NCBI GenBank assembly: GCA_030248225.1
Contig: JASANE010005281.1
Span: 35,980-99,979 of the forward strand
Source: Trileptium ribeirensis
Lineage: Eukaryota; Nematoda; Enoplea; Enoplida; Thoracostomopsidae
Length of the DNA: 64,000 nucleotides
Reading direction: 5' to 3'
The position numbers and the translations under genes are program-made. Under the pieces are notes generated by a model. That model did no database searches, had not been told where the DNA came from, and worked only from the letters and a program-made list of their open reading frames with translations. Each line of letters begins with the position of its first letter. Position 1 is the first letter of the stretch. This document shows positions 1 through 64,000 of the stretch, one piece after another.

Positions 1-1699
1 CGGCCAAACATTCAAAGAAAAATTATGTTAATTAATGGATGTTATTACCTATGAGTAACCCCAACTGTAAAAATAGTTGCCATTTTTCAATAAAAAGCAC
101 AAGAACTTTTGTGCACTTTAGCATTATATATTGTGATATCAAATAATGATAAGATAGAAGAAACTATTAAAGTTGTAAACCTTTAACGCCTGCGGTTGTT
201 CGACAACAAACATGAAATTAAGTTTCAAAGCGTTATAATAACTAAATTCGCAGTGCACTGTAAGCCTGTATGCGTGTTGTTGGTTTGCTTGCGAGGAGCC
301 TTAAGAGTAAGACTATCCTAGCCCGTAGTAGCTCAATGGCGTGCCTTTCAGCCGAGCGTTCCAGGCTAGATACCTTGCAGCGACCTAATTATATATCTGT
401 AACCGAAACGCTAATTAATTAGGGTTTAATCTAAATTTAGTATGCCACATGTTTAAACTCATGCACGTAGTTATACACGGAAAAAGTATAAAAAGTTTAA
501 ACGTGCAAACTGTTGACCAGACAGATTGTGGCAAATAATTGACCAGTCAAACGGCATATCTCGGCCCACATTGTGTGCAATTTTGATCTTTGTATTGGCC
601 TTAAAATTAAACTTACTTGTTATATTTATTATTTTCCCTTCTGTAGTTTTTTCCTTTATATGGGGTTAAGCTAGTAATGCATGAGTAATACTTAACTTGT
701 GCCCATCGACTAGCCTATTTTGCAATAGCCGATAGTGAATATCAAACCGTTGTTACGAAACAAAAGCGGAAATTTCATCGTTTTTTCGATAACAGAAAGT
801 TGGCAAAATCAGAAACAAGTACCAAAAATTGCAAATTGTTTTGTAACAGATTTTGAAGATTTTGAATTTACAGTGAAAACTGTTATCTAATGCATATCAG
901 GGTTTGATTTGTATTTGTCGCTGTTCGCGAACAAATTTAACTCAATAGTGACTTCACAAATTAACCGTTGCCTTCGTTTAGTTTGCAGTATTCGCGAACA
1001 AAGTAAGTCAATCCAAATCCGTTGGAATTTCGCATTTGAATAGGTTTTTGATTGAAATATCAAAATAGGATTATTGATGGGTTAAGTTTACTGTCGCATA
1101 AATTAATAGTAGTAAAAATCACATAGCGGAATTTGTAATGATATCATGATAGTCGAAAAGATCTATTTTTTTGCGCCTATAAGACAATTCTTCTGGAGAA
1201 ACCTCAATAGACGGCAACTGGTTTCGGTCGTAATTCGTTCACAGGTTTGTGCACATTTTAATTGTTTGCAAAGTTACTTACTGGAGAAAGTCACTTTATT
1301 TCCTTCTTTATGAATATAGTAGGAAGTCACGGAGAGATACTCTTGTTAGAAAACGAGTTGAACTAAAGAAAACTTATATGTAATGAGAAATTTGCATAAA
1401 TGGTATATTTCAAATGATTTTTGTCCGTGTTTAGAGTTACAATTGTAATTAAGTGTGCACTTTCACTTTCCGTATACACGCGATTCGTGCCCGTTGAAAT
1501 TCTTTGTAAATTATATACTTCTGGGTTCCGTTGATGGTTCTATTACCGAGTTGTGCATTAAATTTGCATTGTTTGAACTAATATTTTTATTCAACAGAAT
1601 TGTGACTTTAAATAGAGGGTATTCCTGAAATATAAGTTTGAGTTTTCGTAATATTTTGAGATGTACTTCGCCTGCTAAGATAGGTATAGCAGCAAAACC

Positions 1700-2090
1700 G
1701 ACAGCATACATGGGCGAGGTCCGCATCCCCGGAGGATAGCGTGTGCGCGAGGGAGGTCGTCGTCAGGGCGATCATGCTATCGGCGGCGGGAGGGTGAGAT
1801 CGTCAGGGGATAATTATTTGAAGTTTTTCGGAACTCAAATGTTCAAAATTTGTGGCACAATTTTACCAATTTCCCACTAAATTTTGCCAATTTAGCCCCA
1901 ATTTTTCTTACTTACGCCCAATTTTTGTACCACATTCGCCAAAATTTTCCGCCCGCCTTCGGCGGATGAGAGGGCCTGGGGGTGATGGGGATTCAAAGCC
2001 TCAGGTGGAATCAGGCTACCTCCCAGAGGATCGGCGACTTTCCGATGTCCGGGCATCAGGAGGGATAATCTTCTCTTATGTGCATGTATC
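1700..2090. repeat. GC-rich/A-tract dispersed repeat, copy 1
   Basis: Two GC-rich flanks (about 1710-1800 and 1950-2060) enclose about 130 bp of evenly spaced AATTTTxxCCAATTT-type modules (1840-1955). The same architecture recurs at about 14.2, 35.3, 43.4, 46.5, 51.4, 53.4 and 57.1 kb in either orientation, so this is a dispersed, probably non-autonomous element. No protein domain is visible in the ORFs it generates. Confidence 0.55.
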
Positions 2091-2099
2091 ACTAACATA

Positions 2100-4080
2100 T
2101 CTAATTCTGTTTGCATAGGTCTAATTATGATATATAATATTTATCTCAGCTTGTAGCCAAGTAATGATAATATTCTGCACATAATTTTTGCGCTAAATGT
2201 GACCACTCTATTACCATCGCTGTACAGCAACGATATTCTAAATGCTAGTTTATTGCTGAAAAACTCAACATTAGCTAGCGCCATATGTTTAATAAAAAAT
2301 TTCAAAAAATATATTAATTCAGTTACGATATTTGAAAGTGAAAATCAGCTAATCGCATCAACTTAGAAAGACGTTTTCAATCAATCTTAAACTAAACTGT
2401 GTTCCAATAGTTGATTAACGAATTTTGATGGTATTTTGGTACAAATTATCTATATAGTTACCTCCAGTTTAGGAAAAGTTTCAAGCTACTATTAATCATA
2501 GCTTCGGGTCGCCCATTGGGTGCCTGGTTTACATTGTCAGGTGCTCGGAAAATAATATTTATTATAAAACATTTTAATTGCAGTGGCGTTGCTTTGCAGA
2601 TCGTTCAGTTTTTATGTACTTGGTATAATGCAATATAGTAGATACTTGTCTTAGTTTTGGTATGAGTAAATAATAGATACAATGATGAACCAACCAATAT
2701 AATTTTGTTTCTTAAAAAGTATATGCTCAACTGTTTTTCGTTGCGTCATAAAAGAACAAGTAGGACACAAGCCCACAATATGCTCAACTGTTTTTTGTTG
2801 CGTCGTAGATCTCATATCATTAAGTCTGGTCCAAAATATTTAACTAAAAATTAATGCCCCAATAACAAGACTTTGGAGTTTATATATAAATTTCATACAG
2901 GTATCCCAAGCTATTATTGACGGCGGAAAACTTATCCAAATAAACTTTTTGTCACTTCATTCATAATATTCTCAGATTTGGGCAAAAATACCGAAGATAA
3001 ATAATTATCGCAACTACTCCAAGAAAAACAGTGTTTTTGTGCAGACCCACAGATACATTGACAAGTGGGAATCATAAGTTTAAAAATTTGAACTGGGGTT
3101 TTTTTATGTATGCTACATATCAACATTCATTATCATTACTATACTATAAATGATAACAGTCGCTCATCAAGAGGTGGAGGCATCTTCCACCTCTTGCTGG
3201 CGGTGCCCAACGTTTGAGCGGTGCCCTGCTCCCTGAATAATAACGGTAGTTGGGATTTTATCACTTATCACTGCTTGTGTTACAATGTTATATGACAATT
3301 ACACCACATGACACATTCTACGCACATGACACGGTGCACTCTTTTATCGGTTATGAATAGTCATCGGTCTAATATGTGTATACATAGAAATACAACTGGA
3401 CGTCAAAGTGAACATATACACATATATATAACTCTGATGCCTAGTGCGTTAATATATGAATAATATTACGATCTGGAATTATATGGTGCATAGCTATAAA
3501 GGAATAAGGAACATCTACTCCGGTTGTATATGCCGGATGTATGCCTTATATTACATCCATATAGTATCAAAACTATGGCAACGCAATAATTATAATTCAG
3601 TGATCTGAAATTTAATTAAACCCACAACATACTCATTAATAATATTACTATCATTATCATCAACCATATTTTTAAATAATTAGCTATAATTGTATTATAG
3701 TTTTAGTAAGCAATAAATTTCGGCATACAACAAATGTCAAATAAAGCCGCTTTTGTATGCGGTCTATATTGAGTGAGACACAATCGTTTTGAAAACAAAA
3801 ATACAATAAAAAATATAAATATATTTCACTTAACCTTAACCGAAATATATTCCAATTATCTGCAATTTGGATAAAATTATATTTTACATATCCTAGAAAT
3901 ATGATAAAATAAAAAAATATTAAATATATATGCTGTTGATTATGATTATTTACGAAAGTATGAAACAAGGTACCGTATGTTCGCTGCTCCAAAAATACCT
4001 TCGTGCAATTATCGCAAAAAACTTTAAGGTTTGACTTTCGATACTACACTGTCTCATCACGCAATGTATATAGCGTACCT
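2100..4080. other. AT-rich, no gene seen
   Basis: AT-rich sequence without a recognisable coding region. The only local structure noticed is a perfect 10-bp hairpin at 3169-3195 (arms 3169-3178 and 3186-3195, 7-nt loop). Confidence 0.5.
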
Positions 4081-4084
4081 GAAC

Positions 4085-4330
4085 ACGAGATGATGAGGCC
4101 TGTCGTGTAGTGGTAGCACTCTACAAAGGTGCACCACGCCTCGTAAAAGTGAGGTGGACAATGGTCTGGCAGCAGCCAATATTTTACAAATAAAGGGGAA
4201 CCTCACTGATGAGGTCCCCACCACTGCGATAACTGCGGACCGGTCCCCCTGTCCCACCCGGGTGGTGCGCCTGTGGCGCTCCAGTCTTGCATGTTAGAGA
4301 CCCAGGTTCAAATCCCGGCTGGTCCAACTT
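4085..4330 (+). repeat. tRNA-derived SINE-like element, tRNA-Ala(UGC)-like head
   Basis: The 3' part (about 4236-4325) resembles a tRNA: a D-arm/A-box-like stretch near 4262-4278, an anticodon-loop-like CTTGCAT at about 4286-4292 (UGC, Ala type), and a textbook B box GGTTCAAATCC at 4305-4315. An upstream segment (about 4095-4130) has a second D-arm-like TAGTGGTAGCAC. A stem-loop (GGGG(A)ACCTCA / TGAGGTCCCC, 4195-4219) lies between them. Arms do not pair as a clean cloverleaf, so a SINE or tRNA-derived relic is preferred over a working tRNA gene. Confidence 0.5.
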
Positions 4331-7300
4331 AAGAGCTCTCGTGGATTTTTTTCAATTATAAACAAGTTATTAGCAATGTATTCAGAATGTGGCACATATT
4401 AGTCTGTTATTTTTCAGGTGTTATTCTTCCATGTATATAATTATATCATTGTGCATAATGTGTCTGTTTTAAAAATGTGGCCGCAATTGCGCAAAGGTAG
4501 AATTTTTAATTTACCGTTTACAGAAACCATCTCGGAACATAAATTTTTTATAAACATTTATTGAATAAAATAAATTAATGGAAATACCTCACTATGAACA
4601 AAAATGTATAAACATAAGTGTAAAACTGGAGTCAATTATGCGCTTTTCTGTTTATATACTTTTACTTAATTATACCATGAGTTTCTTATGGTCAGTTGAG
4701 TCAAAATGTGGAAGTCATGTCACACTGTGACCATTCCCCTACTTGAAGAAGACCTAAAGTACAATTTTAAACTGTTCCCGGCAAATCAGAAAGTTTTCTG
4801 TTATTTTATTCTTTTTTCAAACTTTAAAAGGAATACCTCAAATACATCTGAATACTGTAAACAGCTCTAAGGGGAGATAATTTAACTTCTCGATGTTCAT
4901 GTATATTTAATTAATCCCGAAATTAGAAAATTTATGTTTTACACGCCACCAAGTTATGTTCAAAACCGCTATAGTATTTTTTAATTATTATAAGTGAACT
5001 TTTGCATATTTCATGACTAACGTCGCTGATTTCCGCTACGATTTCCTGCACTCAAATAATATTTCTAAATTAATTTAAATTCGAGATTGTCTACCTAAAG
5101 CCCAATTAATACAAAATCTAGTACGGATTTTATTGCATTATCCTAACTTAACAGCACCGTGTGCTTCAATCAAATTTGTAATTCAATAACTTTCAAGTGT
5201 ATCTTGTTGATCGAACATGGCAATTAATGGGATGTCAGAAAAAGTCTCGCTCAACGTTGATGAAAATGGTCGCTAAGTACATTATGAACGAGTACCGTTT
5301 GAAACGCAGTTTGAAAATGCTGCATTCCATCGCAAACATTTCAAATCATAGACTCAAATTTGATACAATATTTAATGAAGTAGATTTAGCAAGTTTCCTG
5401 AAATTCGATCTAAACGTCAAATAGATATGCGATTTTACCTATTTTTCTGACAACATTCTATTGTGCGCAACGCTGGAAGAAGGTGTTTCAGTCACGCAAT
5501 TCCTTATTGGTTGGGCTTGCCATGACACCAGACTTCAACACATATTAACTTGAGACACAAAACACCTCGAGCTTCATCATCTAATAACCGGAAGTAAACG
5601 ATTATCTTGCACCACTACCAATGTTTAGCAGGTTCGGCTTTATGTCTTACCGATATGAAGAGTAGTCCAATTGCTTATTTCTATCATTTTGTGATATATT
5701 TTTGCAAGTAGTAGTATTTTTATTATACACAATCAAACATGACAAACTAAAAACGTTATAATTTAAACAGTTAAGCATGTGGAGTCCGCAAATTTGATCT
5801 AATTCTCTGTCATATTCAACCAACCGACATAATAAACGGAAATCGATAATCAATTTTTTGATATTTGGAAATTAGTTGACATTGACATAAAGCACACACA
5901 TATTTATATACATTCGATTATACATAATCGAATTATAAAGCCAACAAATATCGAATTATAAAATTAAACAAACTATTTATCGATTGATATAGTTTCATAA
6001 TAACGATAAATTTTATTAGTCCAATTATACCTGTCATAACATATCATACAATAAAAGTCGTACAACGGAGAGTTATGCCTCGTGAAACCAAAATGACAAT
6101 TGCTGCTTCTATCGGACACAAAAGATTTGTATTGGAAATAATTTTTTCCATATTAAATATATTGTTAATAATAAAAAATAATTTATACACAGCAATAATC
6201 GGCTAATTATGCCGCAAATTCAGCTATAGGCAAACTAAACGATAGAATGTATATCTTATTTTATTTATCCGTACACACTAAAACTGAACACAATGTATAA
6301 TGTCGAAATCCGAACAAAAATGACAGTGAAAATGTCAGATTTAAATGACCATATCGTCGTTAGTTGTTATAACTCAATAATAATGGTCGTCTATCACTGC
6401 CGGTAAAAATAGAACATAATCGAATATATTTATTTATATATAAAAATTTTAGTATGATATGATAACTATTATTTAACTATTTATTTATTATTTAATTCGG
6501 CAATCCAAATTAAAGTTCAATAAATCGATTCGACAACAGTCAGTCACGAACGAACAAACGAACCAACGAATAAAACGGTAAATTAAATTGATTCTAAATT
6601 ATTGAAATCATGCGTTGATGACGGATTTTTTTAGGAATAAAAAATATGCTGACCACTACAAACTAGCACTGTGGAGTGGTGTTCTTGCTGCTACGATACG
6701 GTATATAAATCAGATTGCTCTGATCATTTCTAGAAAAACATTCTTACGCTTTTAAGAGATCCTTTTATATTAACATGTCGTTTAGGTGTAAAATGAAAAT
6801 ATTCTAAAATAATTTCGCACCTGGACACTCATATCTTGATTTTAATACTACAGCCATCCGTACTCTTTGTTAGTAATAAGCGAATCTTGTTTTAAACTAT
6901 TTTCAGTCGTACAACAAATAAAATTATCTGCCCTCAACACAAAAACGAAAAGATAGCAACAGTTTATGTGTAAAGTTAGAAATAAAAATTTCGATGTTTC
7001 AACAAATGCTAGCAGTAATACAAAGCAGCATCTATAAGTTGTAATTTTTTACAGAATATTTCGAATGCCTCATTATTTTGTTCCTAGCTCCGGTAAACAT
7101 TACCAAATAAACAGATGTAAATCTTTTATAGTGCTGAATGTTGCCACCTGGTTACAAAAGTTCATAAATCAGGTAAGACATATATTAGGTTTCTAAAGAG
7201 ACGACACGAGATTTAGCTACAAATGTAACGGATGGTAAAGAAAAACAATGACATGTTATCAAGATCATTAGTACTTATTGCCTTTTTTATATAAATTGTG

Positions 7301-9660
7301 TTATACAATTTACATATTTACTAATTTAGTAATGACTGTTTGAAATTTGCCGAAATATTTGCCAAAATAATTGTCTGAAATATGCTAAATATGGATTGTT
7401 CTTGAAACATACTTAGTAGAGTTTTTACAGTAACGCTATTAAATCTGTATGTTTATATCGACTGCGCGTTTACGGAAAACTCAAGGCAATTTAATGTATA
7501 ATTTCGAGTACAACATATTTATAAAGACTGTCGTAAAGAGACCAAAACCTTCAGAGGATAAAGCGACCAACAAGTTAAATTTCGAGAGAGTTAAAACAAA
7601 ATAGTATTTTGTTTAAACACAATAAATCGAATATTCCCAACAAAATTCGAAAGATATATATCTGATTTTCGCAACGCTGTTAGAAAAATAAAAAAACAAA
7701 TAGATAAAATTTATATTGATAGAAGACATTGATTCGGAAAAAATGCATGTTTCAACCCTGTAGTTCCTGATGTCAAAGATGAATATTCTTGCTTACTACT
7801 TTTTATGTTGTAGGCGTCACCTACGAATCATACATAGACTGTGATAGCACTGTATTGAACAATATACATCACAAAATGGTCAAAAGAATATAAAAATTTC
7901 TACCTTTTAACAAAAATTAACAAAATAGATTACATATCTAGTGTTTACCCTATTGACGTGTAATATATGCACCGAGTAATTGTAGCGCTAATAATAAATA
8001 CAGCAACATATAGTGGCATTTGCTATATTTTTCTATTGGGCACGTATAAAGATACGCGTTCCCAATTGCAACATAGTAGATATATCTCCACCTTGTCGAG
8101 AGCAGGGGCTAAACAAGAGAAAGTGCTAGGTTCATGTTAGCCTGTTTTGCTAATATCTCTTGTAGCTAAGTTGTAATCAAGCCGATTTAGCTAAATTTAG
8201 TAGAGCAATAAGTAGAAACAGTAGAGCTATCTCAGATGGCTTATCTGCGGAAGTAATATCACTGCAGTGAACGTTCGTGCAAGGGATGAAACTTGAGTAG
8301 GTTACAATTTTAGTGCCAAATCTAAGGAAATTTTGTCGGGTCTATTCGGTTATATCACCGATTCAGAACTAGTTGTAGTAAATGCATAGTTTTATTTACC
8401 ATTTACCAGAGTTAACGAGCTAGGCCGAATGGCACCATAATTAGCTCAATCTGATTATAGATTAAGGAATTATGCCCATTTCAATGAAAGCGTAAGCCTT
8501 ACCCTAAGCGTTAGCTTAAGCCGTTAACCTATAAAGCCGTTAACAGCTTTTGAGACCATTCGACTCAGCTTGTGATTGATGTTTGAATGGTATGTAGCAT
8601 TAACTATAGAATTTTCGGCGCCAAGGATAACCATAAATATGTCGAAAAGAATGTGTCATAACTGTGGTTCTAATGAAGAGTTTTTAACCGTATAGACTGT
8701 CTGTAACAACATTAACGGCGTTCCTTTCATTTTGGCCATTTTCGGGATGGAGGCGTATAACCTAAAAGAGCCATTATTGCTGTAACATGACATAACCTGA
8801 AAAAAAGTAACCCTATTTGGTCCATATGTTCGCACTGCATAATAATTATCTTTGATACATGATTCGAACTTGCACCATTCAGAGTTACATCATTAATTCT
8901 GCGTTGTGCGGGTGAAGGTGGCGTAAGCAAATTCCAGAGATATCTTAGAACTGTTGCGCGGTTCCTTTAGGAATTCCACAAAGCGAACGAACAACAACGA
9001 ACGTGCAGACATTATGCTACAAACTATGTTAACAAAACAGTTCACTGTGTGAGCTGTGAGCATTAAAGGTTTAAAGTAATTAATCTAAGTAAAATTAAAT
9101 TAATGCTATCAATCCAAAGGTCTCAGCGCAGTGGTTAGTAGGTGTTATCCCAGATACCATGGCGACAGCATACAGGACGGCAGAATGGATGTTTCAACAC
9201 CCTGTAACAGACGTATATGACTTTAATTGAATGTTTAGACGAATATATTGTTGATCAGGCGTTATATTTTAGGGGTCATTGTATTTCTACCGTTTTATAC
9301 CATAAACACTAGTCGGTAGTGGAACTACATTTATGAGCGGAGCTTGGGCTGTGGCATTACGAATGTACTCAATTTTATGTTCTTGTAACTACATTGCATA
9401 GGGCATAGGGCTTTATTATTGGTAAAAATATTATATTTGAATTCTTCGACCCAAAAACCGTATAATGGTTTCAACGAAACGGTTTTATTTCAATAAATAA
9501 TACAAATATCGCAAAATTCTCTATTTTTGCTGCATAAGCTTAACTAATTAGCTAATTACTAATTAACCACTCAAAATTTTTTAATCCTAAATATCAGGTG
9601 CACACTCTGACATGATAGGCTTTCAAAAAAAAGTTTTTTAACATCGGTTCAGTGTTTCTT
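4331..9660. other. AT-rich intergenic or intronic sequence, nothing convincing
   Basis: Long AT-rich stretch. A 75-codon open frame at 5197-5424 (+) has no recognisable domain and is not supported by good splice signals. A faint tRNA-like A-box (TGGTTAGTAGG) occurs near 9133 with a degenerate B-box-like stretch about 60 bp on, too weak to call. Confidence 0.45.
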
Positions 9661-9835
9661 GAGATCCGTCGGACCGAACGAACGAACGAACGGACGGACG
9701 GATATCGACACCAACAAAAAAGAAACGCTCACCCACCACCCCCCAAACACACCGACCAACAACACCCTTTTACTCCCAGACAGAAAATAAAAACGCTTCG
9801 CTCGGCTTCGCCTCGCTCCGCTCGATGAACCAGCA
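9640..9835. repeat. GAAC/GGAC microsatellite repeat with T-depleted insert
   Basis: A (GAAC)n to (GGAC)n tract at about 9675-9702 is followed by about 60 bp of nearly pure A/C (one T between 9708 and 9767). A GC-rich CGCTTCGCTCGG-type tail follows at about 9793-9825. The outer parts look like one dispersed repeat, while the A/C-only middle does not resemble either flank. The minus-strand ORF spanning it (9649-9906) is composed of this simple sequence and is not a gene. Confidence 0.5.
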
Positions 9836-9899
9836 GAAATACAATTTTTATTGAGTTTGAAACACGTCATTAATTTGTTTATACAAATACTATTTTGTT

Positions 9900-12800
9900 T
9901 ATACAATTCAACAAAATAATTTAATAATTGTGAAATACTTTAATAAACCACTTTATAGATGGCCAAATATTTCTTATTTCAATTTAACTATATAAAACTA
10001 ATTTCTATATTTAAGAGAACGGATTTTTAGTTTAAAAATCACCCATGCAACACTAAAATGTACAAGAACGAGTATCTCAAATTTTCTATACAAGATCAGA
10101 ATGGTGCAATTTCCCGCTTATACAATTCCTGTCACCCAGGCAGAAATCATATAGCTAGGGTCGAGTTTAAAAATAAATTTAAGTCAGTTTTCCGTAATTA
10201 GAACAGTGTTGCGTTTACGTTATAAAGAATCTCCTGTATGGAAGTTTTATCCTTCCCGCCACGGCGCATTGTATGGTGTCTTAGACGCTATAGTGTTTCT
10301 CACGGCATTTTAAAGTAGTATATAAGGAAGGCAGTGTCGGTAATGATATGGTGTAGACATCATAAAAAAATTTTCAAAAAGTTATATGATATAAGGTACA
10401 CCGCCTATTATTTACACACCTTATATAATGCGTTTGTGCTTGGTATCATTGGCACTGTCATTAAACAAAATACGTGGATTTATACACAATATTTACAAAA
10501 AAGGAATAGCTTAAAACTTTGGAGATTCGTGAAGCGGCAGTACGCCGACATTTAAGCTTAGGTTTAGTGTATATTTCATATAAGCACCTTAGACTAAGGC
10601 TTCGGCTCAGTATATTGAGTACTGCATGGCCTACATTTTATTTACGCCCCTGAAGGTTAGTTTGACCTTTAATTTGGTCACTATGTTGATAGTGTCGCAC
10701 ACAGCATCTGTATGCTTATATACTGCATACACTAGTTGGTATGATGTATAATTTGGCTGACTATACATTCATAATTGTAATGTTTTATAACGTAATATCA
10801 AATTTATGTGTTGTTTCATATGGTGAAAACTGATAATTACTTCATTATCAAAACTTAAAATAATCATTTTTAGTTTCAATCGCATATATTAAATATTTCT
10901 CTCAGTGTTCAGTTTTTTCGGTAACTCAAATGTTGATATTGAATGGGCAAACGTAGAATCATTTAAAGCACATTCGGTGTGAATCATTAGTAGAACTGTT
11001 CGAGATCTACCAGAAACAAACATTACATACGGCATTCAATGGGGTGTATTCTACGGCCGAATTGTCCCGCAATTTTTCCGAGCCTAGTTTTGGTCAGGCC
11101 TGTTTTATTAAGCTGAATGTGATTGTCCCAATTAGTTTTGGGGGTTTTTTGCTGATCCGTGACTGATGGAATGGCAGTAAAACATTCTCCATTTAGTATA
11201 CAAGTTACAACAATTTATCGGAAATGCGGCAGATATAGTAGTAATAACTAAAATGACATATGCCGATCAAATCAAAGAAAAATTATAAATATGGCTATAA
11301 TTAGTTTTGGTGGTATTAACTATAATTGGATAAGTAAAAACTCGATAGCAAATATATATAGTATACTTGCATATATCAAAAGCTAATATGCGCCGTTATA
11401 TAATTACAAATAGAGAAAAAATTGGGTATTATATTTTTATTTGTAAATCGACACAGCCGATAATCTATCATTTTAAATTGAATTTTGCACAAACCATTGA
11501 CGATGATTATATTACTATATTGTATTGGGAGTAAAATTTTTGAATTTCCAATTATCGTTGTTGTTGTTGTTGTTGTTGTTGCTGGAATCGAATATCATGA
11601 ATGTCAGTTTTAATGAGCAGTAAACGGAGCAGGCAGAGATCACTCATACACAAATACATGCACATATTAATATAATGCGTGTAGCGGACATATTTTTTCT
11701 CGTTGATTGTCTATACGGACAACATAATTTGATGAGTTACAGAACTTTAAACATTGCCGACTCGAACGGTAATACCTTATGTGGGTGGAAGCGGCGGCTA
11801 TTTTTGATTTCTTATTGGATAAAAATCGATACTTTTGGATGCTTTCATTTAGAAAAAACAATTGTTATGAATAATGGATGTCAAAGTTCATGAAGAAATG
11901 TTAATACAAATTGGTTTAATTTCCATATGTATATTTGGAAGCTATAAAAGCTGTGATCGTATCGCCTAATCAGTGAGGCAGTAGTTTGGTTTTGAAATTA
12001 ATGTTACCCGAGTTATAGGTATGTTCCCCACTGTGAGAGTATTTTGGTTTTATGTTGATATATTCTGCGTAATAAAGGCAAATGTAAATGTACTGCTTTT
12101 TTAGAGGAGGCTAGGGATGGAAGAAAAGTTTGCTTTCTGATGTGATGTATCAAAAATTAAGTAACACTGGTGCTAATCTATAAAAAATATTCGTACCATT
12201 CATCTATGAGCGCTATCGAATAACCTCCTTCATACATAGACAATAAAAATGAATGAACCAGAAAAAGAACGATGCTATTGTTCTTTGATAAGAACCACGC
12301 CATCATCATATTCATATCGGTCAGCCAGTACCAAAATACTCCAGCTGGCAACGTCAAGTAATTGAAAAACGCTCAGCTCCTTTCAGACGTGGAAGTGGAC
12401 GATGATAGGCGCGCCAGATAAGATTTCCTTGTAAATAATGCGTGTGATTATTTGGACTTCAATAGCGTAAGACATTAACGTACGACGAGCAATACTATGC
12501 TCATATACTACTGTGGCCGTGGAAGTCGTTTATCAGACTAGGCACGCAAACAATTTTAACTTATGCAAATGTGGCTTCGCATGGTATTGTTGACCTGCAG
12601 AAATAACTACATATTTGTAAGGGTGAAAAGAGTTGGCAAACATATAATACCTGATGAATAATCTAAGGATCGTTACCGTCCGGAAACATAAGCTACAGCT
12701 ACTAACCGATGGTATTTACAATAGTCACCAAAAACCACATTCAGGCTGCTACAGTGTGCAATCCAGCGGCAATAAAAATCGAGCACCACAAGGCTGCCGT

Positions 12801-13070
12801 TGTTCATCACATCCGGCATGAAATAAACTGTCCAGGACTTAGCAACGCAACGAAGATTAGACAGCTTCTCGGTCTCTTATCCATTATTAAAGTTGTGGTG
12901 TACCGGATGGATCTAGGTCGTCCCGCCTCAGGAACTGTCGAACTATCATCGATAAATCTCTAGGTTCGTATTACGCCAATCAATTTTGCAACAAACCACA
13001 AAAACGCGTGCTGTGGCTGGTATACCACTTCCTAAAGGAGTGAAATTTTGTTTAGATGGCATATGTCTGA
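9900..13070. other. AT-rich sequence, one weak exon candidate
   Basis: No recognisable protein family. A (GTT)n microsatellite lies at about 11553-11580. A possible 69-nt minus-strand exon (11031-11099) has an AG acceptor, a GTATGT donor and one open phase (22 codons), but its acceptor lacks a clear pyrimidine tract. The 84-codon open frame at 12709-12963 (+) shows no known domain. Confidence 0.4.
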
Positions 13071-13273
13071 TCAGGATAGTAAACAAATAATAGCAATTAG
13101 CAAAACGCCAAAAATATAATAACCAATACTGTTTCCGGGCAACTGGTTGTTTTTAAAGGCTGACGTTGGTGAAATCGTAACGTGGATACCTGCTATGCAA
13201 ACGTGTTGATGTTGAGCATTTCTTTCCAAACATGGCATCAAGGTTGGGTTCAAGCTTTTTAGAATCGACGGGG
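13071..13273 (-). CDS. Candidate terminal exon of a GPI-anchored-like or C-tail membrane protein
   Basis: Read on the minus strand, an acceptor (CATTTTTAATAG) ends at 13274 and the frame opens with a 2-nt partial codon. It continues for 66 codons to TGA at 13071-13073. The encoded tail contains CLERNAQHQHVC, then a polar spacer and an uninterrupted hydrophobic terminus (IGYYIFGVLLIAIICLLS) with no cytoplasmic residues after it, the usual layout of a GPI-attachment signal. The partial codon fits the 1-nt end of the exon at 13746-13851. What is seen: splice signals, phase fit, hydrophobic tail. What is inferred: that these are exons of one gene and that it is surface-anchored. Family unknown. 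Confidence 0.4.
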
Positions 13274-13745
13274 CTATTAAAAATGGAGAGGGCAGGTTCC
13301 TTGAGAGGTATTGAGAGTTACTTACATTTATTTAATTTAATATCAGTCGTGTAAGTTTTTCCCGTCCGTCCATAATAACTGAGTCCTGCCCATGCTCTTT
13401 TTTACGACGCCCATGAGTGGCAACATCATAACGGCTCAGGTAAGCTAAAACAACAGTAAGTGCGCATAAGCTAAATGATTACGCTAAGTTTATGTCTTTG
13501 TCACATTGTTTTCGGGTTTATTAAGGAGTGCACAAAATCCCGCGCTAACGCACAGTACAACAGTGTCTTGGCTTGAGGTTATATATTTACGAAATTAACC
13601 GCTGAAGTCCGAAAAACTGGTAAAAATGCTGCACGGCAGACGTCTCCGGCTGTTAGCCATAAAGACAACAAAAATATATATCTTAAAACTGTTATTTGTA
13701 TATGCAGTGTTTTATCACGAACAAGTATTGAATATTGAAACTTAC

Positions 13746-13851
13746 CGTGTAATGAAACATATACAGCACAAAACGTCAATTTTAAGCTTTCGTCAGTTTT
13801 GAATTTTACAAAATTAACGGTTACAAGGATATCTTTTAATTGAACTTGCCA
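13746..13851 (-). CDS. Candidate internal exon, same gene as 13071-13273
   Basis: Minus strand: acceptor ending ...CAAATCTATCAG at 13852, then 106 nt open in one frame (35 codons plus 1 nt), then a strong donor GTAAGT. The encoded segment begins WQVQLKDILVTV and ends FCAVYVSLH. Its 1-nt overhang is completed by the 2-nt start of the exon at 13071-13273, across an intron of about 470 bp. No domain is recognised. Earlier exons on the higher-coordinate side must exist but were not securely found. Confidence 0.4.
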
Positions 13852-14199
13852 CTGATAGATTTGAAGCTTATCTCAACGTTTTTAAATAATGATCCACTGC
13901 GCTACTGAGATCGCTTACGCCATCAATTTTTCAACGTTGTACTTTGACAAAAAAATGTTGAATGCTGTTGCTGAATGCTGCTGAGACCCTTTTTGAGATT
14001 AAAATATAATCAACTCAGCACCTCTAATAAGGTAAACGCACATCAAGATTTTTAGACAAATAACTTGTTATCTCATAGATTTTGTTGTATAGATTTGTCA
14101 GATTGAGAAACCATTTTGCATTCGAACTGTTACAAATTTACAAATTGACGGTTACAAAACATGGTTAAGCCATACACGCTGACGCTGCGAGGTCTCAGA

Positions 14200-14480
14200 A
14201 AAGACGTAGCTGTGGTCGGCGAGGTGGGGTTGGGAGGTCATCTTAGGGGGATAGAGGCCCTCGGGGTAGAGGTCCTCTAACCGGTGCTGAAAACAGTTGA
14301 CGATCTCGTCTCCTCCTCTGGGGACACATTTTTGTGCCAATTATACCACTTTTTTTGAGAAATTTCACCCTGTTTTTGCCAATATTTGCTGCAGCGGCGC
14401 AACAGCAGAGGGGCTGGTGTTGCGTGGTACAGTCTGGGGTAGAGCAGGCCACTTGAATCCCATCTTCAGCTTGTATGGGT
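14200..14480. repeat. GC-rich/A-tract dispersed repeat, copy 2
   Basis: GC-rich head (14215-14340), a short AT module stretch (14340-14390, with TGCCAATTATACC and TTGCCAATATTTGC) and a GC-rich tail to about 14460. The four overlapping open frames on both strands here are by-products of the GC-rich composition. Confidence 0.45.
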
Positions 14481-15009
14481 TAAGGAGTGAAACACCAAGT
14501 TTCTTATTTGCTGTAACTATATATTTGCTCATAGTAAACAAAAAAATTTGGAGAGATGTGGCGCTATAGCATTTTGTACACATAAAAATATTAACTAACA
14601 TAATGCTGCGAAATTTACCATGGATAATTGTAGCTCATTGGGAATTCTAGGATTAGTCGTTTTTGTACAATCCATATATAGGCTAGCATATAGCTATATA
14701 GGTTTACAAAGGCCACCGAACTACGACACTGAAGATATGAAACGACACGTCTAGTTATTAATTTTCTGCACAGCTGGATCTAAAATTTTACGCACCCTTC
14801 CATAGCCAATGATTGCCGTTTTAATTTGATATCCGCTGGCTAAAGGTATATCGAAAAATATTTATATTAAAGGTACAACAGCTGCTAAACATTCCATGCA
14901 AAGCAGATCTGCGTGAAAACATTGCTCATTGATAACGCGATCACTAACAAAACGCAAAGTCCATGCTTGGTGTTTTTGGTGCCTAAATAGTGTTGACCTT
15001 CGCATTTAT

Positions 15010-15955
15010 GACAAAGCCCAAAGTTACAAATTACAGCCATACAGTGATATTACTCATACCAGTAGAGAATTTCGTTTTATGTACCTTGGCAATGTCGAGC
15101 TAACAGTTAGAAATATTACAGCTATACAGCGATCATACTCATACCAGTAGAGAATTTCGTTTTATGTACCTTGGCAATGTCGAGCTAACGTTTAGAAATA
15201 TTACAGCTATACAGCGATCATACTCATACCAGTAGAGAATTTCGTTTTATGTACCTTGGCAATGTCGAGCTAACATTTAGAAATATTACAGCTATACAGC
15301 GATCATACTCATACCAGTAGAGAATTTCGTTTTATGTACCTTGGCAATGTCGAGCTAACGTTTAGAAAAACAGCCAACCAACCAGCTTATGCCGCAATTC
15401 TATACGCTCTACATCAACATACCAAAAATCCATACCCAACATTACAGCTAACACACACCAACCAAACAACCCAACACACAACACCAACACCACCACCCCC
15501 TACAGCTATACAGCGATCATACTCATACCACCAGAGAATTTCGTTTTATGTACCGGCAATGTCTAGCTAACGTTTAGAAATATTACAGCCATACAGGATA
15601 TACTTTCTGACAATGTCAATGTCGAGCTGGAACAGTTGCCCGCGACCGACCAGAGAGAACGGCCGCAGGAGCACGAGAAACAGCAACAGCGACACCCAGA
15701 GAGAACGGCCGCGGAGCACGGAAAACAGCACAGCGACACCACCACCAGAGAACGACCGACAAGCTAACATTTAGAAATATTACAGCTATACAGCGACCAT
15801 ACTCATACCAGTAGATAATTTCGTTTTATGTACATTGACAATGTCGAGCTAACGTTTAGAAATATTGCAGCTATACAGCGATCATACTCATACCAGTAGA
15901 GAATTTCGTTTTATGTACCTTGGCAATGTCTAGCTAACGTTTAGAAATATTCACT
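15010..15955. repeat. 85-bp tandem repeat array, interrupted
   Basis: The landmark AGTAGAGAATTTCG occurs at 15061, 15146, 15231 and 15316, an exact 85-bp period. Further diverged units lie at about 15531, 15808 and 15893, giving about seven copies. The array is interrupted by two T-poor stretches, about 15390-15505 (A/C-rich) and about 15625-15760 (A/G/C-rich), which do not resemble the unit. Copies differ by a few bases (for example AACAGTT/AACGTTT/AACATTT at the unit end). 85 is not a multiple of three and no frame runs through the units. Confidence 0.85.
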
Positions 15956-16000
15956 GCCAATATTTTTTCTAGACAATGTACTAAATATTGGTGGAAGACA

Positions 16001-16025
16001 TATCGGATATTTAATATATCCGATA
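16001..16025. repeat. Perfect 10-bp hairpin
   Basis: TATCGGATAT at 16001-16010 and ATATCCGATA at 16016-16025, separated by 5 nt, form a perfect stem just beyond the 85-bp array. Function unknown. Confidence 0.6.
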
Positions 16026-16029
16026 ATAT

Positions 16030-17500
16030 AGTATTACAGAGTTTATGCTACGATACTTCGCGCTTCATTATCTTAGTGATTGATCGCAATCGTTCCCGTT
16101 GTTTATGAAACATTCGATAATTACATTGTTTGGGATAACATCATATGTCTGTTCAGGGTTTTTGGCATAAACTGTGTAACAAAGGCGCGTACGGTATGAT
16201 AAAACATATTAAATGCTGTAAGATATAAAATATAAGAACGCTTTTATCACGAATCGCTTAGTTGCCAACTTTTCTACGCTTTTTCAACCAATATAATCTC
16301 ATTGGGCGCAGCGATACAACCAATTTTGTTCTTTAATTAAAATGAATCTATTGATTTGAACTCACTGTTAAGTACTAGTGAATCCACTGCGTTACTACAC
16401 CGGGACCATTATCTGTTCAATATGTTTTAAGAGTTAGGTTTCTCTGAAAAATAGTGAATGATGCTACAATGGTTGTGAGGTACGATCGAACGGGCTAAAT
16501 GATGCTAAACATTTCACGCTAAATCCCTGCTCAGCTGTGCCTATTATGGTGATAGAAGCGTACTCAATCGAAGCCGCTATATTTGTGGATCACAAACAGC
16601 AATCGATTAAATAACGTCTAAGTTACATTAGGTAGCAGCAGAACTTGTATTATATCAACACAAAATATGACTTTTGTCATCATATGCTTATGCACATAGT
16701 CTGATTAAACCTATTAATTGTATACTGCTTCCTAAGATTTGACATAGCACCAAAACTTAAACATAAAATCGGACGAGTCATTATATATAAGGTGCAGACG
16801 ATAGCTATAAAATTAGTGTAGTTTGCGCTCTGAAATAGTTTATACATATTTTTAGGAATAATTACTCTGTAGAAATAAGTTATCGACTGACCGAAGTACA
16901 TATCTGTATAAGCCAAATAAATACAAATGCGCTGCAAATATTTGAGCAACACACCAGGAAATTTTTCTGAAAATATCCAGTTTGCCTTAGATCCTAGAGG
17001 AAGCTTATCCTGATTTCAGTGTCTGCAATAACCAAATTCTAAAAATCTTCGGTCTTGTTTGTTAAATGGTAGCTGCCATGTTTTTAAAGAATTATTTCCC
17101 GGGTAATCGCACAATGATGAACATTATTGTGCGGAGTAACTGGTGTGAGAAATCTGACATATTTTGCTTCGTTATTGAACATCTTCTACAAGATCGTATC
17201 AAAAATTAGATTACAAATTCTTCGCGCAACATGACAGTGGTTTCTACTGAAAAATTTAATCTTCTCGGCTATATTGTTTCCGGTTTTGAATCAACGGTTT
17301 TAAAATACGGCTCGATGCAATGCGATATTTTACGGGACAGGTGCTTACATTCAAATGTCATATTTCCTTGTCCAGTGATTTTAGTAATACATTTGATATT
17401 TTAATTTTAAACTAAAACGATCAAAAAATGTGCGTTGTACTGGAGCGGATAAGTGTTACATCACATCAGCCATTTATCGTGTGTCTATATTTTAATATTG
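16030..17500. other. AT-rich, no gene seen
   Basis: The 90-codon minus-strand frame at 16680-16952 is AT-codon rich, without a recognisable domain and without good splice boundaries. Nothing else is supportable. Confidence 0.4.
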
Positions 17501-17876
17501 AGCGGTCAAACTATCCATGCTGCATATGTTAGTAGAGTGATGATGCTTACTTACGGTAGAATATTGATAGCTGTGTTACTAAGATGGTTACAATTTCCGA
17601 AATAGTGCAACTTAAAAATGTCACATCAGATTGGCGATTGAACAGGCAGCATCCAAAATTGATAGCATTAGACCCGTTTGCCCAGGTTTGAGAAATTATT
17701 TCTTACACCGTCTCAAATGGATTCGCATGAAAAGAATTCGTCGTCTTTTAATTGGTGTTTCTTTGGCGAATTTTGTGTTCGGGTTGTACGAAGTGCTGCT
17801 CCATTAAATTGAAGTTGCAACTAGGAAAACGAAAATAGCACTCTTAACTGAAACGTCCTGAAAGTTTACAACTGTT

Positions 17877-18296
17877 TTAGATACACCTTGCAGCAGGTAT
17901 AGTTTGAGTTTTACTAGGACGTTGAAGAGTATTATCTCTCAATACCAATGGAATTAGAAATATATGTTTGGTGCAAAATAAATACGCGCAAAGCACTTTT
18001 GCTACAACAACGTTTACTCCCTGCTTATAAAACTGAGAAATGCTGGTTTTCAAATATTTCTTGATGGCATCACAAAATTTACTATATATATCTGCATGCT
18101 TCATCGTATGGGCGAAAGGAAATACCGAGTTTTGAAAATTTGTATTTCGTTCTACAATGAGCAAAATGGTTAGCCGCTCTTGTCTGCTCAAGCGTAGAAA
18201 CAATTGCAGATTATTTCCAAATTTTAAAGCAATCTTTGTATCACTATTGTCAAAGGTGCACAAGGAAGAGTATGGCACTTCTTTGCTCTGTACTCT
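17877..18296 (-). CDS. Unrecognised open frame downstream of a TATA-like box
   Basis: An uninterrupted minus-strand frame of about 135-139 codons ends at TAA 17877-17879. It is the longest open frame outside the transposon proteins with ordinary amino-acid composition. It has no ATG at its 5' end. It could be an exon entered through an AG near 18292 (AGAGTACAG). About 30-50 bp upstream lies TATAAATA (minus strand, 18325-18332) in a GC-richer setting. A possible GTGTAT donor near its 3' end could lead to further short open segments at 17714-17850. No signal peptide, membrane span or family motif is apparent. It may be a host exon or a decayed element. Confidence 0.25.
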   Translation of the reverse strand, partial: RVQSKEVPYSSLCTFDNSDTKIALKFGNNLQLFLRLSRQERLTILLIVERNTNFQNSVFPFAHTMKHADIYSKFCDAIKKYLKTSISQFYKQGVNVVVAKVLCAYLFCTKHIFLIPLVLRDNTLQRPSKTQTIPAARCI

Positions 18297-18324
18297 TCAC
18301 CTACGTAGATGTCACGAGTAACTC

Positions 18325-18332
18325 TATTTATA
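18325..18332 (-). promoter_or_regulatory. TATA-like box
   Basis: TATAAATA on the minus strand, in a locally GC-richer segment (18300-18420), 45-50 bp before the open frame ending at 17877. Position is compatible with a core promoter; in AT-rich DNA chance occurrence is also likely. Confidence 0.2.
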
Positions 18333-19284
18333 CTCCTCTCCCGCCCTACAGCTTTGCAGCGTGCCGTGAAGCCGGAGTTTAGAGGGAGTCAGTTGAACCT
18401 AAGACAGCCGCCCAGCCGACTTTCATAAAAACTGGGGGTCTCAAATATCGCATCCTGCAAAACTGTGGGTGTAATTTCTGAAAATGTGTTTTGGCTGCCT
18501 AGAAATGTTTGTGGGTAAGGCTAAAAACGACCGTCTGACATTTAACACGGGTTACCACTAGAGAAATGGAAAGATTCTTTTATAGGTTTTAGTTTTAGTA
18601 AAGGTTGTATTATAAACGAAGCGTGTTCTGAATGGTAAAGTAGAAGGCAAAAGTGCTATCAAACTTTCAAAATTTGGCCTCCAAATTTCACTTAAATTTT
18701 CCTGCAATTTGTGATGAAAAAAATGGCAGATTGTTTGTCTTTAAACTTTGAATGTGCATTTTTGCATTACTGATTAACTGATTAACTTTTATTCCAAAAA
18801 TTTTAAGTACCTGTTTTATTTTTTGTTTTTCTAAAGTTTTGACATTTTTCGAACGCTCAAAGTATTGAAATCAAGGAAAATGTATTTAAAATTTATTCTA
18901 TTTTGATCAAGTTTTGAACGAATAATTTAATCATAGAATTTGAACGTGCGATCACTTTTATTTAATCATGATTATATCTTTAAGTTCAAACGGTGCTAAT
19001 GTTTCGATTTCTAAATATTCAAGCATGATTATATTTATTCGCAACGAGCTGCTTCGTTATATATACATGTACGGTTAATGCATAAATAGATTAAAACATG
19101 ATTCGTCTCAAGTGAGACTTCGTTAAAATTCATGTCTTCATTTCGTAGCTTTCGCATTGTATATCACATATGAACGAATGCCTTCAAAACCCTGTTACAA
19201 GCCGAATGATTGCAACGAGTAGTGAAGTTGAAGCTCGGTATTCGCACTCGGTTTTACAAGAAACTAAAAGCATTAATCATTGTT

Positions 19285-19480
19285 GATGACGTTTAGAAAA
19301 ATGCACCAAATCTACCAATAAGCGGTGCTAAAAATGATGCTGACAATACCAGTAGTAGCAGGAACGAGTGATCTGAGTATTTCTAAGAACGATGCCAACT
19401 CCAGTATACGCTTGGAGAAGGCGATCATCGATTTGGCAGAATTACACAACTCAGCACTGTCACAATTGCATGAAATTCCT
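19285..19480 (+). pseudogene. hAT transposase C-terminal (dimerisation) relic
   Basis: The + strand encodes PNLPISG and then, after a one-frame slip, LKMMLTIPVVAGTSDLSISK. This fits the hAT C-terminal dimerisation pattern (P-N-[x]-I ... L-[LIV]-T-[x]-P-V-[x]-[x]-[x]-[x]-[x]-[x]-[x]-S-[IF]-S-K). The next part is only loosely conserved. The rest of the transposase is absent, so this is a short, frameshifted fossil. It lies on the opposite strand to the clearer hAT relic about 0.8 kb downstream. Confidence 0.45.
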
Positions 19481-20239
19481 CGAGCGTCCACTATATCCGG
19501 TACAACGATTTGTTTTTCGCGGCATCCAATTTCGCCTTTGTAATATTTTCGACAGCCTTTTTTTATCCATAGCTTATCTGAAATAAGATATAATATTGTT
19601 ATTTGGGTGCACTCTGGGTTCTTAGGCGAGATAGCAAACGTTTATTCGACAGGACATTTTTCACCATTATATGTGTAAGTAGAACGGTAGTTGACCCGTT
19701 TGGATTTAGAACATTAAACATAATGTAGTTGGAAATGGTAAAATGTTTCAGCTAACGCGCTGAATTTTGTTTTTCAGCTAGATGCTTCGCTGGGGATGTT
19801 AGATTTAACAGCGTCACTGTTAATTACTGGCTAACGAGTACAAAATATGTAATTACATCACATCCGATAGCAGTGCTGTAGCCAGGATTTTTGATTGGGA
19901 GGGGTCCTGTAAATTTTCATCTGTGACATCATTTACCCTGGGCATAAATCACAGTCCGCAGCAATCTGTGCTTCTTGTTTACATCATAGTTCTCTGTGAC
20001 TACGAATACGCGGATAGAACTAAGCGAACTGAAACGATGTAGTTCTAGGGTACAGTAAAGGCTGGGATTTTGCACAGAATACTGATTTATTGACCATTCG
20101 TCACGGAGCGTGATTAAAACTGCATATTAGTTTTTTCGAAAAAACTTCAAGAACGTTTGAATTTCACAATGCTTAATGAAAGATATCAGTCATAAATCAA
20201 AACTTTAAGTTCAGAACATAACCGTTCCACCTAATTACA

Positions 20240-21000
20240 CTACAAAATAAAGTCAAGACGTCGGGCTGCTGCTGTGGCAAAACTATCGATAACGGCGTCA
20301 ACTGTCGGTGTATCGGTGCGATGAACTTCTAGCAGAATGAGAGATTCAAGTCTTTGGTTGTCCATTGTGCTTCTTATTGTCGAGAGAGTTCTTTCGAGTT
20401 TAGAGAAAAGTCTCTCGTCATCTGCCGTTATCACTTGAATCGTACCTAGCAGCTGAACCGATGACGAAATATTTGGATAAGCGCTACAGTGGTCCAATGT
20501 GGAAAGAACTGTCGTCGGACGTTCAGAAACATCAACAGCTTGTCATTTGTGGTGCCAGAATCGATATTCGCCCTTGACAACTGTCACTGGATCCGGCAGC
20601 AAATCACAGTAAACATTCACTGCATCTTGCTATTTTGCCCACTCCTTGTCCTTCGATCATCTTCTTCACTGATGCAGGACAATAACATGCCCGCTCGTTT
20701 ACGCTGCACTGAAAAAACGACAGTTTCTTTTATCACATCCTGTGCGTGCTCGATAGTTGGAATTTTTAGTCTGTGCAGCGCACAAATTTAAACGGCGCAT
20801 AGCACAGTGAAAATACTGAGCTTTCTTGGCCTGAGCAAGAAATGTTGCAGCTGCTCCAACTCGTTCACTTGCCAAGGAGGCAGCACCATCATATCCTTGT
20901 CCGACATACGTCGATAATTCCAAATCTATCACTCCTACGATCTGAAGTAATGCTTCACCGACTGAAACGCCAGAAAGGAGAACTTTAGATCCATCTGTTG
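20240..21000 (-). pseudogene. hAT-family transposase relic (ZMYM/THAP-associated type)
   Basis: Minus-strand pieces appear in the correct order. At 20699-20990 is the central domain with YVGQGYDGAAS and FHCAMRRLNLC, the GQGYDGA...HC..HRLNL signature of eukaryotic hAT transposases (last H replaced by R here). At 20240-20497 is the C-terminal dimerisation domain with CSAYPNISSSVQLLGTIQV, DERLFSKLERT, IRSTM and RLESLILL. The 200 bp between is frameshifted and poorly conserved. The N-terminal zinc-finger part is missing because the sequence is cut at about 21000 by a GC-rich repeat. Terminal inverted repeats and an 8-bp duplication were not found. Confidence 0.75.
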
Positions 21001-21140
21001 TGGCCTTTTTTGGCCGTGGGGTCCGCGCCCCCCGCCCTCAGACAGTACGCCCAGGTGGGGGGATTTGGGGCGGAGCTGCTATGTGGGGCGCATTCTGCTA
21101 ACGCAGCCTGGAGTGTATTATAGGGACACCGTGTAGTATA
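21000..21140. repeat. GC-rich repeat fragment abutting the hAT relic
   Basis: A sharp switch from coding-like hAT sequence to GC-rich sequence at about 21003 (GGCCTTTTTTGGCCGTGGGG). It resembles the GC-rich heads of the dispersed repeats elsewhere in the window and marks an insertion or junction. Confidence 0.4.
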
Positions 21141-21179
21141 TAGGAGGGTAGTGGATTCTCGCCCCGAAACGTAAACAAA

Positions 21180-21390
21180 GACAACTTCAAAGATCATCAA
21201 AAAAAACAAAACAGCACAAAGAAGGAAAGAAGAGAGAGGCGGAAAAAAAAAGAAAAACAACACACTCACCGACCCGCACCGGACGAAGGAACCACCAACC
21301 AACCCAACGAAAACAAAAAATCCACACAACACCACCCACACCACACCCCCAACCCACCACCCACACACACAAAAAAAAAACACCAAACCA
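21180..21390. other. T-depleted A/C/G island where a 5' LTR would be expected
   Basis: Between about 21200 and 21380 the + strand contains only about two T residues; it moves from A/G-rich to A/C-rich. The open frames covering it (20985-21416 minus) are translations of this simple sequence and are not genes. It sits immediately upstream of the BEL/Pao leader, and no LTR can be recognised there. Confidence 0.6.
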
Positions 21391-21533
21391 AACTGGCGGA
21401 TTTGATTACGTAACAAGCTGTTACATATTAATTATGTCGAAAATAGTTTAAGTTAAAACGAATTTAACGATTTTTTGTTTAGTGGTTATAACAACATCGG
21501 TTTACATTCCAAATTAACTATTTGTTATTCGGA

Positions 21534-22691
21534 ATGGAAGGCACAATCAAATTGCGTATAAAACAAAGAGGGGCACTAAGAGCAAACATTAGTAATGAAA
21601 TTAAGGACTTAACTGCGGAACCAAACCCTAGTGATATAGAAAGCGCGGATCGCATACAATCTTCAATTACAAAGGTGAATGACTACAGGACACGTTCGTC
21701 TGCTTTAAATAATGATATATTGGCTGCAGTTGTTAGCGATGATGATATGACATCAGAAATCGAAGGCTCCGGTTACGTCGACGATTCTATTCTGGAGACA
21801 GTTGCTATATTTTCCGCCCGTCTCGACACTTTCTGGAAAACGCCCCAAAAAGTAGACAGTACTATCCCAACTGAATTTAACACATCAAAGCAGTTAGCTA
21901 GTGAATTTAAACCATCGGTACAGCTGCCTAAGTTACAGATTACTAAGTATGGGGGAGATCTATTAAAATGTCAAGAATTCTGGGACCAATTTCGTTCGAC
22001 GATCCATGATAATCATGATCTAACTACAATTGATAAGTATAAATACCTTCGCAGCTATTTGGTCGCAGATGCACTGCGCCTCATTGAAGGCTATCAATTA
22101 ACTGCAGATAATTACGGTCCAGTGGTTGACGCTTTAACAGAACGGTTTGGTAATACGCAGTTCGCTATTAATGCACATTTCGACGCTCTTTTAGCAATTC
22201 CCATAGCCTCTCACGAAATATGCCAACCTCAAAAACCATATGACGATAGTGAACGACATATTAGGAGCTTGATAGCGTTAGGCTCGGCAGAAGAAACCTT
22301 CGGCCAAGTTTTTACCCCGATAATTCCTTCTAAACTCCCAGTTTACGTTAAAATGAAATTGTATCGCAAGATTGGTACAAATACCTGGACATTGTCCAGT
22401 CTAAGAGAACTACTTAAGGAGGAGATTCGCGCAAGAGATATGAATCAACGTTCAGTGGGTGGCCACACAAAAGTTGACACTAGCCATCGTGAAAGTACTA
22501 GTAAGTTTCGCCGTAATATAAAGGAAAACAGCCTCGCATGGGAAGCTCGTCGGCGCTCATTGCAAATACCCCCAATCGAACCGTTCGGTGCAGCTTCTGT
22601 AGTGAACGACACTACACAGATCAGTGCAAACGGTATCCAGACATCCAATCGCATCGTCAACAAATACAGGGTAGATGCCAAATCTGCCTAA
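21534..22691 (+). CDS. gag: BEL/Pao Gag (DUF1759)
   Basis: Structural protein of the retrotransposon particle. The ATG at 21534 is chosen; the open frame extends four codons upstream without another ATG. An acidic N-terminal third is followed by the DUF1759 core from about residue 125: LPKLQITKYGGDLLKCQEFWDQF, DKYKYLRSYL, then LTERFGNTQFAINAHFDALL. These are standard positions for BEL/Pao Gag. The last about 40 codons are probably out of frame: the zinc knuckles that should follow are encoded in the -1 frame from about 22589. The switch falls near a run of five C at 22569-22573, so an indel there, or a recoding event, joins Gag to Pol. No classical slippery heptamer was seen. Confidence 0.85.
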   Translation: MEGTIKLRIKQRGALRANISNEIKDLTAEPNPSDIESADRIQSSITKVNDYRTRSSALNNDILAAVVSDDDMTSEIEGSGYVDDSILETVAIFSARLDTFWKTPQKVDSTIPTEFNTSKQLASEFKPSVQLPKLQITKYGGDLLKCQEFWDQFRSTIHDNHDLTTIDKYKYLRSYLVADALRLIEGYQLTADNYGPVVDALTERFGNTQFAINAHFDALLAIPIASHEICQPQKPYDDSERHIRSLIALGSAEETFGQVFTPIIPSKLPVYVKMKLYRKIGTNTWTLSSLRELLKEEIRARDMNQRSVGGHTKVDTSHRESTSKFRRNIKENSLAWEARRRSLQIPPIEPFGAASVVNDTTQISANGIQTSNRIVNKYRVDAKSA

Positions 22692-24982
22692 GCTCGAAAC
22701 ATAATTCCTCAAAATATCCTATTCGGCAAAACATTTGTTTCTATTACCATAGACAAGGTCATCATCGAGCCTTATGGAACACACAGTTTACAGCGAACGC
22801 AGTAAATATTCCCAAAGTTCGCGGATTGCCGACAGCCAGTACTCAATCCCCAATAGAACATAGTCAGACGGCAAGTACTGGCTCCACAGCCACTGATTCT
22901 ACCCTGCTGTCTCATGGAGAACAATCAATATTGCAAACCGCGCTGGCAATGGTTTGCGGGTTTGACGGTGATAAACCGTTGACAGCACGACTGATGTTCG
23001 ATACCGGAAGTTCGCGAACATTTATTACCTCAAAACTATCAAAGGCTATCAAAGCTACGAAAATTGGAAAAGACATCATGTCATTGGCAGGGTTTGCAGC
23101 GAGTAAACGAACAACCGTAACTTACCAAAATGCTTCCTTCAAGGTTATCTTGACGGACTTCTCTGCAAAAAGGGTGACAGCAAATGTCATCCCAACGATT
23201 TCTTGTCCCATTCAGAAGTGGTCGCCGGACATTAACAAATATCTGGTTATGAAACTCATGTGTCTAGCCGAGCCGGTGTCGGTTCAGGCCGAACTGGTTA
23301 ACGTCGACATTCTTATCGGTACCAATTTGTATTATGAGTTCGTTGAGAGTGAACGTATTCAGTGTTCTGATGGACTTGTGTTTCTTTCATCATCGTTGGA
23401 GTTTATTGCTACTGGTCGTGTAGAAGCGCAACCGGACTCCGCGCAACTAACTACCGGAATCGAACGATTTTGGAGCCTTGTGGACATTGGAATTAAATCC
23501 CCATCGTCTACAAATACTAATGAAGAAGCTCTTCAGCAATTTAATAACATCGTGACATATGAAGGCGATCGTTATACGGTGTCGTTTCCGCTTAAATCAG
23601 ATGCTCCTAACTTGCCTGACAACAAAGGGCTGGCATTTGAACGGTTGAAGTCACTTCTTAAACGGTTATCGGCTGATCCAAAATTGTTTACCGCCTATAA
23701 CGAAATTATTCGGGAACAAATAAGGAAGAGTATCGTGGAATTTGCTCCATCAGAAGGCCCAGATGACGTTGCGCATTATATTCCCCACCACTGTGTTATC
23801 ACGCCACAGAATTCGACCAATAAACTACGCATTTTATACGATGCTTCGGCTAAGGCTACCAAGACATCGCCTATTCTGAATGATTGTATGCACGGCGGAC
23901 CTGTTTTATTAGATGATTTGGTCGGGTTGTTGCTCCCATTTCGCTTACATCCCATTGCGATTGTCAGCGATATCGAAAGGGCATTTTTACAAGTTGGACT
24001 TAATGAACGTTCGCGAAACCTGACTCGATTCGTGTGGATAAAAAGTCCATTGCAACCGTTGAAGGGCGACAATGTTATTATTCTTCGATTTACCCGAGTG
24101 TTTTTTGGCGCCATTGCTAGCCCCTCTCTACTTGGAGCGGTTATCCAACACCATCTAAAACAGTCAAATCTTCCAGTTGCATTGGAAATATTAGGCAACA
24201 TATACGTCGACAATGTTGTCACCGGGAAACCAACCAGTGCTGAAGCAAGGGGATTTTACGCACAAGGCAAGTCTCTTTTTAAAAAGGCTTCGATGAACCT
24301 TCGTGAGTGGTTCACAAATGACACATTCTTTCGGAATGAAATCAAAGCAGCCGATCGAGGATGTGGTGAGGTGATAAAGGTGTTAGGACTGTCTTGGAAC
24401 ACAATCACAGACACAATCGCGTGCTCCACGTTCGAGATACCGGTTAATGCTATAAACACAAAACGGCTAGTGCTCAAACACCTTGCAAAAATCTTTGATT
24501 CATGTGGATTTTATTCAGCAATCACAATCTCGGGAAAATTATTTGTTCAACATCTGTGGACAGAAAAATACGGATGGGATGACGTTTTGCCACAAGAAGA
24601 ACCTCGGCGATGGCAAGAATTTTCAATAGAGCTGCAACGTATTCCGGAACATAGCCTAAGCCGTTGTATTAATGCAGCCTTGGCGCTGGACAGCTCTAAT
24701 CTTGAGTTACATTGTTTTTGTGACGCGTCGACCAAGGCATACGCGGCTAATATCTATCTCCGTACAACAAATGGGGAAAATTATAATACCGACCTATTAT
24801 TTGCGAAACCACGTGTCGCGCTTGTCAAGCCAACGTCAGTTCCCAGACTTGAGCTCATGGCAGCATTAATAGGAACCCGAATCCTAAAGTGTGCTGCGGA
24901 CCAGCTCCGTCTCCAGATAAGAGAAAAACTCTTTGGTGTGACTGACAGTGTGTCCTACATTGGCTTGCGAAAATATCTATAA
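22538..24982 (+). pseudogene. pol: BEL/Pao Pol N-terminal part: zinc knuckle, protease, RT, RNase H
   Basis: Residue numbers are from the ATG at 22538, which is unlikely to be the real start. A CCHC knuckle C18-x2-C21-x3-H25-x4-C30 is intact; a second and third have lost cysteines (Y60, W80). The protease motif DTGSS is at 155-159, with VDILIGTN at 256-263. RT has the first aspartate in SDIERAF (D478), while the catalytic box reads YVDN (556-559) instead of YVDD, removing a metal-binding aspartate. Pao-type RNase H shows CDAS (D729), PRLELMAA (E772) and TDS (D803). At about 24960 the frame is lost; RNase H and linker sequence (FVKNRINEI, NPADLATRG) continue in another frame to about 25260. 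The YVDN change and frameshift argue that this copy is dead, though sequencing error is possible for the indels. Confidence 0.9.
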
Positions 24983-25258
24983 CCACCGTATTTGTCAAAA
25001 ACAGGATCAATGAGATCAAGTCACACTCTGACGTCATTTTTCGTTACGTCCCTACCAAAGATAATCCCGCAGATTTAGCAACTCGGGGGTGCTCATTTAA
25101 TGCACTAATTTCGAGTGATTTTTGGTGGAAGGGTCCGCTGTTTTTAAAGTATGGCAGGGAGACTTCGCCAACAGATATTGATAAGGCAACATCATGGCCC
25201 TCGTTGGAAGTGGGACAATCTGCAGCTGGTGATGAAATAGTTGTGGTAAGAACCTCTT

Positions 25259-26180
25259 TTGAAGGTATCAGATTATTTAAATTTACTTAGGCTGTATAGG
25301 GTCACGTCCTGGATCAATCGATTTAGCTACAACTGTCGTCACAAGGATCGACGAATTGGCTCGTTATCATCAAACAAAATTGCGGAATCTCGAAATTTTT
25401 GGAATCACTATATTCAACAAACGACTTTTCCATACATGTTTAGTACGCAAAACCCAAAGACCCATCAAAATACATATGTTAATTTTAATACTTTTATTGA
25501 CTCTGATGGATTTCTAAAATGTGCCGGTCGCTTCGAACAAGCCGATGTCGAGGACAGTGCCAAATTTCCAATTTTACTGCCCAAAAACCACCCATACACA
25601 GACTTGGTTATCAGGTATTGCCACGAAAGTCTTTATCATTGGGGGATATCACATACATTAGCACAATTTCGTACCCAATACTGGGTTATTCATGGTCGTG
25701 GTCACGTCAAGCGGATAATTAATGGCTGCAGGGTATGCAAAGCAGCACATGGAGGCCACTTTCGTGCACCACCATTCCCGCCTCTGCCTGATATCAGAGT
25801 GACTCAATTCAAACCTTTTACATGGGTTGGGGTAGAATATTTGGGTCTACTTTACGTAAATGCGGCCACAGGAAGTTATAAAATTTGGGTTTGCTTATTT
25901 ACATGTGCCGTGATCAGAGCTATACATCTTGAAGTGGTGGACGACTTGACGGTAGTTCAGTTTATTTTTTGTCTTCGTCACTTTATCTCACTTCGTGGAC
26001 TGCCTGTATCTTATAGTCTCAGATAACGCAAAACATTTTCACGCCGCAAATAAAACTCTAACCAATGTGTGGTCAAACATACAACAAAGCGGTGAGGTGC
26101 AAAACTTTGCCATCTCGCGCGGGATCTCGTGGTGATTTACCACTGCACTAGCGCCGTGGACGGGCGGCTTTTATGAACGT
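25259..26180 (+). pseudogene. pol: BEL/Pao integrase: H2C2 domain and core
   Basis: In the frame beginning at 25259, VTSWINRF (residues 15-22) is followed by the H2C2 zinc-binding domain: H122, H127, C157, C160 (GCRVC). The core begins at about 188, but the first catalytic aspartate is replaced by glutamate (VGVEYLG, E193). After a +1 slip near 26010 the core continues in the next frame with SDNAKHFH (second Asp present). A TGA follows at about 26133, then APWTGGFYERMVG (catalytic Glu present). The integrase therefore lacks one catalytic Asp and is split by a frameshift and a stop. Confidence 0.85.
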
Positions 26181-26876
26181 ATGGTTGGAATTGCAAAGCG
26201 CGCCATCAAAAAATCGCTTGATCGAAGACGTGTTACAAAGACGGAGCTCCAAACGGTGCTAGCCGAGATCATAGCTGTCGTAAATTCCCGACCTTTGGTA
26301 TACTCAGAAGCAACGCCTTCTGGGACACCGCTGACCCCTTCACACATTCTTGCAGGGCCACATCAACCGATACCACGGTTTCCACTAGTCAATAGCGGAA
26401 CATCAGAGACTAAACTACAAACAACGGGATATACCTTAGTCCAAACTTGGAAAAGTATTCAATCATTATTAGATTCTTTTTGGAAAAGTTGGCGTAATGA
26501 ATATCTCTTGGGTCTTAGATCAGGATCTTACCAGTCCAAGCAAAGAAATACTGTCAATTCTGTGCCATCCGTTGGAGACATAGTTCTAGTTAAAGATCAT
26601 CTTCCTCTGTGTCACTGGCAGATGGGATTAATTGTGTCAACCCGAGAGAGCGCGGACGGTCATGTTCGGTCCGCATGTTTGAGACTTCCGAACAACGAAA
26701 CCATTAACAGACCAGTAAAATCGTTGTATCCACTTGAAATTTCATCGGAAGAAACACGTGCTTTAGGTAGAATTCACAATAATCCTCCTAAACAGCCTTT
26801 AGCTAAACGTGTTCTTAACACACAAGTAAATCCGCAAATTGATTCGGAAGTTTCTGATCGTTCCGAGGACTTATAA
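26181..26876 (+). CDS. pol: BEL/Pao integrase C-terminus and DUF5641-like domain
   Basis: Continuation of the integrase. MVGIAKRAIKKSL follows the catalytic Glu helix, then NSRPLVY and PLTPSHILAG, the conserved end of the BEL/Pao integrase core. From about residue 95, FWKSWRNEYLLGLR, VGDIVLVKD, and NRPVKSLYPLE match the DUF5641 (chromo/SH3-like) tail of this superfamily. The listed start is where the frame becomes uninterrupted, not a true start codon. The frame stops with TAA at 26874-26876. Confidence 0.85.
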   Translation: MVGIAKRAIKKSLDRRRVTKTELQTVLAEIIAVVNSRPLVYSEATPSGTPLTPSHILAGPHQPIPRFPLVNSGTSETKLQTTGYTLVQTWKSIQSLLDSFWKSWRNEYLLGLRSGSYQSKQRNTVNSVPSVGDIVLVKDHLPLCHWQMGLIVSTRESADGHVRSACLRLPNNETINRPVKSLYPLEISSEETRALGRIHNNPPKQPLAKRVLNTQVNPQIDSEVSDRSEDL

Positions 26877-26880
26877 TTTT

Positions 26881-26897
26881 AATCTTAATACTTACAG
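26881..26897 (+). promoter_or_regulatory. Possible splice acceptor before the third ORF
   Basis: AATCTTAATACTTACAG at 26881-26897, just after the pol stop and 74 bp before the ATG of the extra ORF. It is pyrimidine-containing and ends in CAG, as expected if the third ORF were expressed from a spliced subgenomic RNA like env-like ORFs of some LTR elements. Inference only. Confidence 0.25.
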
Positions 26898-26952
26898 GCT
26901 ATACATCCACACAATGAACATACGTTAACCAATCACGCTGTCATCAGCTCAC

Positions 26953-27984
26953 GTGCTTTCGCGGCTACGCATGCATAACACCCCACTGCAATTGGGCGAC
27001 TTAAAATTTAGCTCAATGGAGAAGATAAGATATTATGTAATGTTGGTACAAGAAGGCAACCGAAACCTAGCTCGTCGGCTCGAGGTGAACACGCTGTTAG
27101 ATCAAACTCCTGGCGACATCGCAGCTTTGGTGAAGTCCCACGGTGGAGCAACAAGTGCGGAAGGGACCTTTCTTGCACCATCTGTGCTCGCAGATTTAAT
27201 GCTATATATTGTTATTCAACAACCACTCAGCCCGTTTGCTACGGTTTTTATGAAAATTTTCAATTCAACGTCAGATCCTGTCAAGGACATACGGTCTGTG
27301 CAATGTACCGCAAAACGGGAGTCGATTTGGTCGTGCGGACTCCTACGTAATGAAGTTCACGCGCGCAAGGAACAATTCGGTTTTAATTGTTACGGAAAAT
27401 TATTGGATGATCTGTTAAAACGAGTAGCTGGTAATAATTATAATTGGAATATTTATCCCGTCCAAAATTTATTACACATACAACAAGCTCCCACAGTCGG
27501 CTACACCCGAATTGTTCTTTTATTATCAGACAGCATGAGTCCACACATTGATACGGTGAAGGGTGGTCACGGTGAGATACTGTCCGGGGCCCGCTATGAG
27601 GATACAGCTTATATCATTGGAAGTCGCAATTTTCGGTTTCGTGACTTCAACACGGTTGTCATTCATTGCGGCATCAACGATGCTCAGAAATCAAAGGAGT
27701 GGCGACATAACTCATGGCGTACCATCCAAGCTGCTCTAATACAACGGTTGGGCGATCAGGTTGGTTCAAATATTATAATAAGTGCAGCTATTCCACACAA
27801 GGATGCGCCTGTGGCTACAAAATATACCCTATAGATCAATAAACAATTCCAGGGCGCAGCAATATCAGTGATAAACTGGCAGGAGCGTTATGGGATCGAA
27901 CCCTTCACTCCAACGATGTACGATGAACAGGGATTTCATCTAAATCGCGGTACTGGGCATGTATCGTCAAAGATCTTCGAATGA
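26953..27984 (+). CDS. Extra ORF of the BEL/Pao element: KilA-N-like plus SGNH hydrolase-like domains
   Basis: The open frame runs from 26953 (GTG; first ATG at 26971) to TAG 27832-27834, then stays open in the same frame for 49 more codons to TGA 27982-27984. Residues about 20-105 resemble a KilA-N DNA-binding domain, best at its end: GTFLAPSVLADLML (71-84) and SPFATVFMKIFN (93-104), like the family's G-T-[WY]-[VI]-x-P-x-L-A ... S-P-x-F-A pattern. Residues about 185-293 resemble an SGNH/GDSL hydrolase: LLSDSMS (block I, 190-196), CGIND (block III, 239-243), and after the TAG, GFHLN (block V His) with Q where the catalytic Asp usually lies. Predominantly soluble: no signal peptide or TM, so it is not a typical Env. 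The composition matches the element. Function is not known; domain assignments come from motif reading, not a search. Confidence 0.55.
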
Positions 27985-28080
27985 TACAAGTTGCGTTTTG
28001 TGATGTTCCGAAATCTCAAAGGAGAAACGCATCCGGTTACTTCGATTAGGTTATAAACTGTTACCTTAGCCTATCAATAC

Positions 28081-28281
28081 GTGCGAGACAATCGTGTGTC
28101 TCAATAACAATTCAATTATGTGCGAGCAAATCATGCCTTTCTGCTAAATACATTTCGGCTAAATGTGAGAGTCAATCGCATATCTTGCCACTTCGCCAGG
28201 CTGTGAACCAATTCGATTCCATCTGCGTGTTAGTCAATCACATGCTACACTATAACTTCGTCTGTGTGTGAGTCAATCACA
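28081..28281 (+). repeat. Five irregular direct repeats in the 3' region of the Pao element
   Basis: A GTGxGAGxCAATCxCAT-like motif recurs at 28081, 28120, 28165, 28227 and 28265 with spacings of 38-62 bp (for example GTGAGAGTCAATCGCAT and GTGTGAGTCAATCACA). The copies differ most in the first unit. They lie between the extra ORF and the expected 3' end of the element and could be part of a 3' UTR or LTR U3. Confidence 0.5.
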
Positions 28282-28426
28282 GGTCAAATTTGGAACATAA
28301 AGTGGAATAAATTGAAGAAAATTCAATAGAAACATTACTTTTGATTATTCAGGGAACTCACATTTTTCGGGGGAATGTCAAAGATTCTTGATCTTTTGAT
28401 GAATATGAATAAATATTTTGCATAAT

Positions 28427-28651
28427 TTACGTAATAGTAGTAGCTAGCACAAAGGAAGGTGAAAGGGATTGGGAGAGCACGGGTTTAGGAAAAAAGGAAG
28501 TTGGATATTGTGAGGATGTATATTTAACTTTGTTGTTTTGAAGTTTTGGTAAATACATAATTTCTTGTTGTTTGTGATTACAACACAACAACACTACTAA
28601 ACTAAAAGCTACAAAAAACAAAGACAAAGAAGCAACAATCATAACGTTGTC
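28427..28651 (-). CDS. Candidate terminal exon with a transmembrane helix (Ly6-like gene)
   Basis: Minus strand: acceptor GGAATTGTGCAG, then 2 nt completing a codon, then an open frame to TAA at 28427-28429. The exon encodes one strongly hydrophobic helix, NVMIVASLSLFFVAFSLVVLL, followed by CC, a basic/polar stretch and a Ser/Pro-rich tail of about 45 residues. This fits a single-pass type I protein. Its 2-nt start phase fits the 1-nt end of the cysteine-rich exon at 29828-29929 and a possible GTATAA donor after the exon at about 29413-29561. No family signature in the cytoplasmic tail. Confidence 0.35.
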   Translation of the reverse strand, partial: DNVMIVASLSLFFVAFSLVVLLCCNHKQQEIMYLPKLQNNKVKYTSSQYPTSFFPKPVLSQSLSPSFVLATTIT

Positions 28652-28689
28652 TGCACAATTCCACACGTAATGCCAAAAAATATTAAATC

Positions 28690-29400
28690 TAAACTTATAT
28701 ATTAAATATTAAATCCAAAAATAATATCTTAAATTTCTTTGCTATGTAATGCACGATATTTGACATGCTGTTTAGACCGTTCGGTTTTATCACCGTGTAC
28801 GCAGCGCATGCTTTATGCGCACAGGTCTTAGTATTTTTTAGTGGGATTAGATTGGGGGTCTCCCAGGGCTCCCAAGACCCTCTTTGGCTACGCCCTTGTC
28901 CGATAGCTAGCAAACTCGTTTAGTGCATAGTCAGTTGTAACGATGCATTGCATTGAGAACAAATTTCCTCATGTGAAACCGGGGGACGTATTAAGTTGTG
29001 ACCCCAAGCAGGACGGGCCAGAGCACTTAACTTCACTTCGCATGAACGAATATGTTTCCCTTATTTATATGATAATTTTCGGAAGACACCGGGCAGGGGG
29101 ATAGCTTGTGTAATGTGCCGATTCATTCCATCTTGTTTGGAAACAATGTTGCCTTATTTCGTGCTTATAACCATTATACGTCTTCAACTACTGTGCATGC
29201 CATAACTGTTATACGTCTTTGACAACTGTGGGTACCATTCCGGTGGGAAAACGTAGGCCTTGGGTCTTCTTCTTATCATGTCTGTAATATGTATGTGTTG
29301 TGTAATCTGTTTACCTCATATATACATTTCGTGTGTTTACGATGCCATAATTCTGTGTATATTGGTTTAAATGTTTGTATTGTGTGAAAGAAATATAATA
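28690..29400. other. Intron-like sequence with GC-rich repeat fragments
   Basis: No coding evidence. A short GC-rich fragment at 28850-28910 (GGGGGTCTCCCAGGGCTCCC) and another at 28978-29030 resemble the dispersed GC-rich repeats. Confidence 0.35.
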
Positions 29401-29412
29401 GATATTTTTATG

Positions 29413-29561
29413 GTTTATACAAAGATGTAGTTTATTAGTCAAAATGAGCACTGGGATGTCTTGGGCATCAAAGCATTTTGACGGAAAACATAGCCGGTTA
29501 GTGACAATTCGGCTAACATGTGTATTTCTGCGTGCGCACGGTTCAAATATCTTGTTTTCCA
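29413..29561 (-). CDS. Candidate exon, second half of a cysteine-rich domain
   Basis: Minus strand: a good acceptor (ATAGCTTCTTACAG) ends at 29562. The frame opens with a 2-nt partial codon (TG) that completes the 1-nt end of the exon at 29828-29929. Encoded residues include FEPCARRN and RLCFPSKCF, three cysteines that could be the later cysteines of a three-finger fold. The 3' boundary is uncertain: a GTATAA donor near 29412 gives the right phase for the TM exon, but a shorter exon with a weaker donor is also possible. Confidence 0.3.
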
Positions 29562-29689
29562 CTGTAAGAAGCTATATCCAATACTATGTGTCTTAAATAA
29601 TGTGTTTTCAACAAGATGTCAGGCACAGTGCCGACGATATAAAATATCCTCAACCAATGACGGCTATCCCTAAAAGTGGAAGATGAGCA

Positions 29690-29790
29690 TAATTTTCTTT
29701 AGTTCTTACCCCCAGATCTTGACTTTTTAGGGGGGATGCAACCCATTCGTCCCCGCCGGAACCGCCGCCCGTGTACTCAGCGTTTTGGGT
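29690..29790. repeat. GC-rich repeat fragment
   Basis: GC-rich stretch (TTAGGGGGGATGCAACCC and CCCGCCGGAACCGCCGCCCG) immediately beside the cysteine-rich exon; similar in style to the dispersed GC-rich repeats. Confidence 0.35.
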
Positions 29791-29827
29791 TGAGGTAAAT
29801 CATAAACACGTAAACATAATAACTCAC

Positions 29828-29929
29828 GATTTAGCATTCCAGATTTCTTATAACACTGAACACCTTCACAGGTGTCGCCGTTGCAGTCTTCATTTAATCC
29901 GGCGCAGTCATAACATTTGAGGCATGATA
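29828..29929 (-). CDS. Candidate Ly6/uPAR-like cysteine-rich exon
   Basis: Minus strand: acceptor TTTAAGTATTTTAG, then 102 nt open in one frame (2 nt, 33 codons, 1 nt), then a strong donor GTGAGT. It encodes CLKCYDCAGLNEDC and NGDTCEGVQCYKK: seven cysteines in 24 residues, with the LKCYxC start and C-x4-C-x4-C spacing typical of the first finger region of three-finger (Ly6/uPAR/CD59/activin-receptor ectodomain) proteins. Such proteins are extracellular and GPI- or TM-anchored. The signal-peptide exon, expected at higher coordinates and ending with 1 nt, was not found. Alternatives are another short disulphide-rich ectodomain. Confidence 0.45.
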
Positions 29930-30949
29930 CTAAAATACTTAAACAACGTCGAGAAAAGTTATTGAGAATGTGATCTATACGTGCTTTAATCCATGAATAG
30001 GAATTTTCACAGTGTGACTACGTTCTCATGAAACCGACAGTTGTATTTTATACTTGCTGTTGCATAGGTTGTCGGCGGACGCTAGTGAGTCTGATGTCTG
30101 GATCTGTGCATTTTCGTCGTGTGGTTTTACACGTTCTCTTTCATGAGAGCCCGTTGTGTAAGCTCCTATTTCTTTCTTATTATTATAGAACCGGTGATAT
30201 GGTATCGTTTTCGACTTTAGCAAGACTGTGTTTTACAGCGAAAAGCTCAAAAATGTGTCATGAGTAGTCATTATGCCGACAGTTTATCAAAGTCTATTGA
30301 TTTAAATACAGTTGTACTATGGAAATATAGCCTAAAGTGTTATAACTCATCAACTAACATGCCAAACAATATTTTGTTTACATTTTTCTGTCATTTTTGA
30401 TTTCTTTTAGCGTTTTCAACAGTTTGTTTTCTTTTGACAAAGTTCGGCCTTAAAAACTAAAATAGAGAAATAATGGATTGCTTTTTTCTCGCGCCCAACA
30501 CAAAAAAAAATAAGCGTGAATTATTTATGTGAGACGCAAAAATGGGTTTGACCGATATTATAATTAATATTGTTCAATATGCAATATATACCAAAAAAGT
30601 TTTAGCCAAAATCCAACGTAAATGATACGTAAAATCCGACATAAGTGAGCACAATAGTGGTTATAGTTACAAATTGCGGAGATATTACCTTAATGCATTA
30701 AAATATGTTACTGATTTAGTCTAGATACTTGTATGTAAATTTACAGAATATCTTTATTCATATTGCTGTGTAATAGTTAAATTAGGTCACATCTCATGTA
30801 ATCAGACGCTGTTTTCACAGATTGTAGACAATAAGACATTTTGCGGGCGGCAGATTATTTCTGGAACACAGAGACCTTATTTAAAATATATTTCTTAACA
30901 TCAAGTCAGTACTCATTTCAACGAATTGACGAAGTTTTTGCGGTGTAGT

Positions 30950-31194
30950 TGAGTGATACTTATGGAAGCTGCGTCTCTAAACCTTTCATACGATGCGATT
31001 TTGTAGCTGTACTGAAGAGTCTGCTGCAGCTTGACATATTTAATGACTTGATGCTTCGCAGGGTTACGTTTCAATCACGAGCAGACAACATATATCCAGG
31101 GAAAATTTGTAATTATGGAGCGGATATCAGTGGTTATGTAAACCATAGAGTGTACCCTTTCTTAAAGCTTCATTTCGAAAATCTAGAACAATAA
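30950..31194 (+). CDS. Unrecognised open frame
   Basis: A + strand frame of about 80 codons ending at TAA 31192-31194, entered after a possible acceptor GCGGTGTAG. It has moderately complex composition but no recognisable domain, signal or partner exon. It may be a terminal exon or chance. Confidence 0.2.
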
Positions 31195-31345
31195 CTAATC
31201 CGAAACTAGCTGTTCAAATATATGCATCAATTCACGTTTTACTAATTGTATAGTGTTAAAATCTTAAAGATCATTATATTTATTAAAAATTACACATATA
31301 TAGATACATAATTGATAAAAAATTATCGATAGGTGCTAAATCCTC

Positions 31346-31720
31346 TTATATCTGATTGTAGGTTTCTATTGTAATGCAAAAATTGTTCCAGGTTAACTTT
31401 TTCAGAAGGGTTCTGAATGATTTAGTATTCGGCGATTGAATTAACGGCTTACCATAGACGTACTCGGTTGGTTCCATGCTCATAACGCGGACAAAAGTAT
31501 TTTTTAATATATTTGTTTTAAATTTCCTTTTTATCAATTTTTTTGAATGACCTCTAGTTCGGACAACGTCAGAAACAACCAAATGATCGCTGACAGGCAT
31601 CAACATTATTGTACAGACATTTATATACCATAACAAGATCTAAATGCAAACGATGTAACCAGGTACACACTATATCGCTAAACAAAAGAGGGGCAGCTAG
31701 GGAAAAAACTTTAGGGCGCG
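31346..31720 (-). pseudogene. CR1-like LINE, C-terminal end of ORF2
   Basis: Minus strand. LHRLHLDLVMVYKCLYNNVD is followed, after a one-frame slip, by SDVVRTRGHSKKLIKRKF and NILKNTFVRV. The pattern R-L-x-x-D-L-x-x-x-Y-K ... R-T-R-G-H-x-x-K-L ... x-x-F-x-x-R-V is the characteristic C-terminus of CR1/Jockey-group reverse transcriptase ORFs. The sequence then decays toward 31346. The RT catalytic core that should precede it is missing. Confidence 0.7.
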
Positions 31721-31849
31721 ATAAGGTTAACACGCGGGCCACCTCCTGTGGGGGTGATAAGGGTGAAGATACATAAGGGTGATATAGAAGATTTACTATA
31801 AGAGTATCGGGTCTGAGGTAAGAAAACAACGAAAGAAATATTATAACTA

Positions 31850-32195
31850 TACGCTTAGAAGCGATCATAGCGCAAGAGAAATCACCATCAACGAAACCAA
31901 CGCAGACAAGAAAGGACCGCTCAAGGAAGCCACAAGAGGCGCCAAACAACAGACAGGGGACGAGAAGGGAGGCCAACGACCACCCTCAACGACCAGAGCA
32001 CAGCCACTTGTGAAGGGGGTGATGGACTATAAGGGTGATACAGTTTGACATCTGGCCCCCGACATGATAACAATAAAAAGAAAAGGACATAAAAAAAAAA
32101 AAAAAAAACCAAAAAAAAAAAAAAAAAAAAACCAAAACCAAACACAACACCCAAAACAACCAAAAAAACACAAACCACAAAAAAAAGAGGCGCGA
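31850..32195. other. T-depleted islands inside the CR1-like LINE
   Basis: At about 31865-32010 the + strand is A/G/C with few T; at about 32083-32187 it is nearly pure A and C with one T, including A-runs of 18 and 20. Between them lies (A)AGGGTGATA-type repetitive sequence. The 145- and 135-codon minus-strand open frames here are readings of this low-complexity DNA. Confidence 0.55.
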
Positions 32196-32214
32196 CAAGG
32201 CGACCTGCCTCCTG

Positions 32215-32370
32215 AGAATGGGATCGATTCATAATTTTTGCGGGCAGTTCGAATAGCAAAGAAATAGGTCGATGGTTAGTGGGATCGGACGCGGAGGGCC
32301 GTCTCCTGCTTATAAACAGCAACAACGTCCGAACACAACCATGAATTAGGCACAACATTATTTACAAAAG
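32215..32370 (-). pseudogene. CR1-like LINE, start of the reverse-transcriptase domain
   Basis: Minus strand encodes SASDPTNHRPISLLFELPAK, matching the [KS]-x-D-P-x-N-[YH]-R-P-[IV]-S-L opening of non-LTR reverse transcriptases. Together with the C-terminal piece at 31346-31720, on the same strand and in the correct order, it indicates one LINE. Everything between (fingers, palm, YADD) is absent or replaced. Confidence 0.6.
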
Positions 32371-32439
32371 ACTGTTCAAAAATGTGGGACAATGGGTAAC
32401 TCTAAACATCTCGAAGTTGTTTCGAAAATTGTGAAAATC

Positions 32440-32640
32440 ACCAGGTACACACTATTGCGGGGGGCGGCCCCGGGCTCGATAGGCCACCTCCGGGAAAGGG
32501 GAGAAAAAGGGGAACAAATGAAGGGGGAACAAAGGGGACAGGGGGAAACGGCGCGAAAGGCGACCGCCCCGAGAAGGGAGGATAAGGCGACTCAAAAACG
32601 CAGGAGGGCCGTCTCCTCCCAGAACAGTAAATGTTTGAAA
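32440..32640. other. Purine-rich T-depleted island
   Basis: Begins with CCAGGTACACACTAT (also present at 31659-31673, where it lies in the LINE) and then runs through about 135 bp of G/A-rich sequence with very few T. It contains GGAGGGCCGTCTCC, which also occurs at 32295. It looks like a corrupted second copy of adjacent repeat sequence. Confidence 0.45.
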
Positions 32641-32987
32641 GAATAAAATATATATAAAAATAATTGAAATAGGAGTATAGATCGTGTACAGCATATCAAT
32701 TTTATATAAAATGTAATATTACTTGCCTTTTGCTACGTCACATGTCAGTGTCAAAATGAATATGCCAATTCCAGTGCTCAAAAAGATGAGGTAACAATAC
32801 ATCATCAAAAAACAACCATTTGCTGAAAAAATAACAACAAAATCAAAAAAATATAAAAAATAAATTAAGGAAACGCACAAAGAAATAAATAAATTTCAAT
32901 AAAAAAAAAGATAATTCAGATCTAAGTTCTTAACTCCTGAAAACAAAACAATTTAAAAAACAAGACTACCCTGTCGGAAACACATAC

Positions 32988-33035
32988 TATGTGTCAAGAA
33001 CTTTCGTTTCAAAACGGTAATCTAAAAGTTTTCTT
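32988..33035 (-). CDS. Candidate 48-nt micro-exon
   Basis: Minus strand: very good acceptor (CATTCTTCTTTTAG), 48 nt open in one phase (1 nt, 15 codons RKLLDYRFETKVLDT, 2 nt), donor GTATGT. Its length is a multiple of three, so skipping would keep frame. No neighbouring exon in the matching phase was established; a chance combination is possible. Confidence 0.25.
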
Positions 33036-33283
33036 CTAAAAGAAGAATGTCAAGAGTAGTCAGAATGCCTTGCAATCAACAATAGAATTTTGCCTGTACT
33101 ACATAAAGTTACTTAAATATAAACCTCCAATTAACTCAACAATTTTTATGGTGAAACATGTCAAATTATTTATTGAGTATTTGCAGATATATGCTGTCTT
33201 ATTGAAATAGCATAAATGTAATCAGACTGGTAAATTCGATCTCGTATTGAATAATTTCAATTTGTGCATCTTCGGAATTCCTA

Positions 33284-33460
33284 AATTTTTCATCTCGATT
33301 GTAGTCAACAAATCCGACACGTTTGCTGCATGTCATTTTGCCTGGCATGCAGACCACAGATTCATCAATTTGAAAATCTGTATGTTTTTCATCTCAATTG
33401 TAGTAGAAATCTGATATGTTTGCTGCATGTCATTTTTGCCTGGCATGCAGACTCCAGTGA
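33284..33460 (+). repeat. 97-99 bp tandem duplication with a palindromic element
   Basis: TTTTCATCTC(G/A)ATTGTAGT to TGCCTGGCATGCAGAC occurs twice, about 97-99 bp apart (landmarks GTTTGCTGCA at 33321 and 33418). Each copy carries CTGCATG...CATGCAG, able to form a hairpin. A short (CAGTG)n run follows at about 33496-33520. Confidence 0.7.
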
Positions 33461-33529
33461 GTCGGTATAAAGCTTAAGGTTCATGACTATAAGAACTCTG
33501 CAGTGCAGTGCAGTGCAGCTAAAGCAATC

Positions 33530-35230
33530 CCAACCCACACTCTGACAAAGGCAAACAATTTAAAAGGCGGAAGCCAGGTCACAGCCGACGGCGTGACAAT
33601 AAAGATGATAATATATAGTCCATGTTAAATAATGTCATCATAATATACACATATAGTTACATGATATACAAAAAAGTAGGTTTCATTTAAGCGTCATTTA
33701 TATAGTTTGGAAAATTTGACTGCATCTTATTAACCTAGCAATTATATGGTTTCAAGTATAGGAGTTCACTAATACGGTTAGATTTTAGCAAGTTCATAAA
33801 AATATGACGCGCTTAGAATAGTTGAGGTATTTAAATTTGGTGAGTATTATATCTTAGACAAAAGTTTTTAGTGATTTGCTTTCCTAGAATCATAACCACA
33901 CGTTCCTAACTGTATTTAATCACTAGTTTGCCAGCCTGGTATTCAACCAGATGTGTTATTTTCCCAATCTGTCTAGGAGTCGTTACTATATCACGACAAG
34001 AAATTAATATAAAAATGTTAATAATTCAACTTAAATAAGTTTTGTTTATCCAAATTTATACCGAAGTCGCGTTGGGTCAAGGTAGGATCTGGTCAGCGAT
34101 CCGAGTCGGGCATTGGGTCGAATATCGGGCCCAGCTGTGACCCAACAATGTCGTCGCATATCATGTTCAATCTGTATGCAGAGCACAATTTTGCGCAATT
34201 CCACCGTAAGATTTGGTGCCCTGCAAGGTCAATAATAATACTTATGCTATAAATAAAGGCACAGCGCTAAATATATTTGAATGCGAACTAATATTTTAGA
34301 CATCTTTTTGTGTTTTCATTCCGGATATCTTATGCTGCACATATAAAATATGTATCTTGTTTGACAGCAGTCGGGTTGTGCTGGGTCTACGAATACCTGG
34401 ATCGGGTCAGAAAATTTGGACCCGCTGCTGTATCCGAACTGTTTCATGCCTGTTTCATGGTGATTTGTAAATCAGCTTTATTTTATACAGCGTTTATTTC
34501 ACAATTTGTGGCTTTAGTCAAGTAAAGTCAAAGTTTATCTAAAAAAACTACCATACAGATATACATGGCACAACTTCGAAGCGCCCAAAAAAACACACAA
34601 AAAAACACACTTAACCTAGTTTCGGTTATAGTAGAGATATCGATTCAAGTTGATGTCCTTTTCCAGATGCTTTAGTGTATTTCTTTTCCCATGTTATGAT
34701 TCGTTTGCTAAGCCAAGCGTTCTTATGGATCTCAGCAAAACAGCTGTGAACCCCAGTTTCAGTGAATGACAAGTGGGTATCACAGTTTTTCGATCGATTC
34801 AGTTTTCTGTGGCGTTAGGTACCTGATCACCAAAGACACGAAACATATATTAAGCGGTAGTCAAAATTTTGATTAACACTTTCACGAATGAATATTAATT
34901 TGGTACAATCTTGGCCAATTTTTTGCCGCCGCTGTGGATTGAACATGGATCGTTAGGCTGTGAGGTTCATTCGATAGCCAGTACGCTGTTCAGGAGCTGT
35001 TGGTCGGTTCCTTATGAAGAACCTCTTAAACCAAGCAAATAACAAAGCGCAAACTAATGCACGCATAACGAAGACAAACTCGGTTAGCACATCACTTCTC
35101 AATGTACGCTGTAACACTCTGCGGGAAAGGGTTAACTTGAATCCACATTAAAATCAAACCGGATAATACCATTAGTCAGGCCAGTTATTCACGTACAATG
35201 TCAATAATTGACTTGGAGGTTAGCAATTAC
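33530..35230. other. AT-rich, no gene seen
   Basis: Two GGGTC-rich patches (34075-34150 and 34365-34430) look like fragments of one repeat. The 71-codon + frame at 34310-34525 spans one of them. No family motif. Confidence 0.4.
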
Positions 35231-35520
35231 TTGAGGGCAATATCAGTCATAGGTGCCAGGTCAGATCTGCCTCAAGCCCAATTGACCCCCACTGAAGGCT
35301 CGGCACCCGTGTCCGCACCCCGGTCCGTCGTGCACTGACCGCAAGCAGAAACTTTTTGTCATTATTGGGTGAAAATTGGCGAAAATTGGGGAAATTAGAA
35401 TAAATATATATTTGTTGCAAAACGGTAAAAATCCTTTGGAAAATTCCAGAGCAAAATGAGGAATAATTTTAATTTCCTGAAAATTCCAAAAGCACACCAC
35501 CCTTGCCTAGCGCCATCTTA
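35230..35520. repeat. GC-rich/A-tract dispersed repeat, copy 3
   Basis: GC-rich segment 35250-35340 followed by A-tract modules (GGTGAAAATTGGCGAAAATTGGGG at 35370-35395, split here over the 10-bp beat) and a further AT tail. Orientation is opposite to the copy at 1.7 kb. Confidence 0.5.
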
Positions 35521-35529
35521 CAGAAAATA

Positions 35530-37060
35530 TACACCGTCGACCATCTACCTTCCTCCTCCTAAGCCAACTGACCCGCGACACCTATGATCTCAGTTATTTG
35601 ACGCAAAATTATATTGCAGCTAAATTATCTGTGTCGGCCTTGAATAGCGAATATGAAAATATGGAAAATGCTTTGGCTAAGCCTGGAAATTAGCACATAT
35701 CAGTGGTTATAAAAGAACTGCCGCTGGTTGACGCCGGTACCTCGAAGCTGACCATCGCGTGATAGTGAAATCTTGCCTATTTCTCTCTACTGTGGCCTTT
35801 CAGTAATCTTTACTCCAGTGTGTGCATGAATTGCTGGATTTTAGGCTACCTCAAAGCATATATCTACATCAGGTTGGTGTGAGCAATATTTGGTCAGAGC
35901 AGTTTTATTGATGCACACCGTGATTCTACCTTGGCTAGGGTCATAGCTGACAAATGTCAAATACAGAAATATATGTTTTAATAACAAGCAATTGCAGACT
36001 AAAAGATTGTCAAAACGAGCGTATAAGAACATTTTAGCAAATGTTTTTGGCGCCTCAAACTGATGATGTCTACTGCTAAAAACAATGCCAAAAATTATAA
36101 CATATATTGGATAATATTTAAATAAAACTGGATTTTTTGTATTGTCAGGAGCTGTGTTGACGTCAAATTTTTATTTTGACAAATTTCCTGAACAGTTCCA
36201 ACTTTTATATGTTTTGGAAGCTGATGTATTTACGAGTAGCTGTTGAGGCTACAATGCATAGGATAATTTGAGCTACATTTAGCATTAATACATCGAGAAT
36301 GATATAGATTGGATTTCATTTATTTTTTGCAGGTTGACTTTAGGAAATACATGTACATATGTACGGATAAATCTAGTTTTTATGTTTATAACAGTATGTT
36401 TTGTGTGCGATATTTTCGTAAAATTATGTACATATTCTAATACAACAACAACAAATTTTATTAAGAATTTATGCCAGTAGTCGAGAGATCAGCGTAACAG
36501 GGGTTTCTTTGGCGTTAAGGCCATCATAGGGAGCCCGAAACTGAGGCAATGGCTTACTAATCCTCGTTACTGCTAACAAGAAACAATATGCATTATTAAT
36601 TAATAAAACAGAAGAATACATAATTACAAAAAGTTTATATTCTTAATAAAGTTTAAACAGAAAGGGAGCAAAATCTCCACTTACATCTGAGTCATAGGTT
36701 TCTGTCCTATATGGGAATTTGCAAAGTACACTAACGTACATTATAATTTGATAAATTCATTTTGAAAAATCGACATTTTCAAATTTTAAAATTGAACTAT
36801 AAATAGAAAAGATATGAACGCTTACATGCAACACATATTAACGATGGACTTTTAGTAACATCACTTCAATATATATCTCGTCGTTTCAATACAATTTAGT
36901 GGAATATTAAATAGTTCATCTCATCTGACACGTTCTGGAAATTAATGTTGCTGTTTAAATACTACAGCTTTGATGGGTTTCATTTATAAGCAATTCGTTG
37001 CAGTTTTTTTATTTATTTTATGTTACGTGTTGCCCTATCCTAATCGATGTAATAGGGGCT
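35530..37060. other. AT-rich, no gene seen
   Basis: A 46-nt minus-strand open segment (36695-36740) between TACGTTAG and GTAAGT is the only splice-bounded candidate; too short to support alone. Confidence 0.35.
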
Positions 37061-37066
37061 GTGTCC

Positions 37067-37456
37067 CGTTTCATCCAAAGTCTCAGTTCATCCAAAATGT
37101 ATTATGTAAACATTAAAGTTTTAAAACTAACCATTGTCTCGTTTCATCCAAACAGTGTCTCGTTTCATCCAAATATTTTGCTGCTACAACAAATAAAGTC
37201 CCGTTTCATCCAAATTGAATCGCGATTCATCCAAAATGTCCGTTAGTTGAGTCCTCATTAGAGTTTTGATATGATTGTTGAGTGGTATTAATTTTAGGCT
37301 GATCCAAGTAAATAACTACAGCGTGCTAGGTAATCTATTAGACGAGACTTAATTTGGATGAAACGCGACTCACGCTGGATGAAACGAGACCAAACAGAAA
37401 ACGCCAACGAGTTTGGATGAAACGAAACTGCAACAACTATTAATTTGGATGAAACG
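37067..37456. repeat. Inverted cluster of ten CGTTTCATCCAAA motifs
   Basis: Left arm, + orientation: motif starts at 37067, 37085 (variant), 37140, 37161, 37202 and 37223 (variant CGATTCATCCAAA). Right arm, reverse complement TTTGGATGAAACG: 37353, 37375 (variant), 37412 and 37444. The arms face each other across about 115 bp (37236-37352). Copies are often preceded by GTCTC or GTCCC on the left arm, and their complements (GAGAC, GCGACTCACG) follow the right-arm copies. Spacing is irregular, so it is neither a satellite nor a simple hairpin. Subterminal repeats of a DNA transposon or a multi-site protein-binding region are the main options. Confidence 0.85.
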
Positions 37457-37600
37457 CGACTCACGCTTAACAGGATGTGAAACTGCTTTAGACTGGGTAA
37501 TTATATTAAGAGTCCATAAAAATTTATAGGCGAGAATGACACTCGCTCATATTCAAGTCCTTTAGCTTATCCAGTAATGTAGCCGCTTATACTGCCTACC

Positions 37601-37716
37601 CCAAAAAGAACTCTGGCGAACCCAAAGTTCTCCGGAGGAGTACCAGTGACCCCATCGCCAAAAAGATCTCTGGCGATCCCAAAGTTCTCTGGAGGAGTAT
37701 CAGTGACCCCATCGCC
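37601..37716 (+). repeat. 57-bp tandem duplication
   Basis: Two units of 57 bp (AAAAAGAACTCTGGCGAACC... at 37603 and AAAAAGATCTCTGGCGATCC... at 37660), about 88% alike and GC-richer than the surroundings. 57 is a multiple of three and frames on both strands stay open across both units, so a coding minisatellite relic is possible. No protein family recognised. Confidence 0.65.
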
Positions 37717-37739
37717 GTTCTGGCACGGAAGATGGTGTC

Positions 37740-39570
37740 GACATTGTTAGCGTTCTGTTACTTTTTAACCTTTACTATAGGCCAAAAACATTTGTCGAAA
37801 TGTATGAAATCAAAAACTTGTTTATGAATGTTAAACCAACAGAAAAATATTTCACATTTATCCCTCAATGAACGCTTCAGCAATAAATATTGTTTAAAGA
37901 TATTCAAACATGTTAATAACTATAGTGTCTGAAATTTAAGTAAAAACATTTCATTTTTATAGTACACGAATGTTAATAAACATAAGAGTTAAACTATAGC
38001 ATTATTAAAGTATACACATGTCGTGTACTGTCCCAAACTATGCATATATGACGCAACTTTGCTGAGACCCAAACCGCTTTTTCGGTTTTGCTTTTGTGAT
38101 AATCAAATATAATAATTTTTGAGATACTATGAAAAAACATATTACTTATCTTTAAATTTATGAGATTGACTGGTTTTATCCGTCGTTTTACTTCCTTTTA
38201 CGGTGCTTCAACAGAGAGAGAAAGGCGGTGGTATTTATTTGGCAACATTTTTCCTTGTGGTTTTTGTCGACATAGTTATTCAGTTTGGGTACCAGAGTTG
38301 AGTTGTGTTCTTCCATGCAAGCTGGACTGAGAAATATATTGGGCGATCAGGGCTGTGCACCTGTATGCGGACCCACGGACAGGCGGGTTACGGAATCATA
38401 TATTGAGCCCACGATTAGCGAGGGCGCGCGGTATCAGGTAAATTCGAGGATAGTGGGTGCCTACAACGTGAAAAATCCTAGGTGGTTCGGTGTAGTCGCT
38501 AGCTCAAAAATATTTGCGCGCGCACGCCGCTTTATCGGCATTACGACAGCAGATGTATGATACAGTGTGCAGACTGCTGTTCGATAGCGTAGCCGCAATT
38601 TCAATAGAACTTGGGAAGCCCCACTTGCCACGGTGTCTCTGATGCAAATGCGGCGCTGTGGGTTTAAGGGTTCTGTTGATCGTTAGGTGATTGGTTAACA
38701 GGACTGTTCATTATTCCGTGCTAGAACTTGATGTGACACTCCGACTACGGGCGTCGCAGCGGGGCGAGAGTTCTTTACACAAACATATCTCATAGATACC
38801 TTGAACTCCACCTAAAATTCATAGTTTGAAGCTTGATTTTCATCCGCTCATGTCTATTTTTAAAGTTTATTAAAACTCGAATTAGAATTTGCTTATATAT
38901 ATGGACTCGAGTTGAACTTCGTCCAGTGCATCCCCAGGGTGCTCGACTCAGGGCCTGCGTGCAATAAAGTCCTTTCATATACTACGCAACATGGGGAAAT
39001 ATGCGAACACCGGCTAAAAGACGTGTCATGGGCATCATTGGGAGGTCCTGGCTGGTCTAGAGTCGCTCAGATCTATTTCGTATAAAATGCCAGGTAACGC
39101 CTCGATGTCAAGCTGTTAGCGAGAGCCTCCACTGGGTCTATAACTAGTACCATAGCTAGTGGGTGTCACACCACGAACAAAAAGTCCGAATCCTTTGTGT
39201 TTGTGGTCGATAGTGTATGATCCACGATAAAAAGCCATCCGGAGCTGGTAGGTCTGCCTGAAATTCAATGAACCTAGTCCAGGATGGTCGGCGGAAACAT
39301 CTGCATGGTAACCAACAGTTCCATGCCGACTACACCTGAAATGGCGCCAGTTCCGTAAATCGGTTGACCACAGATGGAGAAAAACCTTGCTGGACATGGG
39401 AATTCAGCACGTATTCACATCCCGGTAACCTATCGCTCTTAGTCGTGAATAGTCACAGCAAATGTTTTCAGTATACAGCTACATCGTTCTGTGTAGACGA
39501 GGCGCGTGTACCTCCTAGGGCTGCTGGTATCGTGTCAGATATGCAAACAGCGTCGAAACTCGTCATCATA
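37740..39570. other. No recognised gene; GC-richer second half
   Basis: 37740-38200 is AT-rich. From 38280 to 39400 GC rises, with open frames at 38285-38560 (+) and 39116-39397 (-) that match no family I know. They may belong to the 5' region of the LINE that starts at about 39.6 kb. Confidence 0.35.
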
Positions 39571-39574
39571 AAAG

Positions 39575-42500
39575 ACACGTTAAAATAGCTTCGTGGAATG
39601 TTAGATACTTACCACCAGTGGGCAACAAATAGCTACTTGACAAGTCGTTTCTGAATAAGAATGTCGATCTTGCTTGTCTGTCTGGGATTAGACTGCCCGA
39701 AAGTAAAACTATCGTCGTGGAGCCACCTACGACGACCCCCCTGCCAGTCACATTCGTTATGTCTCGGCGAAGGAACAATATCAAAAGAATGGGTAGAGTG
39801 GTGTCGGTGTTGCCATCCGCAGAAGCAATCACGTCTGTGTCTTTGATTGAAAACCTCTCAGCAACCGAGTTTTTATGATGCGACTCCACTCCTAGCCGGC
39901 CATTCTGACTGTGGTGAGAGTCTATGCCCTGACGGATAACGGCTGCGGAGAATGATCAGTTCAATGAATATTTTCTATGCTGGTTGTCTGATTATCTGAG
40001 CGCTGCAAGGCGGATTTACTGATCGTAGCTGGCGATTTCAACGCTCAACTGGGCTCCAGGCTAGATGGTGAAGAAAAGAGCTTAGGCCGATTCACTTGCG
40101 GTCACAGAACCTGTAAAGCAGGCCTCGCTCTTCCTAGCAAGCTCCGATTTCAAACATCATCAGCAGAGACACATTGCAACACGGAAGAGCCCAAGAGGTA
40201 ATGGGTGCAACTAGATCACAAGCTAAATGATCATAGGTGGAAGTCCTTCGTGAAATACCGCCGCTCATACTGGGGCAATCTGCTGTACTCCAATCACGCA
40301 CCATTACTATTGCATTTGCGTTTCAAACTATCGACATGTTTTGGTAGAAGAGGTCACGCAGAGCAGCCGTGGAGGCGTGACTACAAAGATGCTGACACTT
40401 CTTTCCAGGTGTCACTATGTCAGCCGCTCTCCTGACGGTGACAAGGACATAGACTCAACCTGGGGAACTATTCTAGACTTGTGACTCACTGAAGCAGCAA
40501 TATGCGACGGTTCTGCGACGTCGGCAAGCCAAGAAAGTATCATGAACGCGTCACTGGCTACAGCTCTCCTGACGGTGACAAGGACATAGACTCAACCTGG
40601 GGAACTATTCTAGACTTGTGACTCACTGAAGCAGCAATATGCGACGGCTCTGCGACGTCGGCAAGCCAAGAAAGTATCATGAACGCGTCACTGGCTACAG
40701 CTGCTGAGCGCTCTAAAGTGTCATTAAACAAGACTGCGAGTAGTTTGATCTTGAAGAACCGCTTATAACATGGCCTCATAACAGACAAAGATGCTGAAAG
40801 GTTATAACTATAACAGAAACATGAATTGTGCCAACCGCGCAGGTGATCAGAGAGCCCTGTTCAAAATCCTGCGTAGATTATAGAGGAGTTGTTGCCTCTA
40901 GTGACACGATTCGCAACTTGAGCTGTGATATCACCAGCGATGTGGGAAAACAAACAGCATGTTGGCGTGAACACTTCAAGCAGCTACTAAACAGGCCGCC
41001 TCCTACATCAAGGGATTTATTTTACAATCTGGAATTAGCTGGTTTCTACAGTGCCAGAGAACTTGAACAGGCACGTACAGCGGAAGATGTCTTCCAGACA
41101 ATAGCAGGGCTTAAAGCCAACACAGCACCGGGAGCTGATATGATCACACCAGAAATTTTCTAAATCGGCGGTCTTGTTCTAGGCAATTGCGTGCTCAAAC
41201 TCTTCGATCAGCTCTAGCAACAGCAAAGAATTCCCGTCGAATGGAAGAGATATGTTCTCCTGCCATTCTCGGAGAAAGGCTACCGCTCATTTTGAAGCAG
41301 TTACAAAGGCATCTCATTGCTGCCCATCTGTTTAAAGGTACTGGAAGCTACCATGCTTCACATGATCAAGACACATTCTGAAATGACGACCAGAGAGAAC
41401 CAGGCCGGTTTTCACACAGGGCTGCGTTGATCAGATTTCCAGTATGAAAATGATCCTCGAAGGAACATCATTTTTAAACATCATGACCACTGAAGGCGTA
41501 CCCGCAACGTTGCTTTATGTTGTCAAATCGATCCACGCCACAACATTTTCCAAGGCCCGTGTGTATAATGAGGATAGCGACGCCTACCTGGTAAAATCCG
41601 GAGTTCGGCAAGGTTGTATATTGTTATCCATCTTGTTCGACTACGCCGTCGACTGCGTGATCTGCCACGTACTGTCAGACCAGATTTTGTCCACTGAAAT
41701 GGCTAGTACGGATTTGGACTACGCAGACGACGCAGCACTTTTGTCAGACCATGGAGGACCTTCAGATCATGTTAGGACTGGCTTAGGACAGTAGCAAAGA
41801 ACGTCGGCCTGTTTGACAACTCAAGCCAGGTGAAGGTTATGGCTTGCTACAGAAACACCGTGTCTTTGATTAGCTGTACTAGCGTTCTAGGTAGTCAGCA
41901 GTCTGTGCTACCTAGGCAGTTATACTACCGCCAGGGGCCAATCCTACTTTGAAATATACTGTCGTATCGCCAAAGCACGGGGTGCGTTCTTCGGGCTGAG
42001 ACAATAACTACTGTGGTGGAGCAGAGGCGTCAGCATTGCAACGTAGATGCAAGTGTAAGACAGTGTGATCAGACCCGTCTTACTGTATGCGTATGAGACC
42101 TGGTCAGTCAAATCGACGGACATACAGGCGCTTGACACTTTCAAAAACTGCTGCAGACCTAGAATATTGGGCGCAACAAAGTTCGCCCGCATCTCAAACG
42201 CTGATTTGAGAACTAGCACCGGTCACATGAAACCCTTGTCTTTTGTTCTGCGAAGTCGCCGGTTGCAGTGGCTGGGCCTCTGGGCCACATACTACGCATG
42301 CCTAGTGAAAGACTGCCAAGGCGAATTTTCTTGCTGTCGAGTGGAAGCGGCCGCGACGAAGGCCTCTAAAGCCGTGGAAACGGACAGTTCTGCAGGATCT
42401 GTGTCCGGTTTGCGTCGGCATACCACTGAAACGATGACGGTCTAACCCATTTAGAAGAAAGGCTGAAGATCGGACGGTGTGGCCGAGTTTTATCTCAAAT
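39575..42500 (+). mobile_element. RTE-like APE-type non-LTR retrotransposon, decayed
   Basis: Endonuclease: ASWNVRYLPP at about 39580, LACLSGIRLPESK at about 39675, LLIVAGDFNAQLGS at about 40015 and QLDHKLNDHRWKSF at 40208. RT: WREHFKQLLNRP (about 40960), IAGLKANTAPGADMITPEIF (about 41104), RENQAGFHTG (about 41395), SGVRQGCILLSILFDYAVD (about 41600) and LDYADDAALL (about 41715; YADD intact). C-terminal: VLLYAYETWSVK (about 42080) and RRLQWLGL (about 42260). This is the order of RTE/craniofacial-development-protein-2-like endonuclease-RT ORFs common in flukes. Multiple stops and frameshifts make it a pseudogene. The 5' and 3' ends are approximate. Confidence 0.85.
40426..40699 (+). repeat. 137-bp near-identical tandem duplication within the LINE
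   Basis: GCTCTCCTGACGGTG starts at 40426 and again at 40563. The two 137-bp units differ at only one base that I can see (GGTTCTG/GGCTCTG). The host LINE is otherwise heavily decayed, so this duplication is much younger than the element, or is an assembly effect. 137 bp shifts the frame. Confidence 0.85.
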
Positions 42501-42589
42501 TATAGGTTGACCCTTGGATCTCGGCGATAAGGTACATTCAAGTAGATATATATAATTATATTAAAGGTAATAATGACCACAAAGTGATA

Positions 42590-42845
42590 CTAAGTGTGCT
42601 GGTGCTGCTTTCTTCCTTCGTTGTAATCCTGGCCAGAGTTGCCAAAGCACACACACTAAACGAACACAAAGACTCGTTTTTACCTTCCGAACAAATTGGA
42701 ACTCATTTTACAGTTGGGTAGTCTGGAGCAACGTTTGTAGCCTCAGCCTCAGTTCAAGCAGCTTTTGGGCACAGGAGGGCTTCAACACTAGGCCTCATGA
42801 TTGTGACACCTGTGCTTCTGACCACTGCACCACACAACTATTATA
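42590..42845 (-). repeat. tRNA-derived SINE-like element, Met-like head
   Basis: Minus strand: A-box-like TGGTGCAGTGG at 42822-42832, a CAT-containing anticodon-loop-like CAATCATGAGG at about 42792-42802, and B-box-like GTGTTGAAGCC at 42779-42789, about 33 bp below the A box. An unrelated body runs to about 42590. It lies just 3' of the LINE, on the opposite strand. Confidence 0.45.
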
Positions 42846-42929
42846 TACTCATGAATTTTTACTCATGATTTTCTTCATCGCAATTTTCCATTGAAACTTT
42901 TTGCAATTTTTCTCAATATTGGTAATATT

Positions 42930-43075
42930 TTTTCGGGCGTAGGGGAATGTGTATGCGCATAGGTGGTGCAAATATGGCACAAGGGTTCAGCACTGGGCGG
43001 GAGCGATTACCCCTACCGGCACTATCATGTGCACCTATGAAATACCCATATGTAGGCTTTCTGGAATACAGAAAC
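42930..43075. repeat. GC-rich repeat fragment
   Basis: GC-rich stretch (GGTGGTGCAAATATGGCACAAGG, split by 42970; CACTGGGCGGGAGCGATTACCCC) flanked by AT modules at 42880-42935. Resembles part of the GC-rich/A-tract family. Confidence 0.35.
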
Positions 43076-43394
43076 AGAACAACGTAACAATTCGCATGCT
43101 TGCTCATAAACTAGATTCTTTGAATTTAAATCCATTTTTTAGTGTTTAATTTTTTATGCCTGGGAGTTGGCATACAATTCAATGTTATGGGACTATTTAT
43201 CATAACTGAGAAATCAAAACTAACTTGTGGAATTTTGAAATGAAATATTTCAAATACATAGGGAAACAGTAAATTTACAATGCTTAGTGTCTGCAGTTTG
43301 CCATCTTTTTATGTTAACCAGTTCAATAAGATTCAGTTCCTATTTTGAACTCTAATTTTTTTAATAAAACCTGAAGGTGTGAACGCGCCTTAGT

Positions 43395-43840
43395 TTAAGG
43401 TGACATATCATACATGCGCATGGGGGACGGATTATCCCCTGTGGCTTGGACCGCACCTCCCTCGGGGCATGCGCCAATCCCATTGGGAAATAACCCGATC
43501 TCTCCCTGAGGCTCCACACCGCCCACCCGCTCAGCGTCACAGCGCCACCTTACGCCCAAAGCGGACGAAAAATTTTGGCGAATAATAAGCACAAATCGGA
43601 GAAATAATGATCAAAATTTGGGAGAAAACTGGGAAAATTTGCAAAAATTGGGCGAAATAGACAAAAATTGAAAGAAAATTGGCAAAGTTTGAGAAAAAAT
43701 TTTGAGTTCTAAAAGTTTCGAAAATTTATCTTCCGTGGAGGACCTCACCCCTGCCGATCAGCTGATCTCCCGGCTACCCAAAGACCCGCCTCTCCGTCAA
43801 CGCACCTTTCATCACCATTCGGGGACCCCGGACCTCGAAT
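43395..43840. repeat. GC-rich/A-tract dispersed repeat, copy 4 (best preserved)
   Basis: GC-rich head 43410-43565, then about 150 bp of modules with an approximately 10-14 bp beat (AAAATTTGGG, AAACTGGGAAAA, CAAAAATTGGGCG) up to about 43730, ending TTGAGAAAAAATTTTGAGTT, and a GC-rich tail 43735-43830. The copy at 57.1 kb shares the module block and its end in the same orientation. Confidence 0.6.
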
Positions 43841-43849
43841 TTGTATTGT

Positions 43850-45890
43850 CATATATTGATTGTTTTATTGAATTGTGAGTGTAGACAGTGACACGCGCGA
43901 AGCTAATACTTGCCGAAATAGATGTCAAATTTAACAATGCCCATTATTAGGATTTTAAAGTTTCACGCATAATTTGACTTTGGCGGGGCGAATTGATACA
44001 CGTATAGTTCATTTGAAAACTTCAAATATCAATTTGTGCCCTCTAGTCAGGTGCAAAGCCGGATTGCTACATGCTCCTGCGAAAAATCGAGCCGAACAAC
44101 GAATTGGTCCAAAAATCACTTTATTATATCTTGATATCTATTATAGATTATTAAGCCAAATACGAATCGTTTTGGGGAAAACAAGCCTCTATAAGATACC
44201 AATATAATGCTGTGCCGCGCGATTTTCTCAATATGTAGGATTTTGATCAAAAGGGGGTTTAACAGGGACTATGAAACCTAAAACACAAGAAAAGGGCCAT
44301 ATCTCCGCAACCTTATTTTATAGATCCGCAAATAGTATGCTGTTATTGTCATTATCTGCGCTGCATGGTTGGGTTAAAACGATTTTTAATATGCCTATGA
44401 AACCGAGAATACACGAAAACGGCAATATCTTCGTAACCGCTCGCGCTATATGGGGGTTGATTGTCTCACTTTGTAGAGCAATTTATCCTCTATGCACTTG
44501 CACATTGTGAATGCTTAAGTACGAATGAAACGGATATATCGGCTTAACAATTCAGCAAAATGGCTGATATTCGGCTTATTTTCTAAGTTGATGCTCAATA
44601 TAGCTGTGTATGTCTCGTTAAACTACATATTCAATACTCACAATTTACCACCTTGGTGTTAAGACAAGCTACTAGCGATGTTAAATCTGTAGTAGTGTCT
44701 ATTTGCGCTGCAGACGATTAAACAGAAAATGTTGTTATTTGCATAAAATGCACTACTTGTACAAATCTCAGCCAAATTTTATAAAAGCGAGGGATACAGT
44801 TTAAGTGTTGTATCTATGCAACATTAGAGATGACAGTAGTAACGGAAATACAAAATGGCTCACTATGAACACGGCAATGTGCCAGTTATTGCATTGGTTC
44901 GTACGGAATCGGTTGTTTTGTAGTGCATTTTTTCTGCAGCGCATCAGGGTTAATGCATTTTAAAGCAAAGCGAATGAGAAACTATAGGTTCAGTAACTAA
45001 AACTTTAGAATTTGATCACCGAAGTATACACAAAATCGGTCAGCATTTTTTACATTACGATTGATACAAAACCGAGACTTGAACTTTTTCGATAAATCTA
45101 CTGCACTAAAACACTAGTGTTATAAAATAGAGTCAAAATTTAAGACAATTGATATTCAAAATTTAACCAAGCAAGATTAAATATGTACTAAAATCTAAAA
45201 CTATGACCTTTTCATTTAGAAACAAACTGTATGTATGTTGCTTAAAAAATGGTCATACATTTTAAATGTCGATCAAAAACCGTGAAATTAAACATTCGAT
45301 ACAGGCTTTGTAGACTGGTAGCTTCTATATGATAGGTAATGATCTTGTACACACAAAGTTCATGCCTTTTTATATATTAGGTATGTGCATAAGTATATGT
45401 GTCCATTGTATATTATCTACATATGTAATCAATGTATTACATATTATGTGCATTATATGTACATACTTATTACACATAAACTATAACTCACATATAATGT
45501 GTAAATTTGATAAAACTTTAACATATATATATTGTTCTATACAAATTAATACAGAAATATATACACTATAATTGCACATAATATTACGTACACTTCACAC
45601 AGTTAAATTAATTAATAGATGTTGGAAACTTGTTATCATTAAATATCTTTCACCTTTAAAACTGAAAAATTAGCGCAACAAAAATTTTATAAATATTTTA
45701 AAATTCGTAAAAGTAGTTAATGTGAAAAAACTGATGCATTATTACATATCATACACAGTTAGGATACCATATGTTGTTGCTGTAAGATATAAATGCGGAT
45801 CGTTAATGTATATTTATAGACTACGCAGCTTATACAGAATGTTGTTGGACAATTCTAAAATTTTCTAATGGTATAGGCAGTAAGTGACTT
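43850..45890. other. AT-rich, no gene; internal duplication at 44.27-44.45 kb
   Basis: A diverged pair about 126 bp apart (CTATGAAACCTAAAACACAAG at 44268 and CTATGAAACCGAGAATACACG at 44394, each followed by AAA(A/C)GGC(C/A)ATATC) produces the apparent 79-codon + frame. No other feature. Confidence 0.4.
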
Positions 45891-45896
45891 AGGCAG

Positions 45897-46022
45897 AAAT
45901 TTCTTCGCACGGGCACTGGTATTGCTGGGTGGGCACACTTAAATGGATCTGGCGCACATGAACGTGTACATCGGTTTTCGGTCTTCGTTCACGGGCACTC
46001 GGATGACTACACTGGAACCAGG
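45897..46022 (+). CDS. GC-rich coding-like segment, unassigned
   Basis: 126 nt (42 codons) open without a stop on the + strand, in a GC-rich patch between CTTAGGCAG and GTATAGG, encoding Gly/His/Thr-rich sequence (RTGTGIAGWAHLNGSG). Boundaries resemble weak splice sites. No recognisable family; may be a repeat fragment. Confidence 0.2.
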
Positions 46023-46122
46023 GTATAGGCCACTAACGAAATCATTTGTCGCTAAGTACTAATAAGTACATGCATGTTGAGGAAAAATAGCCATTTTGAT
46101 CGACTAAGTAGGTGCTTAAATA

Positions 46123-46305
46123 TTAAAGCCAAACATACTTCGCTTTATAAATAGCGAAACCAGTTGTTGCTAAAACCATGAGTGCATTAGGGAGAGTATG
46201 ACACTCGTCTGCACTCACATGTAAACCCGCGTTTGATGACGTGGGCGTTTTCGGCCTGACCCCCGTTCCCAGTTTCGATATCGATTTGCATATGAAGGTT
46301 TTATA
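46123..46305 (-). CDS. Coding-like segment, unassigned
   Basis: Minus-strand frame of 60 codons with mixed composition (KLGTGVRPKTPTSSNAGLHV, then SADECHTLPN) ending at TAA. A shorter related stretch, VHVSADS, is encoded on the minus strand at about 56540, suggesting a repeated element, not a host gene. The + strand is also open. Confidence 0.2.
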   Translation of the reverse strand, partial: YKTFICKSISKLGTGVRPKTPTSSNAGLHVSADECHTLPNALMVLATTGFAIYKAKYVWL

Positions 46306-46529
46306 CTGCGCACTATAGCAAGTGCTGAATGTTATGTCTAGGTTGACTATAGCAAGACTGTACTATACTTTGCGCTATTGACGACAGGCTTTGAGGAGTA
46401 TAATTATGCGTTCACACATATATTTGTTTAATAAAAACATATATCTTCTATGCTTACATATGACAAGGCAGACAAGACGGTATAATATTCTTGCACGTTG
46501 TGTATAGATTATATATATCATAGGTGTTG

Positions 46530-46780
46530 AATGTCCGTCTGATTAGGGGAGGTAGACTGTCATCGGGGGACCTGAGGGTGGTAGAGGGTAGGCCTTCCTT
46601 CCAACATTTTGCTCATTTTATCCCAATTGTTGCTAAGTTTTGCTAATATATTGCACGCGCTATCGGCGCGCTGAGTGGGGAGTCATTGGGAGAGTGGGGT
46701 TTGCGAAGTCTTGAGCGGATAAACATGGCTTGGAGGATCCGACCCTTAAGGAGGGGAATCCCATACCCCATATCGACACC
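46530..46780. repeat. GC-rich/A-tract dispersed repeat, copy 5
   Basis: GC-rich head 46540-46600, AT modules 46600-46650 (CTCATTTTATCCCAATTGTTGC), GC-rich tail 46650-46770. Orientation as at 14.2 kb. Confidence 0.45.
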
Positions 46781-46854
46781 TTGATCTATACGTCAAAAAG
46801 TGTTAGTAGAGTATTTATAATTCACTTGCTATACAATAGTAAGCGCATAGACTA

Positions 46855-47025
46855 CAGCCGGCCGAGTGACGCCCATAACTGTTGACCGGCAACTTTCGCA
46901 ACTGCTGCTGGCAGAAAATTGTTAACAGCCGGCCTACAAATTTGCGACAGTTAACGGCCTGCCGTCCGGCAACCGAGGATTGCTTGCTTCACGGCCGGCC
47001 GATGGATTTCACGGCCGTTGCCCAA
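46855..47025 (+). repeat. GCCGGCCG-rich internal repeat
   Basis: Several copies of GCCGGCC(G/T) and GTTAACxGCCGGCC-like units (46855, 46930, 46993) with GACCGGCAAC and TCCGGCAACC. The 64-codon frame here follows the repeat and has no domain. Confidence 0.4.
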
Positions 47026-47421
47026 AACTATTTGCTAAGATATAATTATTGGAAAAGTAGCAACTCCTTTTGCTAATGTATTGTTGAGTCCAAGATACAA
47101 AAACTAGTTTAACATGGAGACCACAATTTCGTCCTAATGACTGACGTGCTTTATAAAAATTGTCTTGCTAAAATTTTATTCCGAATGTCAATGCTGAAAA
47201 TAATTCTTAAATAATGATGAAAAATATATGAAGATGAATCGTATTTGGCAAACTGGCAACTACAAGTAGAAGTATCTGCGAACCCTTTAATGCTCACTGA
47301 AGGTAAATAGACCCATTGTAGATTGTGTTGGGTTTGTGTTAACTGAATTTGTCGCGTGGTTAGTTGTTGGCTTGCTTTGCGACGTTTCTTCAGAAACCGA
47401 GTAACGTTTATTGTAAGCGAG

Positions 47422-47942
47422 TAAACTTAAGGTGACCCCGCCAACCATCCGATTTTGTAATTTTATATAAAAATTGCTACGCAACGCCTATTGGCCAATT
47501 GAAATTTGGCGTAAAAGTGTTCTCGAACACACGGCTGGCGATTGAAATATAGCCATTTTCGGTTCGTGATAATTCAACTAAAATTACTTAAGCTTTGAGA
47601 TAGCAAATTTATCGAATATGAATTAAACCGATTTGTTCGCGCACACTAACAGCTTAACTACTGAAACTATTTGCTTGTGACGTCACTTTTTCATTAAATT
47701 TGTTCGCGACCATGAAATAATTCAGATTTAAATGATTAGGCATTAATGAACCGAATTTCTGCAAATTGAAAACACCGAAATTCTGTTTGAACTCTATGTA
47801 TAATTTCTGGCAATTGGATTTGATTTTGTCAATTTTTGGTTTGGGAAAAGCGTATGAACTTCAGCCATTTTCTGTAACAAGAGTTTGCGATTCGATATTG
47901 GTTATTACAAAATAGGATGGTTGGTGGGTCACCTTAAGTTTA
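47422..47942. mobile_element. MITE-like element with 38/39-bp terminal inverted repeats
   Basis: Left end 47422-47460 (TAAACTTAAGGTGACCCCGC...) is the inverse of the right end 47905-47942 (...GTGGGTCACCTTAAGTTTA), with about two mismatches and one base of length difference. Total 521 bp, no ORF. TTAA flanks GGTGACC at both ends, consistent with a TTAA target, but the palindrome extends beyond TTAA, so the true termini are uncertain. The interior contains TCGAACACACGGC and ATTGGATTTGATTTTG motifs shared with 48716-49135. Confidence 0.75.
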
Positions 47943-48134
47943 TTCACGCATAGGAAAAAGAGAAAAGTTTACTAGTCAGAAATTATGTACATAAGAATAA
48001 AAAACCATGTCATGAAGCCCTACAAAGGAAATAACATATAAATCTGCTAGTATAAGCCAAAAGTTCAAAAAGACACACTATCAAGAAATGTTGCGAAATG
48101 AATCACTAATAACGTTATACATTTAATCGAAAAC

Positions 48135-48715
48135 CCAGAGGTGTGATTGTCAGTTCAACAATTTTATTGAAATATTTAACGAAAACTTCAGATCTTAACC
48201 TAGTTTTAAGCCGACACAATAACCTAAAAACTTATTTCTTGAAAACAGTAATGGGCTCTTCATTTTTGCCTTCAATATTTAGCATGCATCGACATTTCCA
48301 GATAGAAAACTGTGCATATTGAATTACCCAATTATCACATATTTGGTTACATGGACATTTTATTTTTTACCCAGTATTAAATCCGCTGTCTCTAACACTC
48401 GTATTTCCGAGACTCTCCGCAACCACGGTGTTATTTCAGAGAAGAAGTTATAAGCACGCAAACAATAAATAAACACATGAGGCTTGTGTTCTACAAGCTC
48501 TATGCCTATACATGCGCAATACGGACATGTGTTTTCAGTTTCTGTAAACGATAAAATTCTATTATTAGTATAAAGACGTTTATGCCTAAGTTTATAATGC
48601 AAATCTCTCACTTTACACTCAACATTTTTGTCCACTCCCACGATTTTTGCAAAAGGCACCTCAACCACCAGTATTTGTGCCCAAAAAAGACCCAGCAATT
48701 CCATTTTCACGCACA
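48135..48715 (-). pseudogene. L1/Tx1-like LINE ORF2 C-terminal fragment
   Basis: Minus strand: VRDLHYKLRHKRLYTNNRIL, then the cysteine-histidine motif TCPYCACIGIELVEHKPHVF with C later, and a hydrophobic/aromatic run (AYNFFSEITPWL). This is the RT-associated zinc-binding C-terminus seen in L1/Tx1-type LINEs (x-D-[FL]-x-[YW]-[RK]-L ... C-x2-C ... E-x2-x-H-x-[FL]-x-x-C). A stop at 48369 interrupts the reading; related sequence (DNWVIQYAQFSIWKCRC) continues to about 48140. The RT core is absent (5' truncated). Confidence 0.65.
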
Positions 48716-49140
48716 AATTTAAAGGAGCCCCAGAAACCATCTTGTTTTGAAATTTCACATAACAATGTCACACTTTTTGGTCAATTGAAGCTCGTGGCAA
48801 AGCTGTTCGTGAACACACTGCTTTGCGATTGAAATCTAGCTATTTTACGTAAATTGTTGTTCATATAGCGAAAATACAAATTACCTAAATTTTTGAGAAC
48901 AAAAGTTTGTCTTAATTTAAATTAAGCTAGTTTTGTTAAAAGCTTAATAAGATCGATTTGATTGAGATATCAGTATTACACTGAGTTTTTTCGCGAACAC
49001 TGTATAATCCATATGCAAACCTAATAGGCATTTAGGGAGCCGAATATCTGGAAGTTCGTGGGCAAGGTATACCTAATTTCGGGCACTTGGATTTGATTTT
49101 GGCAATTTTCGGTTAGCGAAAAACCGAAACACAAGTTTTT
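48716..49140. mobile_element. Second, truncated copy of the 47.4-kb MITE
   Basis: Begins TTTAAAGGAGCCCCAGAAACC, aligning with the left end TTAAGGTGACCCCGCCAACC. It then shares GTTC(G/T)(T/C)GAACACAC..CTG.CGATTGAAAT, AGGCATTxAxGxAxCCGAAT and TGGATTTGATTTTG(T/G)CAATTTT in the same order and similar spacing. No right TIR is visible, so it is 3'-truncated. It directly abuts the LINE tail at 48715. Confidence 0.55.
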
Positions 49141-49149
49141 TTTATAAAT

Positions 49150-51200
49150 TTCTTATAGCATAATAAACAGCAAATCAGCTATTGTTAAATGCTAAAAGTT
49201 CTAGTCATCTTAAAAGTTTCTACTAGACAAAAGTGATTTTTTTGGCTATTTACAGGTCTGGTTGGCGTTACATTCTGTAACTTGCGAAACTATCATATAG
49301 TAATGTATTGTTGCAGGAGGGTTGCGAGAAGCATCTCGATCCATGTGATATGTTTTAGCTTTATTAGCACACTTCATTTCGGAATTAAAGAAAAATGTCG
49401 GCTTGGTAGGTCAATAGTTAGAGCAAATGTGCGATGTTTTTGTTGTTTTCGAGAGAAGCTGGTAACATGTGCGGCAGTCAGGGCATTTGTTAATTGTTGG
49501 CGGTTCCATAATATTATGGAGTTAACTAAATATTACAGCCACCGGAGCTGCAACGCGCAACGACAAATAATAAACAAGTTACCACTACGACTTAGTATTT
49601 TACTGCTCATATTTTGCTCGCTCACTAAGGGCAACAGTTTAAAAGTATAATTTACTTATATATGGTAATTATGATTATAAATTATATTTAATATATTATA
49701 CACAATAGTGTTACTGCAAAAGCAAATATGTACAATTTCAAAAAAAGCAACTTATAGGAAAACCAGCTTCTACGTAAAAGGTTCTAAATTTGTACTCTTT
49801 TGCATATTGACCATGATTTCATACCTGTAAACGAATTGCATTCAGTCAGTACTTATCAGGGCTCAAAGTTGATGTCTTACTGTCCTCATCAATGGATCAA
49901 AATCTGAAGTCTCACATATGATTCACAATCCGTACAATCCTCAAATGTTGTGAATAAAAATACTACTATCGTAAACACAATTTTGATTTATTATTTGTTT
50001 TAGAGATGATAGTATACATATGTTTTACACATTGAGTCGGAGTCTGGAGAGTACTGCCGAACTTCGGAGTCTCTTATTTTGTATGAGATTTCGTATCAAC
50101 GCGAAGTGTCACAGTATTGGTTCAGGTGCATAAAATGGTGCAGAAAAAATTCCAATTACCAGTTTCCAACAATATTTTAATTAAACATCCGAAATGACTA
50201 TTTTCACACCATATCAATACGAAAAGTAAGCCAAATGTGTTCAGTAAGACGAATTTTGAAAATGTATTACATTTGTATATAATTCTTGTCATTAATTCCA
50301 CCAAGTTTTGCATTATCCATTGGGTCTGAAAGGTTAGGGCGTGGCTGTCAAACTATATTTCGATAAATTAAAACATCTGAGCAGTTGGGTTTACTAGACT
50401 AGTCGACCTCCGCATTATTCCAGCTTAAACAAAAAACAGGACATGTGCTACATTTGGACTTAAAAAGCTGGAAATAGATTGTAGGAAATATCGGATGAAA
50501 AGTTCGGAAAAGTTAGAATATAGTGAATTTTATCCCAACCCTTAATTTTCGATCTCAATATTTTCTGATGTTTTGTGCATTTGTGTTCGCTGTTAATTTC
50601 AGCATTAGTTTATAGCAATTCCCTTGCGATCCATGCAAGATCTTTAAAAATGGAGGGACCGCCAAAAAATGGAGGCTGCTGATTATTGGAATTAATTTTG
50701 TGCTGTTTTTCACAATCGTCAGTAAAAAGTTGGGCGAGGGGGGGCTGGGTGTCTCAATATCAATCCTGCACATTTTACAGAGCCCCTGGACCATATGGTT
50801 CATGTCTCTAGGTTGTGCAGTGTAGTCTATGTATAATAAGTTCTGTTCCCGCAAGCTGCTCTTCATTCGAAATGTATACCTCATCCATTTATAATCGTTT
50901 TGGTAATAAAATAGTAGACAGAATATTTTTTTGTGACAAATTTCATTAAAATTTCACAGCATACGACTTTGGTGTTTCCGATACATTTAGAAGCAATTAT
51001 ATCGGTCCCCAGCAATGCTAATCTTAGCTTAGTCAAAATAAGTATGTATGTTTCAAAGTATAAATGCTGTAAGATTATTCGTCAATCCGTTAACATTTAC
51101 ATCTGAAAATGTTTTCAGTTCTACTCGCATATTCAACGTATCAAAAAATATCAATAATGCATATAAATTAAAAATGGATACAAAATTAACCATACATGCT
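49150..51200. other. AT-rich; one unassigned open frame
   Basis: A 122-codon + frame at 49282-49650 is Cys/Arg-rich but shows no regular spacing or family motif. Nothing else is recognised. Confidence 0.35.
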
Positions 51201-51209
51201 CAATGTTCG

Positions 51210-51830
51210 AAGATAGACGGTTCCCAGGGGAGGATCAGCCTTTGACCTCCCTCAGGGCGCACCAGCGCGGGGGGCTATTCAGATGCCTTATTGTGGATGA
51301 TCCGCTATGCCTGTATGAACATGTATGAATATTAGCACATACAAATCATGACAATCAATATATCATCAAAAATCAACATGATAAATATAATAAAGAAATG
51401 CACCGAAAAAGTGAGCTCTTAAATATATATCATACATGCTCACGATTCGAGGTTTCAGGTCGCAGCCGGGGTGTGGGGGTCGTCTCGATGGTGTAGATGC
51501 CATTCGGGGGGAGGTCGTCAGGGGGAACCCTGACAAAAAGTGCCGCTACCCCGTTGCACCCTTATTTTTACCAAATTTCGTTTATTTTTGCGAAACTCAC
51601 TGCGCAGCGGGTCGCGAAGGAGTGGATTTGGAGCCACAGGTTGTAGTGTTGTACGCTAAGGGGGTAGCCCAAGGCCTTGGGGGTTCCAGGAATTTGGGGC
51701 GGGGGGGTGGTAGCCCCCTGAACTCCTGCGTCGGCATGTATGAATATACATCATCAAAAATCATCCAGATAAATATAAAAAAGAAAGGCACGGAGAAAGT
51801 AAGCTGTCAGATATATACTGCCAATAGAAA
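51210..51830. repeat. GC-rich/A-tract repeat copies 6 and 7, with a duplicated tail
   Basis: Two GC-rich blocks (51220-51310 and 51440-51720) are each followed by a related AT tail: GTATGAATAT...CATCAAAAATCA...GATAAATATAA...AAGAAA(T/G)GCACxGA(A/G)AAAGT at 51322-51425 and 51738-51810. The paired tails suggest a two-unit insertion. The 157-codon + frame at 51436-51909 runs through this repeat. Confidence 0.55.
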
Positions 51831-52299
51831 AAGATTTTGCACTGGGTTTGAATTACCTACATTTCAGTGCATACCGGTGCTCTTAAATACTTTAATTCTG
51901 AAATTATAAATTTATGTTTCTTATGCGGCGTACAAAAAACAAATATTTCTTTTTTAGTTATCCAAATATAGGAACGTAACTATCGATGTATAATTGAAGC
52001 GGTAACGTGCAGCCTCCATTGGCACTATTTAAGCTATGCTTATCCGTATGTAAATACAGTGATTTGCATTTACGAAATTTTATTTATGACTATTTACGCA
52101 TCAAAGATTATAATTTATTTGCTTTCAAGTACGACTTATGTCAAAAACAAATTAATGAATAACTTTAGATTTAGCAAGCGGTTGCAATTAGCCCAACAGA
52201 GTAATAATATTTCGTTTTCGACTTAAACAATATTGATGTCCTTTTTTATATTTCATGTGTCAAATAATGTAAGTAAAAATATTCAAGGCCTCGTTTCAA

Positions 52300-52596
52300 T
52301 GTTGTCAGACAAAAGGGTATGTACGGTAAAAAGTCGGATAAACATGCAATTGGCACTAGGTGACAATCCGGGTTATTATGCCGAAGCATTGTCTGTAGGC
52401 TAGCCATAATGATTGCCCTTTACACCACCCATCATCTTATCCGCCTAGACCAAAGTCTGGTACCTGTTTAACGCATAGGTACTGCGAAGCAATTGTGGCT
52501 GAGTCCCTTGCACAAGGAGATTAGCGCGACCACTGGATTCGAAGACTTGACTTCAGGATTATGAAGCAGGCGCTCTAACCACTCGGCCACGCTTCC
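52300..52596 (-). repeat. tRNA-derived SINE, Met/Leu-like head
   Basis: Minus strand: starts GGAAGCG at 52596, A box TGGCCGAGTGG at 52579-52589, anticodon-loop-like CTTCATAATC, B box TCTTCGAATCC at 52535-52545, 34 bp below the A box. The 3' arm does not pair with GGAAGCG, so it is not a functional tRNA. A GC-richer body of about 230 bp follows (to about 52300), the layout of a tRNA-class SINE. Confidence 0.65.
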
Positions 52597-52619
52597 AGAT
52601 GTACGGGGTCTACTTGGCA

Positions 52620-53380
52620 TTATAGTAAGGATACAAATTCACAAAATCTGTTCACGAAATAACACCAAACTGGATGGAAGGAAAATGGTTGATAATTGTA
52701 ACATAGTAACTTGTATCATAATTTTGCACTTATTAATCTCCATTTTAAACCAACACTGCAACTTTAAAAATGAGCTTGTATTTAATTTTGTCATCAAATA
52801 TAATAAGATTTCGTTAGCATTATGAGCAATGTAACAGTATAAGGCATGTATAATCGAATTTCAGCTACCAGTAGATTTGTGTAAAAATGACACAATATAA
52901 GACAAAAACACAAACAAAATGTAAAGTAAAAATGTACAATTTTATGCGACTTACAAAGAACCCGCTTTATAGTTCATAGTTAAAAATTCATTTCAGATAT
53001 GTAATAGGAAACAAGCGCCACATTCTCGCTCAGCTTATCTCTATTCTACTCTACCACGGACAATCAAGATGCAATTAAAGAGATGCCCCGCAATTTTGAC
53101 TTTTGACACTAGTTTTTGTGCTTTACATGTTTCAATGAAAACCACTCTCGATAACTGCTATTTTAAATACACACATAAATAAGCCAAAAATTAAATTTTG
53201 TCATCGAAGTGCAAGTTGTTGTTTCCATAAGTACATGCGACCTTAATTCACCACTCATTATTATTTGAAGCGATTACGTCAATGATAATGGCACCCTTAG
53301 AATTGAAAGACATTGAAAGAGATTCACATAAAAGAAATCAGGCAACTGGGAATGATTTTACATAAAAGAGTGTGGGGTGG
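52620..53380. other. AT-rich, no gene seen
   Basis: No coding, RNA or repeat feature supported. Confidence 0.4.
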
Positions 53381-53384
53381 GTCG

Positions 53385-53770
53385 AGCTAAGATAAAAGTA
53401 TCCGGGAGGCAAGCTAAAACAAAACAAAATAAAAGGGCTACATATGATTAACTCTGGGAGGAGGGTGGGCACAAGCTAGGATAATATTATATGGGGGCAA
53501 ACTATGATAAAGCAGATATGGGGGCAAGAAAGGTCAAACACATCAGTTGCATTGGTTCCCATAGGGGTGAAGTGTTACCCTCTAAAGATCTGACTTCTCT
53601 CAAACCATATAAATCAACCCTCAAGCTATATGTACTTTATCCGCAAGAAAATTTTGGGAAAACTAACAAAAATTGGTGAAAATCTGGGAACATTGACATA
53701 TCTGCGCTTTTATTTTCCGTAGGCTGCTGGGTGGGGATAATGAAGGGCATGCTCCTCCAGCTTGATTTCT
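53385..53770. repeat. GC-rich/A-tract repeat, copy 8, with a GGGGCAAGCTA-like series
   Basis: A degenerate series GGGxGGxxxxxAGCTA(A/G)GATAA recurs at about 53375, 53404, 53461 and 53493, followed by AAAATTTTGGGAAAACTAAC modules (53648-53695) and a GC-rich end (53715-53760). Confidence 0.45.
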
Positions 53771-53779
53771 TGAGGTACT

Positions 53780-54840
53780 AAACCAACTGTACTGCCTATT
53801 CCCATATTCCTGATAGAAATAATTCTATTCCACTAAACGAAAAACAAGTATTTCCGATATAATGTGTTTCCAAAGAGTATAAAAAGGTAGGCAAATAATA
53901 TGCATACGCTTGAAACAAATCAATAAAATCGATACGTTCTGTTAAACTCGATGTTTACAGTTAATAAGCGCGGTGTCAGATCTAAACGTATAAGTAATCA
54001 GTCATATCCCCGTATGGTATTGCAATGCAGATTGTGGGATGGGACAATATGAAATCCATTTTGTTCAGAAGTTTGATCTATCATAGTCCGGCATATAGCG
54101 TAAAGCAAGTGTGACGTGTGTTAGCTAAAATATAATAAACGAGAAGTGTTTAAATGCTTGCATTTGGCAAAAAGTCTAAGAACGTTGAAGTGCGAATCGT
54201 CAAACTTGTATGCAGCGAACCCCATCTAATAAAACGAGCAACAGAAATATTGTATCCTCTAAGCCATAACCTGGTTTTAAGGATAACAATAATGTTGTTA
54301 AGTTAAAAATTAAATAAAGTACAGGTTTAATAGAATCACAATCCAACTAGATTAACGCTCGTATGATTTTTAATGTTAACAAATAAATATGTCAAAACGA
54401 ATAATGATACTTGAACTATTGACACTGCAGTAGTTTACCAGGCAGAACCAAACCAGCAAGGAAATTTCAATCTGGAATTTACGGTTTGTAATTAATTGCT
54501 TTTCTAATCAATTAATTTGTAACTGCGGCCAAAGCAAACAAAAGCGGTATTTTATCATTATTTTTATTTACTTAACAACATCAAACAAGTCAAAAGGTTA
54601 TTAGCAACCTTATAGTCAGCGTAGCGAGGTTTTCCAACGCTTTAGTTTATAAGCATCAACTCGGGATGCTCTTAAGAGTAACTACATTTACAGCTTAACC
54701 GGACAATGCGAAAGGGTTAATGTATTTATTTCATTTATATTGGACACAATTGGGTTTGCAATCCATGTACTAAAATATAAATGCAGAGAAAACAAACTGT
54801 TTTATTCCCAACAGAAAAACGTAAGCCAAAGTTTGACAGA
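53780..54840. other. AT-rich, no gene seen
   Basis: No feature supported. Confidence 0.4.
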
Positions 54841-54846
54841 TACTGT

Positions 54847-55200
54847 TGTGGCTTGTAACGTAACCTTTCTCTTAAATTCATAACCGAACAGCGATATCAC
54901 AAAATCAACTTCAAACCGCAGATCTGTCATTCAGAGTTGCACAATGCTAGGATAAGCGGAAGATCCCTTGGTTTTTGAATGTTTTGCAGTTGTTTAGCTC
55001 TGCTTGATCGAAGCTACTTAACTGTGGCTTATAACGCAACCTTTCTCTTAAATCCATAACCGAACAGCGATATCACAAAATCAACATCTATCGGCAGATC
55101 TGTCATTTAGAGTTGCACAATGCTAGGATCAGCGAAAGATACCTTGGTTTTTGAATGTTCTCTAGTTGTTTAGCTCTATTTGATCGAAGCTACTTAAACA
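54847..55200. repeat. 176-bp tandem duplication
   Basis: TGTGGCTT(G/A)TAACG starts at 54847 and 55023. The two units of about 176 bp are roughly 90% alike, sharing CGATATCACAAAATCAAC, CAGATCTGTCATT and GATCGAAGCTACTTAA. No open frame runs through both units. Confidence 0.85.
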
Positions 55201-55215
55201 AACTGAAATTCTTAC

Positions 55216-55253
55216 CTCCTATTGGGTTTTAGTACACCGCGTAATTGTCTTAT
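55216..55253 (-). CDS. Possible small downstream exon
   Basis: Minus strand: acceptor AACCATTATTTAG, 38 nt open in phase 0 (IRQLRGVLKPNR plus 2 nt), strong donor GTAAGA. It could follow the exon at 55798-56012 if that exon ended upstream of its TGA. Too short to stand alone. Confidence 0.2.
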
Positions 55254-55797
55254 CTAAATAATGGTTAACAAGATTATATCTAAGCGAAGTAAGAAGTCCA
55301 TTACAATTTTATGCGTTTATCTAGGGACAATAAACGATATCTTGCAGCAAACGTTACAGTCCAAACGAATTCTAGAACTTATTGCAAAAAGATACAGTAA
55401 TAGCTACAGCATGTGGCTCCGATTCTTCCAAAATTTGAGGGATGTGAAAAAGGTATCCAATTTTCTTACCTGCTATATAATATTACTTTGAGCGCGTGTC
55501 ATGGCAGAAAAGAAAGCGTGAAATACGATAGCGACAGACATAAGTTTTATATTATAATAAATATTAGGATATTAACGAACAAAAATGGAAGATTTTTGAC
55601 CTATGACTTTAACCGTACGAACCTATACCGGCGGTCCTTTGACCGCCTATTAACACTAATTTTGGGCATGCATTCCTCAATCTTACCGTATCTGTGCCTA
55701 TGATTGCAAAAGCACATTTATGATATTGCTTACTTAGCACCGAAGTTATCCGATTTGCTAAAAATCTTTTATAGCTATTATTATACATAGGACTTAC

Positions 55798-56012
55798 TCA
55801 AACGCTAATGCCGGAAATGGCAGGAATGCCAACGGATTGAAGGACAAACAAGGGTTGGTAGACGTGGTTTCTTGCAATCTGAGATGACAGAATGGCTGCT
55901 GGATGGATAGATGCTTGCTGAGATAACGGAACGAACACTGCAGAAACTGGCGATACGGAAGAGACGACTTGGCCAGGAAGAACTTCGCGTTCAATGGATG
56001 TATATTGAATAT
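55798..56012 (-). CDS. Candidate exon of an unrecognised protein (third in chain)
   Basis: Minus strand: acceptor TTTTAAAATTGCAG, then 215 nt. With the 1-nt carry-over from the exon at 58990-59119 the frame is open for 70 codons (IQYTSIEREVLPGQVVSS, later SQQASIHPAAILSSQ and SVGIPAISGISV) to a TGA. The TGA is directly followed by GTAAGT, so either this is the final codon with a coincidental donor, or the real donor lies just before it. GC is clearly above the surroundings. Composition (Ser, Val, Ile, Gln, Pro) suits a low-complexity regulatory protein, but no domain is recognised. Confidence 0.4.
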
Positions 56013-56019
56013 CTGCAAT

Positions 56020-57110
56020 TTTAAAATCGCTCATTTAGTTGAATTTACACGATCAAGCAAACTTATTATTCCATTGATGAAAGTGATGCGGCAACTTTCT
56101 GTAACACTATGTTCGTTTATATGGCGTTCTTGCTATTCACTTGTGTTGTGAGTAGCATTAAGGATCAGAGAGACCAAATCCTTCGTTATAGCGCAGTAGT
56201 TAGTAAGCTCGACTGACAGCGAAAAACTTCGATTAGGTTCATCACACCGGCAACGGTTTGTTTAGCAACTCAAAATACAAACAATTTCAAGTAGGAGTAG
56301 CTTAAAACTGATAGCTATGTTTACGGTTTATATGATTTATAATGCATGTTGTAAAACTCTAAATGTGGTTGTTAATATAAGCGATGCAATGCTTTGCGCA
56401 AGACTTATCAAGACAAAAATCAACAGTGACAAATTAGTTTAGCCTTTATTAATTTTCGAATTCCGATTCTTACAGTATTGTGATAAAATAGAATTGCTAT
56501 AAAACCAATATTTAGTTGTGAAACTGTCTGCACTAACGTGAACACGATTGCGAAAGCAGGCTTCTTTAAAAAAATTTACAAGAATCGCGGGCAATCCACT
56601 TAAGTTCAGATCCCAAACATTTCCGTTCAAAAAATACAAAAAATATGAAACATGATGCCAAGGCCGATTCTAATGTGTAACGTCGCTGACAACATGGTGA
56701 AATACGGTGGAAACCCTTTAAATTCCAATGTTATATATGGTTCTGAGATAATTTAGAGCATGCAAAGTATAGTCTGACGTATACACTCGGTATCGATTTG
56801 AGTACGAAAACTTCCGAATATGGCAGCATTTTATAGCAAAACTCCAATGTTTCATTATTCATACTTAAGTGTTATGTTAATTATTGGCAGTTTCTATTGA
56901 GTGGTGTTAGTATAGCTTCTGAGACATATGTGTTTCATATTGCGAGTGCGAAAAAAGTTATAGTTGAAAAAATAATACGTATCAATTGTGCATAAATTAT
57001 TGCTAATTAACAACGTCCCAAATATTTTCAGGTTAAGATTGTCTACTAACGTACAACCCTATTGTCTAATATGTAACGTTCCTATAATCCTGTTATTAAC
57101 TTATATCATA
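56020..57110. other. AT-rich, intron-like
   Basis: Lies between candidate minus-strand exons. The 66-codon minus frame at 56439-56639 includes the VHVSADS stretch related to 46.2 kb. No further exon was found with confidence. Confidence 0.35.
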
Positions 57111-57119
57111 GGTCTAAAT

Positions 57120-57480
57120 GGATAGGGGAGCAGTGGGTTTAACCCCTAAGGATCAGATCCCCTAAGCCAAATCTGCCCCACTTTCCCTCCCCTGAAGTGT
57201 GCTACACTCCGCCCCGGCTCTCCGCCAAAAGCGACCAGAAATTTTAGCAAAATTACTCCATAACAGGGCGAAAATTCTCCAACTTTGCGATTAAACTGAA
57301 AAAATAGAGGAAATTAGGTAAAATTTGTCGGAATTAGGCAGAAATTATAAAGCATTTTAGTAAAATTGAGAAAAATTTGAGTTTGTAAAAATTTCCAAAT
57401 TTCCCCCCCCCCCGGCACGAGCCACCCCATAGACCATCATTCCCCTTCCCCAGCCGAGTATTTGCTATAGGTCACAACGA
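57120..57480. repeat. GC-rich/A-tract dispersed repeat, copy 9
   Basis: GC-rich head 57125-57235, module block 57238-57400 ending TTGAGAAAAATTTGAGTTTGTAAAAATTTCC (read in pieces at 57365-57395), a run of ten or so C at 57402-57412, and a GC-rich tail. Same order and orientation as the 43.4-kb copy. Confidence 0.6.
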
Positions 57481-57894
57481 GAATTATTTTTACGCTGCTC
57501 TTATCTCGGCTCGTTTTAGTCAAATGAAAAGCTATATATAAACATAATAAATATATATAAACGTCACCCACTCATCACATATGGCCCAAGTATATAAGCA
57601 CTGAAGTGAAGTGTAGGCCATGCCGTTCTCGGAGTACTAGGCCGTCGCATTAGCCTAAGCTTAGATATTTTATATGAGCGTTAGACTAATCTGAGAACTA
57701 AATCAAGAGACTGCCGACTCCCCCAATCCTTCCACTAAGATGTCCCACTCTAATTTTTTATCCGTTTCCAGCGTAGAGTGACACATTTGTTTACATTTCG
57801 TGGCGAGGGATTTCCCGAGTTTGTCGACCGGCGTGGGTTTGTACGCGGGTTGTTGTTTGTTTGCGTTGATAAGTTCCTTAAGGAACCTAGCAAC

Positions 57895-58385
57895 AGCTCC
57901 TATATTGCGTCGTGGCTAACATGCAAGACTTGAATATTGTGGTCCATACCCCTAGGAGGGGTGTATATTAGCTCTCCATAGAAATGGGCGAGGTATAAGT
58001 CAGTTTTACAAGAACATGGGTGGTGTGCAAACTTGGCAATCCATGAAGTAGTCACGTTTGTGGCACACTTGGTAGGTCGTATACCTTGGAGGGGTGATAG
58101 CGAAAACGACCGCGGCCCACCGTAAAGGAAAACAACAAAAACCTGAATAGTGTCACACTCCTCAGCATAGTCGACCATGATCAATTCTTGATCATATGCA
58201 TTGCAGGCAAGATTATACTCATACATGTTCATTGGAAGAGAGGTTGAGATTATCTCATTGGGACTGCCCCCCACTTGGGGCGCCGTCGATCCCCCTGGGA
58301 TGTAGCCTGATTTCCCCACAAGGCCCGTCCCCCGAGCCCAAGCCGTGCGGAATATTTTGGCAAGGATAGGAAATATATACATAAA
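57895..58385. repeat. GC-richer repeat with a 160-codon shadow frame
   Basis: 58200-58370 carries the GC-rich head of the dispersed family (CCCCCTGGGATGTAGCCTGATTTCCCC; compare CCCATTGGGAAATAACCCGATCTCTCCC at 43460, written here only as landmarks). 57930-58140 is GC-richer and contains TACCCCTAGGAGGGGTGTATA and TACCTTGGAGGGGTGATAGCG, a diverged pair about 145 bp apart. The minus-strand 160-codon frame spans both repeats and has no domain. Confidence 0.4.
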
Positions 58386-58989
58386 ATCCGATTACTTTAT
58401 TTGGAATCTTGTGGCTTGTTAAATTTAACTATAATAAATTCGGATGCGTGTTTTATGGTTAAACGTTATAATTTAAAAAGGTATCGCATTTGTATATATA
58501 ATGGTGCTTTGACGCTACCGGTTGTCCGGTACTCACTCGAGATCTTTCTTTATGATAATAGCCGTTGCGTGTCACGGACTTAAATTGATAATGTTCACAT
58601 TAGGGATCGTGTAGATTTGAAAAGTATGTGTTCATACAGCTGACACTGAAACACAAATAACGCACATGGTTTGAATACTCTACTTTGAGTACGCGTTTAA
58701 TTTGTTAATGCTTATTTATATCATATCGCATTACACAAATCAAAAACCCAGGCTATGATAGAAGCTCAGTGATACTTGTTCGCGATGCGATTTCAACTTA
58801 AGGAATGTTCTGTCGGTTGTTCGAAACAGTCTTACGAAAGATACAACTTAGTCAGCGGCTCTCATACTGTTCCGTACTGTACGTGTTTAATTCGTTAAAA
58901 CAAATACGGAACTGATCAGCGTACTTTTAGACACAAGTTATTCTTTGCGAATTAACCTGAACTGCCGTGTTATATGTAAGGTCACTTAC

Positions 58990-59119
58990 TTATGTTCTTT
59001 GATTGCGAAATTTCATTCAATGTTGTTTGTGCGGCCAATTGAAGCGCTTCTGGTACGGTGGAACACAAAAATTTGGGTTGAAATGTTCGAACCAGTGATG
59101 GAAGAGATGGTATTGTAAC
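58990..59119 (-). CDS. Candidate internal exon of an unrecognised protein (second in chain)
   Basis: Minus strand: acceptor AGGATTTCAG, 130 nt open in one frame (43 codons plus 1 nt), strong donor GTAAGT. It begins VTIPSLPSLVRTFQPKF and ends LNEISQSKNI. It starts in phase 0, as the exon at 63512-63670 ends, and its 1-nt overhang fits the exon at 55798-56012. Both splice sites are good and the composition is protein-like. No family recognised. Confidence 0.45.
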
Positions 59120-59659
59120 CTGAAATCCTAAATATGATTATTATTCTACTATCAGACGCACCATGTCACTACATTATCTTTTAGTATTTATATTTTGTTT
59201 TTAGATATCACAGTACCAGTTTATGAAACGTGCAAATGAACGAGCACAAAATTTATAAATTTACTAGCAAAAGAACAGACTACCGAGAGCACATAACTAA
59301 CTTTTATTATCAAAATTGCTAGGATTTATGGCGAACTTGAAGCTATAATCGCACGTAACACCTTTGGATAACACTGATATTTGTAAGCTACACACGATCG
59401 CTAACTAAACACAGGAATTAAAATTTGTCTTTATTTAACTATTATGTATCTTGCTCTAAAATAGTCAACTAACTAACTTGATTACCGAACATGTATACAT
59501 TGCAATATTTCCACTGCAAATCATGTTTACTAAATGCATCGCTGGGCCCGTTGGGTTTAGTTTAACAAGTTAATTATTGGCTAGTTAGTACAATGCATGA
59601 GAAATACCAATACTACATAAAAGGAAATACTATGACACTTCAATGCACTCTAACATAAA

Positions 59660-59960
59660 CCTGTATTGGAGGTCACAGGCGTTTTCAAGCCTACTCCGTC
59701 ATATATCGGAGGACATGAGGCACAGACCCCAACACCTTCTTTAGGGGTACCTCGGGCACAACATTTTGAGGAGGTGTTCAACCGGTGACAGTTTTGCAAT
59801 CGATTCTTCACAAAACTGTGGAGGATGGTGTACGGCATACCACGCTCCCGCCCAACAAAACGTACGGGATCTGGTCATGATGAACCCCAGGAATGAAAGG
59901 GTAGAACCGAAAACGCCCGTTTATCCAACACGGTTTTACAGTAGAGTGCACGGGAGTGTC
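59660..59960. repeat. GC-richer repeat segment
   Basis: GC-rich by local standards, with overlapping open frames on both strands (59650-59838, 59766-59984 and 59808-60014) and no domain. It resembles the GC-rich portions of the dispersed family and lies in the putative intron between the exons at 58990 and 63512. Confidence 0.35.
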
Positions 59961-60344
59961 ATATCTTCGCTTATGCAAACTTAGATACATGCTTATGCTT
60001 AGATACTTATGCAACTAAGATACATCGGAACTAATAATTTATCACGACTACTACGCTCGTTTAATGCATAATCACCCGCAGTTGCACCTTAAATCGAATC
60101 AGACCATTAATTGTAAAGATATTGTCGATAAATACAATATTTAGTATGATTCTGGCTCGGAAAATATTTTTACACCTATTTATAAACTAAATTTAAAATT
60201 GGAATGAAGTCAACGGTATCCGTCTGTTCAGCTGTGAAAGCTCTGAAATTTTATTTCCAATAGAACATAAATTTCGAAGCCATAAATGATAAAACTAGAA
60301 TATGTACAAATTTTGCTATGAAATAATGCTTTTGTCTATCGGTT

Positions 60345-60496
60345 CCGTAGTTTCGACCACAATTGAAATAAATATTGGTGATGTAGCATACAGCCTAAAG
60401 GTACCCAGACTGTCAAAATTGCAACCAAATAACGCCAATCAATGGCAGACTGACAGCAGTATACAGGCGGACACAAAAGCTGCTGGTGCGGAGTAA
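60345..60496 (+). CDS. Candidate + strand terminal exon, unassigned
   Basis: A + strand acceptor (GTCTATCGGTTCCGTAG, 60329-60345) is followed by a frame of 49 codons ending at TAA 60494-60496. Composition is protein-like (STTIEINIGDVAYSLKVP, later NANQWQTDSSIQADTK). A 78-bp direct duplication begins inside it: 33 bp starting ATTGCAACCAAATAACGCC at 60418 are repeated exactly at 60496. It would be nested on the opposite strand in the intron of the minus-strand gene. No family recognised. Confidence 0.3.
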
Positions 60497-60575
60497 TTGC
60501 AACCAAATAACGCCAATCAATGGCAGACTTTAGTAACAGCAGTTATACAGGCTGTTTTGACACAAAATTGATTGC
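60418..60575 (+). repeat. 78-bp tandem duplication
   Basis: ATTGCAACCAAATAACGCCA... starts at 60418 and 60496; the first 33 bp are identical and the rest aligns with small gaps (CAGCAGT(T)ATACAGGC). Confidence 0.8.
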
Positions 60576-61081
60576 TTTGCTTTATTATTCGTTTGCAAAG
60601 GATGTCAATAGGTAGATATTATATCTGCTAACGCAATATCTCTATCTCCTGTGCCGGAAAAATTATTATAACAACAGTTCGAAATTTACCATGTCATAGA
60701 CGAAAATAACAAAATTCGACTTTACCATGGCCTAAAAGTGTGGGTTTAATAATTCCCGCTTTTCGAAAAGTAGGTAAACATGAAATTGCTTTTACCATTA
60801 TATTCCGTGGGTAACGCGTTATATGCGTTGAAAATACGGATATCTCATTGATCGCTCCTGAGCTTTAACCGTTGATGTAAAAAAACTATTACATTAGCGT
60901 TGTAACCAGCAACAGATACAATCTATCTTTCGGTAAAATAACTTTATTTAGTTACAAAAAATAGATTTTGTTTTTTTAGTTTTCTGAAAAAGTCATAGGT
61001 TTCATGCAATAGACATTATAAAGCCTAGTATATATGTAATTCTGTTTTAGTTACGCTTTATTTTGACCAATAAATGTATTT

Positions 61082-61350
61082 TCAGTATAAAGGTGAACAA
61101 GAATAATTTTGCACCAGTTACTTATTCTATTATGGATAAATATGGTAGTTATTCTAAAAATACAATATTTGATAAAAAAGATTCATTCATAAATGTAGCA
61201 CTAAAAATTAGGCATGTGATAAGGCCCGATCCGTTGTCTGGACAGGTCGGTACCCGATTGCAAACGTGCATAGCTAGACTTTTTCAAATTAGTGAAACTT
61301 TTTGCCTGTTCAATTTACAAAAATTTACGGCTCGTTTTCGTTACTGTTGA
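61082..61350 (+). CDS. Unrecognised open frame, possible exon
   Basis: After an acceptor-like AATGTATTTTCAG (61068-61080) a + strand frame stays open for about 90 codons to TGA 61348-61350. It contains a Lys/Asp-rich part and RHVIRPDPLSGQVGTRLQ. A weak donor (GGACAG followed by GTCGGT) could end an exon at about 61243. No domain recognised. Confidence 0.25.
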
Positions 61351-61489
61351 ATAGTTTATGCCTTAAAGCATGTATCCTCTGCTTTGACCACAAACATAAC
61401 CATTTAGCATTTGTAATAAAAAGAACCAACTATGGATTAACCATGCATGGATTTTCGAATTTTCAGACATTCATGTCTATTGGTCTATA

Positions 61490-63500
61490 ATATATACGTA
61501 ATCTATTGGTTGTATTTGTCAATGTTTATGACGTCAAATGTGAGGTTTTAGATCTTGTCATAAAAAGCTAATATAGCTTGGAGTTACAAGTCCGTTTCAA
61601 TTTCAGTCTCAATAATTGAATTTCAGGAAATCAAAATTCAAATTCAAATTTCACAGAAAAATTGAATAAAGCAACAGTCTTAATTAAAAATAAAAGTTTA
61701 TAGCACAGTCTAAATCTAAAAATTAAATACGTTTCAACGATATTTTCCCTGGGCTGGTTTAGAATTTCAATCGATTTCGCTGCATAAGAACTTCAAAGTT
61801 ACACATGCTTATATAAATATTGCTTATTTGATTGTAAGCTAAACCCCATACTTACCAAGAATATATACCAGCAATATGAACTAGCATTAATATCAGGACT
61901 AGTCGAATACAGATCATAAACTGGAAGTCCCCAATTGTTTTGAGAACATATGATTGCAAGCGCCTGGAACTTGATAAAAAAAGTTTACGATTGTTTAGCT
62001 TGTGGGACAAATATTTCGACAATTATAACTTATAATATATATCACAACTGGCCCAAACTCATTCATTACGCTTACGCATATATGTATCGCTGTAAAAATA
62101 TTTCTTTGATTGGAGGTTGTTTTAATTATTGCATTTACGAATATACAATTGTCGCAATTCTATGTAGCAAAAAGTTAAGAGGATTTCGTTTTACTAAAAC
62201 CGAAATGTTACTGACGTGCAGCCCTACTTTATTGTATATACATCCTTCTTAGTGAGCACGAACTTACCATTTGTTTCATAGCTGATACATAAACAGCATA
62301 ACACATCCTGCGCATAAAAGTGCTACGTGCTTGTAATGACTATATCTTTGAAATTTTCAATATTTCTCGTGATCTTTATATGGGACATAACTTTTTCCCT
62401 GAAAATCAGATAGCACTATTTTTGAAAACAGCGCCAAATTTTCTACCAAAATAGAAATTTGGGCCAACCCAATCTGGTACCAAAAATTTTGTTAAGGTTG
62501 TTAAATTCTACCTTATTAATACGTATCTGTTTTTCAAAATAGTATAGAAGTTTTCGATATAACGAAAATGTGAAAGTTAATTATTTTAATACTGAGATTT
62601 TGAAATTCATCTGGAGTAAGAAAAAGAATTTCATAGATGCGTCTGAGAAAATGAGGGTTGCTTAAAACCCTCATTAGAAACTGCGGTTGAAACACATTTC
62701 GGACTTACTGCGAGGACATTTTGTTCTACAAACTTTTTTAATATGTCGGCAGATATCCTACTCGGTCATTCGAATTATAAGAATAGTTAAAAACAGAATC
62801 TCTGCTCCAGCGGCAAAGTGAACGAGTGGACCAGCCATTCTCAGTTCTTAGTTATCATTCACTACAAAGTGCGTGAATTCAAAAATTACAATTGCATTAT
62901 CGAATTACGATTGGTGTTAATCAACAAATATTGTGATACATGCTCGCTGACTAATTGTCATTGCGTTCATGTCCACAATTTTACGATTTCTTGTTTGTTG
63001 CGGTTGATCAAAACCGGATTTAAATAAAGTGCAGATTTTGGATCAGATATATGCAAGAAACGATTTCATCTTATTAAAATGGATATGCCGATAGGCTGGG
63101 AAATTTACAACTATTATAAGCTGTTTTGCATGTAGTAAATTTGTATTTGTGAATTTTGAATATGGAAGGATAGCGAATAATTATATGTTGAAACGAGTGG
63201 CCCGCCGAGTAATATATAAACACGCGTCATATAAGTCTTAATATAAATTATAAAATGTAAGACTTTGACGATTTTTCAGGTCAAGTTAAAGGCACTAATT
63301 GCGCTAAGCTAAATCTGGGCAACTGCTTAATTAAAAATTTATACGCAGTAGTTACAACTAATTGGCAAAGTATGTGTTAGCTCAGCTATGTGGTAGTGGC
63401 GCAATGATCACATGTGTGTTTTAGTATTCATTGATATTGCGTCAATCTGTAACAATCAGTGCATCAATCCATACGAAGCAACCTCAATAAAATAAATAAT
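61490..63500. other. AT-rich, intron-like
   Basis: No supported gene. The open frames at 61950-62252 and 62818-63027 (+) have AT-driven composition. A 40-nt minus-strand segment (62268-62307) has good splice ends but does not fit the phases of the flanking exons. Confidence 0.35.
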
Positions 63501-63511
63501 TCGAAAATTAC

Positions 63512-63670
63512 TTCAAACGGAGTGCGTGCTGCCATTGAATGATCATGCGCTTCTGAGTTTGTCGAATTGACCGAAGACATTGTTGACGTTGATTCTGTTG
63601 CGGAATCGCTGCTGTTGCTGGTGATTAGGCGTTGCGGCGATTGTTGAGTTGATGTTGAGCAAACTTTAGC
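63512..63670 (-). CDS. Candidate internal exon of an unrecognised Ser/Thr-rich protein (first seen in chain)
   Basis: Minus strand: excellent acceptor (AGCTTTTGTATTTGTTTAG), 159 nt (exactly 53 codons, phase 0 to 0), donor GTAATT. It encodes a Ser/Thr/Asn-rich stretch (AKVCSTSTQQSPQRL, then SNSSDSATESTSTMSSVNST) ending ARTPFE. Reads directly into VTIPSLPSL of the exon at 58990-59119. GC is well above the neighbourhood. Typical of disordered linkers in regulatory proteins. No domain; the gene must continue beyond the window on the high-coordinate side. Confidence 0.5.
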
Positions 63671-64000
63671 CTAAACAAATACAAAAGCTATTAAATTTTT
63701 TTCATGATACATTAGCAAAAAAGCAAAGTTAAAGCCGTCATATTTTAGTAGGATATTGTAAATATTTCTTTGCTACTTTCAACTATTTGGATATTTGGTA
63801 ATTGGCGTAAAATAATTATACAGCTGACAAAAAGAAGCTTGTACAAGTCCGGGTGGTTCACAAGTTGATGGATTTTCGAGATAAATTTGTTTCATAACAC
63901 CGAGTGAGAATTTGTTCCTTTGCAATCTAGGATAAAATTTATAAGATAGTCATTTTTCACATACTATTTGGTCAATTTAAGTTATGAAAACTGGTTTAAC

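Follow-up and report, generated by a model that had tools for sequence, protein, structure and literature searches.

We report a lineage of BEL/Pao retrotransposons in the genome of the nematode Trileptium ribeirensis whose third coding region (ORF3), as judged from its sequence, probably combines an SGNH esterase domain with a degenerate domain of the NADAR type. The lineage was recognized in a window of 64,000 nucleotides, this being the whole stretch of DNA analysed, in which the features of the element and of its ORF3 are placed as follows:

21492..22691, + strand: gag frame with DUF1759 (PF03564, E 4.2e-28)
22517..24982, + strand: frame with protease, reverse transcriptase and Peptidase_A17 (PF05380, E 3.2e-41; PF13650, E 1.6e-5; PF00078, E 0.0079)
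25250..26026, + strand: zinc-binding part of the integrase (H2C2; PF17921, E 9.4e-9), a separate frame in this decayed copy
26136..26876, + strand: C-terminal part of the integrase with DUF5641 (PF18701, E 4.2e-17)
26971..27984, + strand: ORF3 counted from its first Met, interrupted by a single TAG (at least 131 relatives in the genome)
26971..27430, + strand: probable NADAR-like half of ORF3, boundary approximate (profile-profile match with NADAR; PF08719, E 1.4e-4 in the relative L042)
27508..27984, + strand: predicted SGNH hydrolase half of ORF3 (PF13472 in 26 of 33 members at E<=1; residue counts)
28376..28400, + strand: probable start of the 3' LTR, TGTCAAAG, downstream of a purine-rich tract (likeness to the LTR of the relative L009)

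The element is assigned to BEL/Pao because the gag frame with DUF1759, the frame with the protease, reverse transcriptase and Peptidase_A17, and the zinc-binding part of the integrase all stand upstream of ORF3. The domain order is that of BEL/Pao elements, namely gag (DUF1759), protease, reverse transcriptase, Peptidase_A17 and integrase with DUF5641, spread over several frames in the window copy and found as a complete set within one frame in the relative L025. The window copy is decayed, with its gag-pol region split and the 22517..24982 frame overlapping the end of the gag frame. No 5' LTR or LTR pair was found for it. Its probable 3' LTR start is identical to the LTR of L009 over the first 8 bases and 81% identical over 27 bases, at an E of only 0.85, and the 3' untranslated stretch of L009 matches window positions 28295-28344 (E 0.001). 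Upstream of the gag frame, on the minus strand (20243-20542), lies part of a hAT transposase (Dimer_Tnp_hAT, E 3.2e-7), near the place where the 5' LTR would be expected.

A first-pass annotation of this DNA had described a separate frame with a single TAG after the DUF5641 end of pol, and the open reading frames of the window agree with it. The ORF3 frame begins 52 bases downstream of the frame with DUF5641 (26136-26876), is open over 26929-27831, meets the TAG at 27832-27834 and reopens in the same frame until the TGA at 27982-27984, with its first Met at 26971. The short sequence patterns singled out in that annotation (GTFLAPSVLADLML, SPFATVFMKIF, SDS, GIND and GFHLN) are likewise all present in this frame. 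The TAG fits decay of this particular copy, since its gag-pol lies in several frames and many of its relatives have no stop within the match. Searches with the window ORF3 as a single sequence returned no Pfam family at E<=1 and no match in the PDB, and a large protein database yielded no relatives with this query and one with the family alignment. None was found among the viral contigs searched, or in the phage records searched with the ORF3 of L009, and nothing informative was matched among the PHROGs.

Within the 687-Mb genome itself, a protein search in which only the best candidates were scored placed relatives of ORF3 at 131 or more sites, with 24-100% identity. When the relative L042 served as query, at least 107 places were found, and the two lists joined comprise at least 166, with one copy on contig 1444 counted as two fragments. 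In many of these relatives the match is free of stops and lies in a frame of about 350-470 codons, the protein being about 360-440 residues long, and four lie within frames of 914, 1676, 2232 and 2325 codons. We also located 152 places encoding the integrase C-terminal part, the best 150 of which were used; among the matches listed, an ORF3 place lies downstream of 66 of the 150 by the first list and of 81 by the joint list. Six of the 84 integrase places without ORF3 among the first-list matches were inspected, and all six had one. Hence, this branch of BEL/Pao elements usually carries ORF3 in this genome.

The genomic context was compared at 20 ORF3 loci (L009-L028). In 19 of them ORF3 is preceded by BEL gag and/or pol of the same strand, the exception being L019. 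ORF3 forms a separate frame in 12 loci, is broken in L011 and L012, and is fused in frame with gag-pol in L025, L026 and L027 and partly, with the integrase, in L028. Direct repeats of 86-100% identity occur at 12 of the 20 loci; the pair at L019 encloses ORF3 alone and one repeat at L028 overlaps the pol match. Ten of the repeat-bearing loci have both flanks, and by eye these match over 5-6 bp in L009, L012 and L016 and differ at the given repeat ends in the other seven. A common motif follows the 5' LTR in several relatives. LTRs, a primer-binding site and a target-site duplication were thus found in relatives only, the window holding just the probable 3' LTR start.

Individual loci display further arrangements. 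In both L009 (TAA, 6341-6343) and L016 (TGA, 6430-6432), one stop codon separates pol from an ORF3 in the same frame. In L026 (1511-6538), gag, protease, reverse transcriptase, Peptidase_A17 and ORF3 share one frame of 1676 codons; an integrase match is absent, and the direct repeats are 98.5% identical. In L019 (1598-3785), an open ORF3 stands by itself, without gag-pol, between two direct repeats of 232 bp that are identical to each other, and a primer-binding-like motif is present; the sequence past one repeat end differs, and a flank duplication was not seen there. L019 is possibly a non-autonomous, ORF3-only element.

Comparison of the ORF3 and pol sequences shows the two to be co-inherited. 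Their distances are correlated over 18 loci (Mantel r 0.75, with none of 2000 permutations as high), a comparison in which L019 was kept even though its pol match does not come from its ORF3 element. Separate ORF3 and pol trees have in common the groups of the window copy with L009, L010 with L012, L013 with L014 and L021, L016 with L020 and L022, and L027 with L028. In the ORF3 tree L019 falls in the L013 group, and the placement of L017, L019 and L026 differs or is unsure between the two trees. Purifying selection on ORF3 is likewise demonstrated, on the evidence of substitution ratios, for the two pairs that could be tested: at a useful divergence (Ks about 1.5) these have Ka/Ks values of 0.11 and 0.12, and either half of the protein taken separately gives 0.09-0.14. 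Five pairs of young copies have values of 0.42-0.98, and substitutions are saturated in 23 of the 30 pairs listed. The contrast between low values in divergent pairs and higher ones in young pairs fits a protein that is retained during replication and decays once a copy has inserted. With at least 131 relatives, many of them fully open, and the low Ka/Ks in the two useful pairs, ORF3 is more than a chance reading frame. The idea that one copy captured a host gene by chance would account for nothing beyond the copy first noticed; it is already refuted by the many copies and the co-inheritance with pol, and its probability is very small.

With regard to the domains of the protein, the SGNH hydrolase proposed at first pass is borne out by the sequence. 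With an E of 1 as the limit, 26 of the 33 aligned members match the Pfam model PF13472 (Lipase_GDSL_2), the best at 9.9e-11, and the catalytic residues are nearly invariant: the Ser of block I is present in 33/33, the Gly of block II and the Asn of block III in 32/33 each, and the His of block V in all 30 members that have letters at that position. The best PDB match of the ORF3 family profile is 4c1b, an 'ORF1-encoded protein' (E 7.3e-8), which we take to be the esterase of the ZfL2-1 LINE. In the window copy the block I Ser is encoded at 27532-27534, the block III Asn at 27676-27678 and the block V His, placed by reading, at 27937-27939, behind the TAG. By profile and residues, the C-terminal half of ORF3 is a predicted SGNH esterase in which the catalytic residues have been retained.

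The most probable origin of the N-terminal half is the NADAR (YbiA-like, NAD/ADP-ribose) superfamily, a reading that is carried by profile-profile comparison. Individual sequences score weakly: Pfam NADAR (PF08719) matches two of the 33 members, L042 (E 1.4e-4) and L048 (E 0.0018), at 22.6 and 19.0 bits against a curated Pfam cut-off of 35.1, and the other 31 have no NADAR match. Among the same 33, the NCBIfam riboflavin-intermediate N-glycosidase model TIGR02464, presumably of the YbiA type, is found in two members (best 0.038) and the NADAR anti-phage model NF053876 in one (0.16). Four further ORF3 frames and P0001 have no NADAR match at E<=0.5, and a single-sequence PDB search with L042 returned three matches only, at E 0.11 or worse. 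A first hhalign comparison, with the window copy included, against 10 NADAR proteins gave a probability of 23% (P 9e-4, score 27.8), with 40 shuffles scoring at most 19.1. Comparison of an alignment of 37 ORF3 relatives, without the window copy, with one of 20 NADAR proteins, 10 of them from phages and plasmids, gave a probability of 93% (P 2.6e-7) and a score of 49.1, with 143 of 164 columns covered. As controls, 100 column-shuffled NADAR alignments scored at most 19.9, the gag, reverse transcriptase and integrase alignments at most 14.8, and the SGNH half against NADAR 15.0. When a NADAR HMM was run against 74 forward and reversed ORF3 proteins, the 22 best were all forward, most of them weak (best E 7.9e-5); in the reciprocal search, an ORF3 HMM run against 40 NADAR proteins, forward and reversed, placed forward sequences in the first 11 ranks and a reversed one twelfth.

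The conserved Glu, Trp, Glu/Asp, Gly and Asn/Gly columns of ORF3 follow one another in the NADAR order. The catalytic residues of NADAR include a Glu and a Lys, as given in PMC11543638. The column of the catalytic Glu is kept in 29 of the 33 members. The Lys seven residues past it is absent in 33/33, with an Arg or Lys two positions further on in 12/33, and the later acidic position is occupied by Cys, Ser or Thr in 29/33, with a Glu or Asp five residues downstream, again in 29/33. The full NADAR set of Glu, Lys at a spacing of seven, and later acidic residue is therefore not found in ORF3. Because the Lys is absent and the later acidic position replaced, the N-terminal half probably derives from a NADAR domain but lacks the hydrolase activity known for NADAR.

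The weak single-sequence scores in only two of 33 members, the missing catalytic Lys and the poor AlphaFold2 model (window frame and one relative, mean pLDDT 37) could also be explained by an SGNH esterase whose N-terminal extension is helical, confined to the lineage and without homology to NADAR. The profile-profile P of 2.6e-7, when set against 100 shuffles and four decoys from real families, argues against such an extension, as does the conservation of columns in the NADAR order, and we consider it unlikely. A further reading, that of the first-pass annotation, combined the SGNH esterase with a KilA-N DNA-binding domain, on the strength of short stretches of ORF3 that by eye resemble what we take to be the C-terminal pattern of KilA-N. 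Scanned at E<=1, the 33 members match 14 Pfam families in all, and KilA-N (in Pfam-A presumably PF04383) is absent from these, whereas NADAR-type models do match, and the NADAR profile match is collinear across 143 columns. KilA-N was accordingly rejected, its presence being highly improbable. The proposal of a captured accessory protein is supported for its esterase part and unsupported for its KilA-N DNA-binding part, where NADAR-type models match instead, if weakly.

Genes for canonical NADAR domains are also abundant in this genome, being present at 150 or more places with scores of 124-141 bits (e.g., L049 2-907 and L050 282-848). The search with canonical NADAR gave 2317 first-look candidates, and by eye none among the matches listed coincides with an ORF3 place. 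In L050 (282-1363) the canonical NADAR frame overlaps the next frame, which codes for a TATA-binding-protein domain (PF00352, E 1.1e-28) and is followed by two frames without a Pfam match at E<=0.01; these frames may together form a gene cluster belonging to a DNA element or a virus-like one. Canonical NADAR seems to have been multiplied in this genome by another repeat or virus-like element.

The position of ORF3 after pol also raises the question of an env-like protein conferring infectivity, and env-like genes are indeed mentioned as the extra genes of some BEL/Pao elements (Belpaoviridae; PMC8742986 and PMC3118150). The domains of ORF3 are of the enzyme type, and no envelope family is among the 14 Pfam families matched. 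In a simple Kyte-Doolittle scan a 19-residue hydrophobic peak above 1.6 was seen in just 3 of the 33 members, and this lack of a clear membrane segment speaks against env. For want of a clear membrane anchor the env-like reading was rejected, and we regard it as very unlikely. The first-pass view of ORF3 as a third, non-env ORF of a BEL/Pao element, coding for an accessory protein retained by a lineage, is upheld.

By analogy with the ORF1p esterase of the ZfL2-1 LINE (PMC3905857), the SGNH half might bind and/or deacylate membrane phospholipid, which would let particles or RNPs assemble on membranes or leave them. The NADAR-like half could act as a non-hydrolytic adaptor that binds nucleic acid, a nucleotide or ADP-ribose. 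As a whole, we tentatively posit a membrane-linked assembly factor with esterase and adaptor halves, a mechanism built on analogy that may well prove otherwise. It is quite unlikely that ORF3 is instead a counter-defence module, in which the NADAR half would be directed against host ADP-ribosyltransferases, reading or shielding ADP-ribosylated bases in the RNA or cDNA of the element or sequestering ADP-ribose, with the SGNH half anchoring particles to membranes. If this is true, the handling of ADP-ribose by NADAR-type domains would be a tool of general use to the mobile elements of animals.

In the open-licence literature searched, we found no report of NADAR or SGNH domains in BEL/Pao elements, or of a fusion of the two; each has already been reported in other retroelements. 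The Vesta1 LTR retrotransposons of bdelloid rotifers carry a GDSL/SGNH ORF3 (PMC5408684), and resemble the present elements in having an SGNH hydrolase downstream of pol, in the position of env, with its invariant residues intact. They differ in belonging to the Vesta lineage with a dUTPase domain and, in one species, in carrying a DEDDy exonuclease as the extra domain of that ORF; NADAR goes unmentioned in the available text of that paper. The ORF1p esterases of LINEs (ZfL2-1; CR1 and RTEX) provide another instance of an SGNH domain in a retroelement accessory protein, in this case the ORF1 protein of a non-LTR element, with no NADAR half mentioned in the available portion of PMC3905857. Conversely, one Ectocarpus Gypsy lineage and the ORF1 of Tx1 LINEs of Crassostrea gigas are reported to possess a NADAR domain (PMC12477816). 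Like the lineage described here, these are retrotransposons that acquired NADAR, but they bear it in the N-terminal region of the Gypsy Pol or in the LINE ORF1, and the available text does not mention SGNH, esterase or BEL. The YbiA/NADAR guanine-ADP-ribose hydrolases (PMC11543638 and PMC11125620) are very probably remote homologues of the N-terminal half of ORF3 over nearly the whole domain, from which ORF3 differs in the loss of the catalytic Lys (33/33), the altered later acidic position and the junction with SGNH. With the env-bearing BEL/Pao elements ORF3 shares the gag-pol architecture and an extra gene past pol, the difference being that ORF3 is not env-like. Thus, a large and diverse set of BEL/Pao elements in one genome keeps an enzyme-type two-domain protein instead of an env-like gene, and both of its domains have been acquired singly by other classes of retroelements. 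That domains acquired separately elsewhere are joined in ORF3 points to a shared step of the retroelement life cycle that uses SGNH and NADAR-type domains, for which the ORF3 family, with its many intact reading frames, offers material for study.
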